From: Candidatus Latescibacterota bacterium
GTDB taxonomy: Bacteria; JAAXHH01
Length of the DNA stretch: 64,000 nucleotides
Assembly (NCBI GenBank): GCA_022821085.1
Contig: JAJEEG010000006.1
Location: forward strand, 1,695,330-1,759,329
Reading direction: 5' to 3'
The translations under genes were made by a program, and so were the position numbers. The notes below the pieces were generated by a model. The model made no database searches. It was not told the origin of the DNA and was given only the letters and a program-made list of their open reading frames with translations. Below are positions 1-64,000 of the stretch, piece by piece (positions within the stretch are counted from its first letter, which is position 1; each line of letters begins with the position of its first letter).

Positions 1-360
1 CGGATTCTGTCAGCACATTCTGACACCATCTAGATAACACTAGGACGCCGACAGCAGAATCCACATTGACGTGCGACCATAAGCCCTCTCCCTTCTTTCC
101 ACTATTTACGGACTCTAGATATCATAATATCCGTGTTACAGTTAGTTGCAGGAACAATCTGATCGATTGTTGTAGTAGCACTTATTTTAGTGACATTTTA
201 TTACTAAAAGTCAGTATTATCCACGAATTGAAACATATTCAAGATTGTGGCGTATTGTTTAGAATTGAATCCGACGCAGGTTATTCTCTAATCCAGATTA
301 GATGTTTAAACAACTAACACCACTCATCAAACATGACAGGTGTTCTTAGGAGTGCTTCGC
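1..360. other. AT-rich intergenic stretch upstream of the PARIS-like gene
   Basis: This stretch is clearly richer in A and T than the rest of the window and shares its composition with the gene that follows. An open frame of 83 codons lies at 66-317, but it has no recognisable domain and no convincing ribosome-binding site, so it is not called. The last bases hold the ribosome-binding site (TTAGGAG, 346-352) of the next gene. No RNA gene or attachment site is visible. Confidence 0.5.
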
Positions 361-2469
361 ATGAAAATTGTCAGTCTGCTAGTTGAAAACTTCCGTGCAA
401 TTAACCGCGTTGAACTGACGGATCTTCAAGACATGGTTGTCATCGCTGGCCCTAACGGTTGCGGTAAATCCTGCATTCTCGATTCCATTCGTCTTTTCAA
501 GTCTGTTTATGGTGGCTATCAACCAAACGAGTGGCAGCAATGGTTTGGTGAATTTCAAATCAACTTCCAAAGAAACCCACAGCAAATGGCCTCCTTACTT
601 AGGAATCGTTCACGATCCTCTATAATTCAGGCAGGAATTGAACTGGATGACGAAGAAGTGAGTTTCATTAGGCAAGAAATCGGATCAATGCTTGAAGATT
701 TAGTTTGGAAAACTGTAGTTCCCGGTCTGCAAGACCCCTGGACACGAGCTCGAGGGGCATTAGCTGCCGAGCTAAGAGCTCACAAACCAACTGTTGATAA
801 GAGGGTTCAAGAACTAATGCCAGTTGTCCTTGGATTATTGCAGCAAAATCCACTCTACGGAAGATTAGAGATTCAGCCTAATGGTAACGCATCAACAAAA
901 AACAACATACTATTGGAATTGGTGTTCTCGTCATTTCATCCTAAGCGAATTGGGGTCATAGATTATCACGGTTCGCATAGAAACTACGGCCGCGAGGAAC
1001 TCGGCGGAATCAACTTAAATCTCGATCAAGAAGAAGACAGGTTTAGAACCGCATCCTTATACAATTATGCAAGCAAGTACGCCAATATTAAGAGCGAAAT
1101 GGCTGCTGACTACGTAAGGCAGGCTCTCAGGGAGCGGACTCAGAATGGAGCAGATTTTAATGAAAACACTCAACCGCTCGCGGAAACTCTTCAGGAGCTA
1201 TTCAAGATATTCTTTCCTGGCAAAAGGTTTCTTGGACCTGTGCCAACTAAGGATGGAAACTTGAATTTTCCTGTGGAATTAGAAGGTGGTGCAACCCACG
1301 ATATCAATGACCTATCATCCGGAGAAAAGGAAGTCCTCTTCGGCTATCTTCGGTTGAGAAACTCCGCACCTAGATATTCGGTCATCCTCTTGGACGAACC
1401 TGAACTGCACCTGAATCCAGCTTTGGTACGTGGTTTGCCTCAGTTCTATCACAAACATCTGGGAATTGACTTAGAAAACCAGATTTGGTTGGTGACTCAC
1501 TCGGATGCCTTCCTGCGAGAGGCTATGGGCCATCAGGGATTGCGCGTCTTTCATATGCAATATGCAGCCAGTTCAGGGGGCACTGAGAATCAAATTCATG
1601 AGATTCAACCAGGCGAAGAAGTAGAAGCGATTATACTGGAAATGGTCGGGGACTTAGCAGCCTATCGTCCGGGGGCGAAGGTAGTTTTCTTTGAAGGTGA
1701 AGACTCTGAATTTGATCTTAATATGGTGTCGCGTCTATTCCCTACCGTTAAGAATGAAATGAACCTAGTTTCTGGTGGTAATCGCTTCAGGGTCGAAACA
1801 CTCCACCGGACCTTGGAACAAAGCGTCCAAGCGGGAGATATTCCAATCAAGGTATATTCTGTAGTCGACAAAGACTCCGGTACAGAGAGTGACTCAAGCA
1901 GAGAGTTCAACCGTCATTATTCTTGGGATGTTTACCATATAGAAAACTACCTGCTGGAGGCTCGGTTTATCGATGAAGCACTAAAGCAAGTCAATGTTTA
2001 TCACAACGACCTATCTTCAATTGAGGAGATAGAGACCTGTTTGACGCAGATTGCAGAGGGCCAGATTGGAGAACTCATCAGTCATAAAATCAGAGGTGAA
2101 ATAGGAGCAGAATTAGTAGAGGAACTAAACTTGAACACCAATCCTCGTTCAGATGATATCGGTGCCGATCTCCATAAATCTGTGGTGAAGTCCATTGAAA
2201 GGGTGGACCATCGAGTAAAAACTAAGTTCAGTATTGATGACATTCGAGATCGAGTAAGTAACGAATGTGAAGTCCTTAGTAGGTCGCTAAGCGAAGGTGA
2301 TTGGAAAAGACATTATAAAGGGCGAGACATTCTGCGTGCTTTTGTTGGAAAGTACGTCCGCGGCATGAGATATGAGTACTTTCGTGACATAATTATAAGC
2401 CAGATGGTAAATGCTAGCTATCAACCAGAAGGAATGAAAGTGGTTCTAGATAAAATTGTAAACGATTAG
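361..2469 (+). CDS. Fused AAA ATPase/DUF4435-like (TOPRIM-type) protein, PARIS AriA-AriB-like, putative anti-phage defence
   Basis: A 702-residue protein. The N-terminal half is an ABC/SMC-like AAA ATPase: Walker A GPNGCGKS at 30-37, signature LSSGE at 318-322, Walker B ending in LLDEPE at 343-348, and a switch histidine at 380 (VTHSD). The C-terminal half has DUF4435-like TOPRIM features: FFEGED with E445, VVDKD with D503 and D505, and HIENYLLE at 526-533. In known PARIS systems an AAA15 ATPase (AriA) senses a phage trigger and releases a DUF4435 effector (AriB), and fused forms are known. The start at 361 is chosen over an upstream in-frame codon at 340 because TTAGGAG precedes it. Base composition is much more AT-rich than neighbours, which suggests transfer. 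A generic OLD-family nuclease is the main alternative. Confidence 0.8.
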   Translation: MKIVSLLVENFRAINRVELTDLQDMVVIAGPNGCGKSCILDSIRLFKSVYGGYQPNEWQQWFGEFQINFQRNPQQMASLLRNRSRSSIIQAGIELDDEEVSFIRQEIGSMLEDLVWKTVVPGLQDPWTRARGALAAELRAHKPTVDKRVQELMPVVLGLLQQNPLYGRLEIQPNGNASTKNNILLELVFSSFHPKRIGVIDYHGSHRNYGREELGGINLNLDQEEDRFRTASLYNYASKYANIKSEMAADYVRQALRERTQNGADFNENTQPLAETLQELFKIFFPGKRFLGPVPTKDGNLNFPVELEGGATHDINDLSSGEKEVLFGYLRLRNSAPRYSVILLDEPELHLNPALVRGLPQFYHKHLGIDLENQIWLVTHSDAFLREAMGHQGLRVFHMQYAASSGGTENQIHEIQPGEEVEAIILEMVGDLAAYRPGAKVVFFEGEDSEFDLNMVSRLFPTVKNEMNLVSGGNRFRVETLHRTLEQSVQAGDIPIKVYSVVDKDSGTESDSSREFNRHYSWDVYHIENYLLEARFIDEALKQVNVYHNDLSSIEEIETCLTQIAEGQIGELISHKIRGEIGAELVEELNLNTNPRSDDIGADLHKSVVKSIERVDHRVKTKFSIDDIRDRVSNECEVLSRSLSEGDWKRHYKGRDILRAFVGKYVRGMRYEYFRDIIISQMVNASYQPEGMKVVLDKIVND

Positions 2470-2685
2470 TGCCAATATTATGGAGCTTAATCTTTGCCTT
2501 GTAAATATGTTGGAGAATAGCCAGCTAGTTCTTGCTAAGACTATAGCAATTTTCAGCCATTGAGATTAATGAATGGGGTAGGCACGGTTGAAATTGCCTC
2601 TAAAATGACAGATTGCTAAGCAACACAACTCGAGGATGTTCTGAATCAAGGTTAAGCGAGTAGACAAAGAGAAGAGATAGGCAAA

Positions 2686-3267
2686 ATGACACAGGCTCTA
2701 CGTACGCTGGTCGTCCTGGCCGTACTCGGCGCTTTCACCCCTGCGGCATCCGGCCAGTTCAATTTCAACCTGGGCGGCGAAGTGGCCCGCCCCTCCTCGG
2801 GTCTTGCCGATCTGGTCGAAGAGGACTACGGTTACGGCGCCCATGCCGCCCTGACATACTGGTTCAGCTATCGCGTCCAGTTGGTCTGCACGGGCGGATA
2901 CGTCACCTACGGCAGCGAGAAGATCAAATCCCGCACTGAAGCGGAGGATCTGGTCGACCAGGGTCTCGACGCCATCGTCGACAGGATCGAGGGCAACTAC
3001 TCCAGCATTCCGGTGACCGCCGGCCTGCGATTCTACCCGGCGGAACGGCTGTTCGTGCAGGGCGCCGCCGGCGTGGTGTACAAGCGAACGCGGCAGATGG
3101 GCAATGCGAATACGAAAGAGGGCTTCGTTACCGAAAGAGACCTGGTCGTGTCCCCCGGGATCGGACTCCTGCTCGGCCGTTTCAGCCTCCAGGCGCAGTA
3201 CAACGTGTCCGGTGAGGACTGGAAGTGGATGAGTCTGGGCGTGTCGATGATCTTCGGGAAGCTGTAG
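2686..3267 (+). CDS. Predicted outer-membrane beta-barrel protein
   Basis: A 193-residue protein with an N-terminal signal peptide (hydrophobic stretch to about residue 22, cleavage likely at ASG-Q). The mature part has alternating short strands rich in Gly, Tyr and Phe, and ends in amphipathic strands (RFSLQAQYNVSG, then WMSLGVSMIFGKL), typical of small OmpA/OmpW-like eight-stranded barrels. The final residues lack the classical C-terminal Phe. A purine-rich AGAGAAGAGA stretch precedes the ATG. GC content jumps here from the AT-rich block on the left, so the gene marks the return to ordinary chromosome. Exact role is unknown. Confidence 0.7.
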   Translation: MTQALRTLVVLAVLGAFTPAASGQFNFNLGGEVARPSSGLADLVEEDYGYGAHAALTYWFSYRVQLVCTGGYVTYGSEKIKSRTEAEDLVDQGLDAIVDRIEGNYSSIPVTAGLRFYPAERLFVQGAAGVVYKRTRQMGNANTKEGFVTERDLVVSPGIGLLLGRFSLQAQYNVSGEDWKWMSLGVSMIFGKL

Positions 3268-3281
3268 GTTGCCAACACATT

Positions 3282-3524
3282 TTAGCGTGACAACAAGGTC
3301 TTTACGTCATGCCTGATTTCTCTTACATCGGCTCTCAGTTCGGCGATATCTGCCGCCGTCCTTTCTTGTAGTGTTCCGATCTCCCTGACCAGGTCGGTCT
3401 TGACAGTATCCAACTCACGTTTTTCAACCATCTTGCCTCGTAGAAAGAAAATCCAACTGAAAATCCAACCTAACACCGCCACCAAAATCACGGCCGCCGG
3501 CATTAGATAATCAACCATTGTCAT
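3282..3524 (-). CDS. Small single-pass membrane protein with a coiled coil
   Basis: An 80-residue protein with one transmembrane segment at about residues 8-29 and a charged C-terminal part with heptad-like spacing (IGTLQERTAADIAELRADV), predicted coiled coil. The ATG at 3524 is preceded by a good AGAAGGAG site. The layout resembles its neighbour at 3589-3831 (TM helix then short coiled coil), although the sequences are not obviously related. Such proteins can act as anchors or oligomerisation partners, but no function is recognisable. Confidence 0.6.
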   Translation of the reverse strand: MTMVDYLMPAAVILVAVLGWIFSWIFFLRGKMVEKRELDTVKTDLVREIGTLQERTAADIAELRADVREIRHDVKTLLSR

Positions 3525-3588
3525 GCCACTCTCCTTCTGTTCGTTCGCGGCTTAGTCCGCCGTGCGTTACCTCCAGATAAACGTATCA

Positions 3589-3831
3589 CTATTTCAGATC
3601 AGCCAGTGGGGTGTCATTCTCCGTAGAATCTGCACTGTATTTGAGGAATCCGCTTACCTCGTCGATTTTGGTTTCTACTCTGTCTAACGAATTTGTTATG
3701 TTTCTTAATTCATCCCTGAATTCAGCTCTTAACTCACCCAAAGTAACATGCAAATAAGTCAATAAAGCGATTAACGCGACTGCACCGGTGAATACAGCCC
3801 CATTTCGTTGGAACCAGGACTCCCGATTCAT
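3589..3831 (-). CDS. Small single-pass membrane protein with a coiled coil
   Basis: An 80-residue protein with a hydrophobic helix at about residues 10-30 (AVFTGAVALIALLTYLHV) followed by a helix with repeated Leu/Ile/Val positions (RNITNSLDRVETKIDEVSGF). The ATG at 3831 is chosen because a perfect AGGAGG lies 7 bases upstream; a TTG two codons earlier is possible. It is transcribed with the similar small gene downstream at 3282-3524. No family is recognised. Confidence 0.6.
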   Translation of the reverse strand: MNRESWFQRNGAVFTGAVALIALLTYLHVTLGELRAEFRDELRNITNSLDRVETKIDEVSGFLKYSADSTENDTPLADLK

Positions 3832-3970
3832 TTCCAATCCTCCTTACTCGAAGTTATTGGTCGTGCACTTATGCTGGTTTATGGATTGGTCGCGTTCCGA
3901 ATTCGGATTCTCGACGTTTTTTCGAACTGCGATGGTTTTTGCCATGCACCGTGCACCATGTACCGTGCAA

Positions 3971-4870
3971 TCAAGGCTGGTACCCGCCGCGGTATTTGTC
4001 GATCAGGCTCCAGAGAATGGCCGCGGTCTCGACGTCGGGCACGCCGCCATAGTCCGAGGGGCGAAAGTGCATTTGAAACGCGCGTACGGCGAAGCGCGTC
4101 TGGTGGTCCAGTTCGCCGGTTGGTTCGACCAGGTATCCGAGCCTAAGCAGCGCGGCCTGCAGTCTTTCGACCGTAGGCAGTTGGTCCTCGAATTGCTCCA
4201 TGTATCGCAGCATGGTTTCCTCATCATACCAGGCGCCTATGCCTTCGTCGTACAGCCGTCGCCAGGGAAAGAGAGGGCCCGGGTCCGACCGGCGCCTGTG
4301 TGGGACCGCAATATCGGAATGAGCGACGAAATCGAGCGGCCCAATGCGGGGGTGCCTTTGCTGAATGTCCCGAAGCAATTCGATCAGCATCTCGATCTGC
4401 GCTTCACTGAAAGGCGGGAAATCACAGACGAGCGCATCCGGGCCGTAATCTTCAACAGCGTCCTGGCCGATATCCCCGGCAGCGTCCGGAACCGCCTCGC
4501 AACTAAACTCATTTACTATCTCGATCCCGATGGATCGGGCGTTAAGCCCCGTATCACCGGCCCAGTAGCTGACGCCGGCGTGCCATGCCCTTTGGCTTTC
4601 CTTCACGAATTGGTGCAAACGCAACCGGCGGTGACCGTAGGTAGGGTCGTTTTCGTCGGGAATCAGGTAGTGCGCGCTGACCGGATACCCGGTCCGGGTG
4701 GTGAGCAATCTTACCGATTCCGCGAAATTCGCCGACGTGGCGTGAATCACCACGTAGTCGACCCGGCTGCTCTGGTTCGCCGACTCGATATAGAGGACGT
4801 TCGAACAACCAGCCACTAACGTCGAAAGCATCCAAAACATACATAACCGCGTAACACTGGTTTTCTTCAT
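3971..4870 (-). CDS. amiD: AmiD-like N-acetylmuramoyl-L-alanine amidase lipoprotein
   Basis: A 299-residue lipoprotein: signal peptide with lipobox LVAGC, lipidated Cys at 22. The central Amidase_2 domain has the expected zinc ligands H43 (VIHATS), H184 (FVAHSDIA) and D196 in the RSDPGPLFPW motif, plus E117 (IGIEIVN). The C-terminal 70 residues form a peptidoglycan-binding domain (VERLQAALLRLGYL, then HQTRFAVRAFQMHF). Enzymes of this family cut the MurNAc-L-Ala amide bond of murein fragments in the periplasm, usually from an outer-membrane anchor. Unlike E. coli AmiD it has an acidic insertion at about residues 125-150. The start at 4870 is preferred to an upstream TTG because it opens a clean signal peptide. 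Confidence 0.88.
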   Translation of the reverse strand: MKKTSVTRLCMFWMLSTLVAGCSNVLYIESANQSSRVDYVVIHATSANFAESVRLLTTRTGYPVSAHYLIPDENDPTYGHRRLRLHQFVKESQRAWHAGVSYWAGDTGLNARSIGIEIVNEFSCEAVPDAAGDIGQDAVEDYGPDALVCDFPPFSEAQIEMLIELLRDIQQRHPRIGPLDFVAHSDIAVPHRRRSDPGPLFPWRRLYDEGIGAWYDEETMLRYMEQFEDQLPTVERLQAALLRLGYLVEPTGELDHQTRFAVRAFQMHFRPSDYGGVPDVETAAILWSLIDKYRGGYQP

Positions 4871-5126
4871 GTCGGGTTCCGTTCGCAATAAAGGCAGAGG
4901 CGTTTTGTATGAAATTGTAACACCGAGTGCGAGACTGCACGCTGAACTCTCTGAAGGGTCTTGTTGCCGCGCATCACGCCCTGTTCGGGTTTACAATGTA
5001 ATGGATCCGGTGTAGAATCCAATCAGGAAGCGGGTTCGGGTTGTTTCAACACGAATCAAAACGAATTGGAGAATGGGTACGGGTCTGATGGACTTGACCG
5101 TCAGCCGCTCCGCGACGGAGTACTGA

Positions 5127-6110
5127 ATGAACCAGTTCAGGGAAGCGAGAGACCGCGGCGGTCGCTACCTGCTCGGTCAGTTGCACGCGGACGGCAGTTT
5201 CGGCGACCCCGGTCTCGGCATAACCGAGTATTACAAGGTCCCCGCCGCGTTTCTCGTGTGCGGCCTGTCCCACGCGGCAAGCCGCCTGCTCCGGTGGAGC
5301 AGGCACAACGGGTTCCTTCCCGACGGCGACTTCGGTCCGCGTCCCGCCGACGAGCTCAACAGCTACTACTACACCTACCACAACGCCTGGGTCATCAAGG
5401 CGGCCCACCGCATGGGCGCCTTCGACCTGGCCCGGCGCGGCATGGACTTTCTCCTCGGGTTCCGTGACCCCTCCAGCGGAGGTTTCTACTCCCATCCGAC
5501 GGCACGCGGCAGTGGCACCGAACAGGATCTATGGGTCGTGAGCGGTTGCGGATGGTGCGCCGTATACACCGGCAGGTTGGACGTGGCCAGGGGAGTGGGC
5601 GCCTGGATGCGGCGCATGATGGAGGAACAGCCCGATTACCCGAACGCGCTGTGGACGGTCTACAGCGGCGAACGCGGGTTGATCACCGAAGTAATGGACG
5701 GCGACGACTTCAGGTACGTGCTGACGCGGGACGAGACGCGGGACCAGTCCTTCTACCATCCCGGCATCGCGGCGGGTTTCCTGTGCCGGCTGTACATGGC
5801 GACAGGCGAGGAGGAATGGCTGGACCTGGCGAGGGCGTACATGCGGTTCTGCGAGCACGTAGGGGATTACCACTTCAGCCTGCTGCGCGCCGGCAAGGTC
5901 GGTTGGGCCGGTGCGATGCTCTACACGCTCACCGGCGAAGCGAAGTACCGCGACATGGCGATCAGGGTCGGAAACAACCTGGTCGAAACCCAGCTGGAGA
6001 ACGGGGCCTGGGCCTGGCCGGAGATGGGCTTTCCGGACCCCCACAACGACATCACAGCCGAGATGGTCGTGTGGCTCGACGAGATCCACCAGGCGGTCGG
6101 CGAAGACTAG
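5127..6110 (+). CDS. Alpha/alpha toroid (terpenoid-cyclase/six-hairpin fold) protein of unknown substrate
   Basis: A 327-residue protein made of repeated helical hairpins with Gly/Trp/Tyr-rich turns, such as DGSFGDPGLGITEYY near residue 22 and SSGGFYSHP near 118. The C-terminus repeats the pattern (ENGAWAWPEMG). This is the layout of alpha/alpha toroids, shared by prenyltransferase/squalene-cyclase repeats and some sugar epimerases and lyases. No signal peptide is seen. The class II cyclase DxDD motif is not evident. The gene converges on the cupin gene, with a 4-base overlap of their ends. The neighbourhood (cupin, GH32, KduD) suggests carbohydrate metabolism rather than terpene synthesis, but the substrate cannot be read from sequence. 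Confidence 0.6.
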   Translation: MNQFREARDRGGRYLLGQLHADGSFGDPGLGITEYYKVPAAFLVCGLSHAASRLLRWSRHNGFLPDGDFGPRPADELNSYYYTYHNAWVIKAAHRMGAFDLARRGMDFLLGFRDPSSGGFYSHPTARGSGTEQDLWVVSGCGWCAVYTGRLDVARGVGAWMRRMMEEQPDYPNALWTVYSGERGLITEVMDGDDFRYVLTRDETRDQSFYHPGIAAGFLCRLYMATGEEEWLDLARAYMRFCEHVGDYHFSLLRAGKVGWAGAMLYTLTGEAKYRDMAIRVGNNLVETQLENGAWAWPEMGFPDPHNDITAEMVVWLDEIHQAVGED

Positions 6111-6796
6111 GCCGCGTCCACGGGATGCTCCCGCGCGACCACCGCCCGCGTGCTTCGGTCTTCCGCGGATAACCTGCGAGTGGTTCCAGCCCTGATCAGC
6201 GCGATATCCCCGGGTTCGAGCAAAACTTCCCGTCTGTCCAGGGTCAGTCGCACGGCCCCGCTCAGTACCATCCAGTGTTCGTTGCAGATCAGCGCGGCGT
6301 TCTCCTGGCCGTTCACCTCTTCATAATGCTGCAGCCGCCATTCGGAGAGGGGGCATCGCGGGCCGGGATCCCGAATTGGGCCGGTATTCGTAGCTCCTGG
6401 AACGACGAATCCGGGCACGGTGGGCTCCGGTGGTCCGTATTCCTCGACGGTGAGGTGCAGCGGCCTGCCCGCCCGCTCTATACGCGTCACGATGGCGTTG
6501 TTCTCGTAGGGCGTGAACATCTGGAACTGGTGCACGCAACCCATGGGCGTATAGACCAGGGTATTGGGCGTGATTTCGTGTCTTACGCCGTCCAGCCGAA
6601 CCTCCCCGCGGCCCGTCGTGAACAGCCAGAGCTCGTCGTTGTCGTGGTAATGGGGTTCGACGCCGGTCCCGATCCCGCCGTCCGGATAGTGCCGGTAACA
6701 GTTCAGGGCGGTCCATTCCGGAAACACGCCCTGCTCCCAGTAAGTCTGGTTCGAATTGAGCGAACGTATCATGTATCGGGGGTCGTCTATGATCAT
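6107..6796 (-). CDS. Two-domain cupin (bicupin) protein
   Basis: A 229-residue protein with two cupin folds. The first contains HYHDNDELWLFTTGRGEV followed by TPMGCVHQF, matching the two metal-binding cupin motifs. The second (ALICNEHWMVLSGAVRLTL, then LEPGDIALIRAGTTRRL) is degenerate and looks non-catalytic. Such proteins act as sugar isomerases, dioxygenases or sugar-nucleotide enzymes, and the function is not resolved here. The start at 6796 follows a GAGGA site. A much longer open frame continues upstream on this strand but only shadows the GH32 gene. Its 3' end overlaps the convergent toroid gene by 4 bases. Confidence 0.75.
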   Translation of the reverse strand: MIIDDPRYMIRSLNSNQTYWEQGVFPEWTALNCYRHYPDGGIGTGVEPHYHDNDELWLFTTGRGEVRLDGVRHEITPNTLVYTPMGCVHQFQMFTPYENNAIVTRIERAGRPLHLTVEEYGPPEPTVPGFVVPGATNTGPIRDPGPRCPLSEWRLQHYEEVNGQENAALICNEHWMVLSGAVRLTLDRREVLLEPGDIALIRAGTTRRLSAEDRSTRAVVAREHPVDAA

Positions 6797-6922
6797 GATT
6801 CCTCGTCTTTCTGCAATCTGGCGCTGCCGATCTCTTGCATGTAAATTACGTCCGACGGTCTCTGGCAAATCAAGCACATCTTTGCCGCTTCCACCAATTA
6901 ACGTCAACCTGCGAGCGCAAGC

Positions 6923-8458
6923 ATGACCGCCGACAGTACAGACCATGCCATAGAACGGATGGAAACGCGGATCCGGGAAGCCGGCGGCCTCGCCGACACC
7001 TTTGCCCGGGACCCGCACCGGCCGGCCTGGCACTTCACGCCGCCGGCGGCCTGGATGAACGATATCAACGGCACCCTGTACTGGAAGGGCCGGTACCACA
7101 TATTCTACCAGTACAATCCGCACGGCGCCTACTGGCATCTCATCCAGTGGGGCCATGCCTCCAGCACCGACCTCGTGCACTGGGTCCACCACCCGGTAGC
7201 GCTGACACCGGAAGCGGACGGACCGGACCGGAAGGGCTGCTACAGCGGGGGCGCCCTGATCAGCAAGGAAGGGATCCCGGTGCTGATCTACTACGGCAAC
7301 CCCGACGGCCTCTGCCTCGCCCGCAGCAGCGACGACCTGCTGATCGAGTGGACGAAAGACCCGGACAACCCGGTGATCCCCCAGCCGGAAGCGGGCAGCG
7401 CCGACTATGGCCGCTACACCATCCACGATCCCTGCGGGTGGCTGGCGGACGGCATGTATTACGCCGCTGTCAACAAGAGCGACCCGCAGGGCCGGGGCGA
7501 TGCGGCCTACCTGTTCAAATCGCCGGACCTGCGCACCTGGGAGTTCGTCGATTTGTTCTATGAGTCAAGGCGGGCATGGACCGAAGGGGCCGAAGACTGC
7601 GCCGTGCCGGATTTCTTCCCGCTGGGCGACCGGCACATGCTGCTCTTCTGCAGCCATCTGCAGGGAAGCCAGTACTACCTCGGCCAGATCCGGGACGAGC
7701 GGTTCTCTCCCGAGATTCACGGTCGCATGAGCTGGGAAGGGGGCCACCTCGGCGGCCCGCGGACCCTGCTGGACCCGAATGGACGGCGTATCTTCTTCGA
7801 CTGGATCCGCGAGCTGCGCGGCAACGAACGCGAGCGCGAATCCGGATGGTCCGGTGTGATGACCGTTCCGCGCCTGTTGTCGACGGGGCCCGGCGGACAC
7901 CTGCAGATCGATCCCGTCCCGGAGCTGGAAGCATTGCGGCTGGATGCCCGCCGGCAAGGCCCCATCGACCTTGCCGCCGATTCGGAGGTGGTGATCGAAG
8001 GCATTGACGGCGATTGCCTGGAACTGGCCATCGAGATCGACCCCCTGGATGCGCGGGAAGCAGGCATCAAATTGCGGCGCTCCCCGGGGGGCGAGGAGGA
8101 AACCGCGGTCTCCTGCGACCTGGCGACCGCCGTCCTGCGCGTCGACGTCAGCCGGTCGTCGCTCGACCACGAAATCCGCTACACGCGATACCGCAATCTC
8201 CAGCCGCACCTGTCTGAGAGCGAGCAGTACGTCACCGCCCAGGAGGGTCCCTTCGATCTGGCGCCGGGCGAACCGCTGACCCTGCGCATCTTCCTGGACC
8301 GATCGATCCTCGAGGTCTTTGCCAACCGCCGGCAATGCGTGACCCAGCGCATCTATCCTACGCGGACCGACAGCATGGGCGTCAGCCTGTTCGCACGCGG
8401 AGGCGCGGCACGGTTCAAGTCGCTGCAGGCCTGGAACCTGGCGCCGACGCGCATGTGA
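6923..8458 (+). CDS. GH32-family beta-fructosidase-like glycoside hydrolase
   Basis: A 511-residue protein of the GH32 type: five-bladed propeller followed by a beta-sandwich. The nucleophile motif WMNDING is at 44-50 (D47). The usual transition-state RDP motif appears as HDP (168-170), and the acid/base motif reads E224-D-C226-AVPD instead of the classic ECPD. The C-terminal sandwich contains LRIFLDRSILEVFAN, a GH32 hallmark. Family members cleave sucrose, levan, inulin or related fructosides with retention of configuration. No signal peptide is present, so a cytoplasmic role on imported oligosaccharides is likely. The altered motifs suggest a divergent subfamily. The neighbouring kduD and cupin genes support sugar catabolism. 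Confidence 0.85.
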   Translation: MTADSTDHAIERMETRIREAGGLADTFARDPHRPAWHFTPPAAWMNDINGTLYWKGRYHIFYQYNPHGAYWHLIQWGHASSTDLVHWVHHPVALTPEADGPDRKGCYSGGALISKEGIPVLIYYGNPDGLCLARSSDDLLIEWTKDPDNPVIPQPEAGSADYGRYTIHDPCGWLADGMYYAAVNKSDPQGRGDAAYLFKSPDLRTWEFVDLFYESRRAWTEGAEDCAVPDFFPLGDRHMLLFCSHLQGSQYYLGQIRDERFSPEIHGRMSWEGGHLGGPRTLLDPNGRRIFFDWIRELRGNERERESGWSGVMTVPRLLSTGPGGHLQIDPVPELEALRLDARRQGPIDLAADSEVVIEGIDGDCLELAIEIDPLDAREAGIKLRRSPGGEEETAVSCDLATAVLRVDVSRSSLDHEIRYTRYRNLQPHLSESEQYVTAQEGPFDLAPGEPLTLRIFLDRSILEVFANRRQCVTQRIYPTRTDSMGVSLFARGGAARFKSLQAWNLAPTRM

Positions 8459-8605
8459 CGGCTTCGCCGAATTTGGTTCCCGGCGCTCATCCCGACGCTC
8501 ACCCAGTATTCACCCTGTCGTACATTCGATCGTCGAGAAGGCCGTCGGTCTTACCCGGGGGCTGTGAGGTAATCGCGTCCACCCACTCGGATCGGAGATT
8601 GACCA

Positions 8606-8821
8606 GTGGCAGACCATCCAGGGGGTAAACAGACAGATTCGATTGTTACGGAAACGGAGATGCTCAATCTGCTGTTTTCAGAAGTGTACACAAAGGATCA
8701 TAGCATCCGGGATCGGCTTAAATCCATAGAAGTCAAATTGAACCTGCTTATCGGTGCGATTCCCATCATCACGATCATCCTTCTGAAGATCGTCGAGCAT
8801 CTTTTCCCCGACCTGAAATAG
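8606..8821 (+). CDS. Small C-terminally anchored membrane protein, hypothetical
   Basis: A 71-residue protein starting at GTG, with CGGAGA at 8592-8597 as a possible ribosome-binding site. The N-terminal part is polar, with a helix (HSIRDRLKSIEVKLNLLI) that could form a coiled coil. A single hydrophobic segment follows near the C-terminus (IGAIPIITIILLKIVEHLF). In architecture it mirrors the small TM/coiled-coil proteins at 3.3-3.8 kb with the order reversed. No family is recognised. An internal ATG at 8660 is an alternative start. Confidence 0.45.
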   Translation: MADHPGGKQTDSIVTETEMLNLLFSEVYTKDHSIRDRLKSIEVKLNLLIGAIPIITIILLKIVEHLFPDLK

Positions 8822-8964
8822 CCGGCTGTTCCCACCGGGCTGCGCACTTTCCCGGTTGACAAACCACGCGCGCCGAGACTTTTTCTAATCGTCAATTTGC
8901 GGTCCGCTGACCGCGTTCCGGGTATCGCCGGCCTCAACGGCTCACGCTGTAGAACGGAGACTTC

Positions 8965-9735
8965 ATGTCCATACTGGACGCATTCAAACTGGACGGCAAA
9001 ACCGCCCTCGTAACCGGCTGCCGCCGGGGGATCGGAAGGGGACTGGCCGAAGCGCTCGCCGAAGCAGGCGCCGATATCGTGGGCGTAAGCGCGTCGATGG
9101 AGTCATCCGGCAGCGAAATCGAAGGGGCCGTCGCGGCAATGGGCCGCCGGTTTACCGGTTACAGCGTCGACCTGAACGACCGGGACGCACTGTATGGTTT
9201 CATACACACGGTCAAGACCGATTTCCCGGTCATCGATATCCTCGTCAACAATGCAGGGCTAACGTTGCGGGCGCCCGCCGAGGAGCATTCCGACGAATAC
9301 TGGGACACGGTCATGAACGTGAACCTCAACGCGCCGTTCATCCTGAGCCGGGAAATCGGACGGGACATGGTCGCCCGTGGCCGCGGCAAGATCGTGTTCA
9401 CCGCTTCCGTACTGTCCTTCCAGGGCGGCATCACCGTGCCCAGTTACGCGGCGTCCAAGGGCGCCGTCGGGCAGCTGGTCATGGCGCTTTCCAACGAATG
9501 GGCCTCAAAAGGCGTCAACATCAACGCCATCGCGCCGGGCTATATCGCCACCGACCTCACGTCGGCCCTGCAGCATGATCCGGAGCGTTCCAGGTCCATA
9601 TCCGAACGTATCCCCGCCGGCCGGTGGGGTGCGCCGAGCGACCTGGGCGGCGCCGTCGTCTACCTCAGTTCGGACGCTTCCAACTACGTCCACGGTGCGA
9701 TCCTGGCCGTCGATGGGGGTTGGCTGGGCCGGTAG
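8965..9735 (+). CDS. kduD: 2-dehydro-3-deoxy-D-gluconate 5-dehydrogenase, KduD-like SDR
   Basis: A 256-residue classical short-chain dehydrogenase. The N-terminus (ILDAFKLDGKTALVTGCRRGIGRG) closely follows the KduD pattern. The cofactor motif TGxxxGIG is at 17-24, NNAG follows in the middle, and the catalytic pair is Y161/K165 (YAASK). KduD oxidises or reduces at C5 in 2-keto-3-deoxygluconate metabolism during uronate and pectin breakdown. No kduI or kdgK is adjacent, so the exact pathway is inferred; a related 3-oxoacyl-ACP or sugar dehydrogenase is the alternative. An AACGGAGA site precedes the ATG. It opens a plus-strand run with PhyH, CMD-family and TauD genes. Confidence 0.75.
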   Translation: MSILDAFKLDGKTALVTGCRRGIGRGLAEALAEAGADIVGVSASMESSGSEIEGAVAAMGRRFTGYSVDLNDRDALYGFIHTVKTDFPVIDILVNNAGLTLRAPAEEHSDEYWDTVMNVNLNAPFILSREIGRDMVARGRGKIVFTASVLSFQGGITVPSYAASKGAVGQLVMALSNEWASKGVNINAIAPGYIATDLTSALQHDPERSRSISERIPAGRWGAPSDLGGAVVYLSSDASNYVHGAILAVDGGWLGR

Positions 9736-9804
9736 GGCTGCTGAAACCGAAACGGTACCACAGCGCCCGCGTTGTTTGTCGACTGAATCGTCAGAGGGCC
9801 GTCC

Positions 9805-10653
9805 ATGCGGTCGCCATATGCCCATTTGTTGACGGAAGAAGAGAAGTGGCATTTCGACCTGCGCGGCTACCTGCACCTGCGCGCCGTGATCGCGCCGAAC
9901 CGCCTGTCCCGCATCCTGGAAGTCGCCGATCGGTGGCTGACCGTCGACGAGTCCGAGGTCCCCGCGCCGGTGTTCAGGCACCGCCAGGAGCCGTACAAGA
10001 CGCACCTGGACCACATCCAGTACGGCCACCGGCTGTTCCAGGAACTGAACGCGGACCCGGAGATCATCCGCGTGGTCGCGGGGCTGACCATGGGCATGCC
10101 CCGGCTGTTTCACTGCAACTTCACCAAAATGGACCGGGCGGCGCCGGGCGACGATGATCACCAGGGCTACCACCGGGACGACAGCGGGTTCAAGTTCCCA
10201 CCGGGATTTCGCAACCCCCATAACGACTATCAGGCGGCGGGCGGCGAGATCTACTGCAGCCACCTGGCCACCTGGGTCGCGCTGGCCGACGTGCCCGAGG
10301 GGACGGGGTTCAGCCTGGTGCCCGGCAGCCACAAGTCGGCCTTCGCCACGCCCGATGGGCTGAAAGTCGGCCACCACCCGCCCGTATCCATCACCGTGCC
10401 CATGGACGCCGGCGATGTCCTCGTGTTTTCGACGCATGTGCTCCACGACGCCGCGGTCTGGACCCGGGACTATCCCAGGTTGAACATCTTCCAGCGCTAT
10501 CAACTCAGCGCCTACTTCAACGAGACCGGAAAAAGCGGGCTGCCCTTCGAGGACTACCGCGATCAGATAACCGAAGAGGAATACGAACTGGAGTCATTGA
10601 GCAAGGAAGAGAAAGCCGCAGTGACCCGGATGCGGCAACACTTCGATCTGTAA
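9805..10653 (+). CDS. Phytanoyl-CoA dioxygenase (PhyH) family Fe(II)/2-oxoglutarate oxygenase
   Basis: A 282-residue protein with a double-stranded beta-helix core. The metal-binding HxD is H123-R-D125 (GYHRDDSGF). The distal histidine is in HVLHDAAVW (H211 or H214), and the 2-oxoglutarate-binding arginine is probably in DYPRLNIFQRY. EGTGFSLVPGSHKSAF is the conserved PhyH loop. Bacterial PhyH proteins hydroxylate many small molecules, so phytanoyl-CoA is unlikely to be the substrate. It lies 19 bases upstream of the CMD-family gene and is probably co-transcribed with it. Confidence 0.85.
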   Translation: MRSPYAHLLTEEEKWHFDLRGYLHLRAVIAPNRLSRILEVADRWLTVDESEVPAPVFRHRQEPYKTHLDHIQYGHRLFQELNADPEIIRVVAGLTMGMPRLFHCNFTKMDRAAPGDDDHQGYHRDDSGFKFPPGFRNPHNDYQAAGGEIYCSHLATWVALADVPEGTGFSLVPGSHKSAFATPDGLKVGHHPPVSITVPMDAGDVLVFSTHVLHDAAVWTRDYPRLNIFQRYQLSAYFNETGKSGLPFEDYRDQITEEEYELESLSKEEKAAVTRMRQHFDL

Positions 10654-10672
10654 TCCAATCAGGGAGACTTCT

Positions 10673-11236
10673 ATGGCGTGGATACGCACCATTGACGAAT
10701 CGGAAGCGGAAGGACCGCTGAAAAGGATATACGAGGGCTCGATGCGCTCGTGGGGCGGCGTAGACAACATCATCAAATCTCACAGCCTGAACGTCCAGGC
10801 ACTGCGGGCAGTGATGACTTTCTACAAGGGCCTCATGCACGGAGACTGCGACCTGACGCTGGGGCAGCGGGAGATGATCGCGACGACCGTTTCGGCCCTG
10901 AACGAGTGCGAGTACTGAATCCGCCATCATGGGGAGGGGCTCCTCAGAGAGATTAACGACCAGGAACTGGTGGACGCGATCAAGAAGGACTACCGCGAGG
11001 CGGATCTGGACGCCGCCGACCGCGCCATGCTGGACTACGTGCGCAAGCTGACCCTGGCGCCGGCTTCCACATCGGAGGCGGATATCATTGCGTTGAGGGA
11101 GGCCGGTTTCGTCGACAAAGCGATCCTGGAGATCAACCAGATCACGGGTTTCTTCGCCTGGTGCAACCGGACGGTGGACGGCCTGGGCGTGGAACTGGAA
11201 GCTTTCTGGGACGATCCGGACGCGACGAACATCTAG
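10673..11236 (+). CDS. AhpD/carboxymuconolactone decarboxylase-family peroxidase, candidate selenoprotein with in-frame TGA
   Basis: One reading frame of 188 codons runs from the ATG at 10673 to TAG at 11236, interrupted only by TGA at 10916-10918. The frame is unchanged across it. The text around it is N-E-C-E-Y-(TGA)-I-R-H-H-G-E-G. In peroxidase-related AhpD-like proteins this is the CxxCxxHH redox site, and TGA sits exactly at the second cysteine, next to the proton-relay histidines. Reading TGA as selenocysteine gives a normal-length protein (187 residues) with typical sequence on both sides (LGQREMIATTVSALN before, REINDQELVDAIKKDY after). A small hairpin follows (10934-10945, GAGG-GGCT-CCTC) whose loop starts with GG, as in bacterial SECIS elements, but its stem is short. 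A nonsense mutation or base error remains possible. An AGGGAGA site precedes the start. Confidence 0.65.
10934..10945 (+). promoter_or_regulatory. Possible bacterial SECIS-like hairpin
   Basis: Fifteen bases after the in-frame TGA there is a 4-bp stem, GAGG pairing with CCTC, enclosing the tetraloop GGCT. A weaker lower stem is possible between ATC (10926-10928) and GAT (10951-10953) across an unpaired internal loop. Known bacterial SECIS elements lie about 16-37 bases downstream of UGA and need a G-rich apical loop, which this fits. The stem is shorter than in well-studied examples, so this is only suggestive. Confidence 0.3.
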
Positions 11237-11306
11237 TCATCCCGCATCGAGGCGGATTCGCAATAATGCAGAACGGGGTTGGACGCGGGATTCGTGATTT
11301 AGAGGC

Positions 11307-12113
11307 ATGATGGATTCGTTTGAAGTCATACCGACCGGCGGTGCGCTCGGCGCGGAAGTGCGTGGCCTGGATCTGCGCGAAGAACTGGGCGGGGAGACCG
11401 TACGTGTGCTGCGCGGCGCCTTTCTCGATCACTGCGTGCTGTTCTTTCGCGGGCAGGAGATCAGCCAGGAGGACCTGGTTAGGTTTACGCGGTATTTCGG
11501 CAAGCCGGTACCGCATGTTAGGCCGCAGCCGGACCGGCCGATCGATGAGATTTTCGTCATCTCGAACGTGACCGAGGACGGCCAACCCATCGGGGCCCTC
11601 GGCAGCGAGGAGATCCCCTTCCATTCGGACCTGTCCTACCTGCCGGAACCCGGTACGATTTCATTGCTGTACGCGCTGGAAATTCCGGAACGGGGCGGCG
11701 AGACGATGTGGGCCAACGGTTATGCGTCCTACGATGCGCTGGACCCCGGCACGAAGGCCCGGATCGACGGCCTGAGCGCAGTCCACCGCCATCCCATCGA
11801 CGCGCTGAATACGCCGGAGCCCACGATGCATCCGGTCGTCCGCACCCACCCGGAAACGGGACGCAAGGTGATCTATGTCAGTCCCCACCTGACGCATCAC
11901 ATCGCGGACATGGAACGGGAAGGCGGCAGGGCCCTGCTGGACGAGTTGATCGCCCATGCAACCGACGCACGGTTCGTATGGAAACACCGCTGGCAGGTCG
12001 GCGACCTGCTCATGTGGGACAACCGATGCACCATGCACCGCCGCACGCCCTTCGACGATCGGCAGCGCCGGTTCATGTGGCGCACGCAGGTATTCGGAGC
12101 GGGTACGAGATAG
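11307..12113 (+). CDS. TauD/TfdA-family Fe(II)/2-oxoglutarate dioxygenase
   Basis: A 268-residue protein with the TauD fold. The N-terminal GGALGAEVRGLDL and HCVLFFRGQ motifs are family hallmarks. Iron ligands are H106 and D108 (FHSDLSY) and H244 (CTMHRRTPF), and the 2-oxoglutarate arginine lies in DRQRRFMWRTQVFG. Family members hydroxylate taurine, chlorophenoxyacetates and many other acids and release sulfite or glyoxylate. The substrate cannot be assigned here. Two ATG codons in tandem open the frame after an AGAGG sequence. It follows the CMD-family gene by 70 bases and may share its transcript. Confidence 0.85.
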   Translation: MMDSFEVIPTGGALGAEVRGLDLREELGGETVRVLRGAFLDHCVLFFRGQEISQEDLVRFTRYFGKPVPHVRPQPDRPIDEIFVISNVTEDGQPIGALGSEEIPFHSDLSYLPEPGTISLLYALEIPERGGETMWANGYASYDALDPGTKARIDGLSAVHRHPIDALNTPEPTMHPVVRTHPETGRKVIYVSPHLTHHIADMEREGGRALLDELIAHATDARFVWKHRWQVGDLLMWDNRCTMHRRTPFDDRQRRFMWRTQVFGAGTR

Positions 12114-12145
12114 ACGTCGTGGTACCTCGCCCCGGACGTCCCGGA

Positions 12146-12985
12146 TCACGCAGACTGCGGATCCAGCGTCACCGGTTCGATGACGTACCGGTCTTCTCCC
12201 TCGCGAGAAATCCTGCCCGCAGAGACCTTCGCATCGTGGTCCAGGGCGATGAGCCAGCCCTCGTCGGCTGCTTGCCGCAGCAGGCGCATCTTGGCGACCA
12301 TGGTATCGTAGGGGAACAGGTCGTAGGCCATGTTGTACGGAGCGCGCAGGTGGGTCGTCATGGGCAGGATGTCGCCCGAGTAGACCGCCCGGGTGTCGCC
12401 GGACTCCACCTTCACCAACTGATGGTACCGGGTATGGCCGCCGGTCACCTCTACGCGGATCCCTTCCTCGATCTCCACGTCGCCCTCCACCAGGGTCAGC
12501 ACGCCCCGGTCCATCAACGGCTCGTAGTTTTCGGAGCGATAGGTGGTCTTCATGGTGCCATAATCGTTCAGGGCGTCCTCCCATTCACCTTTCTGTACCA
12601 CGTATTGCGCATTGGGAAACGCGGGTACGGCCCGGCCCTCCCCGTCCATCCGGGTCGCGCCGCCCGCGTGGTCGAAATGGAGGTGGCTCAGGATGACGAG
12701 ATCGATGTCCTCCGCGGATACGCCCCGGGCCGACAGAGATTCCAGGATGGTAGTACCCGACATCCCGTAGATACTCTGGTCCCGGTCGGTCATCTTGTCG
12801 CCGTAGCCCGTGTCGACCAGGATGAGCCGGCCGTCCTTTTGGATCAGAAGGCAGTTCGTGTCGTTGGTGATCCGGTTGTTCTCGTCCGGGGGACAGACTT
12901 TCTCCCAGAGCGGTTTCGGAACGATCCCGAACATGCTCCCGCCGTCCAGTTTGAACACGCCGCCGCTGACGACTGACAGTTCCAC
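12146..12985 (-). CDS. MBL-fold metallo-hydrolase (lactonase-like)
   Basis: A 279-residue metallo-beta-lactamase-fold enzyme. The metal motif HLHFDH is at 101-106 within VILSHLHFDHAGG. Further ligands are H in GGHTRYHQ, D in YSGDILP and H in ALDHDAK. The arrangement resembles N-acyl homoserine lactonases and other quenching-type hydrolases, but substrate range in this fold is very wide. The start is GTG at 12985, supported by AAGGAG just upstream. No signal peptide is present, so it is cytoplasmic. It is divergent from the next gene and convergent with the TauD gene. Confidence 0.85.
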   Translation of the reverse strand: MELSVVSGGVFKLDGGSMFGIVPKPLWEKVCPPDENNRITNDTNCLLIQKDGRLILVDTGYGDKMTDRDQSIYGMSGTTILESLSARGVSAEDIDLVILSHLHFDHAGGATRMDGEGRAVPAFPNAQYVVQKGEWEDALNDYGTMKTTYRSENYEPLMDRGVLTLVEGDVEIEEGIRVEVTGGHTRYHQLVKVESGDTRAVYSGDILPMTTHLRAPYNMAYDLFPYDTMVAKMRLLRQAADEGWLIALDHDAKVSAGRISREGEDRYVIEPVTLDPQSA

Positions 12986-13201
12986 TTCGTGCTCCTTTTT
13001 TTACGCCATTCGCTGTTTACATGCCCTCAGAAAATAGTTGCCGTCCGGGTGAATGTCATGGCAAATGTGCTCTCGCTTTACCTCCGCCGCGATTACCGTT
13101 ACATTCACGGGAAAGAAGAAAATCGCAAACCCCGGTATCCGGTTGGCGGCCCGAAGCAGCCGCGATGCCAGATTCGGTCGATTCGGAAAGGTGTCAGACC
13201 C

Positions 13202-13789
13202 ATGCCCAATGGCGGTTCGGACTGTTGCGGCACCTGCCGGTTCAATGCGGCCAATGCCGGTCGGCGGCATCTCGGCCTCCTGCCGAGTAAAGACTTCGAT
13301 AGCTTCCGCAATGAAAGCTACTGCGAGATCAGGGGTCTGGATATTGCAGATCCATTCTATACCTACTGCGCCAATAACACGACACGGCTGAAACGGGGGG
13401 TCGCCGTACCGCTGGGCCCGGTGTACGTCCACGAGTGGGTATCCGTGGTGAACCCGGAAACTGGAAACCAGGGTCCCGTATCGAACCGGCGCCCGTGGGT
13501 CGACGCCCCGGACACCGAGGAAGTCCGCGCCCAGCTACTTCGTTTTCTGAAGGTGCCTGAGCTGCTCTCCGACGCCTACCCCTTTTACGGAAAGGACCTG
13601 GTGCGCGAAGTGGTAGACGAACTTGAGCGCCTCCGGGAATCCCGTGCCATCCCCATTTTGGAAAATATCGCGCACGACCTTCGTGAAAAAGGGGAAGAGT
13701 GGGACGGAATCCAGGACGCGATCGAGCGAATCCAATATGCTGTAGAAGCGGGACCGGAAGAGCCTTCAGGCACGCCTGGCACTTCCTGA
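13202..13789 (+). CDS. Hypothetical protein with a cysteine-rich N-terminal motif
   Basis: A 195-residue protein. The first 60 residues contain CCGTCRFN, a lone YCEIRG and TYCANN, giving a C-x2-C...C...C pattern that could bind zinc or an iron-sulfur cluster. The remainder is helical and acidic, ending in a proline/glycine-rich tail. The ATG at 13202 is chosen because AAAGGTG lies upstream and the Cys motif starts immediately. The longer frame beginning at 12989 has no supporting signal and overlaps the divergent promoter region of the MBL gene. Function is unknown. Confidence 0.65.
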   Translation: MPNGGSDCCGTCRFNAANAGRRHLGLLPSKDFDSFRNESYCEIRGLDIADPFYTYCANNTTRLKRGVAVPLGPVYVHEWVSVVNPETGNQGPVSNRRPWVDAPDTEEVRAQLLRFLKVPELLSDAYPFYGKDLVREVVDELERLRESRAIPILENIAHDLREKGEEWDGIQDAIERIQYAVEAGPEEPSGTPGTS

Positions 13790-13865
13790 CCTTTCGCGTT
13801 CCCGTCGTCCTTATACAACGTCTTTATACTAATTGAAACGCAGAGTGAGCCCGCAGGTTTACGCC

Positions 13866-14906
13866 ATGTCTCTCCACGACTACATCGCCGCCGTGCCCAA
13901 GGCGGAATTGCACGTGCATCTTGAAGGGTCCATCGCGCCGGCCACGCTGCTGATGCTTGCGAAGCGACACCGCGTGGACCTGCCGGCCCATACCGAGGAG
14001 GGACTGCGCAACTGGTACCGGTTCAGAGACTTCCACCATTTCATCGAGGTGTACGTCGCCATCACGAAGTGCCTTCGCACCGTTGAGGATTTCGAGCTGA
14101 TTGTCTACGAATTCGGCGCCGACATGGCCCGCCAGAACATCAGGTACGCCGAGGTTACCTTTTCGCCGAGCACCCACCTCTGGATCAACGGGGTCGACCA
14201 GGACGTGTGGTTCACGGGCCTCACGGAAGGGCGTCGCCGGGTAAAGGCGTCCTTCGGGTGCGAGATCAACTGGGTCTTCGACCTGGTGCGCAACGACTAC
14301 CCCGAACTGGCACGGTTCGACTATACGACGGAAGTGGCCATCGAGGGGATGAAAGACGGCGTAGTCGCCCTGGGTCTGGGCGGGCTGGAAACCGGGTATC
14401 CGCCTGCTCCGTTCGCGCCGTGGTTCGACCGGGCCAGGGCGGCCGGACTGCACAGCGCGCCCCACGCGGGTGAACACGTCGGGCCGGAGAGTATCCGGGA
14501 CGCAATAAAGTATCTGGACGCCGAACGTATCGGCCACGGGGTGCGGGCCATCGAGGATCTCGAACTCGTCGCAATGCTGGCGGAACAACGGATACCGCTT
14601 GAAATCAGTCCCACGAGCAACATCAGCCTGGGACTCTACCCTGACGCGGCGTCGCATCCCTTGAAACGGCTTCACGAGGCCGGGGTAGCCGTCACCGTCA
14701 ATTCGGACGATCCGCCCCTGTTCAACACCACGCTTACCGACGAAGCCTGCCTGCTCGTCGACCCCTGGGGTTTTTCCAGGGAAACCATCGACGAAATTTT
14801 GCTGAACGGGATTCGTTTCAGCTTCCTGCCGGAAGAGCAGCAGCGTAGCATGGAAGCGGTATTTCTTGAGGAAATGCGCGCGTTGCAGGACGATGCGGCC
14901 AACTGA
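13866..14906 (+). CDS. add: Adenosine deaminase-family protein
   Basis: A 346-residue TIM-barrel deaminase. KAELHVHLEGS carries the first two zinc-binding histidines (H16, H18), HSAPHAGEH the third, and VNSDDPPLF the aspartate pair. ISPTSNISLGLYP and ERIGHGVRA are further family signatures. The reaction is hydrolytic deamination of a purine nucleoside or base. Bacterial members also include adenine and aminodeoxyfutalosine deaminases, which are hard to separate by eye. The ATG at 13866 is preferred to an upstream TTG because it places the HxH motif at the usual distance from the N-terminus. Confidence 0.82.
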   Translation: MSLHDYIAAVPKAELHVHLEGSIAPATLLMLAKRHRVDLPAHTEEGLRNWYRFRDFHHFIEVYVAITKCLRTVEDFELIVYEFGADMARQNIRYAEVTFSPSTHLWINGVDQDVWFTGLTEGRRRVKASFGCEINWVFDLVRNDYPELARFDYTTEVAIEGMKDGVVALGLGGLETGYPPAPFAPWFDRARAAGLHSAPHAGEHVGPESIRDAIKYLDAERIGHGVRAIEDLELVAMLAEQRIPLEISPTSNISLGLYPDAASHPLKRLHEAGVAVTVNSDDPPLFNTTLTDEACLLVDPWGFSRETIDEILLNGIRFSFLPEEQQRSMEAVFLEEMRALQDDAAN

Positions 14907-14939
14907 CCGGTCCGACTGCAGATCGCCTGCCGTCGGACG

Positions 14940-15944
14940 TCAGACCAAGTGGCACGCCGCCCTGTGGCCGTTACCCTTGTCTTCCAGCACGGGGACTTCG
15001 GTCTTGCAACGGGCCTCCGCCAGGGGGCACCGGGGATGGAAGGGACACCCCGGGGGCAGGTTTGCCGGGTTGGGGACGTCGCCCTTGAGGATGATCCGTT
15101 CACGTCCTAGCGTGGGATCGGGAAGGGGCACGGCCGAGAGCAGCGCCCTGGTGTAGGGGTGCAGCGGCTTCGCATACAACTGGTCCCGCGTGGCCGTTTC
15201 GACGATCTTGCCAAGATACATGACGGCCACCCGGTCGCTGATGTGGCGCACCACGCGGAGGTCGTGGGAGATGAACAGGTAGCTGAGCCGGAACCGGTCC
15301 TGCAGTACCTTGAGCAGGTTGATGATCTGTGCCTGGATCGATACGTCGAGCGCCGAGACGGGTTCGTCGGCGATGATCAGTTCGGGCCGGACGGCCAGGG
15401 CCCGGGCAATGCCGATGCGCTGCCGCTGGCCACCGCTGAACTCGTGGGGATACCGCCGGGCGTGCGCGGGATTCAGGCCGACCGTTTCGAGCAGATCGGT
15501 CACGCGGTTCCCGGCTTCCGCGCGGGTGCTCAGGCCGTGCACGGTCAGCGGTTCCCTGAGCAAGGCGCCCACGGTCATGCGCGGGTTGAGGGAGCCGTAG
15601 GGGTCCTGGAACACGATCTGCATCTGGCGCCGCAGCCGCCGGAGATCGCCCTTCTTCATGTCGAAGACGGCGTGCGGCCTGCGCGCTTCCCCTTCATCGA
15701 GGGCCGTATGAAACGTGGCCGATCCCGCGGAGGGATCGACCAGGCGCAGAATCGCCCGTCCGATCGTCGTTTTTCCGCACCCGCTTTCGCCCACCAGGCC
15801 CAGCGTTTCGCCCCGTTCCAGGGTCAGGTCGACCCCGTCGACGGCTTTGATGACCGCCCGGTGGCGCCGCAGCAGTCCGCCACCCACGGGGAAGTGTTTC
15901 TTCAGGCCCTGGACCTGCAAAAGCTTTTCATTTGCTTCAGTCAT
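14940..15944 (-). CDS. oppF: Peptide/oligopeptide ABC transporter ATP-binding protein, OppF/DppF type
   Basis: A 334-residue ATPase. Walker A is GESGCGKTT, the signature is [15 protein letters not shown], Walker B is [12 protein letters not shown], and the H-loop follows in FISHDL. The C-terminal oligopeptide-transporter extension ([19 protein letters not shown]) carries the conserved cysteines. It powers import of peptides or similar substrates together with the adjacent OppD-like ATPase and two permeases. The ATG at 15944 follows GGAG; a GTG three codons upstream is possible. It is the last gene of the minus-strand operon. Confidence 0.9.
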
Positions 15945-15957
15945 ACGTCTCACTCCG

Positions 15958-16968
15958 TCAGACCGTTTCCGCCTGCGCGAGCCGCTGCCACTCGCCGCAA
16001 CGGACGAGGTGGCGACCTCCCGCGTCCTCCAGCGCCTGCGGCCGGCCGCATGCTTCCACAGCGAAATCGCATCGCGGCGCGAAGCGGCATCCCGGCGGGA
16101 AGCGCACCGGATCCGGTACCGTGCCTTCTATGGTAGAAAGCTCCTCCATGCCCGAACTCATGGTGGGAACGGATGCGAGCAGCCCACGGGTGTAGGGATG
16201 GCGGGGATGGTCGAAGAGCGTCTTCACATCGGCCTGTTCCACGACCTGGCCGGCGTACATGACCAGTACCTCGTGGGCCATTTCGGCCACGATGCCCAGG
16301 TCATGGGTAATCAACATGAGGCCCATGCCCAGTTCTTCCTGCAGGCGGCGCAGCACATCGAGAATCTGCGCCTGGATGGTGACGTCCAGCGCCGTGGTCG
16401 GTTCGTCGGCGATCAACAGCTTCGGGTCGCAGGAGATCGCCATGGCGATCATCGCGCGCTGGCGCATGCCGCCGCTGAGTTCGTGGGGATAGCTTTCGGC
16501 CCGTTCTTCCGGCAGCGGGATGTCCACCAGGTCCAGCAGTTCGACGGCCCGCCGCCAGGCGTCCTTCCGGTCCGCGCCACGGTGCAGGCGGACGGCCTCG
16601 GCGATCTGTTCGCCGACGGTGAACACGGGGTTCAGGGACGTCATGGGTTCCTGGAAGATCATGGCGATGTCGTTGCCCCGAATCGCGCGGATCTGGCGGG
16701 GCGAGAGCTGCAGCAGGTCCCTGTCCTCGAAGAAAATCTCTCCACCGGCAATTCGGCCCGGTGGTTGAGGGACCAGGCCCAGTATGGAGTAGGCGGTCAT
16801 GCTCTTGCCGCAGCCCGACTCTCCCACGATACCCAGCGTCTTACCGGCTTCCAGCTCGAAACTCACGCCGTCGACAGCCCGTACCACGCCGCCCTCGGTA
16901 TCGAACCAGGTCTTCAGGTCATTTACGCGCAGGATCGTATTCAAATCCGGCCTCTCATGAATCTCCAC
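15958..16968 (-). CDS. oppD: Peptide/oligopeptide ABC transporter ATP-binding protein, OppD/DppD type
   Basis: A 336-residue ATPase with Walker [10 protein letters not shown], signature [15 protein letters not shown], Walker [13 protein letters not shown] and H-loop MLITHDLG. The tail [20 protein letters not shown] is the usual oligopeptide-transporter Cys extension. It starts at GTG 16968 after a GGAAGGG site and stops 13 bases before oppF, consistent with one mRNA. It would pair with OppF as the ATPase heterodimer. Confidence 0.9.
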
Positions 16969-16999
16969 GGCCCTTCCCGTAGCGTGTCCACGATGTATC

Positions 17000-18082
17000 T
17001 TATGCGCTGCCGCGCTGCCTGGGGTCGAGCGCGTCGCGCAGCCCGTCGCCCAGCAGGTTGTACAGGGTTACCGTGATAAAGATAGCGAATCCGGGCACGA
17101 TCACAAGCCACCATGCCGCGATGTTGCTGCGCGCACCGGCCAGCAGCGATCCCCAGGTGATGGCTTCGGCGGGTACGCCGATGCCCAGGAAACTCAAACC
17201 GGATTCGGCCAGGATGGCGCCGGCCACGCCGAATGCCGCGGGTATCAGGACGGGCGCGATGGCATTGGGCAGGATGTGCACCGCCATGATGCGCAGGTTC
17301 GAACAGCCCAGGGCCCGGGCGGCCGCGATGTAATCGAAAGCCCGGACCTGGAGGAACTGGGACCGGGTCAGCCGGGCGATGCCCACCCATCCCGTGAACC
17401 CGATGATGATCATGATCCAGAACAGGCTCGGCGGGAAGAAGGCCGCGGCGGTGATGATCAGGAAGAAGGGCGGGATCGCGGCCCAGAGCTCGAATACGCG
17501 GGACAGGATCAGGTCCGTCCACCCGCCCAGGTAACCGGCCAGCGCACCGAGCCCCACGCCGATGAGCAGGGATATGCCCACCGAAACCAGCCCGATGGTC
17601 AGCGAATACCGCGTGCCGTGAATGAGTCCGGCCAGCACGTCGCGGCCCAACCGGTCCGTTCCGAAGAGATGGGCGCCGCCCGGCCGCTCGTAACGGGCTT
17701 CGAGCTGGATCTCGTCCGGCGCGTAGGGGATGGGCGGAAAGACCGCCGCGCTGGCATCGTATCGTTTGAAGTTCCTCCGCGTGCGCAGCTCCTCCGGCCA
17801 GTCCATCAACCCGGTGTAAACAGCGTACTGGCGGAACGCCGGGAAGTAGGTTTCTCCCTCGTAGACCATGTAGTACGGCTTGTTGCCGGCGATCAGGTCG
17901 GCGGTAAGCGCGAGGACGGCCATGGCCACGAGGACGTACAGGCTGTACAGCGCGGGCCGGTTCTTGCGGAACTCCTTGCGCGTAAGACGCCAGAAGCTCT
18001 CTCCACCCTCGTCCATTCCCGCTTCGAACGGCGTGCCGTTCACCGTCGATTTCGCGTTTTCCGCGGCCGGGTTCGATCCCAC
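17000..18082 (-). CDS. Peptide ABC transporter permease, OppC/YejE type
   Basis: A 360-residue inner-membrane permease. TM1 follows an N-terminal cytoplasmic tail. A periplasmic insert of about 90 residues ([19 protein letters not shown] onward) resembles YejE of the Yej microcin C/peptide importer. The BPD_transp_1 core carries the EAA loop ([25 protein letters not shown]). The GTG at 18082 is chosen because AGGAG lies just upstream, inside the end of the preceding gene; an ATG at 18100, overlapping that gene's stop, is possible. It works with the permease encoded immediately upstream. Confidence 0.87.
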
Positions 18083-18092
18083 TGCCGATCTC

Positions 18093-19394
18093 CTAACCAT
18101 GCAACTGATCGAAGGTGATTCTTGGATCGACCACCTTAAGCAGAATGTCCGCAACCAGGATGCCCAGAAGCGAAAGCAGGGAGCCGATGGTGAATATCGC
18201 CATGACCATCGGGTAGTCCCGGGTCAGTACGGATTCAAAGGCGAGCAGTCCCATCCCGGGAATGGTGAATATCGTTTCGACGAACACGGAACCCGCGATC
18301 AGCGCCGGCAGCAGTCCGGCGGAGGTGGTTACGATCGGGATCAGGGAGTTCCGGTACACGTGCCGCAGGATGACGACTTTTTCCGTCAAACCCTTGGCCC
18401 GCGCGGTCCGCACGTAATCCTGGCGCAGGTTCTCCAGCATGCTCGTCCGCATGAACCGGGATATGGTCGCGAAGCTGATGTAGGCGGAGGTCAGCACGGG
18501 AAGGAACATGTGATACATGTGGTCCGTGAGGATCCGCCAGGTACTCCAGTCGCTGGAGGCTTCCAGCGATTGTATGCCCGAGGCCGGGAACCAGTAGAAG
18601 AACTCCCGGTTGCACAGGAAGATGATCAGCAGCATCCCCACCCAGAAGGAGGGCATGGACCAGAGGACGAAGGTACCGGTGGTCAGCATCCTGTCCGTGA
18701 GGGTATTCTGCTTGACCGCGAGCCAGACCCCGAGCGGCAGTCCGACCAGGTAGGCGATGATGATCGCGATGATATTGATTTCGAGCGTGACGGGCAACCG
18801 CTCCATGATCCGGCCGATGACGGGCTGGTTGTCCTTGAAGGAACGGCCGAAATCCAGCGTGACGAATCGATAGCCTGACAGCTTGAAGAGTTCGATCCCA
18901 GCGCCCCGGTAACTGTAGTTGCCCGCCGCGCTGAAGGTCCTGCCTTCCCAGAAAGAGGACTGTTCCAGCTCGCCCGCCTCCCTCGGCGCGTCGTCGCGCA
19001 CGAGGGCAAGAAACCGTTCCTTCTGGTCCGCTCTGTCCAGCGCCGTCAACGCCTCGCGTTCCGACGCCTCGAGCCGTCCCAGCAACCCGTCCGCCAGCAA
19101 GGCGCTTCGGTCGAAGGTGTTAATGGATTCGACTTTCAGGAACAGCGCCGTGACCCAGTTGAAGTACTGAACCTGGACCGGCCGGTCCAGGCCCAACTGC
19201 CTGCGCAGCTCCTCACGGGTTTTCTCGATATCCCGCTGCCGGTCGGACGCCAGCCCTTCGCCGCCGGCCACGCCGCCCAGGAAAAGGTCCACGGGATCGC
19301 CGGGGGCCAGGTGCATGATGAAAAAGGAGATCACCGTGATCCCCACGAGCGTGGGGACCATGAGCAGAGAACGTTGAAGGATGTAACCGAGCAT
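18093..19394 (-). CDS. Peptide ABC transporter permease, OppB/YejB type with long periplasmic insert
   Basis: A 433-residue permease. TM1 (MLGYILQRSLLMVPTLVGIT) is followed by LAPGDPVDLFLGG and then a charged insert of about 130 residues before the core membrane domain. The insert is longer than in E. coli OppB or DppB. The core has the EAA motif YVRTARAKGLTEKVVILRHVYRNSLIP. It forms the translocation channel with the YejE-like permease. The gene begins 46 bases after the solute-binding protein gene and ends just ahead of the next permease. Confidence 0.87.
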   Translation of the reverse strand: MLGYILQRSLLMVPTLVGITVISFFIMHLAPGDPVDLFLGGVAGGEGLASDRQRDIEKTREELRRQLGLDRPVQVQYFNWVTALFLKVESINTFDRSALLADGLLGRLEASEREALTALDRADQKERFLALVRDDAPREAGELEQSSFWEGRTFSAAGNYSYRGAGIELFKLSGYRFVTLDFGRSFKDNQPVIGRIMERLPVTLEINIIAIIIAYLVGLPLGVWLAVKQNTLTDRMLTTGTFVLWSMPSFWVGMLLIIFLCNREFFYWFPASGIQSLEASSDWSTWRILTDHMYHMFLPVLTSAYISFATISRFMRTSMLENLRQDYVRTARAKGLTEKVVILRHVYRNSLIPIVTTSAGLLPALIAGSVFVETIFTIPGMGLLAFESVLTRDYPMVMAIFTIGSLLSLLGILVADILLKVVDPRITFDQLHG

Positions 19395-19440
19395 AGGAGA
19401 ACGTGGACTCCCGCCGGGTGCTGGCCGGAAACGCGGTGCC

Positions 19441-21300
19441 TTACTGGTACATCTGGTCGGTGGGCTCGACCCACCACTCCTGCGTCACGGCGCCGGCGGG
19501 ATACCAGTTGACGCCTTGATACCGCTTGCTGTACGCGCTGGCTACCCGCGATTTCCACAGAAAGGTATAGGGCTGCTCCTCGTGGAGGATCTCCTGGAAT
19601 CGGCGGTACATTTCGATCCGCTTGTCCATGTCGAATTCCTTCCGGTAGGCGGTAAGGATCGCATCCGATTCATCGTTCCGGAAACTGATGAAGTTCGATC
19701 CGTTCCCCTCGATCTGCGACGAGTGCCAGATCTGGTAAGCGTCGGGCGGGAAGCGCAGGCCCGTTCCGCCGGTCCAGCCGAGGGTGACGGCCGCGAAATC
19801 CTTGTTCTTGACCCTTTCCAGGAAGATTGACCAGTCCAGTTCGCGTACCTGGCAGTCGATGCCGAGGTCCTCCAGGGCGCTCTGCAGGGTCAGCGCGATA
19901 TCCTTCCTGAGCTGATTGCCCGAGTTGACGAGAAACTCGAAGCGGAAGGGGGTCCTGACGCCGTCGATCTCCCTGTCGAGAATCCCGTCGTTGTCCGTAT
20001 CCGACCATCCGGCTTCGTTTAGCAGGGCCAGGGCCCGGTCCGGGTCGTAGGCGTAGGGCTGCAGGTCGTGATTGTACTCGGGGCGGAACTTGTGAATGGG
20101 ACTTTCGACCGTCTCCGCGAGCCCGAAAAGCAGGTTGCTCACCATGGCTTCCCGGTCGGTCAGTTGGGTCATCGCCTGGCGGACCCGCCGGTCCCTGAAA
20201 ATGGGATGTTCGTTGTTCCATCCTATGTATGTGTAGCCACCCGCGTATTGAATGCCCTTCATGAACCGGTCCACGAAGCCGGGCGACCAGCTTTTCTCCT
20301 TGAACTCCAGCGGCTTCAGGCTATGGATATCCAGGTTGCCGTTGGTCAGTTCGATGAAGGCGGCGTCCTGGTTGTTTATGATCTTGAAAACGACCTTGTC
20401 CATGTTGCCGGAGGCGGGAAGTCCGTCTACGTCCCGGCCCCAGTAGTTTTCATTGCGGCTGAGCACGACCCGCTGTCCCGTGACCACGTCATCCTCCCAG
20501 TCCGCCACGAAATAGGGACCCGAACCGAGCATGCGGCGGTTGAAATCCTGGTTGAAGCGCTCTCCGAAGAGCCGCACGCGGTCCGCGTGTTCCCCCGATT
20601 CCCAGCTGCCGTCAATCAGGCTCTCGATCGGCACCGGGTCCAGCAGTCCGTCCGGGTCGTAGAAATGACGGGGCAGGATGTCGAATCCGCCCAGGAAGAG
20701 ATCGTTCAGTATATAGGGTTCATTACATTCGAAACTGATCTCGTAGTCGCCCAGTTTCCGGACGTTGACGATGGAAGCGTAGTAGTTTCGCAGGTGTGGC
20801 GCGCGGACGGTCGGTGCCTGGATGACCTTCATGCTGAAGAGTACGTCGTCCGCCGTGAGAGGTACGTCATCGGCGAACCGGACATTCTGGCGCAGCGTGA
20901 AGGTATAGGTGAGGTAATCGTCCGACACAACGGGATAGTCGACGGCGATGTATCCCTGCTGCGCGTAAGGCGGATCATAGTCCGGCTCCAGCAGGGACTC
21001 GAAGACGTAGGTGTGTACCTGGGTAGCGCCCTGGTCGCTGGAAGTATAGGGGTTGAAATTCTCGGGGTCGGACAGCGCGTGGCGCACCATCCAGTCGCCG
21101 AATACGGGATGGTCCATCCCATCGTACTTGAGCGCCGCCCTTTCCGTGCCGTCAAGCACGACGATATCCTTCGATTCCGCCAGGATCGTCTGGACCCTGT
21201 TCCATGGATCTTCCGTCGTTTCGCCGCCGCCGCAGGCGAATTGGGTGGCAAACAGAAAAGTGACTGCGGCCGTTGCCGCAGTACCCATGGCCATATGCAT
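19441..21300 (-). CDS. Extracellular solute-binding lipoprotein, SBP_bac_5 (peptide/Opp-type)
   Basis: A 619-residue periplasmic binding protein. The ATG at 21300 follows GGAGG and opens a signal peptide with lipobox FATQFACGG. The body has typical family-5 features: RFADDVPLTADDVLFSMKVI, GSGPYFVADWE, and IFRDRRVRQAMTQLTDREAMV. It delivers peptides or related ligands to the permease pair encoded directly downstream. The larger open frame upstream of 21300 lacks a signal sequence and is not used. Confidence 0.88.
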   Translation of the reverse strand: MHMAMGTAATAAVTFLFATQFACGGGETTEDPWNRVQTILAESKDIVVLDGTERAALKYDGMDHPVFGDWMVRHALSDPENFNPYTSSDQGATQVHTYVFESLLEPDYDPPYAQQGYIAVDYPVVSDDYLTYTFTLRQNVRFADDVPLTADDVLFSMKVIQAPTVRAPHLRNYYASIVNVRKLGDYEISFECNEPYILNDLFLGGFDILPRHFYDPDGLLDPVPIESLIDGSWESGEHADRVRLFGERFNQDFNRRMLGSGPYFVADWEDDVVTGQRVVLSRNENYWGRDVDGLPASGNMDKVVFKIINNQDAAFIELTNGNLDIHSLKPLEFKEKSWSPGFVDRFMKGIQYAGGYTYIGWNNEHPIFRDRRVRQAMTQLTDREAMVSNLLFGLAETVESPIHKFRPEYNHDLQPYAYDPDRALALLNEAGWSDTDNDGILDREIDGVRTPFRFEFLVNSGNQLRKDIALTLQSALEDLGIDCQVRELDWSIFLERVKNKDFAAVTLGWTGGTGLRFPPDAYQIWHSSQIEGNGSNFISFRNDESDAILTAYRKEFDMDKRIEMYRRFQEILHEEQPYTFLWKSRVASAYSKRYQGVNWYPAGAVTQEWWVEPTDQMYQ

Positions 21301-21371
21301 GACGTGATACCTCCAAGCGTGTCCGGTGCACGATGAACAACCCGCACACGGTCCGGTGGTCCTCCGGGCGG

Positions 21372-22361
21372 CTACCTGCCCAGGCCCTTTTCCTCGAAAT
21401 CGATGACGATCTTGATGCATTCTCCCTTGCGCTTCGTGGCCATTTCGAAACCGTCCTGGACCCTGGCGAAGGGCAGTTTGTGAGAGATCATGGACGAAAC
21501 GTCGACGCGGCCTTCGCCGATCATGCGCATGGCACTGGCAAAATCGATATGGATGTCCGGCCCCACCGAAGTCGTCAACTGGATGTTCTTGCGAAAGAGA
21601 TCGAAGATATCGGCCGTGTACTGCGAAGTCTTAGGGACGCCGAAGTTGATGAACCGCGCATTGCGACGGGCCAGTTTCACGCACAGGTTGAACGTCTCTT
21701 CCACGCCGACGACTTCGATCACCACGTCGGCCATCCGCCCGCCGGTAATCTCGTTCACGGCCTCCACCGGATCGGCATCTGCCGTGTTCACCGTGTGGGT
21801 CGCCCCCATCTCCTTCGCGGCGGCAAGACGGTTGTCGTACTGGTCGATGCCGATGATCAGCGCGGCGCCCAGGTTCCGCATCATGGTGGTGAACAGCAGC
21901 CCCATGGGCCCCTGGCCGACCACGGCGACCTCGGCATTGAAGAAGTGGCCCAGCTTCCGCAGACAGTAGATCACAGTACCCAGGGGCTGGGCCATCAACA
22001 GCTGCTCCTGGGGCAGTCCCTCCGGCAGGGGAGTCACGGAATCGCCGAGACCAAGGAAATACTCGGCCATGGCGCTCGAGCCCGATGGCAGGGCCAGGAC
22101 GAGGTCCCCTTCCCGGCAACCGTTCGACCACGACTTTTCGATGACGCCTATGCTTTCATGGAGGGAAACTCCCGGCGGCATGGGAAAGTTCGCCGGCCCC
22201 GTGAAAACCGGATGGTCGCTTCCGCAGATCGCGGCGTTTACGGTACGCACGAGCACCAGGTCCTTCAGCCCCCCCGGATCGGCTTTTTCCAGCGCGAGGT
22301 CCGGCCGTTCCGCTTCCACGATTTCGATTTGTTCCTGCGCGACCACCTGTCCCGCTTTCAT
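21372..22361 (-). CDS. Zinc-type medium-chain alcohol/polyol dehydrogenase (MDR)
   Basis: A 329-residue MDR enzyme. The catalytic-zinc region is AAICGSDHPVF in the N-terminal GroES-like domain, and the NAD-binding motif is VAVVGQGPMGLLFTTM. The four-cysteine structural zinc lobe is absent, which leaves it shorter than classical alcohol dehydrogenases. Relatives oxidise polyols, threonine or sugar acids. The start at 22361 follows AAAGGA. It sits between two solute-binding protein genes on the same strand, suggesting it handles something the transporter imports. Confidence 0.8.
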   Translation of the reverse strand: MKAGQVVAQEQIEIVEAERPDLALEKADPGGLKDLVLVRTVNAAICGSDHPVFTGPANFPMPPGVSLHESIGVIEKSWSNGCREGDLVLALPSGSSAMAEYFLGLGDSVTPLPEGLPQEQLLMAQPLGTVIYCLRKLGHFFNAEVAVVGQGPMGLLFTTMMRNLGAALIIGIDQYDNRLAAAKEMGATHTVNTADADPVEAVNEITGGRMADVVIEVVGVEETFNLCVKLARRNARFINFGVPKTSQYTADIFDLFRKNIQLTTSVGPDIHIDFASAMRMIGEGRVDVSSMISHKLPFARVQDGFEMATKRKGECIKIVIDFEEKGLGR

Positions 22362-22430
22362 AGGAATTCCTTTCTGGCCTCCGGCGTGATGCAACCTGGT
22401 GGCGGCATGACAGACGCATCTTCCTGAATG

Positions 22431-22447
22431 TACCCGACCGGCGGGTA
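22431..22447. repeat. Inverted repeat between solute-binding protein and dehydrogenase genes
   Basis: TACCCG, a 5-base spacer, then CGGGTA: a perfect 6-bp inverted repeat with no T-run on either strand. It lies about 70 bases upstream of the dehydrogenase start, so an operator is more likely than a terminator. Chance occurrence is possible. Confidence 0.3.
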
Positions 22448-22507
22448 TTGTCAAACCGAAATGGACGGGACGACGCGAGGTGGCCCGTGACGATGCAAGG
22501 TGGCCCG

Positions 22508-24202
22508 TTATGGTTTGCCATCGCCGATATAGATGTCGAAATAGCCCGTGTTGTTGCCCCAGAAGGGGTATTCGCCGTCACGGTCGCGCTTGATACCCTT
22601 GAGCCAGGGTTTCCGCAGCGAAGCCTTCATGCCGTAGTAGAGGAACACGGCGCCCACGTCCTCGGCGAGAATCCGCTGGGCCTGGTCGTACAACCGGAAC
22701 CGCCGGCCCGCGTCCATTTCCGATGCCGCCTCGTCGACCAGGCGGTCGAATTCGTCGTTGATCCAGGGATGGCGGCTGTATCCGGCCGGCTGGGACCGCC
22801 ATACCATGGCGAGCATGTTGTTCGGATCGGGATAGTCGTAGTGATACTGGATGAGGCTGAAGGGGATCTTTCGCTGGTACTGGGCGGTCCGGTAGGAGAT
22901 GTTCTCCACGACGCGAATCGTCATATCGATCCCAAGATGGGACTTGAGCATCTCCTGGATGGCCTGTCCGACCTGCTGCCGGGCCATGTTGTTGATCCAC
23001 ATCTCGATCCTGGGAAACCCGCGTCCCTCCGGGTATCCCGCCTCTCGGAGGCGCTGTCTCGCCCGTTCCGGGTCGAAGCGCTGAATATCCCGGTACTTGC
23101 CGCCCGCGTAACCGGGAAAACCCGGCGGCAGCATCGACCAGGCCGGCATGCCCATGCCCTGGAGCAGTACGCGGCAGATGGCCTCCCGGTCGATGGCGTG
23201 GCTGATCGCCTGACGCACCTTCAGGTTGTCGAAGGGTGGGAAATCCGCATTGAAGAAGAGGAAATGGGTCATGAAATCCTTGCTGACGTGCAGTTCCCTG
23301 GAAAGCTCCGGATGGCTCCGGATGCGCGGCAGGTCGATGGGGGTCACGTCCTGCTGGTCGATTTCGTCGTTTTCGTAGGCCAGCGTACCGCCCGCCATCA
23401 TGCGCGTATCCAGGAATTTCCCGATGATCCGCTCCACGTATCCCTTGTGGGGGCCGTTATAGTTCGGGTCCAGCACGAATTCGAAGCGGGCGCCGTGATC
23501 CCAGGCCGCCAGTTTGAAGGAGGAATTGGTGACGAAGCGGCCGGGTTCGGACCAGCCCGGACCGTATTTCTCCACCTGCCAGCGGGGTACCGGAACGGAA
23601 GTGGGGAAAGAGGCGATGTAGGGCAGATAGGGACAGGGCAGCGTGGTCCGGATTTCCAGCGTGTGGTCGTCGATGGCCCGGACGCCGACGGAATCCGCGT
23701 CCCGGGTCTGTCCCTGGTTAAAGGCCTTCGCGCCCTCGATTTCGTAGTAGAAGGAAGCGTTTCGATTCGCGCTGGCCGGGTCGACCATCCGCTTGAAGGC
23801 ATACTCGAAATCGTGGGCCGTGACGGGCCGGCCGTCGCTCCACTTCGCGCCGCGTCGCAGGTGAAAGGTCCAGCGCGTGCCGTCGGCGGACGCCTCCCAT
23901 CGTTCGGCCGCGGCCGGCGTGAGTTCGTTGTTGTGATCCAGCCGGGTCAGGCCTTCGAAGGAAAACACCGCCCCGGTCGCCTCGTAGACGGCGATACCGA
24001 TATCGAGCGTCGTGGGTTCCGGCAGGTGGAAGGTATACACCTGCCGCGCGAGAGGCGCCGCGTCCGGCGGCATGGCCTTGCCCACCGAATTGACGGGCTG
24101 CACGGGCTGCACCGTGGCCGCGGACAGGCCTGTACCGTCTTGAGCGCCTTGTAAAACCGGAAGGAAAAGCAGTAGAATACACAGCAGAAGGCGCGGGTTC
24201 AT
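22508..24202 (-). CDS. Second extracellular solute-binding protein, SBP_bac_5
   Basis: A 564-residue binding protein with a cleavable signal peptide (NPRLLLCILLLFLPVLQG), lacking a lipobox cysteine. It shares the family-5 layout with the protein encoded at 19.4-21.3 kb: GAKWSDGRPVTAHDFEYAFKRM, then FDNLKVRQAISHAIDREAI. The two are only distantly alike, so they may bind different ligands while sharing one permease/ATPase set. The start at 24202 follows GGGGAG. No separate permease genes lie nearby. Confidence 0.87.
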   Translation of the reverse strand: MNPRLLLCILLLFLPVLQGAQDGTGLSAATVQPVQPVNSVGKAMPPDAAPLARQVYTFHLPEPTTLDIGIAVYEATGAVFSFEGLTRLDHNNELTPAAAERWEASADGTRWTFHLRRGAKWSDGRPVTAHDFEYAFKRMVDPASANRNASFYYEIEGAKAFNQGQTRDADSVGVRAIDDHTLEIRTTLPCPYLPYIASFPTSVPVPRWQVEKYGPGWSEPGRFVTNSSFKLAAWDHGARFEFVLDPNYNGPHKGYVERIIGKFLDTRMMAGGTLAYENDEIDQQDVTPIDLPRIRSHPELSRELHVSKDFMTHFLFFNADFPPFDNLKVRQAISHAIDREAICRVLLQGMGMPAWSMLPPGFPGYAGGKYRDIQRFDPERARQRLREAGYPEGRGFPRIEMWINNMARQQVGQAIQEMLKSHLGIDMTIRVVENISYRTAQYQRKIPFSLIQYHYDYPDPNNMLAMVWRSQPAGYSRHPWINDEFDRLVDEAASEMDAGRRFRLYDQAQRILAEDVGAVFLYYGMKASLRKPWLKGIKRDRDGEYPFWGNNTGYFDIYIGDGKP

Positions 24203-24237
24203 ACGTATCTCCCCGTGGCTCTGCAAGTCTGAAACGC

Positions 24238-24308
24238 CACTCCCGACCTGACCATTCCCGATCTGGACACTCCCGTCCTGACCATTCCTGACCTGGCCAT
24301 TCCCGGGC
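24238..24308. repeat. 15-bp imperfect tandem repeat, about 4.7 copies
   Basis: Copies begin at 24238, 24253, 24268, 24283 and 24298. The pattern is CAYTCCCGACCTGAC with a few changes per copy. The array fills the short gap between the Rid-family gene and the start of the second solute-binding protein gene, upstream of the latter. Copies are contiguous with no unique spacers, so this is not a CRISPR array. Confidence 0.7.
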
Positions 24309-25504
24309 TATCCGGCAAAAATGGCGCGGTTGGAGATGCCCGAGCGGTAAGACGCCTGCTGGATGCCGCCGATGAACTGCGCGGTGCGGCCCGCCGGCGC
24401 CGAACCTTCGTACCACGCGCTGAACGACGCGTTGAATTCCTGTATCCAGGCCCGGTTCGCCCTGGTGTCGTCGCCGGCCACGACGTAAGCGTTGTTGAAA
24501 ATGCCGTCCTCTTTGAGCCCGGTTCCGCCCGCCGCCTGGATGCGCGCGTCCAGCGTGGAGAGCTGCCGGCCCGCGTCGTCGCCACCAACGGCGCTGGTCA
24601 TGACTTCGGTCACGCCGCCATAGTGAATGGAGGTCCAGGTGCTGAATCCGTCCTCCAGGGCCCCCGAACGCGTTATGCTTACGTCGCCCGAGACCACGCG
24701 GGGCTGGGGTTCTACGATGCCGTCGAGGTTAGGGATGCGGGAGACCGGGTAGATAAGCCCGGCCGGCCGGTCGTCGCCGAAGTAGTCCTCGAAGACCCGC
24801 CGTACCGTATCGATCCTCTCCCAGGCCTTCCCGGGCGCGTCGTCGACGGCGACCAGGATTTCCATCCAAACGGTCTGCTTCCGGAAATCGACGCCCGCTT
24901 CGGCAAAGGGCTTTGCGTAATGCTCGTCCAGCACGAAGGCTGTTTCCTCCGCCAGGTCGCCGCCGAGGGACGTGATGACCTCGCCGTCGCGGGTGTGCAT
25001 GACCGACGCACCGCTCGGCTGGTGGTCCCGCCAGTATCCATAGTCGATCACGCCGTCGCCGATGGTGACGTTTTCGCCGGCCACCGCCTTGATCTGGACC
25101 TCGAACAGCGCCACGGGGTCCGGGAAACCCTCGGGGTGCGTAAACCGCGCCATGCGGTTGGAACGCAGCGGGCCGCCGGTCACCGCCTCGATCATCGGGG
25201 CGTACACGGCATTGTAGTCGTCCTTGAGCCGGTCGCATTCTTCGCGGTCGCCGGACGGGGTCGTCCACAGCACGTCCGTCTTGTAGACGTCGGACCAGTT
25301 CACGCCACAGATCGCCAGGTTCTTGTTCAGGTTCTCGATCGTGCCGAACCATTCGGAGCCCACGTCGTTGGGATACTGCGTACCGACATTCCCGCTCGGT
25401 TCGATCAGGCGGAACACCTGGTCATGATCGTCCTTGACGAGCACTTCCGTGGGATTGGAAAAGATGGCGATGGGATTATGCCTGACGATGCTGACCTGTG
25501 CCAT
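24308..25504 (-). CDS. Large Rid (YjgF/UK114)-superfamily protein
   Basis: A 398-residue protein. Residues 40-90 (FGTIENLNKNLAICGVNWSDVYKTDVLW) match the Rid-family helix and beta strand. A second related segment appears around 195-240 (WMEILVAVDDAPGKAWERIDTVRRVF), so two Rid-like modules are likely. Small Rid proteins hydrolyse reactive enamine/imine intermediates from PLP enzymes. This long version may have another role. It is upstream of no permease and is followed on the same strand by an aminotransferase gene, a fitting partner for an imine deaminase. The start follows AAAGGACA. Confidence 0.55.
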   Translation of the reverse strand: MAQVSIVRHNPIAIFSNPTEVLVKDDHDQVFRLIEPSGNVGTQYPNDVGSEWFGTIENLNKNLAICGVNWSDVYKTDVLWTTPSGDREECDRLKDDYNAVYAPMIEAVTGGPLRSNRMARFTHPEGFPDPVALFEVQIKAVAGENVTIGDGVIDYGYWRDHQPSGASVMHTRDGEVITSLGGDLAEETAFVLDEHYAKPFAEAGVDFRKQTVWMEILVAVDDAPGKAWERIDTVRRVFEDYFGDDRPAGLIYPVSRIPNLDGIVEPQPRVVSGDVSITRSGALEDGFSTWTSIHYGGVTEVMTSAVGGDDAGRQLSTLDARIQAAGGTGLKEDGIFNNAYVVAGDDTRANRAWIQEFNASFSAWYEGSAPAGRTAQFIGGIQQASYRSGISNRAIFAG

Positions 25505-25678
25505 GTGGTGATGTCCTTTCGGATCGGGGGGTAAGACGTGCTGGAGCGTTCGTCGCCGCCAGGGCCGAAACCAGGGACGGCTTTCTGTTCATTCAGGCCG
25601 TAGAAACTACATCCATTTATCGGTATAAACAAGTGTGAAAAACAGGAGGACGTTCATCCTTTTTCCAAGGCCATACCA

Positions 25679-26893
25679 TTATCCGAGGTAATGCCTTGCA
25701 AAGACTGCAACGTGTACGCGGGCGACTTCGCGATCCTCCGGAAGACCGGTGACGTTCAGCCTGCAGCGTCCGGGCGTAAAGACAGGATACAGGTGATCGT
25801 CGTAGATGGCCGCCCGGGCCTCGTCTCCGACGCGGGGATTGCGAAACAGGCCGGCATAGCGGTCCGTGAACAGCTCGGAGAGCGGTGACCCGGCGCACAG
25901 GTCCTTCCAGGCTTTCTCCGCCGTGGCGACCCGCCGCAGTATGTCGGCGTGTTCACGCTCCAGGGATTCCAGGTCGTTGACCAGCGCGGAGACGAATGCC
26001 CGCGTTACCGGATGTTCGAAAGACGAACCTCGGGCGCGCGTCACTGTATTGGCCAGTGCCGCCACTTCTCCCGATCGGGACGCGTCCGGCAGGTGCACCA
26101 GGAGCATCCCGCAGGGACGCAGGGCGAAAGTGCCGAAGGACTTGGTAGGACTGACGGACACCCAGAACGGCACGTCGTTTTCGATGAAGGGCCGGATCTG
26201 GCCGTCGTAACTTTTTGTCATGATCTCGTCGTATCCGCGGGACTCCAGGAGACGGGCATACTCGAATCCGGAGTAGGCCCGGTCCAGCAACACAGGGCGG
26301 CCCTTCGCCGCGGCGGCCCGGTCGCGCATGGTCTCCAGGGACTGTACACGGCCGGTCGTGTTCATCGGGCCCGCCTGGTAGATCCGGAGGAGATCCGGGG
26401 CGTCCATCACGTCACTGATGGGAAACTCGCGGCACGCGATCCTGCTCATCCGGGCGATGGCCTTGTATGCGGGCCAGGACAGTTCTTCCACGCCGATCGC
26501 CTGCAGGTCCGGATAGAGTTGCAGGGCCATCTCGACCGCGGTCTTCACCGCGCCGGTGCCGGCGTCGGAAGGTATCAGCAGGGAGAAGCGGTCCCAGTAG
26601 TCCTCGGGGATGCGCTGCCAGCGCAGCACGGATTCCTTTAGCGGAGCAGCGAAGGCGGCGGTGCTCATGTATTCGCCGGACAGGCTGTGGTCTATTTCGG
26701 CCCGGGTGTATTCGAGCAGCGTCTCGGAGGTCGGCCACGCCCGTCCCTTCCCGTCCACGACGATGCCGATGCCGTAGTTGTACCCATCGGGGTCCTGGTC
26801 GCATACGATCTTCGCGATCTGGTTGGCGTCCTTGCCCTGTGCGCTCAACGCTTCCGCCGTTCGTTGTACGTCGGCGCCGAAGGACGGTTTCAT
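25679..26893 (-). CDS. Class I (fold type I) PLP-dependent aminotransferase
   Basis: A 404-residue aminotransferase of the aspartate/aromatic type. The PLP lysine is K251 in SPTKSFGTF, D204 (LLDRAYSGF) would contact the pyridine nitrogen with Y207 nearby, and the substrate carboxylate arginine is in GRCRLNVTGL. The N-terminus is divergent from AspC, so specificity is open. It lies on the same strand as a Rid-family gene immediately downstream, which may clear its reactive intermediates. A CGGAG site precedes the ATG. Confidence 0.75.
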   Translation of the reverse strand: MKPSFGADVQRTAEALSAQGKDANQIAKIVCDQDPDGYNYGIGIVVDGKGRAWPTSETLLEYTRAEIDHSLSGEYMSTAAFAAPLKESVLRWQRIPEDYWDRFSLLIPSDAGTGAVKTAVEMALQLYPDLQAIGVEELSWPAYKAIARMSRIACREFPISDVMDAPDLLRIYQAGPMNTTGRVQSLETMRDRAAAAKGRPVLLDRAYSGFEYARLLESRGYDEIMTKSYDGQIRPFIENDVPFWVSVSPTKSFGTFALRPCGMLLVHLPDASRSGEVAALANTVTRARGSSFEHPVTRAFVSALVNDLESLEREHADILRRVATAEKAWKDLCAGSPLSELFTDRYAGLFRNPRVGDEARAAIYDDHLYPVFTPGRCRLNVTGLPEDREVARVHVAVFARHYLG

Positions 26894-26940
26894 GCTCGCT
26901 CCGTTTCAATTCCGGGATGGAAAAACTCAGTGGGAAAGGC

Positions 26941-27735
26941 TCACAGCAGGTAGACGAAAACAAACAGCAAGGGCCAGACGAGCACGACGAATCCCCAGAA
27001 CATCCCGCCCATGGTCAATCCGTCGTGTGTTTCGCGGGTGTACGCGCCTTTGCCGAACCTGCGGGACACGTAGAGCAGTCCCAGGACGGCGATGAAGACG
27101 TGCAGCGCATGCATCCCGACCATAACGTAGAAAACCGCGCCGTAAATGTTCCGGGAGACGGCCAGGCCGAAATCAATCAACCGGACCCATTCCACGCCCT
27201 GCACCACCAGGAACAGGATACCGAGCAGCGTGGCCGCGTTCAGCAGACGCCTGGAGGACGGCACATGTCCGCGCCGGATGGACCGCCACGCGCCGAACAT
27301 GGCGGCGCCGCTACCCAGCAGGACAAAGGTGTTGAGGAAGGACACCATCACGGGTAGCCTGGGCTGGTCCGATGGCGGCCATTCCGGGTAACCCGCCCGT
27401 ACCACGGCGAACGTGACGATGAGCGTCAGGAAGAGAACGGCCTCGCTGGCTATGAACACCAGCATGCCCAGTACGTTGGTCCCCATGGCCGATGGTGCCG
27501 CGGGAGGGGAACCGGGCGGACCTTCGTCACCCCGGTCGCCATCGCCCCGGCCGCTACCGCCCCGGCCGTCGCCTTCCCGGCCGCCATCGCCGCCGTTTCC
27601 GGTGTCGCGTCGGTCCGATCCGGTATGCCCGCCGCCGGAGCCCGGGACACGTACCCACTCCAGATCCCTGACTTTCGGTTCGAGCAGTTCAGTCTGCGTA
27701 TCGGGCTGCGTACCGGGCTGCGTCACGACAGACAT
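26941..27735 (-). CDS. Cytochrome c/quinol oxidase subunit III family protein with low-complexity N-terminus
   Basis: A 264-residue protein. The C-terminal 180 residues are a heme-copper oxidase subunit III with five membrane segments: GMLVFIASEAVLFLTLIVTF, then FVVQGVEWVRL-like and YVMVGMHALHVFIAVLGLLY regions, ending WGFVVLVWPLLFVFVYLL. The first 80 residues are unusual: polar, then about 45 residues of Gly, Asp and Arg. No other oxidase subunit is in the window, so it is an orphan copy or works with distant genes; nitric-oxide-reductase-associated NorE proteins are an alternative. AGGAGG precedes the ATG. Confidence 0.82.
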   Translation of the reverse strand: MSVVTQPGTQPDTQTELLEPKVRDLEWVRVPGSGGGHTGSDRRDTGNGGDGGREGDGRGGSGRGDGDRGDEGPPGSPPAAPSAMGTNVLGMLVFIASEAVLFLTLIVTFAVVRAGYPEWPPSDQPRLPVMVSFLNTFVLLGSGAAMFGAWRSIRRGHVPSSRRLLNAATLLGILFLVVQGVEWVRLIDFGLAVSRNIYGAVFYVMVGMHALHVFIAVLGLLYVSRRFGKGAYTRETHDGLTMGGMFWGFVVLVWPLLFVFVYLL

Positions 27736-27766
27736 GTTTCCGGCCTCCTGCCTTTCCCGGCGTCAT

Positions 27767-28609
27767 TCACCCCAGGCGGTAAAAGCGGCTGGCATTGTCG
27801 TGAAACAACTTGCGGCGGTCCTCCGCGGAGACGCCCTCCACCGCGTCGACGAGCGTATCGAACCACGCCCGGTAGGTCGCCGCCAGCGTACATACCGGCC
27901 AGTCGCTGCCGTACATCACCCGGTCGAATCCGAAGATTTCGATCAGGTGATCGATGTAGGGTCTCAGATCGTCCCTGGTCCAGTTCTCCTTCGCCCGGGT
28001 CACGAGTCCGGAAATCTTGCATACCGTGTTGGGAAACCCGGCCAGCTGGTTCATGTAGTCCGCCCACGGCGCGAAACCGCCCGCCGCGATATCGGGCCCC
28101 CCGCAGTGGTTGATGGCGTGGGTCACCTCGGGGGTCGCACCAACCAGGGTCACCGCGGCGTCAAGTTGCGTGATATTGGCACACAACTCGAAGGTGAATC
28201 CGTACCGTGGCAGGGTCCTGACGCCTTCGATCAGTGACGGCCAGCTGTAGAACGCCGGGTCTTCGTGGTGCCAGGCCATGCGGCGGATACCGACTACCAT
28301 GGGATAGTCTGCGGCAAGCCGGTCCAGCGTAGCTTCGCGGTCATCCGATTCCAGCGGCGCAGTGGGGACGATCGCGCCGATCATGCCGTCCTCGGCGGCG
28401 ATGCGCACGAGCCGATCCACCTCGGCCACCTCCGCGCCCGGCGCGGGGTCCGCTTCGATATGAACGGACTTAACGACGTCGATGCCATCGATGGCCGCCC
28501 GGTAGTCTTCCGGACCGTAACGCTGACGCAGGGCGTCAAATCCAGCCAGCCAGGGATAGCTCAGTTCGGCCGTATCCCAGAGATGCTGATGCGCATCGAT
28601 GATCTGCAA
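27767..28609 (-). CDS. Amidohydrolase-family (amidohydro_2) protein, fuconolactonase-like
   Basis: A 280-residue TIM-barrel hydrolase. IIDAHQHLWD at the N-terminus, INHCGGPD in the middle and MYGSDWPVC near the end are the signature of L-fuconolactonase and related lactonases and decarboxylases. Such enzymes open sugar lactones in deoxy-sugar and uronate catabolism. The start is a TTG at 28609, supported by a strong GGGAGGTG site. It shares strand and tight spacing (31 bases) with the oxidase subunit gene downstream. Confidence 0.82.
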   Translation of the reverse strand: MQIIDAHQHLWDTAELSYPWLAGFDALRQRYGPEDYRAAIDGIDVVKSVHIEADPAPGAEVAEVDRLVRIAAEDGMIGAIVPTAPLESDDREATLDRLAADYPMVVGIRRMAWHHEDPAFYSWPSLIEGVRTLPRYGFTFELCANITQLDAAVTLVGATPEVTHAINHCGGPDIAAGGFAPWADYMNQLAGFPNTVCKISGLVTRAKENWTRDDLRPYIDHLIEIFGFDRVMYGSDWPVCTLAATYRAWFDTLVDAVEGVSAEDRRKLFHDNASRFYRLG

Positions 28610-28671
28610 TTAACACCTCCCGTCGTGGCTGTTTCCGGCCGCATTTGCCGCCGGTCGTCGGACCAATCCCG

Positions 28672-29568
28672 TTACTCCGCCGATCCGTAACTGTTGAATA
28701 TCGTCTCGATCCAGCGCGCCTCCGGGACGAAGTCGCTCGCGTAGCCGGACCACTCATCCGGCAGGCCCGCCGCCTTGATCTCGTCGAGGGTTTTCCCCTC
28801 CGCCATCATCGCACGGACGGCCTCCGTGGTCGCAACGAGCATGCCGTGGTACGACTGCAGGTCGGCCCGGCCGCCCAGATCGCCGTGTCCCGGAATGACC
28901 CGGGTGTCCGGTCCGATCAATTCCAGCACCCCGGCGATATTGTGGATCAGTCCGTCCACCGTGCCGCCGCTGCGCAGGTCTACGAAGGGGAACCGTCCAT
29001 TGAAGAAGGTATCCCCCATGTGCACCACGTCCGATCCCGTGAAGTGAACGTAACTGTCGTTATCCGTGTGGGCACCGGGCATATGCACCAGCCTGATCTC
29101 TTCTCCGTTGAAGTGGACCGAAACCTCCTCGTCGAAGGTGATCACCGGCCAGCCCTCCTCCACCATGGCCGGTATGGTCTGGACGCCCCGCTGCTGCGGC
29201 GTGGAGACCCGTTTGCGGACGTTCGTATGGGCGATGATGGTCGCTTCCAGGCCGAAGATGGGGTTGCCGCCGACATGATCGCCGTGGAAGTGGGTGTTCA
29301 GGACGAACTTGAGGGGCCCTGCGTGCAGGCCCCGGAGAGCCGACTTGATCTTGTCGGCCAGCGGCGCGTACTGGTCATCGATGATCAATATGCCGTCGTC
29401 CCCGACCGAAACGCCGATGTTTCCGCCGCTGCCGGTCAGCATGTAGATGTTTCCGACGACGGGATGGGCTTCGACGTTCACCTCATCCCAATTCTGCTGT
29501 GCATCGGCCGGGCCTGACAATGCCAAAACGAAGAACAACACCGGAAAACACCCGAGTAATGGTTTCAT
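28672..29568 (-). CDS. Secreted MBL-fold metallo-hydrolase
   Basis: A 298-residue protein with an N-terminal signal peptide (cleavage after ADA, about residue 23). The metal motif HFHGDH is at 93-98, followed by HTDNDSYVHF, MGDTFFN and VIPGHG. It resembles subclass B3-like and quinoprotein-relay/cyclase-type MBL proteins of the periplasm. Beta-lactamase activity cannot be inferred. The ATG at 29568 follows AAGGAG and opens the signal peptide; the longer frame does not. Confidence 0.85.
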   Translation of the reverse strand: MKPLLGCFPVLFFVLALSGPADAQQNWDEVNVEAHPVVGNIYMLTGSGGNIGVSVGDDGILIIDDQYAPLADKIKSALRGLHAGPLKFVLNTHFHGDHVGGNPIFGLEATIIAHTNVRKRVSTPQQRGVQTIPAMVEEGWPVITFDEEVSVHFNGEEIRLVHMPGAHTDNDSYVHFTGSDVVHMGDTFFNGRFPFVDLRSGGTVDGLIHNIAGVLELIGPDTRVIPGHGDLGGRADLQSYHGMLVATTEAVRAMMAEGKTLDEIKAAGLPDEWSGYASDFVPEARWIETIFNSYGSAE

Positions 29569-29709
29569 GTCCTTACTCCTTGTGAGCGCGCTCGTATATC
29601 CCGGAAAGTGTCCGGATCCGTGTCGCATGGACGTCTGTATATGGACGCCATCTATTCGATAATAAGGGTAAGGGCATTCGGACAGGTTGTCACGGAATAA
29701 CGTGATCCC

Positions 29710-30015
29710 CTAACCTGTCCCTCGGTAGAATGTCTCCGCGGTCTTACAGGTTACAAATAAGGCGCCTAACATCAGGGCAAGAAAGAGGTACATCGGCCAC
29801 GACGGAGCGAACCACCACGCCAGCGTGAAGAAGACCGCGCTTATGCAAGTGCCGGGAAGTACCATCTTGTTGTACGCGACCTTGAACAGGACGAGGACGC
29901 ACAACCCGAAGAAACCTTTCAGGATCAGTCCCCAAAACGTCCCCGGCAGTGCCAGCATAGCGACGATGCAGAAGCAGATGAACAGGAGCAGTACGACAGG
30001 GAGTAATCGGTTCAT
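29710..30015 (-). CDS. Small three-helix membrane protein, hypothetical
   Basis: A 101-residue hydrophobic protein with about three membrane segments ([18 protein letters not shown], then [16 protein letters not shown], then [21 protein letters not shown]). Its ATG overlaps the stop codon of the upstream protease gene as ATGA, so translation is probably coupled. The pairing suggests a role with the anchored protease. No known family is recognised. Confidence 0.6.
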
Positions 30016-31145
30016 TGCTCAAGAATCAGGTTCGGTTGGTAATAGCTGTCAGCATCCAGCTGTAGCGCGGAAACACCGTCAAACCACGATGAACCACTTT
30101 CCGCGATGGTCGCGGTCCGGTCCGCCTGTTCCAGCCAGTCGATGAAATCCCATACGGCCTGAACGTGGATGCCATAGTCTTCGTGCGTGTCGATCCTGCC
30201 GATGAGCACCTCGTCGTCGCTGATCTCCACCGTGAGTCCGGCATATTGGACGGCCACGATGTAGCCGTGGTGGTCGAATACCGGACTGCCGCTCGTCCCC
30301 CCGGGAAGCGCCATGTTGTAATGTACGACGCGGCCGGTGTTCCGGGGATCTCGATCAAACGCCGCATCGTAGAAGGGCCGGAGTGAACTGAGCGTGCCTT
30401 CCCGGAAGGTCGCCAGCGGCAAAACGTCATTCTGCAAGGGGGCATAACCCGGAAAACCGAGCGTTCCAAGGGGTTGACCGACGCGCAATCCTGCGGCCAG
30501 GTCTCTCGGCAGGAACGCGGGGAGATCATGAGGCGGTTCTTCTTCGAGGACGATCAACGCAACGTCGGGCGATTCGAGCGAGCCATCGTATTCAGGGTGG
30601 GTGAAGTGCCGGCTCCAGGTGTAGGTTTCGCTTCCGCCGACCAAAGTACCGGTCCTGGTGGCGAAGGGCCGTGGATTACGACTCCGCAGCCTGGGGTCGG
30701 AGAGCAACTCGTCGATCCGTTCGGCCACGTGCGCTGCGGTCCACAGCCTGTCCGTGTAGTAAGCGCGGAAGGCTGTTCCGAGCACCCTGTTTCCGTCGTT
30801 CATCATGATGCCGACGGCGTATATCGCGTCGTAGAGGTTACCTCCTTCGATCACGTCCGCCCAGTTCAGCGTCTCTCCCTGCGGGCCGACGGGACCCGGC
30901 TCGCCCTGATCGCCCTGTGGACCAACCGGGCCCTGTTCGCCCGGCGCGCCCGGTGCGCCCGTTTCGCCACGTGCTCCCTGGGGTCCGGGAATACCCGGTT
31001 CGCCCTGGATGCCCGGTTCGCCCTGGGGTCCCGCGATCCCCTGCGGACCCGAAATGCCCTGCGGACCCGGTGGACCCTGTACGCCCCCCGGACCGACCGG
31101 ACCCTGTTCACCCTGGCATGCGACGGCCAGAAGTAACGCCGTCAA
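30012..31145 (-). CDS. Trypsin-like serine protease on a collagen-like stalk, putative lipoprotein
   Basis: A 377-residue protein. A hydrophobic stretch ends in LAVAC (lipobox, C10). Twenty-seven Gly-X-Y triplets follow (about 12-90), forming a collagen-like stalk. The protease domain has H139 (WTAAHV), D194 (SPDVALI) and S285 (GTSGSP). A paralogue lies directly upstream. The start is unclear: the only standard start codon is TTG at 31145, but the in-frame codons before it encode a basic stretch ([11 protein letters not shown]) that would complete a normal signal peptide, and no ATG or GTG precedes it before the previous stop. Proteases of this shape would cut surface or secreted proteins at a distance from the membrane. 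Confidence 0.8.
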
Positions 31146-31199
31146 TAGGAACGCTCTAAGCGATAACCGGTTTCCCTTGTTTCGTCCTGGTGCACCGCG

Positions 31200-32390
31200 T
31201 TACGGAAGCCACGTTTCCCCGTTCCAGTTCCTGGGGAAGGCCTGGTACTCCGTATGTGGAGACTGCGCGCCCGCTTCGACGGTATCGGTATCGTTCAGCC
31301 CGCCGTAGGTAACGGTAGCGTCCACGCTGGCAAGAAAATCCAGCAGAGCCCACGCGACCGAAATGTTGATACCGAAGTTCTCAATCGTTTCTACAGCCGC
31401 CAGGTAATCCTCCTCTTCTTCGCCTTCGCCTTCACCTTCGCCTTCACCCTCACCTTCGCCTTCACCTTCTCCCTCGTCCTCTTCTCCCTCACCCCCACCT
31501 TCTTCCCCGCCTGGGTTCTCACCCTCTTCCTCGTCTTCGGGATAAGGAATCAACTTGTTGATCCCGGCGTGGTTTATCGCGATGATGAGCCCCTGGTGAT
31601 CGAAGACCGGGCTGCCGCTCGTTCCACGTCGCGTCCCCAGGTTATAGTGGACCAGATGGCCGGTGTTAACGGGGAAGTTAATAAAGGACTCGTTGTAGAA
31701 CGGTCGAAGCGCGCTGATCGTCCCTTCCTTGAAACTGGCCAGGGGAAGCAGGGCGTCGAAAATCCTGGGCAAATCCGGAAAACCGAGCGTTCCCACCGGC
31801 TGTCCGACGCGCAAATCGCCGGTGAACTCCCTGGGCAGAAAAGACGGCATGGCATGGGTGATCGTACCACTGATTTCTATGAGTGCGATATCCGCGGACA
31901 TTGGGGTACCGTCGTACTCGGGGTGAATGATGTACGGCCTCCAGAAATAAGTTTCATCTCCGCCAATGAGCGTACCCGAACGGGTGACGAAGGGGACCGG
32001 ATTCAGTTCCGCAAATTCAGGGTCTGCAATAGCGTCCAGGACTGCTGTGACCACGTGGGCATTCGTCCACAGCTTGTCGGTGAAATACGCGCTGAAAGCG
32101 GTTCCTCCCGTAAACGGTCCTTCGTCAGTCAAAATGCCGACGACGTAAACGGCATCCTGAAGTTCGCCCGTCTCGATGACATCCGCCCAGTTGAGCGTCT
32201 CACCGGGATCGCCCTGTTCGCCTTGCTCACCCTGAGGTCCCTGGGAACCCTGCACGCCCTGGACACCCTGGACACCCTGGACGCCCTGGGCCCCCTGAAC
32301 GCCCTGGTCGCCCCGTGGACCCAGCGGCCCTTGATCGCCTTTGCATGCAACCAGGACGAATGCGAACGCCAATATCATTGAAATCCGCAC
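31200..32390 (-). CDS. Trypsin-like serine protease with collagen-like stalk and acidic insert, lipoprotein
   Basis: A 396-residue paralogue of the protease downstream. The GTG at 32390 follows AAAGGA and opens a signal peptide with lipobox LVAC (C16). About 16 Gly-X-Y triplets rich in GVQ follow, then the same [10 protein letters not shown] junction. The triad is H112 (TNAHV), D167 (SADIALI) and S258 (GTSGSP). An acidic Glu-Gly insert at about 284-326 replaces a loop of the sister enzyme and may bind calcium or cations. Tandem duplication with divergence of stalk length is evident. Confidence 0.82.
31415..31500. repeat. Glu/Gly-coding hexanucleotide repeat inside the protease gene
   Basis: A short-period repeat of TTCGCC/TTCACC on the plus strand encodes an alternating Glu-Gly run on the minus strand. 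Slippage in such a tract could vary loop length between strains. Confidence 0.65.
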
Positions 32391-32706
32391 GAAACCATCC
32401 TTTCTGATTGAAGTAGATTGTTCGAAAAATGTCACGTCTGCAAGTGACAAGAGCCGGCCGCTTTTCTTAAAGCCGACCGCTTTCTAAAGCCGGCTGCTTT
32501 TTTGATATTCAAACAGTTGGATTTTACAACAATTCCTGGTTATTGCAATGAATAACCGTGTGCCCGGCGATATTCTGTTAGACACGTAGCACGGTGAGGA
32601 TAGATTATCCAGAACCTGAAGCTCGTGCATGATACCGGCGACACATGTGCCACGCGGCCAATCACGGCCGTAGTGGATCACTGAACCTTTACTGAGGAAC
32701 TCCTCA
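32391..32706. other. Divergent intergenic region with small repeats
   Basis: This gap separates the minus-strand protease operon from the plus-strand SelA-like gene and should hold both promoters. It contains an inverted repeat GTCAC-N8-GTGAC at 32431-32448, about 40 bases upstream of the protease start, and three imperfect tandem copies of an AGCCGRCYGCTTT-type unit at 32452-32503. No gene is seen. Confidence 0.5.
32452..32503. repeat. Three imperfect tandem copies of a 16-19 bp unit
   Basis: Units begin at 32452, 32471 and 32488. Each has the core AGCCG-CGCTTT with one or two changes and a T-rich end. They lie in the promoter region between divergent genes and could be operator sites or replication slippage products. 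Confidence 0.5.
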
Positions 32707-33813
32707 ATGGCTACTCCGGATTACCCCACTTACGACAGCGTAGGCGTCCGGCCCCTGATCAACTGCAAGGGCACGCTGACCATGTACAGCGGGTCGGTCA
32801 TGCTGCCTGAAGTCCGCCGTACCATGGCCGAAGCGTCCAGGAAGTACGTGCATATGGAAGAACTCATGGAAGGCGTCGGCCGGCGAATAGCTGAAGTCAT
32901 GCAGGCGGAATTCGGACTCGTGACAAATGGGTGCGCGGCTGCGCTCTGCCAGGTTACCGCCGCCTGTGTGGCCGGAATGGACCCTGACCGGATCGCCAGG
33001 CTGCCGGACACCTCGGGCATGAAGAACGAGGTCATCACGCTCAGGACGCACCGCCATGTCTACGACCACGCAATACGCATGGTGGGGATCTCGCTCGTGG
33101 AAGTGGACGACGACCCGGATAGCCTGCGGGCCGCCTTCAACGAACGCACGGTCATGGTCGCCCTGTTCGGCGACCGCGCGGGCGACGGCGCCATGACCGT
33201 GGCCGAGATCGTCGACATCGCCCATGGTCATGGCGTTCCCGTTTTCGTGGACGCGGCCGCGGAACGGCCGGATGTGCCCAATCCGTACCTGGCGGACGGC
33301 GTGGACGCCGTGGCCTACAGCGGCGGGAAGTGCCTCCGGGGGCCGCAGGCCTCCGGGCTGGTCCTCGGCCGGCGCGACCTGCTGTGGGCGGCCTTCATGA
33401 ACGGTGCGCCGCACCACTCCATCGCGCGCCCGATGAAGGCTGGCAAGGAGGAGGTCATGGGGCTGCTGGCCGCCGTGGAGCAGTGGGTTCAGAGAGATCA
33501 CGAAGCGGAATGGAAGGCATGGGAAGGATACCTTCAGACCGTGGTCGATGCGGTCGGGACCCTTCCGTCCATGCGGATGTCGATCCGGCAACCTGGCCGG
33601 TCCAACGTTGCGCCGGTCTTGCATATGAACTGGGACACGTCGGCGATCGGCATCGATCCGGACGAAGTCGTGCACCTCTTGTCCGAAGGGGAACCCCGCG
33701 TCGAAATGGGCGGAGGCGCCGGCCTGTCCATCATGCCCTATATGATGGAGCCCGGCGAGGATGCCCTGGTGGCCGCACGACTCAGGGAAATCCTGGAACC
33801 GCGGCGTAAGTGA
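32707..33813 (+). CDS. SelA/DgaE-like PLP-dependent lyase or transferase
   Basis: A 368-residue fold type I PLP enzyme of the SelA-like group. The PLP lysine is K208 in YSGGKCLRGPQASG, and VFVDAAAERPDV holds the cofactor aspartate. The N-terminus (VRPLINCKGTLTMYSGS) matches the VRPVINAxGTLT motif of this group. It is too short to be selenocysteine synthase proper, which has an extra N-terminal domain. Relatives include D-glucosaminate-6-phosphate ammonia-lyase (DgaE) and related lyases. It stops 17 bases before the MTH1187-family gene, so the two are probably co-transcribed. Confidence 0.78.
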   Translation: MATPDYPTYDSVGVRPLINCKGTLTMYSGSVMLPEVRRTMAEASRKYVHMEELMEGVGRRIAEVMQAEFGLVTNGCAAALCQVTAACVAGMDPDRIARLPDTSGMKNEVITLRTHRHVYDHAIRMVGISLVEVDDDPDSLRAAFNERTVMVALFGDRAGDGAMTVAEIVDIAHGHGVPVFVDAAAERPDVPNPYLADGVDAVAYSGGKCLRGPQASGLVLGRRDLLWAAFMNGAPHHSIARPMKAGKEEVMGLLAAVEQWVQRDHEAEWKAWEGYLQTVVDAVGTLPSMRMSIRQPGRSNVAPVLHMNWDTSAIGIDPDEVVHLLSEGEPRVEMGGGAGLSIMPYMMEPGEDALVAARLREILEPRRK

Positions 33814-33830
33814 AACAGGGAGAGGACGCC

Positions 33831-34145
33831 ATGAAAGTCATCGTCGATCTGTGCGTCGTGCCTATCGGGGTCGGCGTATCGGTCTCAGCGTACGTAACGG
33901 CCTGTGAGAAGGTATTGCGGAAGGCGGAACTAAAGACGTTCATGCACGCTTACGGGACCAACATCGAAGGCGAGTGGGAGGAAGTGTTCGAAGCCGTGAA
34001 GCGATGCCACGAGACAGTGCACGAAATGGGCGCTCCGCGGATTTCCACGACCATCCGCCTGGGTACGCGAACCGACCGTGCGCAGACCATGGAAGAGAAG
34101 ATTGAAAGCGTCGAACGCAAGTTGAAAGACGAATCATCGTCCTGA
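33831..34145 (+). CDS. MTH1187/YkoF-like thiamine-binding-family protein
   Basis: A 104-residue protein of the thiamine-binding (former DUF77) family: VIVDLCVVPIGVGVSVSAYV at the N-terminus, FMHAYGTNIEGEWEEVFEAV in the middle, and a conserved ISTTIRLGTR strand. The fold is a ferredoxin-like dimer that binds small molecules, sometimes thiamine precursors. The ATG at 33831 is selected for GGGAGAGGA upstream. It follows the SelA-like gene, a pairing worth noting because thiamine-family proteins often accompany metabolic enzymes of unknown specificity. Confidence 0.8.
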   Translation: MKVIVDLCVVPIGVGVSVSAYVTACEKVLRKAELKTFMHAYGTNIEGEWEEVFEAVKRCHETVHEMGAPRISTTIRLGTRTDRAQTMEEKIESVERKLKDESSS

Positions 34146-34158
34146 CACGGCCCTGCCA

Positions 34159-34230
34159 GCCAGGCCAACCAGGCCAGCCAGGTCAGCCAGGCCAGCCAGG
34201 TCAGCCAGGTCAGCCAGGCCAGCCAGGTCA
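34159..34230. repeat. 9-bp tandem repeat, 8 copies
   Basis: Eight contiguous copies of GCCAGGYCA (one copy starts with A), with C/T variation at one position. The array sits between the convergent ends of the thiamine-binding-family gene and the aldo/keto reductase gene. Spacers are absent, so it is a minisatellite-type repeat rather than a CRISPR. Confidence 0.9.
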
Positions 34231-34253
34231 GTCATGGGTAGCAGCGGCGACCA

Positions 34254-35219
34254 TTAGTTGCCGACGGGTTCGCTGATGTGGCCGAAGAGCCGCTGAATGC
34301 GCTTCACGTACATTTCGGGAAGCGGTCCCTTTGCGATGCTCTTGATGTTCTGTTCGATCTTGTCCAGGGTCACTGCGCTGCAGACGGCGGTGGTGACGCC
34401 TTCGGTGTAGACGACGAACCGGTACGCCGCTTCGACCAGCGATGCTATATCGGGATCTTCGAGCAGGAAGTCGTACGGTGTATGGGGGTCGACAGATTCG
34501 TCGAGCAACTCCTGCCGCTGCAGGTCTTCGATCGTCGCGGCGAGCCGCGCCTGGTCTTTGAAGATGTTGCGCACCGAGAAGATGTTCATGACGCCGACAT
34601 CGTGTTCTATGCAGTATGGAAAGACCGTACGCCGGGCCGACTGGTTGAGCATGCTGTAGGCGATCATGATGACGTCCAGCTTTCCGGTCGGGACCGCGGC
34701 CTGCAGCCAGGCATGGGCGCCGTCCGTCAACGCGGTTTCGCTGGATCCGAGGAAGCGGATCTTGCCCTGACGGCAAAGTCGTTCGAGTACGGGGAACTGC
34801 TCGTAGATCATGTAATCGAAATCCGCTTTCTCCGTCGCGGCGATCAGTGCCACGTCGATCGCGTCCACGCCGAGGCGGCACAGGCTGGTCTCGATGGATT
34901 CCGTGATATGCTCCGGAGTCATCAGGACCGGACCCTCGTCTTCGTCGAACTGCGAAAGAACGACCCTTGTGGCGACGTAGTACCGGTCGCGCGGTATGCC
35001 TTTAAAGGCCCGGCCGAGGATCGCCTCGGCTTCAAGATAGCCCGGAGACGTATCGAAGAGATTGATGCCCAGGTCCAGGACCCCGTGGACGAGCCGGTGC
35101 ATTTCCGGTTCGGTCAACGGGGGATCGCTGGTCTGGCCCAGCCGGTTGAATCCGCCGGATCCCATGCTCAGCGTAGAGACATTCAAGCCGGTTCGACCGA
35201 GGGGGCGGTAGGAAATCAT
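34254..35219 (-). CDS. Aldo/keto reductase family protein
   Basis: A 321-residue TIM-barrel oxidoreductase. FDTSPGYLEAEAILGRAFKG holds the catalytic Asp and Tyr, and YRPLGRTGLNVSTLSMGSGGF is the typical N-terminus. The usual catalytic lysine motif is less clear (YVATRVVLSQF), and the His of canonical members is replaced in VALIAATEKAD, so catalysis may differ. It reduces or oxidises sugars or aldehydes with NADP in relatives. The ATG at 35219 is used; a TTG 7 codons upstream has no better site. Confidence 0.8.
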   Translation of the reverse strand: MISYRPLGRTGLNVSTLSMGSGGFNRLGQTSDPPLTEPEMHRLVHGVLDLGINLFDTSPGYLEAEAILGRAFKGIPRDRYYVATRVVLSQFDEDEGPVLMTPEHITESIETSLCRLGVDAIDVALIAATEKADFDYMIYEQFPVLERLCRQGKIRFLGSSETALTDGAHAWLQAAVPTGKLDVIMIAYSMLNQSARRTVFPYCIEHDVGVMNIFSVRNIFKDQARLAATIEDLQRQELLDESVDPHTPYDFLLEDPDIASLVEAAYRFVVYTEGVTTAVCSAVTLDKIEQNIKSIAKGPLPEMYVKRIQRLFGHISEPVGN

Positions 35220-35360
35220 AGCAACGCCTGCCGATGTCAAATGTGGTAAGAATCGCCTTTACAAAACCGGCGGATTTGGGTATCGATCCTGAACCGCGAA
35301 CCCGCCGTCGGAAACCGCGTTCATCGATACACTGACACACTCTAAGCGGAAGGAACGGGC

Positions 35361-36191
35361 ATGTCAACCGTCGAAGACCTTGTTAAACGGGTCAGGATCG
35401 AGGGCTGGTGCGTCGTAGACGGTGTGATACCCCCAGGTGAAGTGGTGACGGTCCGCGAGAGCCTGGTCGCCACGGCGGATAGCCGGCCCGAGGATCTGGA
35501 AAACGGCCGGCATGCCCTTCGTGGAATCATCGCTTACGACCAGGCGATCGCCCCGTACCTGTCCGATGATCGCATCATGGGCGTCACCGAAGCGTTTTTC
35601 GGCAAGCACGTCCGTATCTCCATGACCACGGGCGTCATCCTCCACCCCGGATATCCCCGGACGGACGACCCGGGCGGGGGCCTGCACTCGGACTGGCCCT
35701 TCGGACAGGGCTACGACTATCGCGTCCCTGCGCCCTATCCCGACGCACCGCTGCTGCTGACCAGCCTCTGGATGCTCACGCCATTCACCAGGGAGAACGG
35801 CGGCACGGTACTGGTGCCCGGAAGCCACAAGGCGGGCAACAATCCCACGGGCGACAACAGCCTGGTGCCGGGAACGAGCCACCCGTCGGAGATCCAGGCC
35901 GAAGGAAAGCCGGGAAGCGTGCTGCTCTTCGACAGCCGGACCTGGCACATAAACGGACACAACAACAGCGACGAGACCCGCATGGCCATCATCGCCCGTT
36001 ACGCGGCGTGGTGGTTCAACCTCAACCCGATTATTCCCGGCCTTTCGGACTTCGAACGCGATGCGGCCAACCGGGGGTTCAGGCCCGACGACGTCGTGCC
36101 GCTGACCCCGGAACAATACGACGCGCTGCCCGAACGCACCAGGCCCCTGTTCCACCACATCGTCATCGGGCAGCAGGTCCTTCCGTCCTAG
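35361..36191 (+). CDS. Phytanoyl-CoA dioxygenase (PhyH) family oxygenase
   Basis: A 276-residue Fe(II)/2-oxoglutarate oxygenase. The HxD pair is in LHSDWPFGQ, the conserved loop is TVLVPGSHKAGNNP, and the distal histidine is in TWHINGHNN with a conserved Arg (SDETRMAI). A GGAAGGAA site precedes the ATG. It begins a plus-strand run with a sulfatase, an alpha/beta hydrolase, a desaturase and an enolase-superfamily gene. It is only distantly similar to the PhyH protein at 9.8 kb. Confidence 0.87.
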   Translation: MSTVEDLVKRVRIEGWCVVDGVIPPGEVVTVRESLVATADSRPEDLENGRHALRGIIAYDQAIAPYLSDDRIMGVTEAFFGKHVRISMTTGVILHPGYPRTDDPGGGLHSDWPFGQGYDYRVPAPYPDAPLLLTSLWMLTPFTRENGGTVLVPGSHKAGNNPTGDNSLVPGTSHPSEIQAEGKPGSVLLFDSRTWHINGHNNSDETRMAIIARYAAWWFNLNPIIPGLSDFERDAANRGFRPDDVVPLTPEQYDALPERTRPLFHHIVIGQQVLPS

Positions 36192-36280
36192 GCCTGCCGT
36201 CCCGGGCGCCGTACGCTGGACCGGTCCGCAATCCAGGCTCAGGCCGTTGGAAAGGTCCACGCCCCCGGCATGAGGAATCC

Positions 36281-37744
36281 ATGAAACGCAGCAACCGCCC
36301 CAACGTCGTTCTCATCTGCGCCGACCAGCTCCGAGGCGACACCCTGGGCATCGCCGGCCACCCCGTCGTCCATACGCCCGGCATCGACGCCCTCGCCCAT
36401 ACCGGACACTACTTCCCCCGCGCGGTCACGGAAGTCCCCTCCTGCGTGGGCGCCCGCCGGACGCTCTTCAGCGGGCAGTGGCCGGTCACCCACGGCATGG
36501 TCGGTTTCGACGACATGGTTTCGTGGGACGAACCGGACACGCTCTGCAGGGTATTCCAGCGCAACGGCTACAAGACCTACTGCATCGGGAAGAGGCATGT
36601 GTACCCCCAGGACGAACCCTACGGCTTCGACCGCATCGTCGCCCACGAGGAAGGCCGGTTCCTGTCTCCCGGATACCGCGACGACTATTTGGACTGGCTT
36701 GCCGAACAGGGCTGGGGCGACTTCGGCCTGTTCAACGCGGGCGTGACCAACAACGGCTACACGGCCCGTCCCTGCGTCTTTCCCGAGGAATTCCACGTGA
36801 CCACCTGGACGGCCACGCAGGCCATCCGCGTCATGGACGAGCACGTCCGGGACCACGGCCGGGACACGCCCTTCTTCCTGTTCGTGTCCTTCAGCAAGCC
36901 CCATCCGCCCTGGGACCCGCCCGCGTTCTTCTACGAGCGCTACGCCAACGACCCCGACCTGCCCGATCCGGCCATGGGCGATCCCTCGCGCTACGTGGGT
37001 GGACGCATGTCCTTCGTAAAGGCCCACGGCCCCTTCCCGGAAGCGGAATATCTCCCCCTGTCCCTCAAGAACGTCCGGCGGGCCAGGGCGGGCTACTACG
37101 GATGCATCGATCACGTGGACACCCAGATCACGCGGTTCACCTATCACATGTGGCGCATGCTGCAACTGCGCAATCTCGTCTTCGCCTTCGTCGGCGACCA
37201 CGGCGACATGCTGGGCGATCACCATTACTGGGCCAAGTCGTACGGGTACGAGGGTTCGATCCGCGTGCCCTTCGTCCTGAACTTCCCCGCGCAGATGGAG
37301 CTCCCCTCGGGCGTCCGGCACCCCGAAACGACCGTGGGCCTGGCCGACCTGATGCCCACGCTGCTCGACGTGTGCGGCCTGCCCCCGCCCGGCCGCATGG
37401 ACGGCCGTTCGCTCATGCCGCTCGTGCGGGGTGAAGCGGACCGGCTGGACCGGGAGCGACTGCACGCCGAACACCTTGAATTCGGCCATTACCTGGTCGG
37501 CCACAGGGATAAGTTCATCTGGCATTACCGGACCGGGCGGTTCGAGTACTACGACCTCCAGGAAGACCCCCTCGAATGCCGGAACCTGTACGGCGATGAC
37601 CATCCCCGGGCACGGGCCCTTCGCGACCAGCTGCGGAGCCTGATCGTGGACCAGGGCCGTGAGGGTGAATTCATGCGCGACGGGGAATTGAGCAACGAAG
37701 TCGCACAGCGCCACACGCACGAGTTCCCGCCCTACGCCGTGTAG
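36281..37744 (+). CDS. Type I sulfatase (formylglycine-dependent)
   Basis: A 487-residue sulfatase-fold enzyme. RPNVVLICADQLRGDTLG starts the metal-binding domain. The modification site is C55-V-G-A-R59 followed by RTLFSG; the third position, normally Pro or Ala, is Gly. Later metal ligands are in FAFVGDHGDMLGDHHYW. If C55 is converted to formylglycine it would cleave sulfate or phosphonate esters, for example from algal or host polysaccharides. No signal peptide is visible, unlike most polysaccharide sulfatases. The ATG at 36281 follows a GAGGAA site. Confidence 0.85.
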   Translation: MKRSNRPNVVLICADQLRGDTLGIAGHPVVHTPGIDALAHTGHYFPRAVTEVPSCVGARRTLFSGQWPVTHGMVGFDDMVSWDEPDTLCRVFQRNGYKTYCIGKRHVYPQDEPYGFDRIVAHEEGRFLSPGYRDDYLDWLAEQGWGDFGLFNAGVTNNGYTARPCVFPEEFHVTTWTATQAIRVMDEHVRDHGRDTPFFLFVSFSKPHPPWDPPAFFYERYANDPDLPDPAMGDPSRYVGGRMSFVKAHGPFPEAEYLPLSLKNVRRARAGYYGCIDHVDTQITRFTYHMWRMLQLRNLVFAFVGDHGDMLGDHHYWAKSYGYEGSIRVPFVLNFPAQMELPSGVRHPETTVGLADLMPTLLDVCGLPPPGRMDGRSLMPLVRGEADRLDRERLHAEHLEFGHYLVGHRDKFIWHYRTGRFEYYDLQEDPLECRNLYGDDHPRARALRDQLRSLIVDQGREGEFMRDGELSNEVAQRHTHEFPPYAV

Positions 37745-37826
37745 GGATAGCTGACCCGTTTAGCCGGAGCCGGCCAGACCCTGCGAGGTTACTGGCCCGT
37801 TCGCTGTATCCATCGTGAGGCGCGGA

Positions 37827-38828
37827 ATGGAAAAGCCGTTCGAACCCACCTATGACCGCAAGGGGCTGCGTCCCCGGTATCCCGAATCGATTCCGCCCGG
37901 GAAGATCCGCGAGAAGCTGCTCGAGCTGTTCGGCATGGCGGACATCCCGGAACAGGTCGATTATTCCGTGGGCCATTCCCGGGTGGAAGACGGCATCCGG
38001 CTCACGGACCTTGCCTACGCCAATTCCCACGAGGAGACGGTCCCGTCCATCCTGATCGAACCGCTGGAGAACCCGGCCGAATACCTGCCGGGCGTGGTCT
38101 GCGTACCGGGCACGGGCGGATCGGCCGAGCGCATGGCCCTCCAGCGGTTCTACAAGGACGATCCGAATGAGCCGCCGCTCTACGGCTGGGCCCGGGAACT
38201 GGCACGACGGGGCTACGTCACGCTGGCCATCTCGCCCAAGGGCTGTCACGGCCGGGGTACGAACGAGGTGTCCTGGTACATCGAGCTCAAGCATCTGCTC
38301 GCCTACGGCATCTCGCAGATGGGACTGCTCGTGGAGGAAGCGCTTCGGGGTGTCCGCGTACTCCAGGTCCAGGACCGGATCGGGCCCAACAAAGTGGGAT
38401 TGACGGGCATGTCCCTGGGAGGAAACGCGACGTGGTACGCCATGGCCTGCGCGCCGTGGCTGGCGGCCGGCGTGCCCGTATGCGGCGGCGTGGGTCAGTT
38501 GGAGAGTGTCATACAGGGAGGAGACCTGTACCGCCACAGCGCCTACTTCTACGTGCCCCATATCCTCCGCTACTTCGACCACCCCGAAATCGTCGCGAAC
38601 TGCATCGCGCCGCGCCCCTTCATGATGGTGGCCCCCACGTCGGACGAGGACATGCCGAAGTCCGGTGTCGACGAGCTCATACGCACGGTGGCGCCGGTAT
38701 ACCGCGACGCCGGTGCCGCCGACCACTTCCGCGTCTACCAGCCCAAAGGCAACCACGTCTTCCGGTTCGAGTATTTCGAATGGATGGTGGACTGGTTCGA
38801 CCGCTTTCTAAAGGGAGATTCCGCTTGA
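37827..38828 (+). CDS. Alpha/beta hydrolase, dienelactone hydrolase/acetyl-xylan-esterase-like
   Basis: A 333-residue alpha/beta hydrolase. The nucleophile elbow is GMSLGG, the acid is probably in PTSDEDMP, and the base is in KGNHVFRFEYFEW. PGVVCVPGTGG carries the oxyanion-hole strand. No signal peptide is seen. Relatives deacetylate sugars or open lactones, which fits next to a sulfatase. The ATG at 37827 is preferred to a GTG four codons earlier. Confidence 0.78.
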   Translation: MEKPFEPTYDRKGLRPRYPESIPPGKIREKLLELFGMADIPEQVDYSVGHSRVEDGIRLTDLAYANSHEETVPSILIEPLENPAEYLPGVVCVPGTGGSAERMALQRFYKDDPNEPPLYGWARELARRGYVTLAISPKGCHGRGTNEVSWYIELKHLLAYGISQMGLLVEEALRGVRVLQVQDRIGPNKVGLTGMSLGGNATWYAMACAPWLAAGVPVCGGVGQLESVIQGGDLYRHSAYFYVPHILRYFDHPEIVANCIAPRPFMMVAPTSDEDMPKSGVDELIRTVAPVYRDAGAADHFRVYQPKGNHVFRFEYFEWMVDWFDRFLKGDSA

Positions 38829-38894
38829 CGATCATGGTAAATCGACCTTACTTTAACTACGTTCCCTTCAACATGTTGCAGGCGGGATGGAATC

Positions 38895-40094
38895 GTGAGC
38901 AAATCTGCCGGAGAAGCCCGCGGATCGGGTGAATCCCCCGAAGTAGTCGGTCCGGATCATTCCGTGCTTTCCGACGAGGAAGTGCTGACCGAGGGACCGC
39001 AGTATAACGCGCCGCCCCCGAAGACGCGCGTGAAGTGGTACCGGTGCCGTGTGACGCGGGAACAACTCGCGAAACTCAACAAACGCAGCGATTTCCTGGG
39101 ATTCGTACAGACCCTGGGCTATCTCGCCGTCCTGGCCCTGGGCGCCGGCGCCGCCATCTACTCCTCCCTCTACTGGCCGTGGTACGTTACGCTGCTCCTG
39201 GTGTTCATCAACGGCCACTTCTGGCATTTCCTGGTCAACGGCTTTCACGAACTGGTCCATGATTCCGTCTTCAGGACCCGCTGGCTTAACCGCTTCTTCC
39301 TCCGCGTGTATTCCTTCCTGGGATGGCACAACCACCACCACTTCTGGGCGAGTCACACCGAACATCACAAGTATACGCTGCACCATCCGGACGACCAGGA
39401 GGTGGTCCTTCCCGCGAAATTCGACATGCGGGGCCTGTGGAAGACGTCGATCGTCAACTACCGTTATCCCTACGACCTGGTGAAGGGAAAACTGGCGGCC
39501 GTCGCGGGCAAGATACCGGACGATAAGTGGTCACAGGAGCTCTTCCCCGAAAGCGACCCGGAGCGGCGAAAGGCCTATACCAGCTGGGAACGGATCATGT
39601 TCACCGGCCATGTGTTGATCGCGGGCGTCTCGCTGGTCTACGGGCTGTGGGTCGTGCTCCTGGTCATCACCTTCCCGAAGATGTTCGGATCCTGGCTGCA
39701 GTTCCTGTGCAACGCGACCCAGCACGTGGGCCTGCAGGATGAAATCCCCGACTTCCGCCTGTGCTGCAGGACCTTCTATATCAACCCCGTGCTGCAGTTC
39801 CTGTACTGGCACATGAACTACCATACCGAGCACCACATGTACGCCGCGGTCCCCTGCTACAAACTGGGCAGGCTGCACCGGCTCATCAAGCACGAAATGC
39901 CTTACTGCACCAGCGGGTTATGGGAAACCTGGAAGCAGATCATCCAGATCATGGACCGCCAGGAAGTAGAACCCGATTACCAGTTCATCGCCGAACTCCC
40001 GGAGACCGCGACGGCAACCGCACCGGCGAGCCCTTCCGCACCGGCGAGCCCTTCCGCACCCGCGAGCCCTTCCGCACCCCGGAATTCCACATGA
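38895..40094 (+). CDS. Membrane fatty-acid desaturase-family protein
   Basis: A 399-residue integral membrane di-iron enzyme. The three histidine boxes are HELVH (118-122), HTEHH (154-158) and HTEHH (310-314, followed by MYAAVP), with two hydrophobic hairpins between them. Members insert double bonds or hydroxyls into acyl chains or other lipids. The C-terminal tail holds three copies of an Ala-Ser-Pro repeat. Its stop overlaps the next gene's start as ATGA, so translation is coupled to an enolase-superfamily enzyme, an unusual partner. Start is GTG at 38895. Confidence 0.88.
   Translation: MSKSAGEARGSGESPEVVGPDHSVLSDEEVLTEGPQYNAPPPKTRVKWYRCRVTREQLAKLNKRSDFLGFVQTLGYLAVLALGAGAAIYSSLYWPWYVTLLLVFINGHFWHFLVNGFHELVHDSVFRTRWLNRFFLRVYSFLGWHNHHHFWASHTEHHKYTLHHPDDQEVVLPAKFDMRGLWKTSIVNYRYPYDLVKGKLAAVAGKIPDDKWSQELFPESDPERRKAYTSWERIMFTGHVLIAGVSLVYGLWVVLLVITFPKMFGSWLQFLCNATQHVGLQDEIPDFRLCCRTFYINPVLQFLYWHMNYHTEHHMYAAVPCYKLGRLHRLIKHEMPYCTSGLWETWKQIIQIMDRQEVEPDYQFIAELPETATATAPASPSAPASPSAPASPSAPRNST
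40020..40073. repeat. 18-bp tandem repeat, three copies, in the desaturase C-terminus
   Basis: Copies begin at 40020, 40038 and 40056, the first two identical and the third with one change; a partial fourth follows. They encode the repeated APASPS tail, outside the catalytic region, so copy number may be free to vary. Confidence 0.85.
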
Positions 40095-41218
40095 GAATCA
40101 CCGGTATCAGGCTGTTCGTCCTCGAAGATCCCGACCAGCCGCAGTACTATCACGTATTGAAGCAGGTCCCCGGCCTGAGGCGCACGCAGTATACCCACGG
40201 CAGCAGGTCCCATCCCAAATCCGGAAAGCTGCGGCAGCACTTCATCCGGGTCGAGACCGACGAGGGCATCGAGGGCACGTGCACGACCACGATGGACCGC
40301 GAACAGGTGGAGATCCTGCGGACGCAGGTGATGGGCAAGAACCCGCTGAACCGCGAAGAGCTGTTCCAGCTGCTCCACAAGGGCACGCGATGGCTCTACC
40401 AGAGACCCGGTTGGTTCGGGGACTTCGACAATTGCCTGTGGGACATCGCGGGCAAGAAGGCGGGCCTGCCGGTCCACGCCCTGGTCGGCCGGGTCCGGGA
40501 CCGGTTTCCGGTGTATCTTACCGGTGGAGACGCCGATATCGGGACCTACCTGCAGATGATAGAGGACGGCAGGGAGTACGGCGTAAACGCCTACAAGTTC
40601 CACACTTACAAGGGCGGCAAGGCGGACATCCCGATCTTCAGGGAAGTCCGGAGGATCGTCGGTCCCGACTACCTGCTGCTGAACGACCCGGTCTGTTCCT
40701 ACACGCTGCAGGAAGCCATCGAGGTGGGCCGGGTCATGGAGGAACTGGATTTCGTCTGGCTGGAAGAACCGATGCACGAACACAAGGAGCATCAGTACCG
40801 TGAACTGTGCCGGGAGTTGACCATACCTGTGATGGGGAACGAAACGCTGATGCACGACCTGGGCATTTCGACCCAGCGGCTGATTTCAGGGGCGACCGAC
40901 CTGTTGCGCGCCAACGCACGGCACGGGACCACGCAGGTGCTCAAGATGGCCCATTTCGCCGAGATGTACGACACCAACATCGAATTGAACGCCGAGGGCG
41001 GCCTATTCGGACTCGTCCACGCCCATCTCGGATGTTGTATCGACAACACGGGCTTCTACGAAACGGGAGCCCATGGGTTCGTAGACACGGCCAGCACCTG
41101 GGGCATGGTCAACAAGCCGCTCGTAGCGGACGGCCACATCGTACCGCCCGACGGCCCGGGCTGGGGCGCGGAGTGGGATACCGAGCGCTTCGAAGCCATG
41201 ACCGCGGCGGAGTATTGA
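40091..41218 (+). CDS. Mandelate racemase/muconate lactonizing (enolase-superfamily) enzyme
   Basis: A 375-residue enolase-superfamily protein. The catalytic lysine region is AYKFHTYKGG (K169), and metal ligands are D199 (LLNDPV), E225 (WLEEPM) and E251 (GNET). A histidine-rich loop replaces part of the N-terminal lid (HPKSGKLRQH). Members abstract a proton next to a carboxylate to racemise, dehydrate or cycloisomerise acids, often sugar acids. Substrate is unknown. The gene is translationally coupled to the desaturase gene through an ATGA overlap. Confidence 0.85.
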   Translation: MRITGIRLFVLEDPDQPQYYHVLKQVPGLRRTQYTHGSRSHPKSGKLRQHFIRVETDEGIEGTCTTTMDREQVEILRTQVMGKNPLNREELFQLLHKGTRWLYQRPGWFGDFDNCLWDIAGKKAGLPVHALVGRVRDRFPVYLTGGDADIGTYLQMIEDGREYGVNAYKFHTYKGGKADIPIFREVRRIVGPDYLLLNDPVCSYTLQEAIEVGRVMEELDFVWLEEPMHEHKEHQYRELCRELTIPVMGNETLMHDLGISTQRLISGATDLLRANARHGTTQVLKMAHFAEMYDTNIELNAEGGLFGLVHAHLGCCIDNTGFYETGAHGFVDTASTWGMVNKPLVADGHIVPPDGPGWGAEWDTERFEAMTAAEY

Positions 41219-41263
41219 TTCCGAACGCACCGTCAACCGTCGCAAAAAACGACGACCCGCGCA

Positions 41264-41737
41264 CTAGACTTCCAGGTACTTGATCTCACCGTGTATATAC
41301 GTTGTAGATACCTGCAAGCGAGCAACCGTGACCGGAAGGCTGAAACGGCGGGGTCCCGCGGAGCCGGGATTGAGCTGCCATACACCGTTGCCTCGCCGGT
41401 CCCATACCGGCCGGTGGGAATGACCGTAAACAACCACGTCGATACCTGCTGCGGCCGGATCCACGTTCAGATCCGCAATATCGTGCACCACGTAAATCGA
41501 CCGGCCGCCAGCCTCCAGCAGCTCGGTCACCGGCAGGCGCGCCGCCCAGGGCTCGTAGTCCGTGTTCCCCCGCACGACCGTTACCGGCGCGATCGACGAC
41601 AGGTCGTCCAGGATATCTTCGCCGCCCACGTCCCCGCCGTGAATGATCCGATCCACCCCATCCAGCGCGACCAGGGCCTCCGGCCGCAACAGGCCGTGGG
41701 TATCTGAAATCACCCCGATCTCGACGGTCTGTCTCAT
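41264..41737 (-). CDS. YfcE/MJ0936-family metallophosphoesterase
   Basis: A 157-residue calcineurin-like phosphoesterase. The ligands are in ISDTHG (near residue 10), IIHGGDVG, VVRGNTD, VVHD and VYGHSHRP, a complete set for two metal ions. Small members hydrolyse phosphodiesters, for example cyclic nucleotides, or act in unknown housekeeping roles. A GAGG sequence immediately precedes the ATG. It is convergent with the enolase-superfamily gene. Confidence 0.88.
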   Translation of the reverse strand: MRQTVEIGVISDTHGLLRPEALVALDGVDRIIHGGDVGGEDILDDLSSIAPVTVVRGNTDYEPWAARLPVTELLEAGGRSIYVVHDIADLNVDPAAAGIDVVVYGHSHRPVWDRRGNGVWQLNPGSAGPRRFSLPVTVARLQVSTTYIHGEIKYLEV

Positions 41738-41772
41738 AGGCCTCCGCGCCCGCTTCTATTCCACCTGGGCCG

Positions 41773-42225
41773 CTAGGACTGGTCTTTCGCGGCGCCCGGC
41801 ATCAGGCTGTACTTGCCCGGACCGGCAAACCAGAGGGCGATGTATACGGCGCAGAGCTCCATGGCGTGCGATGCGCCACTGAGTCCCGAAGCCGGGTCGT
41901 CCGCCGGCAGCGACAGATGACGCAGCATGGCCAGAAGCATCGTAAGCGCAAGCAGCGTCGTCGCGGGCCGGAAGAACACGCCGAGGATTACGAGGATCGA
42001 GCAGAAGAATTCCGCGAATCCGGCCATGAAGCCCCAGAACGCCGGGAGGAAGCTGATGCCGACCAGTTCCATGTTGCCGCCGATGGCGGCCCAGCGCCCG
42101 GGATTGAAAATCTTGCCCCATCCGTGAAAGGCCGCCATGCTGAAGCCGATCACGATGCGGATGATGAGCAGGCCGAGGTCGGTCATGCCGAGATTCTTCG
42201 TAAAGAAGCATACCAGTCTGTTCAT
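41773..42225 (-). CDS. DoxX-family membrane protein
   Basis: A 150-residue protein with four membrane helices, typical of the DoxX/TQO small-subunit family (LIIRIVIGFSMAAFHGWGKIF, then AFWGFMAGFAEFFCSILVILGVFFR). Some DoxX proteins take part in thiosulfate:quinone oxidation or membrane redox complexes; most are uncharacterised. A GAGGAT site precedes the ATG. It shares strand and close spacing with the phosphoesterase gene downstream. Confidence 0.85.
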   Translation of the reverse strand: MNRLVCFFTKNLGMTDLGLLIIRIVIGFSMAAFHGWGKIFNPGRWAAIGGNMELVGISFLPAFWGFMAGFAEFFCSILVILGVFFRPATTLLALTMLLAMLRHLSLPADDPASGLSGASHAMELCAVYIALWFAGPGKYSLMPGAAKDQS

Positions 42226-42344
42226 GTTGTTATCCTCGTTGGTTGGGTGAAATCATGGCGTACAGATTATGAAAGGCAAGCGAGTATACACAACGTCGAG
42301 CGGGATGGTGTGAACGCTCTATCCGGACCGGCAGAGTCAGGCCG

Positions 42345-43343
42345 TCACGTCCAGACCACCTCCCGTGCTTCTCCTCCGGGCCCGGCCTGCAAGATCGCAT
42401 CCGCCACCGCAATGGCCTTGATGGCTTCCGTGCCCGGTGACAGGCAGGTGACGTCTCCGCGAACGCACGACAGAAAATGCGCCGCCTGAAGGGCGTACAT
42501 GTCGGGTTCCGATTTCGACTTGATCAGGGTTTGTTCGCCCTCCCGGTCCGTAAAGCAGCAGTACTGGTGGGGTTCGGCGTCTTCCGGTTCGGGCAGATCC
42601 CCGGTTCCGAACTGAATGAAACCCTGCGGTCCGATGATGTCGTGCAGCCCGTTGCCCCGGGCCGCCCAGCTCCAGGACATGAGCAACTGGTTGCCGTTCC
42701 CGTAGCGTACGATGGCGGAGCAGGTGTCCAGGGCCGATGACTCGGGTTCAAAGTTGATCGAACTGGACAGGACGCTAACGGGATCTCCGAAGAGGAAATT
42801 GGCGAAGTCGTAGTTGTGCACGGCGCCGTCCATCAGGGGTCCGCCCCCCATGTCGTGGTCCATGTACCAGCGTCCCGGACCGAACCCGGCCATGGCGTTG
42901 CGCCAGAGGATGGGCGACCCCAGCTTTCCCGAGGCCACGTACGCGCCCCAGGACTTCCAGTAGGGATCGAAACGGCGGCAGTGGGCGACCATGATGAAGG
43001 TGTGGTTGCGATCCGCCGCCTCGTTAAGCCGCCGGCATTCCTCCACCGTGCGCGCCATGGGCTTTTCCACCAGCACCGGGATGCCCGCATCGAGGGCCGT
43101 CAAGGCTGCGGCGCAGTGCAGTCCGGTCGGCACGGCGACCACGACGGCGTCCACCTCCCCGCTGTTGACGATGGCTTCCGTGGAATCATACAGCTTCACG
43201 CCCGGGAAGGTCTCGGTAAAACGAGCGCGCATTTCCGGGGACGGGTCCGCGCCCGCGACCAGCTTGCAACCCTCAACCCCGTTAAAGGCCCTGGCCTGGT
43301 GCGACCCCATGCCGCCAAGTCCGATTGAACCCACCCTGATCAT
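42345..43343 (-). CDS. Gfo/Idh/MocA-family oxidoreductase
   Basis: A 332-residue NAD(P)-dependent oxidoreductase. The Rossmann motif is VGSIGLGGMGSH at the N-terminus, followed by the conserved EKPMARTVEE strand holding the catalytic lysine. The C-terminal sheet domain contains GGGPLMDGAVHNYDF with the usual Asp and His. Members oxidise inositols, glucose or other sugars. AAAGGACA precedes the ATG. Confidence 0.9.
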   Translation of the reverse strand: MIRVGSIGLGGMGSHQARAFNGVEGCKLVAGADPSPEMRARFTETFPGVKLYDSTEAIVNSGEVDAVVVAVPTGLHCAAALTALDAGIPVLVEKPMARTVEECRRLNEAADRNHTFIMVAHCRRFDPYWKSWGAYVASGKLGSPILWRNAMAGFGPGRWYMDHDMGGGPLMDGAVHNYDFANFLFGDPVSVLSSSINFEPESSALDTCSAIVRYGNGNQLLMSWSWAARGNGLHDIIGPQGFIQFGTGDLPEPEDAEPHQYCCFTDREGEQTLIKSKSEPDMYALQAAHFLSCVRGDVTCLSPGTEAIKAIAVADAILQAGPGGEAREVVWT

Positions 43344-43564
43344 GGTCTGTCCTTTCGTGGGATGACGCTGGATCTATGTTGGCAATACAGAATCCTGCAA
43401 ATCACCAATGAGTTTTCGAACCCGTGTCGATCAAACAGAAGGAAACTTTAATGGGAATTCGCTTGTCCAATATGTCAGGTACTATAACTACACGATGGTC
43501 AAGTATTCAAGACCTTATGCAATCCGTCTTCGACACCGTACCACAAACCACGGGAGATCATGCA

Positions 43565-43888
43565 ATGTCCCATGCACAGGAGTTGCGGGAAGCGAACCTG
43601 GCAAAACAGGATCTGGCGAACGGAGAACAGTTGCAGTTCGACGTGCAGTTCGCAGCCCGGCGGAAAGATCCCAGAACCGCCCTCGCGATCAGTATCATCG
43701 GCGGTTCACTCGGCGTCGACCGATTCTATATCGGCGATATCGGCCTCGGCATAGCCAAACTGCTGACCCTCGGCGGACTATTCATCTGGACGATCATCGA
43801 CTGGTTCCTGATCATGGATGCGGCCCGGCTCAATAACAGCGAACTCATGCGTCAGGTCCGGGACAGCATTGTCCAGTCGAGAGCCTGA
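43565..43888 (+). CDS. TM2-domain membrane protein
   Basis: A 107-residue protein. A polar N-terminal helix is followed by the TM2 domain, with two membrane segments and the GVDRFYIGDIGLGIAKLLTLGG motif between them. The ATG at 43565 follows GGGAG and leaves the N-terminal length usual for bacterial TM2 proteins; a longer frame opens at GTG 43424. TM2 proteins are of unknown function, possibly envelope related. Confidence 0.8.
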   Translation: MSHAQELREANLAKQDLANGEQLQFDVQFAARRKDPRTALAISIIGGSLGVDRFYIGDIGLGIAKLLTLGGLFIWTIIDWFLIMDAARLNNSELMRQVRDSIVQSRA

Positions 43889-43933
43889 GCCGAACGGCAA
43901 TCCAGACCGTTCTCAACGGGTCCCGCCGACCGC

Positions 43934-44305
43934 TTACCACGTGGCCGTCTCCGCCTTCGGATCGGGTCCGAAACGGTTGTCGCCTTCGTTGCCCTTCAGG
44001 ACTAAAAACACGAGCAACACTATTGCGCCAACTAATGGTATCAACGCGATAAGAACCCACCAACCGCTGCGGTCCGTGTCGTGAAGACGGCGGACCAGCA
44101 CGGCAAGGGTGGGTACGAATACGGCGATGCTGTAAACCAGGCTGAGAACCCCTTCGTCCCAGACCTTCCAACCGGTCATTTCGTCGATCAAGCTGAGGAA
44201 TATCAGTATGAGCGCCGAGATCAGCGCGAAGATCCAGTATTCCTTCCTCCTCGCCCTGCCTTCGAAAACCCAGTACTTCCTTAGTACATCGATGTACCAG
44301 TGCAT
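43934..44305 (-). CDS. DUF805-family membrane protein
   Basis: A 123-residue protein with WVFEGRARRKEYWIFALIS at the N-terminus and VRRLHDTDRSGWWVLIALIPLVG in the middle, both defining DUF805. Four membrane helices are expected. No function is established. GGGAGGA precedes the ATG. It converges with the TM2 gene, giving two small envelope proteins side by side. Confidence 0.9.
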   Translation of the reverse strand: MHWYIDVLRKYWVFEGRARRKEYWIFALISALILIFLSLIDEMTGWKVWDEGVLSLVYSIAVFVPTLAVLVRRLHDTDRSGWWVLIALIPLVGAIVLLVFLVLKGNEGDNRFGPDPKAETATW

Positions 44306-44374
44306 GTTTCCTCCCTGCAGTGCGTATCTCCAATTAGAACGGTATTTTGTACCAGGTTTCCCTGGAAGATCGTC

Positions 44375-45496
44375 TCACTGCCACAAAGCTTCTCCGTCCG
44401 GCATCTGCGACGCGAGAAACGCCTCGTTCAGTTCCACGCCCAGCCCGGGCGCTTCCGTCAGTACCACGTGTCCATCCTGGATGACCGACTCCTCCGTCGC
44501 CAGCACGTCGTCCCACGTCGGATCGTCGAAACGATGAAACTCGAGCACGAGAAAATTCGGTACGCTCGCGCAGACATGGGCGTCGCCGACCGTGCTCAAC
44601 GCGCTGGAGTTGTTGTGCGGGGCGAAGGGCACGTAGTACATCTCGGCCATGTTGGCGATCTTGCGGCATTCCGACAGGCCCCCGCACTTCGAGATATCCG
44701 GCATGATGATGTCGGCGGCCTGCTGCTGAAGCAGGTCCCTGAATCCATGGCGGAGATATAGATTTTCACCGACGCAGATGGGCGTCCCCGTGGCCTGGGT
44801 GATCTTGGCCAGCGCATCTATATTCTCCGGCGGCACCGGTTCCTCGAGCCACAGGAGGTTCAGCGGCTCGAATTCATGGGCCATCTTCATCCCGGCCGTC
44901 GCGTCGTACCGGCCGTGGAGGTCTATGGCCAGGTCGAGGGACGGACCGATGCCCTCCCGGATCGCGTAGGCCTGGTCCACGAGCGATTTCAACTCGTCGG
45001 GCGTGACCGACCAGTTCCAGGGGTCCAGCTTGTGGGGGTTCTCGGCATCGTCGAGATCGAACTTGATCGCCGTAAAACCCCGTTCCTTCACCTCCGCGGC
45101 GCGCTCATTGTAGTCGGCGTGGGCGCTGTCCACGTACAGTCTGACCCGGTCCCTGAACTTGCCGCCCAGGAGACGGTATACCGGCACGCCCTGGGCTTTT
45201 CCGGCCAGATCCCACAGGGCCACTTCGATCCCGGTCAGCGCCGATATGGCGGTGCCGCCCGCGCCGCCCATGAAAATGTACCTCCGGCGGATGTGTTCGA
45301 AGCAGGCGTCGACGTCGCGGGGGTCCATGCCGATGATCATCTTCGCCATGTGGCGGGTCGAATCCCGCCAGCCGCCGTCGACGTGACTGGTTTCCCCCGT
45401 ACCGTACACGCCCTCATCGGTGTATACACGGACGTAGTGGTACGTGTATCCGGACGGCACCTTCACATCAGCGGTTTTGATTTCGGTAATCTTCAT
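44375..45496 (-). CDS. Enolase-superfamily dehydratase, galactonate dehydratase-like
   Basis: A 373-residue enolase-superfamily enzyme. Metal ligands are D192 (IDLHGRYD), E218 (WLEEPV) and E244 (VGENLY); D192-x-H194 is typical of the D-galactonate/mannonate dehydratase subgroup, and a second histidine is in FAPHNNSS. The reaction is probably dehydration of a sugar acid to a 2-keto-3-deoxy acid. This would feed the same type of intermediate that KduD handles elsewhere in the window. AGGAGAAGGA precedes the ATG. Confidence 0.87.
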   Translation of the reverse strand: MKITEIKTADVKVPSGYTYHYVRVYTDEGVYGTGETSHVDGGWRDSTRHMAKMIIGMDPRDVDACFEHIRRRYIFMGGAGGTAISALTGIEVALWDLAGKAQGVPVYRLLGGKFRDRVRLYVDSAHADYNERAAEVKERGFTAIKFDLDDAENPHKLDPWNWSVTPDELKSLVDQAYAIREGIGPSLDLAIDLHGRYDATAGMKMAHEFEPLNLLWLEEPVPPENIDALAKITQATGTPICVGENLYLRHGFRDLLQQQAADIIMPDISKCGGLSECRKIANMAEMYYVPFAPHNNSSALSTVGDAHVCASVPNFLVLEFHRFDDPTWDDVLATEESVIQDGHVVLTEAPGLGVELNEAFLASQMPDGEALWQ

Positions 45497-45609
45497 TCCT
45501 TCTCCTGTCTGGTTCTGGATTCATAGGGGCTTCCGGTCGCGTGCTCCGTCGGCCGTATTCCATGCCGGCATCGCATGCACAGCGGCCGGAACCCCGCTGG
45601 CCTCCCTGC

Positions 45610-47730
45610 TCAATCGCCTATCCGGACGGCCTTCAACCGGTTGTTGCCATGGTCGCTGACGACGAGCACATCCTCTCCGTAAAAGCAAAGGCCATGGGGC
45701 TCGTTCAGCGGTGCGCGCTTCGCGGCCACCGGCCGGTCACGGTCGCCGTATTCACCGCTGCCGAAAACGGTCTCGAGGTCGCCGCTCTCCGCTATGCGAC
45801 GCACCCGGTTATTGCCTGAATCGGAGATGTACACGCGTCCCCGTGCGTCCAGGGCCAGTCCCCGGGGCGTCGAGATCGCGGCCTGTGAAGCCCGCGACCC
45901 GTCCGGCGAGAAACCCTCGTCTCCCGTGCCCGCAACGGTGGAAATGATCCCGGTATCCCCATCCACCCGCCGGATCACATGGTACCGGTCATCCGCGAAG
46001 TACAGGTGCCCGGATCCATCGACGCTGATGGCCGTCGGCGAACCTATTCGCGCCTGGATCGCCGGACCGCCGTCTCCCGAATATCCCTGCAGGCCGATGC
46101 CCGCAACGGTGGTGATGATACCGGTTCGGACGTCGAGGCGCCTGATGCGCCCGCAGCCGGCGTCGCCGATGAAAATGTCGTCGCCGGGGCCGTGGGCCAC
46201 CGCGAGGACGTGCATCAGGCACGCGCTCAGGGCAGGTCCGCCGTCGCCCTTGTCCCACTTGAAGGCCGCGCCCGCGACGTTGCGGATCACGCCGTCCCGA
46301 TCCACGCGACGCACGTGGCCGTGGCGGGTATCGGCAATGACCACCCGGCCCGAGCGGTCCACGGACACGTCGTGAGGGTTGCCGAGATGGGCATCGACCG
46401 CCGGACCGCCGTCGCCGCCGTAGGCCCGCGCGCCCGTACCCGCGATCGTCCGGATCACCCCGGTTTCCGGGTCGATGGCCCGGATGCGCTGGTTCCAGAC
46501 GTCCGCGACGAACAATGTGCCGTCCGGGCCGACCGACAGGCCGCCGGGCCCGTTCAGGAATCCCGCGGTGGCAGCCTCGCCGTCGTGCACACCCGTGCCG
46601 CCCAGGACCGTAGTGACGATCCCCGTATCGCCGTCGCAGCGTCGGAGCCGGCCGGAGCAATCGCCCCAGAACACCGTGCCGTCCGGGTCCGCGAAGATCC
46701 CCGCTTCCACGGAATTGCACCGGGTGACGGAACCGTGCAGGCCCTCCTCGCCGAACCCCGGTTCACCGGTGCCGGCCAGCGTCCGCACGATACCGGTCTC
46801 GCGCTCCACCTTGCGCACCCGGAATCCGTATTTCTCGCCGACGTATAAGTTGTCGAGGGCGTCCAGGCAGATGGCGTCCGGCATGAGCGTGCTCGCCTCC
46901 GCGGCCGGACCGCCGTCGCCGTTGGACGCGCGCTGGCCGTTGCCCAGTACCGTGTCGATGATCCCCGACTGCATGTCGATCCTGCGCACTCGGTCGTTGG
47001 AATTGTCGCACACGTACAGGTCGCCCCGGGAATCGAAGGCGAGGTGTTCAGGATGATAGAACCCCGCGTCGCGGGCCGGGCCGCCGTCGCCGTGATACCC
47101 GCCCAGGCTCAGTCCGGGCCCCCCGTACGGCCGGCTCTCTCCCCGCTCGGAGGGGTAATGCCGGGCGTGATGGCCGAAGACGGTCTCGACGATCCCGGTG
47201 TCCGCGTCGATACGCCGGATGTTGTTCGTCCACTCGCTGGACAGGAACACGTTGCCACCCCGGTCCACGGCCACGCCACAGGTGCAGTCGAGTTCCGCAT
47301 CCAGCGCCGGGCCGCCGTCGCCGCCCCGGCCAATCTTCCCGTTGCCGGCGACGCGGGAGACGATGCCGGTTTCGTAGTCGATGCGGCGGATCGTGTGGTT
47401 GCCCAGGTCGGAGAGATACAGGTTGCCGTGGCGGTCCTGGTACAGGTCATGGGGATGACGGAACCGTGCTTCGGCGGCCGGGCCGCCGTCGCCCGAGTCG
47501 CCCGCGACGCCGTCCCCGGCAAAGGCGTGGAGGATCCCGTCGCGATCGATGCGCCAGATGCGGTGCCATTGGTAGTCGATCACGACCAGGTCGCCGTCGG
47601 GCCGCCGCACCACGCCCATGGGCCAGCCGGCGTCGGCCTCCTTTGCCGGAACACCCGCGCGCTGGCCCACGCCGGCGATAACAATGGTTTCTCCGGCAGG
47701 CAGGTTCTTAAACCGATCAACAATGCGCAT
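45610..47730 (-). CDS. NHL-repeat beta-propeller protein
   Basis: A 706-residue protein made almost wholly of NHL repeats. The unit GDGGPA-(8-10)-P-x-x-(V)-x(4)-G-(N/R)-(L/V)-(Y/F)-(I/V)-(S/A)-D recurs about ten or more times, enough for two propellers. No signal peptide is visible from the ATG at 47730, although the ribosome-binding site is weak and a start farther upstream cannot be excluded. NHL propellers bind protein, RNA or carbohydrate; no enzymatic motif is seen. It is divergent from the MalY/PatB gene. Confidence 0.8.
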   Translation of the reverse strand: MRIVDRFKNLPAGETIVIAGVGQRAGVPAKEADAGWPMGVVRRPDGDLVVIDYQWHRIWRIDRDGILHAFAGDGVAGDSGDGGPAAEARFRHPHDLYQDRHGNLYLSDLGNHTIRRIDYETGIVSRVAGNGKIGRGGDGGPALDAELDCTCGVAVDRGGNVFLSSEWTNNIRRIDADTGIVETVFGHHARHYPSERGESRPYGGPGLSLGGYHGDGGPARDAGFYHPEHLAFDSRGDLYVCDNSNDRVRRIDMQSGIIDTVLGNGQRASNGDGGPAAEASTLMPDAICLDALDNLYVGEKYGFRVRKVERETGIVRTLAGTGEPGFGEEGLHGSVTRCNSVEAGIFADPDGTVFWGDCSGRLRRCDGDTGIVTTVLGGTGVHDGEAATAGFLNGPGGLSVGPDGTLFVADVWNQRIRAIDPETGVIRTIAGTGARAYGGDGGPAVDAHLGNPHDVSVDRSGRVVIADTRHGHVRRVDRDGVIRNVAGAAFKWDKGDGGPALSACLMHVLAVAHGPGDDIFIGDAGCGRIRRLDVRTGIITTVAGIGLQGYSGDGGPAIQARIGSPTAISVDGSGHLYFADDRYHVIRRVDGDTGIISTVAGTGDEGFSPDGSRASQAAISTPRGLALDARGRVYISDSGNNRVRRIAESGDLETVFGSGEYGDRDRPVAAKRAPLNEPHGLCFYGEDVLVVSDHGNNRLKAVRIGD

Positions 47731-48037
47731 GTGTGTGGGCGTAACCCGGCGCCTTTCCGACGTGCCCGCGTGAAGGGTGTCCAAATTACCCGTGCGACAG
47801 ACGATAGCGATCCGGCGATTGCGTATTCTTACGCGGCATCCAAGGCAGTGAAGACGGCGGAACGGACAGGCGGCCGCCGAGTCAACATGGTACTGACTCC
47901 GACTACGCAAGGCAACCGTTAAATGCAATTTGACAGCGCCACCGCGACCGGTTAACATACGACGCCGAACGGCCGCCTTCTACACGACTTTAGTACAGCC
48001 TTTACACCTCCCCGAACCGATGGAGAATCCCTTCCCG
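47731..48037. other. Divergent promoter region between NHL and MalY/PatB genes
   Basis: About 300 bases between two divergent starts. It should hold both promoters. Open frames across it belong to the longer, unsupported forms of both neighbours. No repeat or RNA gene is visible. Confidence 0.4.
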
Positions 48038-49264
48038 ATGAACTATGATTTCGACCAGCGCATCAATCGCAACGGAACCAATTCGTACAAGTGGGACTAT
48101 GTCAAGCGGGACGGAGCCATTGTCCCGTGGGACGAGACCGACGCCAGCCGTCACGAGCGGCCCGTGCTTCCGCTGTGGGTAGCGGACATGGACTTTCCGT
48201 GCCCGCAGCCGGTGGTGGACGCCGTGAAAGAAATCGCAAACCTGGGCGTCTACGGGTACGCATTCCCGCCGCCGTCCTACTACGATGCCGTGGTGCGGTG
48301 GATGAAACGGCGCCATGACTGGTCCGTCGATCCCGACACCATCTGCTTTACCCCGGGCATCGTACCCGCCCTCCACATGCTGGTCTCGGCTTACACGAAA
48401 CCCGGCGACAAGGTGCTGGTGCAGCCGCCGGTGTACTATCCCTTCTACCATGCCATCGAGCACCTGCAGGCGCGCCCGGCGCTGAACCCGCTCCAATACC
48501 GGGACGGCCGCTACTACATGGACTTCGACGATCTCGAAAGAAAATGCGCTGATCCGGAGGTCAGGATGGCCATCCTCTGCCATCCCCACAACCCGGTCGG
48601 GCGGATCTGGACCCGGGAGGAGTTGCGTCGCTTTGGGCGAATCTGCATGGACAACGACGTGCTGGTCGTGTCCGACGAGATCCACGGCGACCTGATCCTG
48701 GGCAACCGGGACTTTACGCCGTACGCCACGCTGGGTGCGGAATACGAGGAACGGTCGATCATCTGCACCTCGCCCAGCAAGACCTTCAACCTCGCCGCGC
48801 TGCAGGCGTCGAACATGATGATTCAGGACCCGGAACTCCGGGAGCCCTTCCAGCTGACCGTCCGCAATGCCGGCATCTTCACGCTGAACCCCTTCGGCAT
48901 CGCGGCCGTTGAGGCCGCCTACGATCACGGCGAGGAATGGCTGGAGCAACTGCTGTCCTACCTGGAGGGGAACTACCGGTTTCTCGAGTCCTTCTTCCGC
49001 GATCGGCTGCCCGGCATACCCGTCATCGAAACGGAAGGCACCTATCTCGTGTGGGTGGATTTCACGAGCCTGGGGCTGGACAAGGATGCCCTGCAGTGTC
49101 TCATGATGGAGGAGGCGCGCGTCTTTCTCGATGAAGGGTATATCTTCGGCCCGGAAGGCGAGGGCTTCGAGCGGATCAACATCGCCTGCCCCCGGTCGAT
49201 CCTCGCTGAAGCGCTGGAAAGGATCGAGGCGGCGGTGAAGGGGCTGGAGACGAAGCTGCGTTGA
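48038..49264 (+). CDS. patB: MalY/PatB-like cystathionine beta-lyase/aminotransferase
   Basis: A 408-residue PLP enzyme. The N-terminus YDFDQRINRNGTNSYKWD matches MalY/PatB almost position by position, which fixes the start at 48038. The PLP lysine is K248 in TSPSKTFNLAALQ, and VVSDEIHGDL carries the cofactor aspartate. PatB and MalY cleave cystathionine or cysteine conjugates to thiol, pyruvate and ammonia; MalY also regulates MalT in E. coli. The role here is probably C-S lysis in sulfur metabolism. Confidence 0.88.
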   Translation: MNYDFDQRINRNGTNSYKWDYVKRDGAIVPWDETDASRHERPVLPLWVADMDFPCPQPVVDAVKEIANLGVYGYAFPPPSYYDAVVRWMKRRHDWSVDPDTICFTPGIVPALHMLVSAYTKPGDKVLVQPPVYYPFYHAIEHLQARPALNPLQYRDGRYYMDFDDLERKCADPEVRMAILCHPHNPVGRIWTREELRRFGRICMDNDVLVVSDEIHGDLILGNRDFTPYATLGAEYEERSIICTSPSKTFNLAALQASNMMIQDPELREPFQLTVRNAGIFTLNPFGIAAVEAAYDHGEEWLEQLLSYLEGNYRFLESFFRDRLPGIPVIETEGTYLVWVDFTSLGLDKDALQCLMMEEARVFLDEGYIFGPEGEGFERINIACPRSILAEALERIEAAVKGLETKLR

Positions 49265-49290
49265 TTAATTACCGAACTGGTGAGCGGCGG

Positions 49291-52245
49291 TTACACCGAA
49301 TCCGCAGCTGAGATGATGGATTCTGTTATTCCACCTACGCCTGACGGCCAGCAGGACCGCCAGGGCTTGCCATCGCAGGCCTTCCGTATCTCGCGGCCCA
49401 GATGCGTACGCATGAAGCGCATCAGCACCAACACGTCGTGCCCTTCCAGCTCCCTTCTAACCCTCTCAAGGTGCGGCGGCCAGTTGCCGCTCCAACCCGA
49501 GAAGATGAATTTCACTTCCACGTGGGGTGCGCGTTCCTTGAGCTGCTCCCGGATCGCTGGCTCCATCTTCTCCTGGTTTTCGTTTCCACCGACGAAAAGT
49601 ACCCGTACCTGCCGCGTCCTCCGCCTCGGGGTGCTGCCAACCTTTCCGGACTCGACTGATTCGTACTGACTTATCACCCCGTCCAGACGGCTCTTCACAT
49701 CCTGGTACAGCGAATCAGGAAGCCCGTAGGCGCACATGTTCTCGTAGATACTCTTCGCCTCGTCGACGTTGCCCATCGTCAGCGCTTCATGGAACAGCGG
49801 AACCGCTTTCGCCATGGCGTTTTCAAGGTCTCCCCTCGCTTCGAGGCAACGGACCTGGGCAACCACCGCCTCATTCTTTTCCCAGGCTGGTTGGAGTTTC
49901 TCGATATCCATCAGCAGGTCGTGGAAGGTCTCCTCTCCGACTCCACCTATAGCCAGCATTTCCAACTCGTCAAGGGCGTTCCGGGCGTCCTCGTGGCGTC
50001 TGGCCTTCATGCAACCCTCGAAACACCTTTGCAGGTCCGCTGCTGCAGCTTCAGTCTTTCCGAGTTTTTGGGCCCGACGGCGAAGCGCCTTTGTAACCGG
50101 TTCGGTGGATTGGGCCGAGTCGAGGTCCGCGAGGACGTCCAGCGCCGCACCTTGATCCGATTCGAGAACGGTCGCGCAGAAATCCGACTGCACGTCAGCG
50201 GTTCCCAGTAGCTCGAACCCCTCTGCGGCCGGCTTGATCAGGTAGGCGGGAATGGGTGTACCTGCAGCCACGGCATTCGAAATTATGCGTGCGGCGTAGG
50301 ACAGGTCTCCAACGGATTCCACCTGCGCTGCCTTGGAGATACCGGCGTACAAATCCGCTCTGCTCGCAAGGGGCGATCCATAGGACGGCTTTCGACTGTT
50401 GAAGAGACCGCGAGCCCGTTCGAGATGAAAAGCTGCCGAGGAATAGTCTCCGTCTGCGAGAGCGAGTACCCCGAGGCAGTAGTGGCCATGGCCCGAGTAG
50501 TGTACGTCATTGCCAATGGACTCCTGAAACATTTCTTCACCCGCCCGAAGTCGCTCTATGAAATCACCTGCCGCATCCTGCTCAAGGGGAAGGCATACCT
50601 CCTCCAACTCGGCGAATCCGCCTTCAAGCAACCCGAGATCCGCGCAAATCATGGCCCGGATTTCCGGATTCGGGTTCATTTCGAGTATATCCCTCAGGAG
50701 TTTCTCGGCCTGTTCGTGCTCGTTCAACTTGCGCAACGTGTGCGCCTGTCTCCGCCGTACCGTAAGAAACCGGTCATTCCCCTGCGGGAATCCGAGGTTC
50801 CGAAGCATGTACTCAGCGTCCATCAACAGGGCAAAGACCACCCGCGCTTCGCCGGGACGCTCCCTTCGAAGCAAATCCGTGCCGGTATCCAGCAGAACCT
50901 CGAAAAGCTTGCTTTCCGGGTCCCGTAGTGCAGCGGTCTTCACGAAATCGGCCGTTTCGGTATGACGGTCTGCATCCCTCAACGCCTGTACGACGTGTTC
51001 GACCGCTTCATCCGAAGCCGCGTCTGTGCCGTCGCCTAGACTCCGTACGATCGGTTCGTCGTCATAGTGCCGTACAATACCAGCGAAATCCGACAGATAT
51101 ACCCTGCCTCGAATGACGCCCGCCCAGTACCAACGGATGGCTTCCGGTCCAGCACTGTAATTAGGACTTCGTCCAAACACCGAGTCAGCGAATCCCCTAC
51201 TAAAATAGGACTGAGGTCGGTCCGAGTTCAGTGCCGCGAGTTCATTCACTATCTCGTCGGTTTGTTCGGCCTGTAGACTACCGGTGACCCTGTTACGCGC
51301 GTCGATTATCGCCTTATGAACGAGACGGTCAAGCCCAGACAGGCGGACGGGACGTATTTCGAACTCGGCCCGGTGTGGAGTTGGGGAAACTCCACCGCTT
51401 GTATCGTCCGAGTTACCGTCTTCGCGGCCTTCGTGCGCACCGTTCTCAACCTTTTTCGCCCGATCCGTATCGTTTTCGATTGATTCAGCCTGACCTGTGC
51501 CGGCGTCCCCTTCGGTGTCACCTTCCATTTCAGCGACGGCATCCTTTTCCGTGCCGGCATCCTTTTCGGCGTCTAAAAGCCGTTCAGCAACACCGTCTCC
51601 TTCAGCGACGATCCCACGGGTAGGATTGGTGGTGTTTGAACTTGCAAGGTCGCCAGATACATCGCCCGTCGTATACTTCACCCCGGTTGATTCCTCTCCG
51701 TCGTTCCTGTCATCCGCGTCGGCCTTCACGGCATTTCTCGTCCACTGCCAGAGAGGGGCTTTGGGTAAGTTTCCCTGGCATATCAGCGTAAGGATGAACA
51801 GGACCGCAGAACGAATACCGAAGACCCTCCGAACCCGGTCTGCCGCAGTGTGGATAGACTTCTCGGATGCAACCTGTTCCAGGCCATCCCCAGCCAGTCC
51901 GTCCTCGTTCGGGACGCCCAACGCATCTAGAAAGACTCGCGATGCGCCTTCTTGCCCAATCCATAGACCATAGAATAGCCAATTCGGGATCGGTAGTGGC
52001 ATCGACAGGCGACGGAGGGCTTCGACGATCTTTTCGTTGTCCCAGCCATCCACAGTTTTTTTGCGAAACCGATGCGCGTCGGCGACGATGCCCACCATTG
52101 CATCACGGGTACGTTCCGATCCCACTGCATACGACAAAGCAGACCGCTTCTCGTCGTCCGCCAGCGTCTGCCACAGTCGATTGGAGTTTAGCTTCCGGGG
52201 AACTTCGATCAGGTCTCGAATGGGTTGAGGAATACGATCAGGCAT
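49291..52245 (-). CDS. Large helical-repeat protein with DUF2325-like C-terminal domain
   Basis: A 984-residue protein in four parts. Residues 1-190 form a helical domain with aromatic stretches (PIPNWLFYGLWIGQE). Residues 195-290 are a low-complexity acidic spacer. Residues 300-870 are TPR-like helical repeats (AYMLRNLG, LRKLNEHEQAEKLLRDIL, YSSAAFHLERARGLF). The last 100 residues (VRVLFVGGNENQEKMEPAI to the end) look like DUF2325, a Rossmann-like domain with a GG loop. It is divergent from an AAA/TOPRIM-type pair, which suggests a conflict or defence role, but nothing in the protein proves it. Function unknown. Confidence 0.65.
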   Translation of the reverse strand: MPDRIPQPIRDLIEVPRKLNSNRLWQTLADDEKRSALSYAVGSERTRDAMVGIVADAHRFRKKTVDGWDNEKIVEALRRLSMPLPIPNWLFYGLWIGQEGASRVFLDALGVPNEDGLAGDGLEQVASEKSIHTAADRVRRVFGIRSAVLFILTLICQGNLPKAPLWQWTRNAVKADADDRNDGEESTGVKYTTGDVSGDLASSNTTNPTRGIVAEGDGVAERLLDAEKDAGTEKDAVAEMEGDTEGDAGTGQAESIENDTDRAKKVENGAHEGREDGNSDDTSGGVSPTPHRAEFEIRPVRLSGLDRLVHKAIIDARNRVTGSLQAEQTDEIVNELAALNSDRPQSYFSRGFADSVFGRSPNYSAGPEAIRWYWAGVIRGRVYLSDFAGIVRHYDDEPIVRSLGDGTDAASDEAVEHVVQALRDADRHTETADFVKTAALRDPESKLFEVLLDTGTDLLRRERPGEARVVFALLMDAEYMLRNLGFPQGNDRFLTVRRRQAHTLRKLNEHEQAEKLLRDILEMNPNPEIRAMICADLGLLEGGFAELEEVCLPLEQDAAGDFIERLRAGEEMFQESIGNDVHYSGHGHYCLGVLALADGDYSSAAFHLERARGLFNSRKPSYGSPLASRADLYAGISKAAQVESVGDLSYAARIISNAVAAGTPIPAYLIKPAAEGFELLGTADVQSDFCATVLESDQGAALDVLADLDSAQSTEPVTKALRRRAQKLGKTEAAAADLQRCFEGCMKARRHEDARNALDELEMLAIGGVGEETFHDLLMDIEKLQPAWEKNEAVVAQVRCLEARGDLENAMAKAVPLFHEALTMGNVDEAKSIYENMCAYGLPDSLYQDVKSRLDGVISQYESVESGKVGSTPRRRTRQVRVLFVGGNENQEKMEPAIREQLKERAPHVEVKFIFSGWSGNWPPHLERVRRELEGHDVLVLMRFMRTHLGREIRKACDGKPWRSCWPSGVGGITESIISAADSV

Positions 52246-52943
52246 GTTCCATTTTCGTCTGTTGTGTAATGGCCAATCTCAACTCGATTTCATTGTAGAG
52301 CTATATTCGAAAGGGCCGTCTATCAGACCTAAACGTGTCATGAAGTTGCGGCAACCAACTGACGCGGCGTACTGAACGCGTAGTAATCAGGCGAACAACG
52401 TGAACTCCGGCATCTCAATCCGATCCAGGTTACGGGGAAGACCTTAATGTTTTCGAAAACGAAGTAAACACACAGCGACGGTTTCAGTCAAGACGTACCG
52501 CACTGGAAATCGGGACGAAAATCAAGCTGGGGCTATGGCTGATACACGGGCCCGTCCGAGATCTGCCGTCTGTACATAGTCCCCGGTTGTATATAAGTAT
52601 TTTCTACCTGTGGGCTTGTCGATGTCGTCCTGGAATTCATTGCCGGGATGGTCTCCAGTGTGCGAAACCGATACTACCAAATGCCCCGATACTATATATG
52701 TTTTGCTGTCGATTCGATTCCACTCGGTATATCTTGACAATTCCCTCGGACTCGGAGAACGTAGATAATCGGAGACCGTGGATGAACTGAACGAGATTCT
52801 GACGGAGATTTCCTACGAGTTAAAACTAGAATGAATTCGCAAGGTTAGGCTGATGCGGGTTGTGTTTGATCATTCATCCAAAACAACGTAAGGCCCGTTG
52901 GGTCACCTGAAGAAACGCGCTTTCAGCTCAAAGGGGCGGTCCA
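52246..52943. other. 698-base gap between divergent repeat-protein and AAA genes
   Basis: This stretch is somewhat more AT-rich than the surrounding chromosome. It contains short open frames (for example 52522-52740 on the minus strand) with no recognisable domain or good start signal, so none is called. It probably holds the two promoters. No tRNA, repeat array or terminator is evident. Confidence 0.4.
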
Positions 52944-54122
52944 ATGCCATTCATACAACGCCTGCGCTTTGGCGGACTGCTGTCTTTTCCTCCAGACATG
53001 GGGTTCTTCGAGCTACACCCTCTGAATGTCCTGATAGGTCCGAACACGTCAGGTAAATCCAACTTCGTAGAAGCACTGGAACTCTTACGCGCGCTTCCGG
53101 TGGATTTCTCCGCTGCGATCCGGGACGGGGGAGGTGCCGAGGAATGGCTGTGGAAGGGCTGTAAACCGCCGGCTCCGGCGACATTAGAAGTCGAGACCGG
53201 TCCTGGCATGGAAACCGGTCGACCGTTGCGGTATCGTCTATCGTTCACTGCGGTGCGCCAGCGGGTTCAGATCCTCGACGAGGCTATCGAGGAAGCATAT
53301 ACTAAGCGGGGAGTCGATCCCTACTTCTACTATACGTTTCAACAAGGACACCCTGTGATCAATGTTCAGGTCCCAGGAGGACAAGTATCCGAGAGACAGG
53401 TACAGTGGGATAATCCTTCGCTGGATCAGTCCGTTCTAGCACAAAGAAAAGATGCTTATCACTATCCGGAACTTTACTGGCTTGGTTTGAGATTCCAGTC
53501 GATCCAGACGTTCCGGGAATGGACGTTCGGTCGCTACGGCTCACTTCGATGGCCGCAACGAGCCGATCTTCCGGAGAACTGGCTGCTTCCCGATTCCAGC
53601 AATCTCCCTATGGTACTCAACTACATTGAACATCACTCGGGACTGGTCTTCAATGAGTACCTGAAACAGTTCTTCCCCCGATTCGAGCGTATGTCCACGT
53701 CGATCTCGGGGGGCACCGTGCAATTCTATCTTCACGAATCCGGCTTCGGCAGGCCAATCCCCGCGACCCGTCTGTCCGACGGCACTATCAGATTCATCGC
53801 GCTTCTAGCGATTCTACTCACCCCGACGCCCCCATCACTGGTATGCATCGAGGAACCTGAACTCGGACTGCATCCCGACTCGGTGGCGCTGCTCGCCGAT
53901 CTGCTGGTTGATGCTTCTGACCGTATGCAACTTGTGGTCACCACACATTCCGATGCCCTGGTGTCGGCGCTGACCAGTCATCCAGAATCCGTTGTCGCCT
54001 GTGAACGTCCCGGGGCCGCCACCGAGTTGCGCCGCCTCGATTCAGAACGTCTGGCCGATTGGCTCAAGGACTATCGACTCGGTGACTTGTGGCGCATGGG
54101 CGAGATCGGGGCGAACCCTTGA
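52944..54122 (+). CDS. AAA_21-type ATPase, OLD/RecF-like, putative defence ATPase
   Basis: A 392-residue ABC-type AAA ATPase. Walker A is GPNTSGKS at 32-39, the signature is LSDGTIRFIALLAIL, Walker B is CIEEPELGLHPD and the switch histidine is in TTHSDALVS. There is no coiled coil, only a short lobe, so it is a small RecF/OLD-like ATPase. Its stop overlaps the start of the DUF4276-like gene (TTGA), indicating coupled translation. Pairs of this ATPase with a TOPRIM-type partner occur in defence islands; the role is inferred. Confidence 0.8.
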   Translation: MPFIQRLRFGGLLSFPPDMGFFELHPLNVLIGPNTSGKSNFVEALELLRALPVDFSAAIRDGGGAEEWLWKGCKPPAPATLEVETGPGMETGRPLRYRLSFTAVRQRVQILDEAIEEAYTKRGVDPYFYYTFQQGHPVINVQVPGGQVSERQVQWDNPSLDQSVLAQRKDAYHYPELYWLGLRFQSIQTFREWTFGRYGSLRWPQRADLPENWLLPDSSNLPMVLNYIEHHSGLVFNEYLKQFFPRFERMSTSISGGTVQFYLHESGFGRPIPATRLSDGTIRFIALLAILLTPTPPSLVCIEEPELGLHPDSVALLADLLVDASDRMQLVVTTHSDALVSALTSHPESVVACERPGAATELRRLDSERLADWLKDYRLGDLWRMGEIGANP

Positions 54123-54754
54123 GGAGTATAAGCATCTACCTTGAAGGCGGAGGTGATACTGCCGGATCCAGGGCGGCACTCCGCCAGGGAATGGATGCGT
54201 TCCTGCAGCCACTGAAACAAGCAGCCAGAGACAAGTCCCTGCGGTGGAAACTTGTCGCCTGCGGCTCGCGCGGGGAAGCATACAACGGGTTTCGAAACGC
54301 CGTTGACAAAGGTAATGCTGATGGGGTGATCGTCTTACTGGTGGACGCGGAAGAGGATGTAAATCAATCGGCCTCCGAACACCTGCGAAATCGGGATGAC
54401 TGGGATTTCAGCTTTGCGACCGAAACCGGAGTTCACCTTGACGAAGTAGTCCATCTAATGGTCCAGACGATGGAAACCTGGATCGTGGCGGATCCGCTTA
54501 CGTTAGGCGTTTACTACGGTCAGGGATTCAGGAAAAGTTCGCTATCCAGAGCGCAGAACCTTGAGACCGTTTCCAAGAATGAAATAGCACGCGGATTGAG
54601 AGAGGCGACAAAGAAGACCCAGAAAGGACCTTATCACAAGATCAATCACGCAGGCGATCTAATGCGCCGGATCGATACGGAAAGTGTGAAGGGACGCTGT
54701 CGTCATTGCCGCCTGTTGTTTGAGAAGCTTGGCCAACTGGTCGAAGCGGCCTGA
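54119..54754 (+). CDS. DUF4276-like (TOPRIM-type) partner of the AAA ATPase
   Basis: A 211-residue protein. The TOPRIM-like motifs are YLEGGGD near residue 7 and LLVDAEED near residue 83, matching the acidic Glu and DxD/DxE positions. The middle part (EVVHLMVQTMETWIVADP) matches DUF4276, where MVQxMExWxxAD is typical. The TTG at 54119 overlaps the ATPase stop; a GTG at 54089 is an alternative start. It is likely a nuclease-like effector or partner regulated by the ATPase. Confidence 0.7.
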   Translation: MRSISIYLEGGGDTAGSRAALRQGMDAFLQPLKQAARDKSLRWKLVACGSRGEAYNGFRNAVDKGNADGVIVLLVDAEEDVNQSASEHLRNRDDWDFSFATETGVHLDEVVHLMVQTMETWIVADPLTLGVYYGQGFRKSSLSRAQNLETVSKNEIARGLREATKKTQKGPYHKINHAGDLMRRIDTESVKGRCRHCRLLFEKLGQLVEAA

Positions 54755-54984
54755 AATCCATGATTTGCTCTCGATACAATGATGTTCCCAGAAACCGTGT
54801 AATGTGAATAGGACAGTGCCCCTTTCTCTATAAGCTCTCCCGGTAAATCCCCCGATGTTCATGCAATGCGACGGTTAGATACAACTGTTGTCATCCCACC
54901 GGCATTTTGTATCTTCTTAGTTACAATTCTTAACTATTCTGTTTCGTGTCGATTACGATGGCGATATGTGTGAAAGGACGCGGC

Positions 54985-56280
54985 ATGATCCAGCCAGGCG
55001 CCGAATCCCTACGGAAGATCGCGGTGATCGGGAAGGGGACCGCGGGGTCCCTGGCGGCCGCCAGCGTAACGCGTCTGCACCCCGATGGCGACCACGAGTT
55101 GCACCACATCTATGACTCGCGCATTCCGGTCATCGGGGTAGGCGAAGGCAGCTGGCCGAGCCTGGTGCAGGAACTGCAGAAGTTGTCGGGGCTGCCCCAT
55201 GAGACCGTTCAACAGCGCCTGAAGGGTACACGCAAGTACGGTGTCGCCTTCGAAGGCTGGGGTCGGCGCGACCGCGATTTCACCCACTACTTTACCCCAC
55301 AGCAGGTGTCCTACGCGTACCACCTGTCCGCCGACCTGATGGCGGACCTGCTGCGCGAAGGCACGCGTGCGCGCCACATTGACGCGAAAGTGCTGGGCAT
55401 CACCAGGGTGGAAGGCGGCGCACAGGTGGAATTCGAGGGGCGGGCGCCGGAACGCTACGACCTGGTCTTCGATGCCCGCGGGTTTCCGAAAGAACTCCAC
55501 GCCGAACAGCACATCGACATTTCCTTCATCCCCACCAATACCGCCGTCATCCGGCGCTGCCCGGCAGTCATCGAAGAAGGGCGGACCGGACCGGTGCTGC
55601 AACATACCTACACCCGGGCGGTTGCCCGTCCCCACGGCTGGATATTCGTCATTCCTCTGACGGTTCATACGTCCTACGGGTACATCTTCAACCGCGAAGT
55701 TACCGACCTGGCGGAAGTCGAAACGGACTTTGACGCGTTTCTGGAAGCCGACGGCGTAGCCGAATTCGAGCAACGGGCCGTCATTCCGTTTCCGAACTTC
55801 GTCCATCGCCTGATCTACGACGGCGCGGTAGCCCGCATCGGCAACGCGGCGGCCTTCATGGAACCCCTCGAGGCGACGGCGATCGTATCCGCCCAGCTTC
55901 AGGTCGGAATGGTACTCCAGACGCGTCTCAACCGGCCGGTGGCGCATCTCGAGCGCGACGCGCCCGCGGTCAACCGGTTTCTGATCAACAACATGCTCTG
56001 CTACGGCCTGTTCGTCGGCTGGCATTATGCCTGCGGTTCAATCTACGACAGTGCATTCTGGCGTCACGCGCGAGAACGAGCCTGGCCCCGGCACCGCAAG
56101 GCCATGGCCCCCGAGGCGGTGGATTGCGATGCACTCGTCAAATTTGACGGAATGCTCGAACTGCTGGACCGGCCGGTCATCGACAAGGCCGACTGGCACC
56201 GGATGTGTGCGGTGCCGCTCACCAGTTACGCCCAGATGTCCCAGGGACTCGGCTGGACCGGCCGACAGGCGCCGTCCTAG
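54985..56280 (+). CDS. Flavin-dependent tryptophan-halogenase-family protein
   Basis: A 431-residue FAD enzyme. G16-K-G18-T-A-G21 binds the cofactor. GVGEGSWPSL at 51-60 corresponds to the conserved GEATxPxL-like motif, and the WxWxIP motif appears as W219-I-F-V-I-P224, with Phe for the second Trp. This fold chlorinates or brominates tryptophan or aromatic groups on carrier-bound substrates. The start at 54985 follows AAAGGA, whereas the longer frame from 54946 has none. It is the first gene of the NHLM-type cluster and the likely tailoring enzyme. A non-halogenating FAD oxidase cannot be ruled out. Confidence 0.8.
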   Translation: MIQPGAESLRKIAVIGKGTAGSLAAASVTRLHPDGDHELHHIYDSRIPVIGVGEGSWPSLVQELQKLSGLPHETVQQRLKGTRKYGVAFEGWGRRDRDFTHYFTPQQVSYAYHLSADLMADLLREGTRARHIDAKVLGITRVEGGAQVEFEGRAPERYDLVFDARGFPKELHAEQHIDISFIPTNTAVIRRCPAVIEEGRTGPVLQHTYTRAVARPHGWIFVIPLTVHTSYGYIFNREVTDLAEVETDFDAFLEADGVAEFEQRAVIPFPNFVHRLIYDGAVARIGNAAAFMEPLEATAIVSAQLQVGMVLQTRLNRPVAHLERDAPAVNRFLINNMLCYGLFVGWHYACGSIYDSAFWRHARERAWPRHRKAMAPEAVDCDALVKFDGMLELLDRPVIDKADWHRMCAVPLTSYAQMSQGLGWTGRQAPS

Positions 56281-56428
56281 GCTGGATCCCGGACCATCCG
56301 ACAGGCTTCGGACCGGACGGGACTGTCGACGTGCAACGGCGGGTCGCAACGTCTGCATCGTGACATTTCTTGATTTGAACCATATAAAACTTCATAATAT
56401 ATGCATCGTACTGGTTGAATTTACCTTT

Positions 56429-56482
56429 CATAAGCGCGCTGACCCGCTCGACTGCCATAAGCGCGCTGACCCGCTCGACTGC
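56429..56482. repeat. 27-bp perfect tandem duplication
   Basis: Two identical adjacent copies (56429-56455 and 56456-56482) begin with CATAAGCGCGCTGACCC. The next bases, CATGAGG, resemble the start of a third copy. The duplication lies just upstream of the HlyD-like gene, in the 225-base gap after the halogenase gene, so it may affect promoter or leader structure. Confidence 0.9.
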
Positions 56483-56505
56483 CATGAGGAGACCCATAAA
56501 CGCCC

Positions 56506-57063
56506 GTGTTCAACAATCTGCTGAACTCATTTCATGAAACCGTTGCGGAGGCGAAGGAAGACCGCGAGCAACTGGACCGGCTTCTGACAATTTCCACGCC
56601 GCGGGAACGATTGCTGGTTGCCGCGATCGCCGTTTTTCTGTGTGCCCTCCTGGCGTGGTTTTTCTTCGGCAACGTGGCGCGCAGTATCGTGGTGGACGGC
56701 GTCATCGTGGCGCAGGGGGAAACCCTTCCCGACGGCAGCATCACGGTGGAGGCCCTCGCCTGGATCAACAGCGAAATCGCGCCACAGATCGCGGCCGGGA
56801 TGCCGGTATTGATCGAACCGGAATCGGCGAATGGAGAAACAGATGCGCCGGGCGGAACGGTCAGGACCATCGCCGCGGAACCCGTCTCAGGTGGACCGGC
56901 CGCGTTTGAAACCGCGGCGCCGGTGTCCGTTCACCGCATCGAGATAGCGCTCGAGACCGCATTCCCGGAAGACCTGGATCCGGATTCCATTGCGGGCATG
57001 AAATGCCGGATCGTCATCGAGCTGGGCAGGCAGCCTCCGATCGGGCTGTTTCTCATGAGGTGA
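56506..57063 (+). CDS. NHLM-type HlyD-like secretion protein (short)
   Basis: A 185-residue protein with a cytoplasmic start (EDREQLDRLLTISTPRERL), one transmembrane helix at about 38-58 (AAIAVFLCALLAWFFFG) and a periplasmic barrel-like part. The N-terminus matches the NHLM bacteriocin secretion protein family, whose members are usually longer; here the central coiled coil is missing. It would link the inner-membrane transporters to the outer envelope. The GTG start lies about 15 bases after AGGAGA, so the exact start is uncertain. Next to it is the C39-peptidase transporter, 7 bases downstream. Confidence 0.7.
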   Translation: MFNNLLNSFHETVAEAKEDREQLDRLLTISTPRERLLVAAIAVFLCALLAWFFFGNVARSIVVDGVIVAQGETLPDGSITVEALAWINSEIAPQIAAGMPVLIEPESANGETDAPGGTVRTIAAEPVSGGPAAFETAAPVSVHRIEIALETAFPEDLDPDSIAGMKCRIVIELGRQPPIGLFLMR

Positions 57064-57070
57064 CCGCAGG

Positions 57071-59281
57071 ATGACGTCAAGCACGGCCAAACAAGCCGGC
57101 AATAAAAACGCTTCGAACGATTCGGCACAGCGGATATCCACGCCCGTGCTGCTGCAGATGCACGCATCGGAGTGCGGCGCCGCCTGTCTCGGCATCGTGC
57201 TGGGTTACTTCGGGAAATGGGTGCCGCTTACCGAATTGCGGGAAAAATGCGAGGTGAGCCGGGACGGAAGCAGCGCCGCGAGCATCCTGCGCGCCTCCCG
57301 GCACTACGGTCTCGAGTGCAACGGCCTCAGCGTGCGCGCCGAGCAGCTGAAAATGCTGGAGTTTCCGCTGGTGCTGTTCTGGCAGTTCAGCCATTTTCTC
57401 GTCCTCGAAGGCATCGACAGCCGTTACTACTACCTCAACGACCCTTCCACGGGGCGGCGCAGGATCTCCGCCGAAGAGTTCGAGAAGGGCTACAGCGGTA
57501 TAGCGCTTCGCTTCAAGCGCGGTGAGGACTTCACGCCCGGCGGCGAACAGCCCGACCTGTTCAGGCAACTGAACGGCCTGATCGCCGGGTCATGGCGCCT
57601 GTTGACCGGCGTGGTCGCCTGTGGACTCATGTTGACGTTGTTGACCCTCGTCGTTCCGGCTTCGCTCGGCGTCTTCGTCGACGACGTCATGGCCAAGCAC
57701 GGAACCTGGGGCGGATTGGTAACCGCCTTGCTGGGCGGCGGCGTGCTGGTGTATGTCCTTTCCCTGCTCAAGCACCGGTTCCTCAAGCGGCTCGCGGTCC
57801 GGGTATCGGTAGCCGGCTACAGCAACGGGATGTCACGGCTGCTTCGACTGCCGGTGGAGTTCTTTGAAAACAGGCTGGCCGGCGACGTTACGGACCGGGT
57901 GTCGTCCACCGACCGAATCGCCAAAAACCTGGCGGACCAGTTCCTGGTGCTCGTGATCGACATGGCCATGAGCGCAGTGTTCCTCGTTGCGATGTTCGCC
58001 TTCGACACCGTACTCACGCTGATCGTCCTCGTGCTGGCGCTGCTGCACGCGCTGCTGGCCCGTTTTCTCAACAACCTCAGGGCCGTCCGCAGCCAGACGA
58101 TGAGAAGGGAGCAGGGATTGCTGATCGGTCTCGGCATGCAGATGTTGAGCCATGCCGACAATCTGCGGATGACGGGCGCGGACGACCGGTTTTTCTCGCG
58201 ATGGAGTGGGCAACAGGCCCGCGAGTTGCGCGCGCGGCAGTTGTATTCAGAACTGGGCTCCGTCAACTCCTCCCTGCCGGGGCTGGTCGACGCGCTGCGC
58301 AGTGCCGCAATCCTGGGCATCGGCGGCATGATGGTCATGCAAGGAGAATTGTCGCTGGGCATGCTGGTCGGATTCTATATCCTGGCGGAGATGTTCCTGG
58401 CCCCCGTCGAGCGCTTCCTGGAGTTCGCCGAAAACCGCCAGGCCCTCGAAACCGATCTGCAACGGCTCGAAGACATTTCCAAAACCGACGAGGATCCGGT
58501 CTTTCGCCGCAGAAACCCGGAATCGGACGCGATCCACACGTTCAACGGCCGGCTCCAGCTCGCCGGCCAGTTGGAACTGCGCGACGTCACCTTTGGTTAC
58601 AACCGGAGCCGGCCGCCCCTGATCAAGGACTTCAACCTCGTGATCAAACCGGGCCAGCGGATTGCCGTGGTCGGTCCCAGCGGTTCCGGAAAATCGACCC
58701 TCGCGCGGCTGGTCTCGGGGGTCTACCAGCCCTGGTCCGGCGAGATCATGTTCGACGATCATCTGCGGGACCAGATCCCCGAGGAAGTGCTGCGGCAATC
58801 CATCTCCATGGTGGACCAGGAGATCGTGCTCTTCTCCGCGTCCCTGCGGGACAATATCACGCTGTGGAACCCGGCCATCCCGGACGAAGTCCTCTTCGCC
58901 GCGACACGGGACGCCCAGATTCACGACGAAGTCCTGCTCAGGCCCCAGGGATATGCCACGCTCGTCGAAGAAGGCGGGACGAACTTCAGCGGCGGCCAGC
59001 GCCAACGGCTGGAAATCGCCCGCGCGCTGGTAGGCAACCCCACGGTGCTCATCCTGGACGAAGCCACCAGCGCCCTCGACGCGGCCACGGAGGAATATGT
59101 AGATGATGCGCTGCGGCGGCGCGGGGTCACCTGCCTGATCGTGGCGCACCGCCTGAGCACCGTGCGGGACTGCGATGAGATCATCGTGCTGGACGGAGGC
59201 GTTACGGTGCAGCGGGGCACGCACGAGGAACTGATCGCCGACCGGGACGGCGCGTACTACAAACTGGTCAGGTCGAACTGA
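57071..59281 (+). CDS. NHLM-type ABC transporter with C39 peptidase domain
   Basis: A 736-residue peptidase-containing exporter (PCAT). The C39 domain has Q29, C35 (SECGAACL), H108 (QFSHFLVL) and D124 (LNDPSTG), a full catalytic set for cutting leader peptides after a double-glycine-type site. Membrane helices span about 165-440. The ATPase has Walker A GPSGSGKS from residue 535, signature [15 protein letters not shown] and Walker B VLILDEATSALD. Its stop overlaps the next gene's ATG (TGATG), so the two are coupled. Confidence 0.9.
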   Translation: MTSSTAKQAGNKNASNDSAQRISTPVLLQMHASECGAACLGIVLGYFGKWVPLTELREKCEVSRDGSSAASILRASRHYGLECNGLSVRAEQLKMLEFPLVLFWQFSHFLVLEGIDSRYYYLNDPSTGRRRISAEEFEKGYSGIALRFKRGEDFTPGGEQPDLFRQLNGLIAGSWRLLTGVVACGLMLTLLTLVVPASLGVFVDDVMAKHGTWGGLVTALLGGGVLVYVLSLLKHRFLKRLAVRVSVAGYSNGMSRLLRLPVEFFENRLAGDVTDRVSSTDRIAKNLADQFLVLVIDMAMSAVFLVAMFAFDTVLTLIVLVLALLHALLARFLNNLRAVRSQTMRREQGLLIGLGMQMLSHADNLRMTGADDRFFSRWSGQQARELRARQLYSELGSVNSSLPGLVDALRSAAILGIGGMMVMQGELSLGMLVGFYILAEMFLAPVERFLEFAENRQALETDLQRLEDISKTDEDPVFRRRNPESDAIHTFNGRLQLAGQLELRDVTFGYNRSRPPLIKDFNLVIKPGQRIAVVGPSGSGKSTLARLVSGVYQPWSGEIMFDDHLRDQIPEEVLRQSISMVDQEIVLFSASLRDNITLWNPAIPDEVLFAATRDAQIHDEVLLRPQGYATLVEEGGTNFSGGQRQRLEIARALVGNPTVLILDEATSALDAATEEYVDDALRRRGVTCLIVAHRLSTVRDCDEIIVLDGGVTVQRGTHEELIADRDGAYYKLVRSN

Positions 59282-62234
59282 TGCAGCACAACGAACCGAA
59301 ATACTCGTCATTGGCCGAACTCGCCGATCGCTTCGGCGAAGCCGTGCCCTGCGCGGGCAACCTGCCCGTCAGTCTCGACGACCCGGACAGCGTCTGGTTC
59401 ATCGACCAGGGCGTCGTCAATCTGTTCCTCGTCGAGCTAAAGAGCGGTATGGAGCAGTCAGCGCCGCAGCACCTGCTCCGCCGGGAATCGGGCTGGCTGC
59501 TGCCGGGGGTCGCGCCGCACCGGCTGGGCAGTGAAACAGACACCACGCTCAGTATCATCGCCCGGGGACTGCCGGGCTCCCTGCTCAAACGGCTGCCGGC
59601 TTCCCTGCTGTCCCGGGTGGATCCAGCGGAACTGGCGGAACAGACCGATACGTGGCTGACCGCCATTACAGAGACGCTGGCACGTTTCGCCATCCCTCCT
59701 CCCCGTCCGACCGCGCTGGCCGAACCCGGTCTGACCCAGACCCTGGCGCCGTGTACGCTGTCCGTAAGGCGCGGCGTCGTGTGGGTCTCCGAACCGCCGT
59801 CCGGCGCGGGCCTGTTCATGGGGATCGTCGATACGGCGGAACTTGCGGAGACGGGCAGCCCCCACGAGGGGGTCATCCCGCTGGCCCGGACCAGCTGGCT
59901 CACCCTGGTCGACGAGGCGACACTGACCGGCCAGTCGACGGAAACGCTGGCACGGCAGGGCAGACTGCTGGCTGCGCTCGCCTCGTTTCACGCGGTCGCA
60001 TTCACCCTGGAACGCCTGAACCGCCGGCTGGTCGTGGTCGATGCCGTCAACCTCGAACGGGCGCGGACCGCAAGCCGCCGAACGGCCGAGAACACCGCGC
60101 GCCAGCGACTCTACAACATCTACGACCTTCCGATCGACCGGGACGCCGGTGGTGTGGATACGGCACTGGCGGATGCCCTGCAGCTGATCGGCCGCCATGA
60201 AGGCATCGATTTCAAGATCCCGGCGCGATCGGGCCAATCCGAAGCCCCCATCGGTCTCGTGGACATTCTTGACGCTTCCGGCGTGCGTGTGCCCGGCGCG
60301 TTCGTTTCAACGCCGAGGACCGCTGGTGGCACGGCGACAGCAACGCGCTGCTGGCCTATCGCGCCGACGACGGGCGGCCTGTGGCGCTGCTGCCGGGCAT
60401 GTTCGGACGATACCGGCAGATCGACCCGGCCGGCAATCGCCGCACAAAGGTCTCGGCGGCCCGCCTGGCCGGAACGGACGCGCTGGCGGAAGAAGCCTGG
60501 ATGTTCTATCAGCCCTTGCCGGCAAGGGGCGTGAAACCTTCGGACCTGCTGCGCATCGCCCTGCGCGGTTCGGCCTCGGACTGGGTGCGGATGGTGATCG
60601 CCGGACTTCCGTACGGCGTGATCCGGCTGCTGCCGGCCCTCGCCCTCGGGTTCGTCGCGAACCACATCACGGCGGGCGGAAGCGCGGGAATGCTTTACGC
60701 GGTCGCCGTGGCGATTGCGGCCTTCGGCCTGCTCGGCGCATTGCTGCACCTCCTCCAGAGCACGGCGATGATGCGACTGGAGGGGCGCTCGGCCTCCCGG
60801 GTCGAAGCCGCCTTCTGGGACCGTCTCATGCGCCTTCCGTCCGGTATGCTGCACCGCAATCCGGCCGGCGACCTGGCCATGTCCGGCATGACTTTTCAAC
60901 AACTCCGCGATGGATTGCGGGGCGTCGTCGCCAACTGTTTCCTCGCGCTGGTTTTCCTGCTTCCGGTTTTTGGTGTCATCTTCCTCTACGATGCAACCCT
61001 CGGAGTCGTCGCCCTGCTCTTCAGCCTGGTTTCGCTGCTGGTCACCCTGGTGCTGGGATTGCGCCAGATCTCTCCGTACGGGTGGATGATCAGGACGGCC
61101 CGCCGGGTAGCCGGCCGGCTCTTCCAGATCGTGGGAGGCATTTCCAAGCTGCGCATGGACAACGCGGAAGGATCGGCGTACGCCATCTGGGCGCGGGACT
61201 ATCGCGCACAGAAGCGCGCGGAGATCGAACTGGGCGCACTGGAGGGGCATTCACGGGCCTTTGGCGCCGCACTGCCCTTCCTTGCCGCCGGCGTGCTTCT
61301 TTTCACGGTGATGGAGGCGGGAGACCGCAATATGCCCGTCGGCGATTTTCTCGTCGTCTACACGGTCTTCATCGTATTTCAGTCCACCATCGCCCGGCTC
61401 GGCGAGTCCATCGGCGCCCTGGCCTCCATGCTGCCGGCCTTCGAACAGATGCGCCCGCTGCTTTCGGCGGCGCCTGAAACGGGAACGGAAGGCGAACCGG
61501 TCGAATACCTGGGCGGAGACATCCTGTTCGACCATGTTTCCTTCCGCTACGACGCCGACGGGCCAATGATCCTGGACGACGTCACGATTCGTGCCTATCC
61601 CGGCGAATTCGTCGCGATCGCCGGGGAATCCGGCGCCGGCAAGAGCACCCTGTACCGGCTCGCGCTCGGCATCGACTGGCCGACCGCCGGAGCGGTATAC
61701 TACGACGGGCGCGACCTGAGGCACCTGAATCTGAAACAGGTGCGCCGGAAGATCGGTGCGGTACCTCAGTCCGTCGGACTCCATCCGCAGGATCTCTGGG
61801 ACAACCTCGTCAGCCACCATGTAGGCGTGTCGACCGATGAAGTATGGGCGGCGGTCCGGACCGCTGAAGTCGAAGACCAGATCAAGGCCATGCCCATGGG
61901 CATGATGACCATGGTGGGCACCAGCGGTTCCGTCCTGTCGGGCGGCGAAAGCCAGCGCATCACGATCGCCCGCTCGGTGATCGGCAGCCCGCGCATCATG
62001 CTGTTCGACGAGGCGACGAACTGGCTGGACAACGAGAACCAGGCCAGCGTGATGCGGAACCTGGCCGCGCTGACTTCCACCCGCCTCGTCATCGCCCATC
62101 GCCTGTCCACGCTCGAGCAGGCCGATCGCATCTACGTGCTGAAAGGCGGCAAAGTCGTGCAAAGCGGCTCCTTCAACGAACTGAAGGAGTCCGATGGGGT
62201 ATTCAAGGAATTGATCAGGCGGCAAATCGCCTGA
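59281..62234 (+). pseudogene. NHLM-type second ABC transporter, split by a frameshift
   Basis: Two adjacent frames together make one TIGR03797-like protein of about 980 residues. The first runs from ATG 59281 to about 60291 with the N-terminal regulatory domain. From about 60294 the reading continues in another frame (RRVRFNAEDRWWHGD) into the membrane domain and the ATPase (GESGAGKST, LSGGESQRITIARSV, IMLFDEATNWLD). One missing base in the GC-rich stretch near 60291 explains the change. It may be a sequencing error, a real mutation or programmed slippage. Such proteins pair with the C39 transporter in NHLM clusters. Confidence 0.8.
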
Positions 62235-62239
62235 TCCGG

Positions 62240-63559
62240 TTGGACGGAGCAGACGTTCATGAAGAAGTCCCCCACCGCGGCCGATTACTTATCTTGAGAG
62301 CGGGTGACGACGACGAATTGAGGAAACGTCTCCTCGCCAGCCCCAAAGAGACCATCGAGCAGGAACTCGGCGTGACGATGGCTGAAGACCATGAGATTCA
62401 CGTCCACGAAGAAACGGCCGCCGCGACCCATATCGTCCTGCCCCCGCGCAACCGGTATACCCGGGAGGAACGGGACGAGGCACGAACGGGCGCGTCGTCC
62501 CTCGCGTTTCTGCGCAAGACCATGTACGATCCCGCGCCGCCCCTGCGTCCGCCGGGTGACGGGGCGGGACGCGTCCCCGGTAGCGATGCCGGCGCCGAGG
62601 TCCTTGCGGAAGCGGCCAGAGACAGCATCCGCCGCGGCCTTGATTTCCTGGAGTCGACGATAGACGAGCAGGGCGCCTGGCACTGCATCCGGTTCAACGT
62701 GGCCGATCCGAAAGTGCCGCGGCATTTCGAAAGGCCTCCCTTCATTTCGGCATTCTGCGCCCTTGCCCTGGAAAGTAGCCGGGAAGCGAAGGCCAGATCC
62801 ATCTGCGCCGCGACCAGGGCTTATCTGGTCGACACCATCGAGTATCCCGGATTCTGGCGTTATTATCGCCATCTGCCCCAGGATCTCGACAGCACCACGC
62901 TTTGTTCCCTGGTGATCGGAACGCATCCCTGGGTCCTGCTCGGAAGGAACATACCGCGGATGCTGGCGAACCGCGATGGGGACGGCCGCTTCATGACCTG
63001 GATGCTGGAGGGCGACGAACCCGATGTCGTGTCGCGTTTTCGCATCGAAGCCGACCCCGTGGTCAACGCGAACGTCATCGCCTATCTCGGCGACTGCCCG
63101 GAAACCTCGGATGCCCAGCGATGGCTGGAGGCACTGATCGCCGAAGGCAATCTCAAGGACGCGTCCAAGTGGTACCCCGACGAGATCGCGATCTGCTATG
63201 CGGTCGCCCGTGCCGTGAGACGCGTGACGCCCGCTATGGATCGGCTGCGTCCGGTCCTCGCGGACCGTGTCCTGGGCTTGCGGGACGAGCAGGGCGGTTT
63301 CGGCAACGTCCTTCAGACCGCCCAGGCCGTGTCGGCGCTCAGTGACGCGGGATGCCTGGAAAGAACCGACGTAAAGCGGCAGTTGAGGAGCATCTTGAGT
63401 GCGCAGCGCGAGGACGGCAGTTGGCCGGAACTGCTCGCATTCGGCGATCAGACGCTGAAGTTCGGCGCGGTAGGTCAAATAGGCCATGGCTCCGAAGCCG
63501 TGACCACCGCGTTCTGCATCGAAGCGCTCGAGCGTCTGGCCGCCTTCCTGCGAACCTGA
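62240..63559 (+). CDS. NHLP leader-like domain fused to a squalene-cyclase-like toroid
   Basis: Up to 439 residues. Residues 17-69 resemble the nitrile hydratase-like leader peptide: DELRKRLLASPKETIEQELGV, then IHVHEETAAATHIVLPP. Residues about 125-435 are helical toroid repeats (RRGLDFLESTIDEQGAWHC, RLRDEQGGFGN-type, SAQREDGSWPELLAFG), as in squalene/hopene cyclases. D215-L-D-S-T219 resembles a class II cyclase acid motif with Ser for the last Asp. No GG cleavage site is seen. The frame opens with TTG 62240 lacking a good site; an ATG at 62259 with GGAG upstream is in another frame and would need one lost base near 62290. Either the leader-toroid is the exported product or it is a carrier/enzyme. 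Confidence 0.65.
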   Translation: MDGADVHEEVPHRGRLLILRAGDDDELRKRLLASPKETIEQELGVTMAEDHEIHVHEETAAATHIVLPPRNRYTREERDEARTGASSLAFLRKTMYDPAPPLRPPGDGAGRVPGSDAGAEVLAEAARDSIRRGLDFLESTIDEQGAWHCIRFNVADPKVPRHFERPPFISAFCALALESSREAKARSICAATRAYLVDTIEYPGFWRYYRHLPQDLDSTTLCSLVIGTHPWVLLGRNIPRMLANRDGDGRFMTWMLEGDEPDVVSRFRIEADPVVNANVIAYLGDCPETSDAQRWLEALIAEGNLKDASKWYPDEIAICYAVARAVRRVTPAMDRLRPVLADRVLGLRDEQGGFGNVLQTAQAVSALSDAGCLERTDVKRQLRSILSAQREDGSWPELLAFGDQTLKFGAVGQIGHGSEAVTTAFCIEALERLAAFLRT

Positions 63560-63665
63560 GTCCAGCGGTTCCGGGTAATGGGTTCCGGGCAGCCGGTCCC
63601 AGGTATGCGGCGACGAGAATACTGCCGCGCAGGTGCCAGGTTATGCTGACCAAGGAGGTGTAGCC

Positions 63666-64000
63666 ATGTCACAGAATCCAGTTGAAATCGACAGCGCTGA
63701 AACCAATGGCGCCGGGCCGGGCCCGGCCGACGCGACGCAGGAGATCGAACCGTCCATCCTGACCGCCCTTCCGCATTACCTGCCGCTGGGCGTTTTCCCG
63801 TTGATCCTGCTCGCCGCGCTGTGGGGCGGATGGTGGCTCCTGCCGCCCATGGTCTTCATGAGTCTCTCCTGGTCCTTCGACCGGGTGTTCGGACGCGACG
63901 GACGTATCATGGATCCTTGGAAGACGCCGAAACACCGCCTGATCTGGCACAATCTGCCGGTCTGGTCGTGGGCGTTTCTGTGGCCGCCCACCCTGTTTTT
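63666..64000 (+). CDS. AlkB-like membrane hydroxylase/alkane monooxygenase, truncated by window end
   Basis: The first 111 residues of a membrane protein. A polar tail of about 35 residues is followed by YLPLGVFPLILLAALWGGWW and FLWPPTLF-type hydrophobic segments. The sequence DRVFGRDGRIMDPW between them resembles AlkB-type di-iron hydroxylases, whose histidine boxes would lie beyond the window. The ATG follows AAGGAGGTG, a near-perfect match to the 16S anti-Shine-Dalgarno, which suggests strong translation. It is probably part of the NHLM-type cluster and could hydroxylate its product. Other di-iron membrane oxygenases are possible. Confidence 0.6.
   Translation, partial: MSQNPVEIDSAETNGAGPGPADATQEIEPSILTALPHYLPLGVFPLILLAALWGGWWLLPPMVFMSLSWSFDRVFGRDGRIMDPWKTPKHRLIWHNLPVWSWAFLWPPTLF

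Follow-up and report, generated by a model that had tools for sequence, protein, structure and literature searches.

A predicted AhpD-like (TIGR01926) selenoprotein gene, with a putative SECIS hairpin, in a genome of the phylum Latescibacterota

Within the window (the whole 64,000-nucleotide stretch of Latescibacterota DNA that was analysed), a reading frame interrupted by one TGA lies on the forward strand among genes for predicted oxidoreductases. The features of this region are as follows:

8965..9735, + strand: short-chain dehydrogenase (SDR); upstream neighbour in conserved synteny
9805..10653, + strand: phytanoyl-CoA dioxygenase (PhyH)-type gene; 19 bp separate it from the selenocysteine (Sec) gene downstream
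10673..11236, + strand: predicted AhpD-like or 'peroxidase-related' (TIGR01926, CMD) selenoprotein gene; 187 amino acids, with Sec as residue 82
10907..10909, + strand: TGC codon of Cys79, presumed resolving partner of U82; invariant in alignment A5
10916-10918, + strand: in-frame TGA, predicted Sec codon (U82); codon 82, second position of C-x-x-C
10930..10946, + strand: predicted bacterial SECIS hairpin of 17 nt; 7-bp stem (10930-10936 with 10940-10946) and GGG loop (10937-10939)
11307..12113, + strand: TauD/TfdA-type dioxygenase; downstream neighbour, synteny conserved in the genus

The gene begins with an ATG at 10673, a little downstream of a ribosome-binding-like GGGAG element, and ends with a TAG terminator at 11234-11236, the TGA being the sole interruption in its 187 codons. 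The initial annotation had described a single frame with one TGA, placed at the second cysteine of a CxxC redox motif, and both the coordinates and the placement proved exact: the read-through product reads VSALNECEY-U-IRHHGEGLL around U82, with the spacing C79-x-x-U82-x-x-x-H86. A standard annotation pipeline would probably split such a gene into two fragments. When codon usage was scanned across the window, no second TGA was found beside a redox motif and flanked by coding sequence on both sides.

The read-through protein matched the TIGR01926 model with 138.5 bits (curated cut-off 81.8 bits) over residues 2-173, corresponding to model positions 1-173 of 178, and matched the Pfam CMD model with 41.3 bits (cut-off 23), each match running across the TGA. 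TIGR00777 (AhpD, the AhpC reductase adaptor) was absent from its profile matches. The protein is likewise not a member of two families with related domains, the NF041238 AhpD-related (seleno)proteins, which carry the motif 'CFYU' and thus share the CxxU pattern, and the NF053654 YciW-related (seleno)proteins, for which it scored 43 and 31 bits against cut-offs of 175 and 310, respectively. An AlphaFold2 model, in which U82 was modelled as Cys, was all-helical with a mean pLDDT of 93, and showed a helix at residues 80-94 with C79 just ahead of it and residue 82 within its first turn; in the model, Sec82 would replace the second Cys of CxxC at the N-terminus of the active-site helix. The best PDB matches of the model were the AhpD-like structures 6k40, 3c1l, 2pfx, 2prr and 2oyo (TM 0.85-0.90, with 6k40 highest at 0.90). 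These proteins resemble the window protein in fold, length and catalytic residues at 28-35% identity, but have Cys where it has Sec.

A five-residue proton relay has been described for AhpD and PA0269, consisting of Glu, Cys, His/Tyr, Cys and His (PMC3141380). The corresponding residues of the window protein, E67, C79, Y81, U82 and H86, have the same spacing as in AhpD, and all five were invariant in alignment A5. The relay E-C-(H/Y)-C-H is found at identical spacing in the Mycobacterium tuberculosis AhpD (1gu9/1knc) and the Pseudomonas aeruginosa protein PA0269 (2o4d), but both have Cys rather than Sec, and the similarity is mostly confined to the core motif.

Full-length colinear orthologues were found in 12 further genomes among the 59 searched, with 72-94% identity to the window protein. 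Each contained exactly one TGA, at the identical codon in all orthologous loci, and final terminators were TAG, TAA or TGA. Relative to the window gene, dN/dS was 0.05-0.15 before the TGA and 0.07-0.30 after it, with some pairs synonymously saturated. Because dN/dS stays in the purifying range 3′ of the TGA, this region is translated and under selection. A pseudogene or a sequencing or assembly error, in which the TGA would be a nonsense mutation or a miscalled TGC/TGT in a dead or truncated gene, would look the same as a single internal stop in one gene of one genome, but it is scarcely credible here, since the recurrence of the same TGA in 13 genomes of one phylum at synonymous divergence up to saturation already refutes it, and the purifying selection beyond the TGA, the restriction of internal stops in above-cut-off family members to TGA and the complete Sec machinery (both described below) also speak against it. 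The initial annotation had named a miscalled TGC or TGT as grounds for abandoning the Sec assignment; a read error is excluded by the presence of this TGA in genomes that were assembled independently.

The host assembly (3.75 Mb in 7 contigs, 96% complete) contains the four Sec genes for which a search had been proposed, all above curated cut-offs. A tRNA-Sec with anticodon tca (UCA) scored 70.6 bits (cut-off 47), and the 3′ end of selB (347 bits, cut-off 242) lies ∼40 bp before it. On the same contig, selA (485 bits, cut-off 268) is located 17 kb away from this pair, and selD (250 bits, cut-off 125) is found elsewhere on that contig. The window itself gave no match in an Rfam scan and a tRNA search.

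A different account of the TGA is that it is read as Trp or Cys without selenium, through a change of the genetic code or near-cognate read-through. Such decoding would fit the alignment of the TGA with the Cys of homologues, but long reading frames end in TGA more often than in either other stop codon (23 of 42 frames within the window, 122 of 211 in a sampled 400-kb stretch of the genome), and therefore the code as such is unaltered, as had been claimed from the window. The lack of any other comparable in-frame TGA in the window and the presence of a UCA-anticodon tRNA-Sec together with the other Sec genes also count against it, and we regard this account as very unlikely. The same scan applied to the 400-kb sample revealed no convincing further Sec gene; this result is not a selenoproteome count because the sensitivity of the scan is limited. 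Elsewhere in the host genome, at G000:C6:55784-59113 (L018, L021), a SelD-like gene (340 aa) lies near a SelA-like gene (477 aa), and neither is the main selD or selA described above. They were considered as a second Sec machinery and set aside, both being under the family cut-offs. The reading of the TGA as Sec is supported by its presence in 12 further orthologues, by purifying selection beyond it and by the Sec machinery, and the gene at 10673-11236 almost certainly encodes a Sec-containing AhpD-like protein, in agreement with the initial proposal.

The predicted SECIS hairpin at 10930-10946 begins 11 nt past the UGA, with a UGA-to-loop distance of 18 nt, and falls within the bSECIS constraints printed in PMC13188914; the upper hairpin geometry in PMC8659212 is also 17 nt / 11 nt. 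Its fold value was about −7.6 for the 17 nt and about −9.1 with flanks included. Folding of the bases after the TGA had been suggested as a check, and its outcome was mixed: the single-sequence fold was unremarkable against shuffles (z of −0.1 to +1.1), whereas comparison among relatives supported a hairpin that fits the bSECIS model. The support for a SECIS element is thus comparative and does not come from the single-sequence fold. Across the 13 orthologues, 5 of the 7 codons 87-93 were synonymously invariant, compared with 15 of 99 conserved-residue codons elsewhere in the gene, so that the hairpin letters are nearly frozen while synonymous sites elsewhere are saturated. Synonymous recoding reached the observed hairpin energy with P of 0.03 for the window gene, which is modest alone, and 0.0025 for one paralogue.

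In two Sec subfamilies of the phylum, a hairpin with different letters occupies the equivalent position, shifted by one base, and Sec paralogues show UGGGGAG-GGG-CUCCUCA, ACGCAGA-GUU-UCUGCGU and ACGGAGA-GGA-UCUCCGU at the shared position. A compensated exchange of G-C to C-G, involving both sides of the stem, was present in 10 sequences; it probably represents one event because all 10 come from one subfamily. The covariation count uses a single register, in which the window subfamily is one base off and 3 of its 7 pairs are scored as unpaired; in its own register this subfamily has the full 7-bp stem. Among the Sec loci read from other phyla, a hairpin was found in 11 of 11, with the loop 16-24 nt past the UGA, and among Cys loci 5 of 7 had no hairpin and 2 of 7 had weak ones. 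Sec relatives in Oligoflexia and Planctomycetota MAGs (L065, L069, L072) have 24 nt to the loop and the loops CGGGCT or CGTGCC, a hairpin geometry that differs from that of the Latescibacterota genes.

Sec forms of TIGR01926 with a CxxU motif are already known and very common, and the window gene joins this known family. The statement in the initial annotation that AhpD-like selenoproteins had been described before agrees with the literature: PMC13188914 lists the selenoprotein family 'AhpD-like protein, TIGR01926, CxxU', citing earlier surveys, the marine GOS survey reported AhpD-like 1 and 2 with CxxU (PMC2398784), and the Sargasso Sea survey an AhpD-like protein (PMC1088965). The window protein shares with the CxxU AhpD-like selenoproteins the family, Sec at the second CxxC position, a bacterial SECIS within the coding sequence and the existence of Cys homologues, but differs in its lineage, the uncultured one of Latescibacterota-type MAGs, and in belonging to a phylum where all above-cut-off members found are of the Sec type and form several distinct subfamilies. 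What is added here is a near-certain Sec assignment in the host genome, a compact and comparatively backed SECIS, and phylum-wide use of Sec.

The distribution of Sec and Cys forms was quantified by running the TIGR01926 model against 384 genomes and counting only matches above the cut-off. Inside the phylum (16 genomes), 34 of 34 members had one TGA and none was without a stop; outside it, 24 had a TGA and 26 had no stop (24 of 50 Sec-type). Neither TAA nor TAG occurred at the internal position among the above-cut-off matches of the 384 genomes. Protein matches at E ≤ 1e-20 in the 16 genomes of the phylum likewise all contained one TGA. In Cys homologues from other phyla, TGC or TGT occupies the codon of the TGA; the initial annotation had proposed an alignment of homologues as a check on this point. 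Among named records, the closest belong to MAGs that carry the label Latescibacterota or, in other cases, Gemmatimonadetes/Gemmatimonadota, and the named relatives carrying the conserved TGA are MAGs throughout. Sec, not Cys, is therefore the rule for TIGR01926 across one phylum, and roughly half of the sampled above-cut-off members from outside it are Sec forms as well; given both results, to regard TIGR01926 as a family of Cys enzymes is to take a skewed view, and the 24 of 50 members with TGA outside the phylum suggest that current annotation may underestimate Sec forms. The matched Sec and Cys relatives provide a clean set for probing the contribution of Sec. Some genomes (G063, G076, G289) have several TGA-bearing TIGR01926 members each.

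We infer a scheme that extends from Sec insertion, through a peroxide substrate and a catalytic cycle, to the reductant. The short SECIS hairpin 11 nt past the UGA at 10916-10918 would recruit SelB with Sec-tRNA-Sec, and Sec would thereby be inserted at residue 82. By analogy with AhpD, U82 would be the residue that attacks peroxide, its selenolate becoming oxidised to a selenenic acid, which may then condense with Cys79 to form a selenenylsulfide. A cellular dithiol would re-reduce the U82-Cys79 selenenylsulfide and restore both residues, with Glu67, Tyr81 and His86 as the probable proton relay of this AhpD-like cycle. Peroxide is somewhat favoured as the main substrate of the Sec protein. 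The proposed peroxidase function is drawn from homology to weakly active proteins; PA0269, a characterised relative, is only a weak peroxidase.

The PhyH-type gene and the Sec gene are probably in one operon, and the order SDR-PhyH-Sec gene-TauD was kept at all genus loci examined. At two more distant orthologues (L038, L039), the SDR-PhyH-TauD neighbourhood was not retained. With the order kept in the genus but not in these orthologues, a shared pathway is no more than a possibility.

One proposal that builds on this neighbourhood is that the Sec-AhpD-like proteins of the phylum are dedicated enzymes associated with SDR, PhyH and TauD, for example a Bmp8-type selenolate-driven reductive dehalogenase, rather than general peroxidases. 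Such an enzyme would chemically resemble the Sec-containing thyroid deiodinases. The Bmp8 debrominase (6ohi/6ohj, the latter being the mutant C82A) has the same superfamily fold as the window protein and a profile match across the motif region, but it shares ∼20% identity with it, acts on another substrate and is a Cys enzyme. We consider this proposal improbable.

More generally, Sec may be inserted into an enzyme that is not mainly a peroxidase, acting instead as a thiol-disulfide adaptor, as AhpD does for AhpC, or on a product of the PhyH, SDR or TauD enzymes. Such a role would leave the Sec assignment intact, as only the function is at issue. It draws on the conserved neighbourhood in the genus and on the breadth of the CMD superfamily, which also comprises AhpD adaptors, sestrins and the reductive debrominase Bmp8; on the other side, the closest relatives with solved structures bear antioxidant or peroxidase-related names, and the neighbourhood is not kept in the two more distant orthologues. 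A main role other than peroxide reduction is thus tenable, if rather doubtful, and we retain peroxidase activity as the tentatively preferred function of the predicted Sec protein.

The same genome contains a second, divergent TIGR01926 protein (L051, G000:C5:97452-97901), which also has a TGA at the CxxU position. The hairpin that follows this TGA has a different sequence and lies at the same distance from it, and L051 is conserved across the genus.
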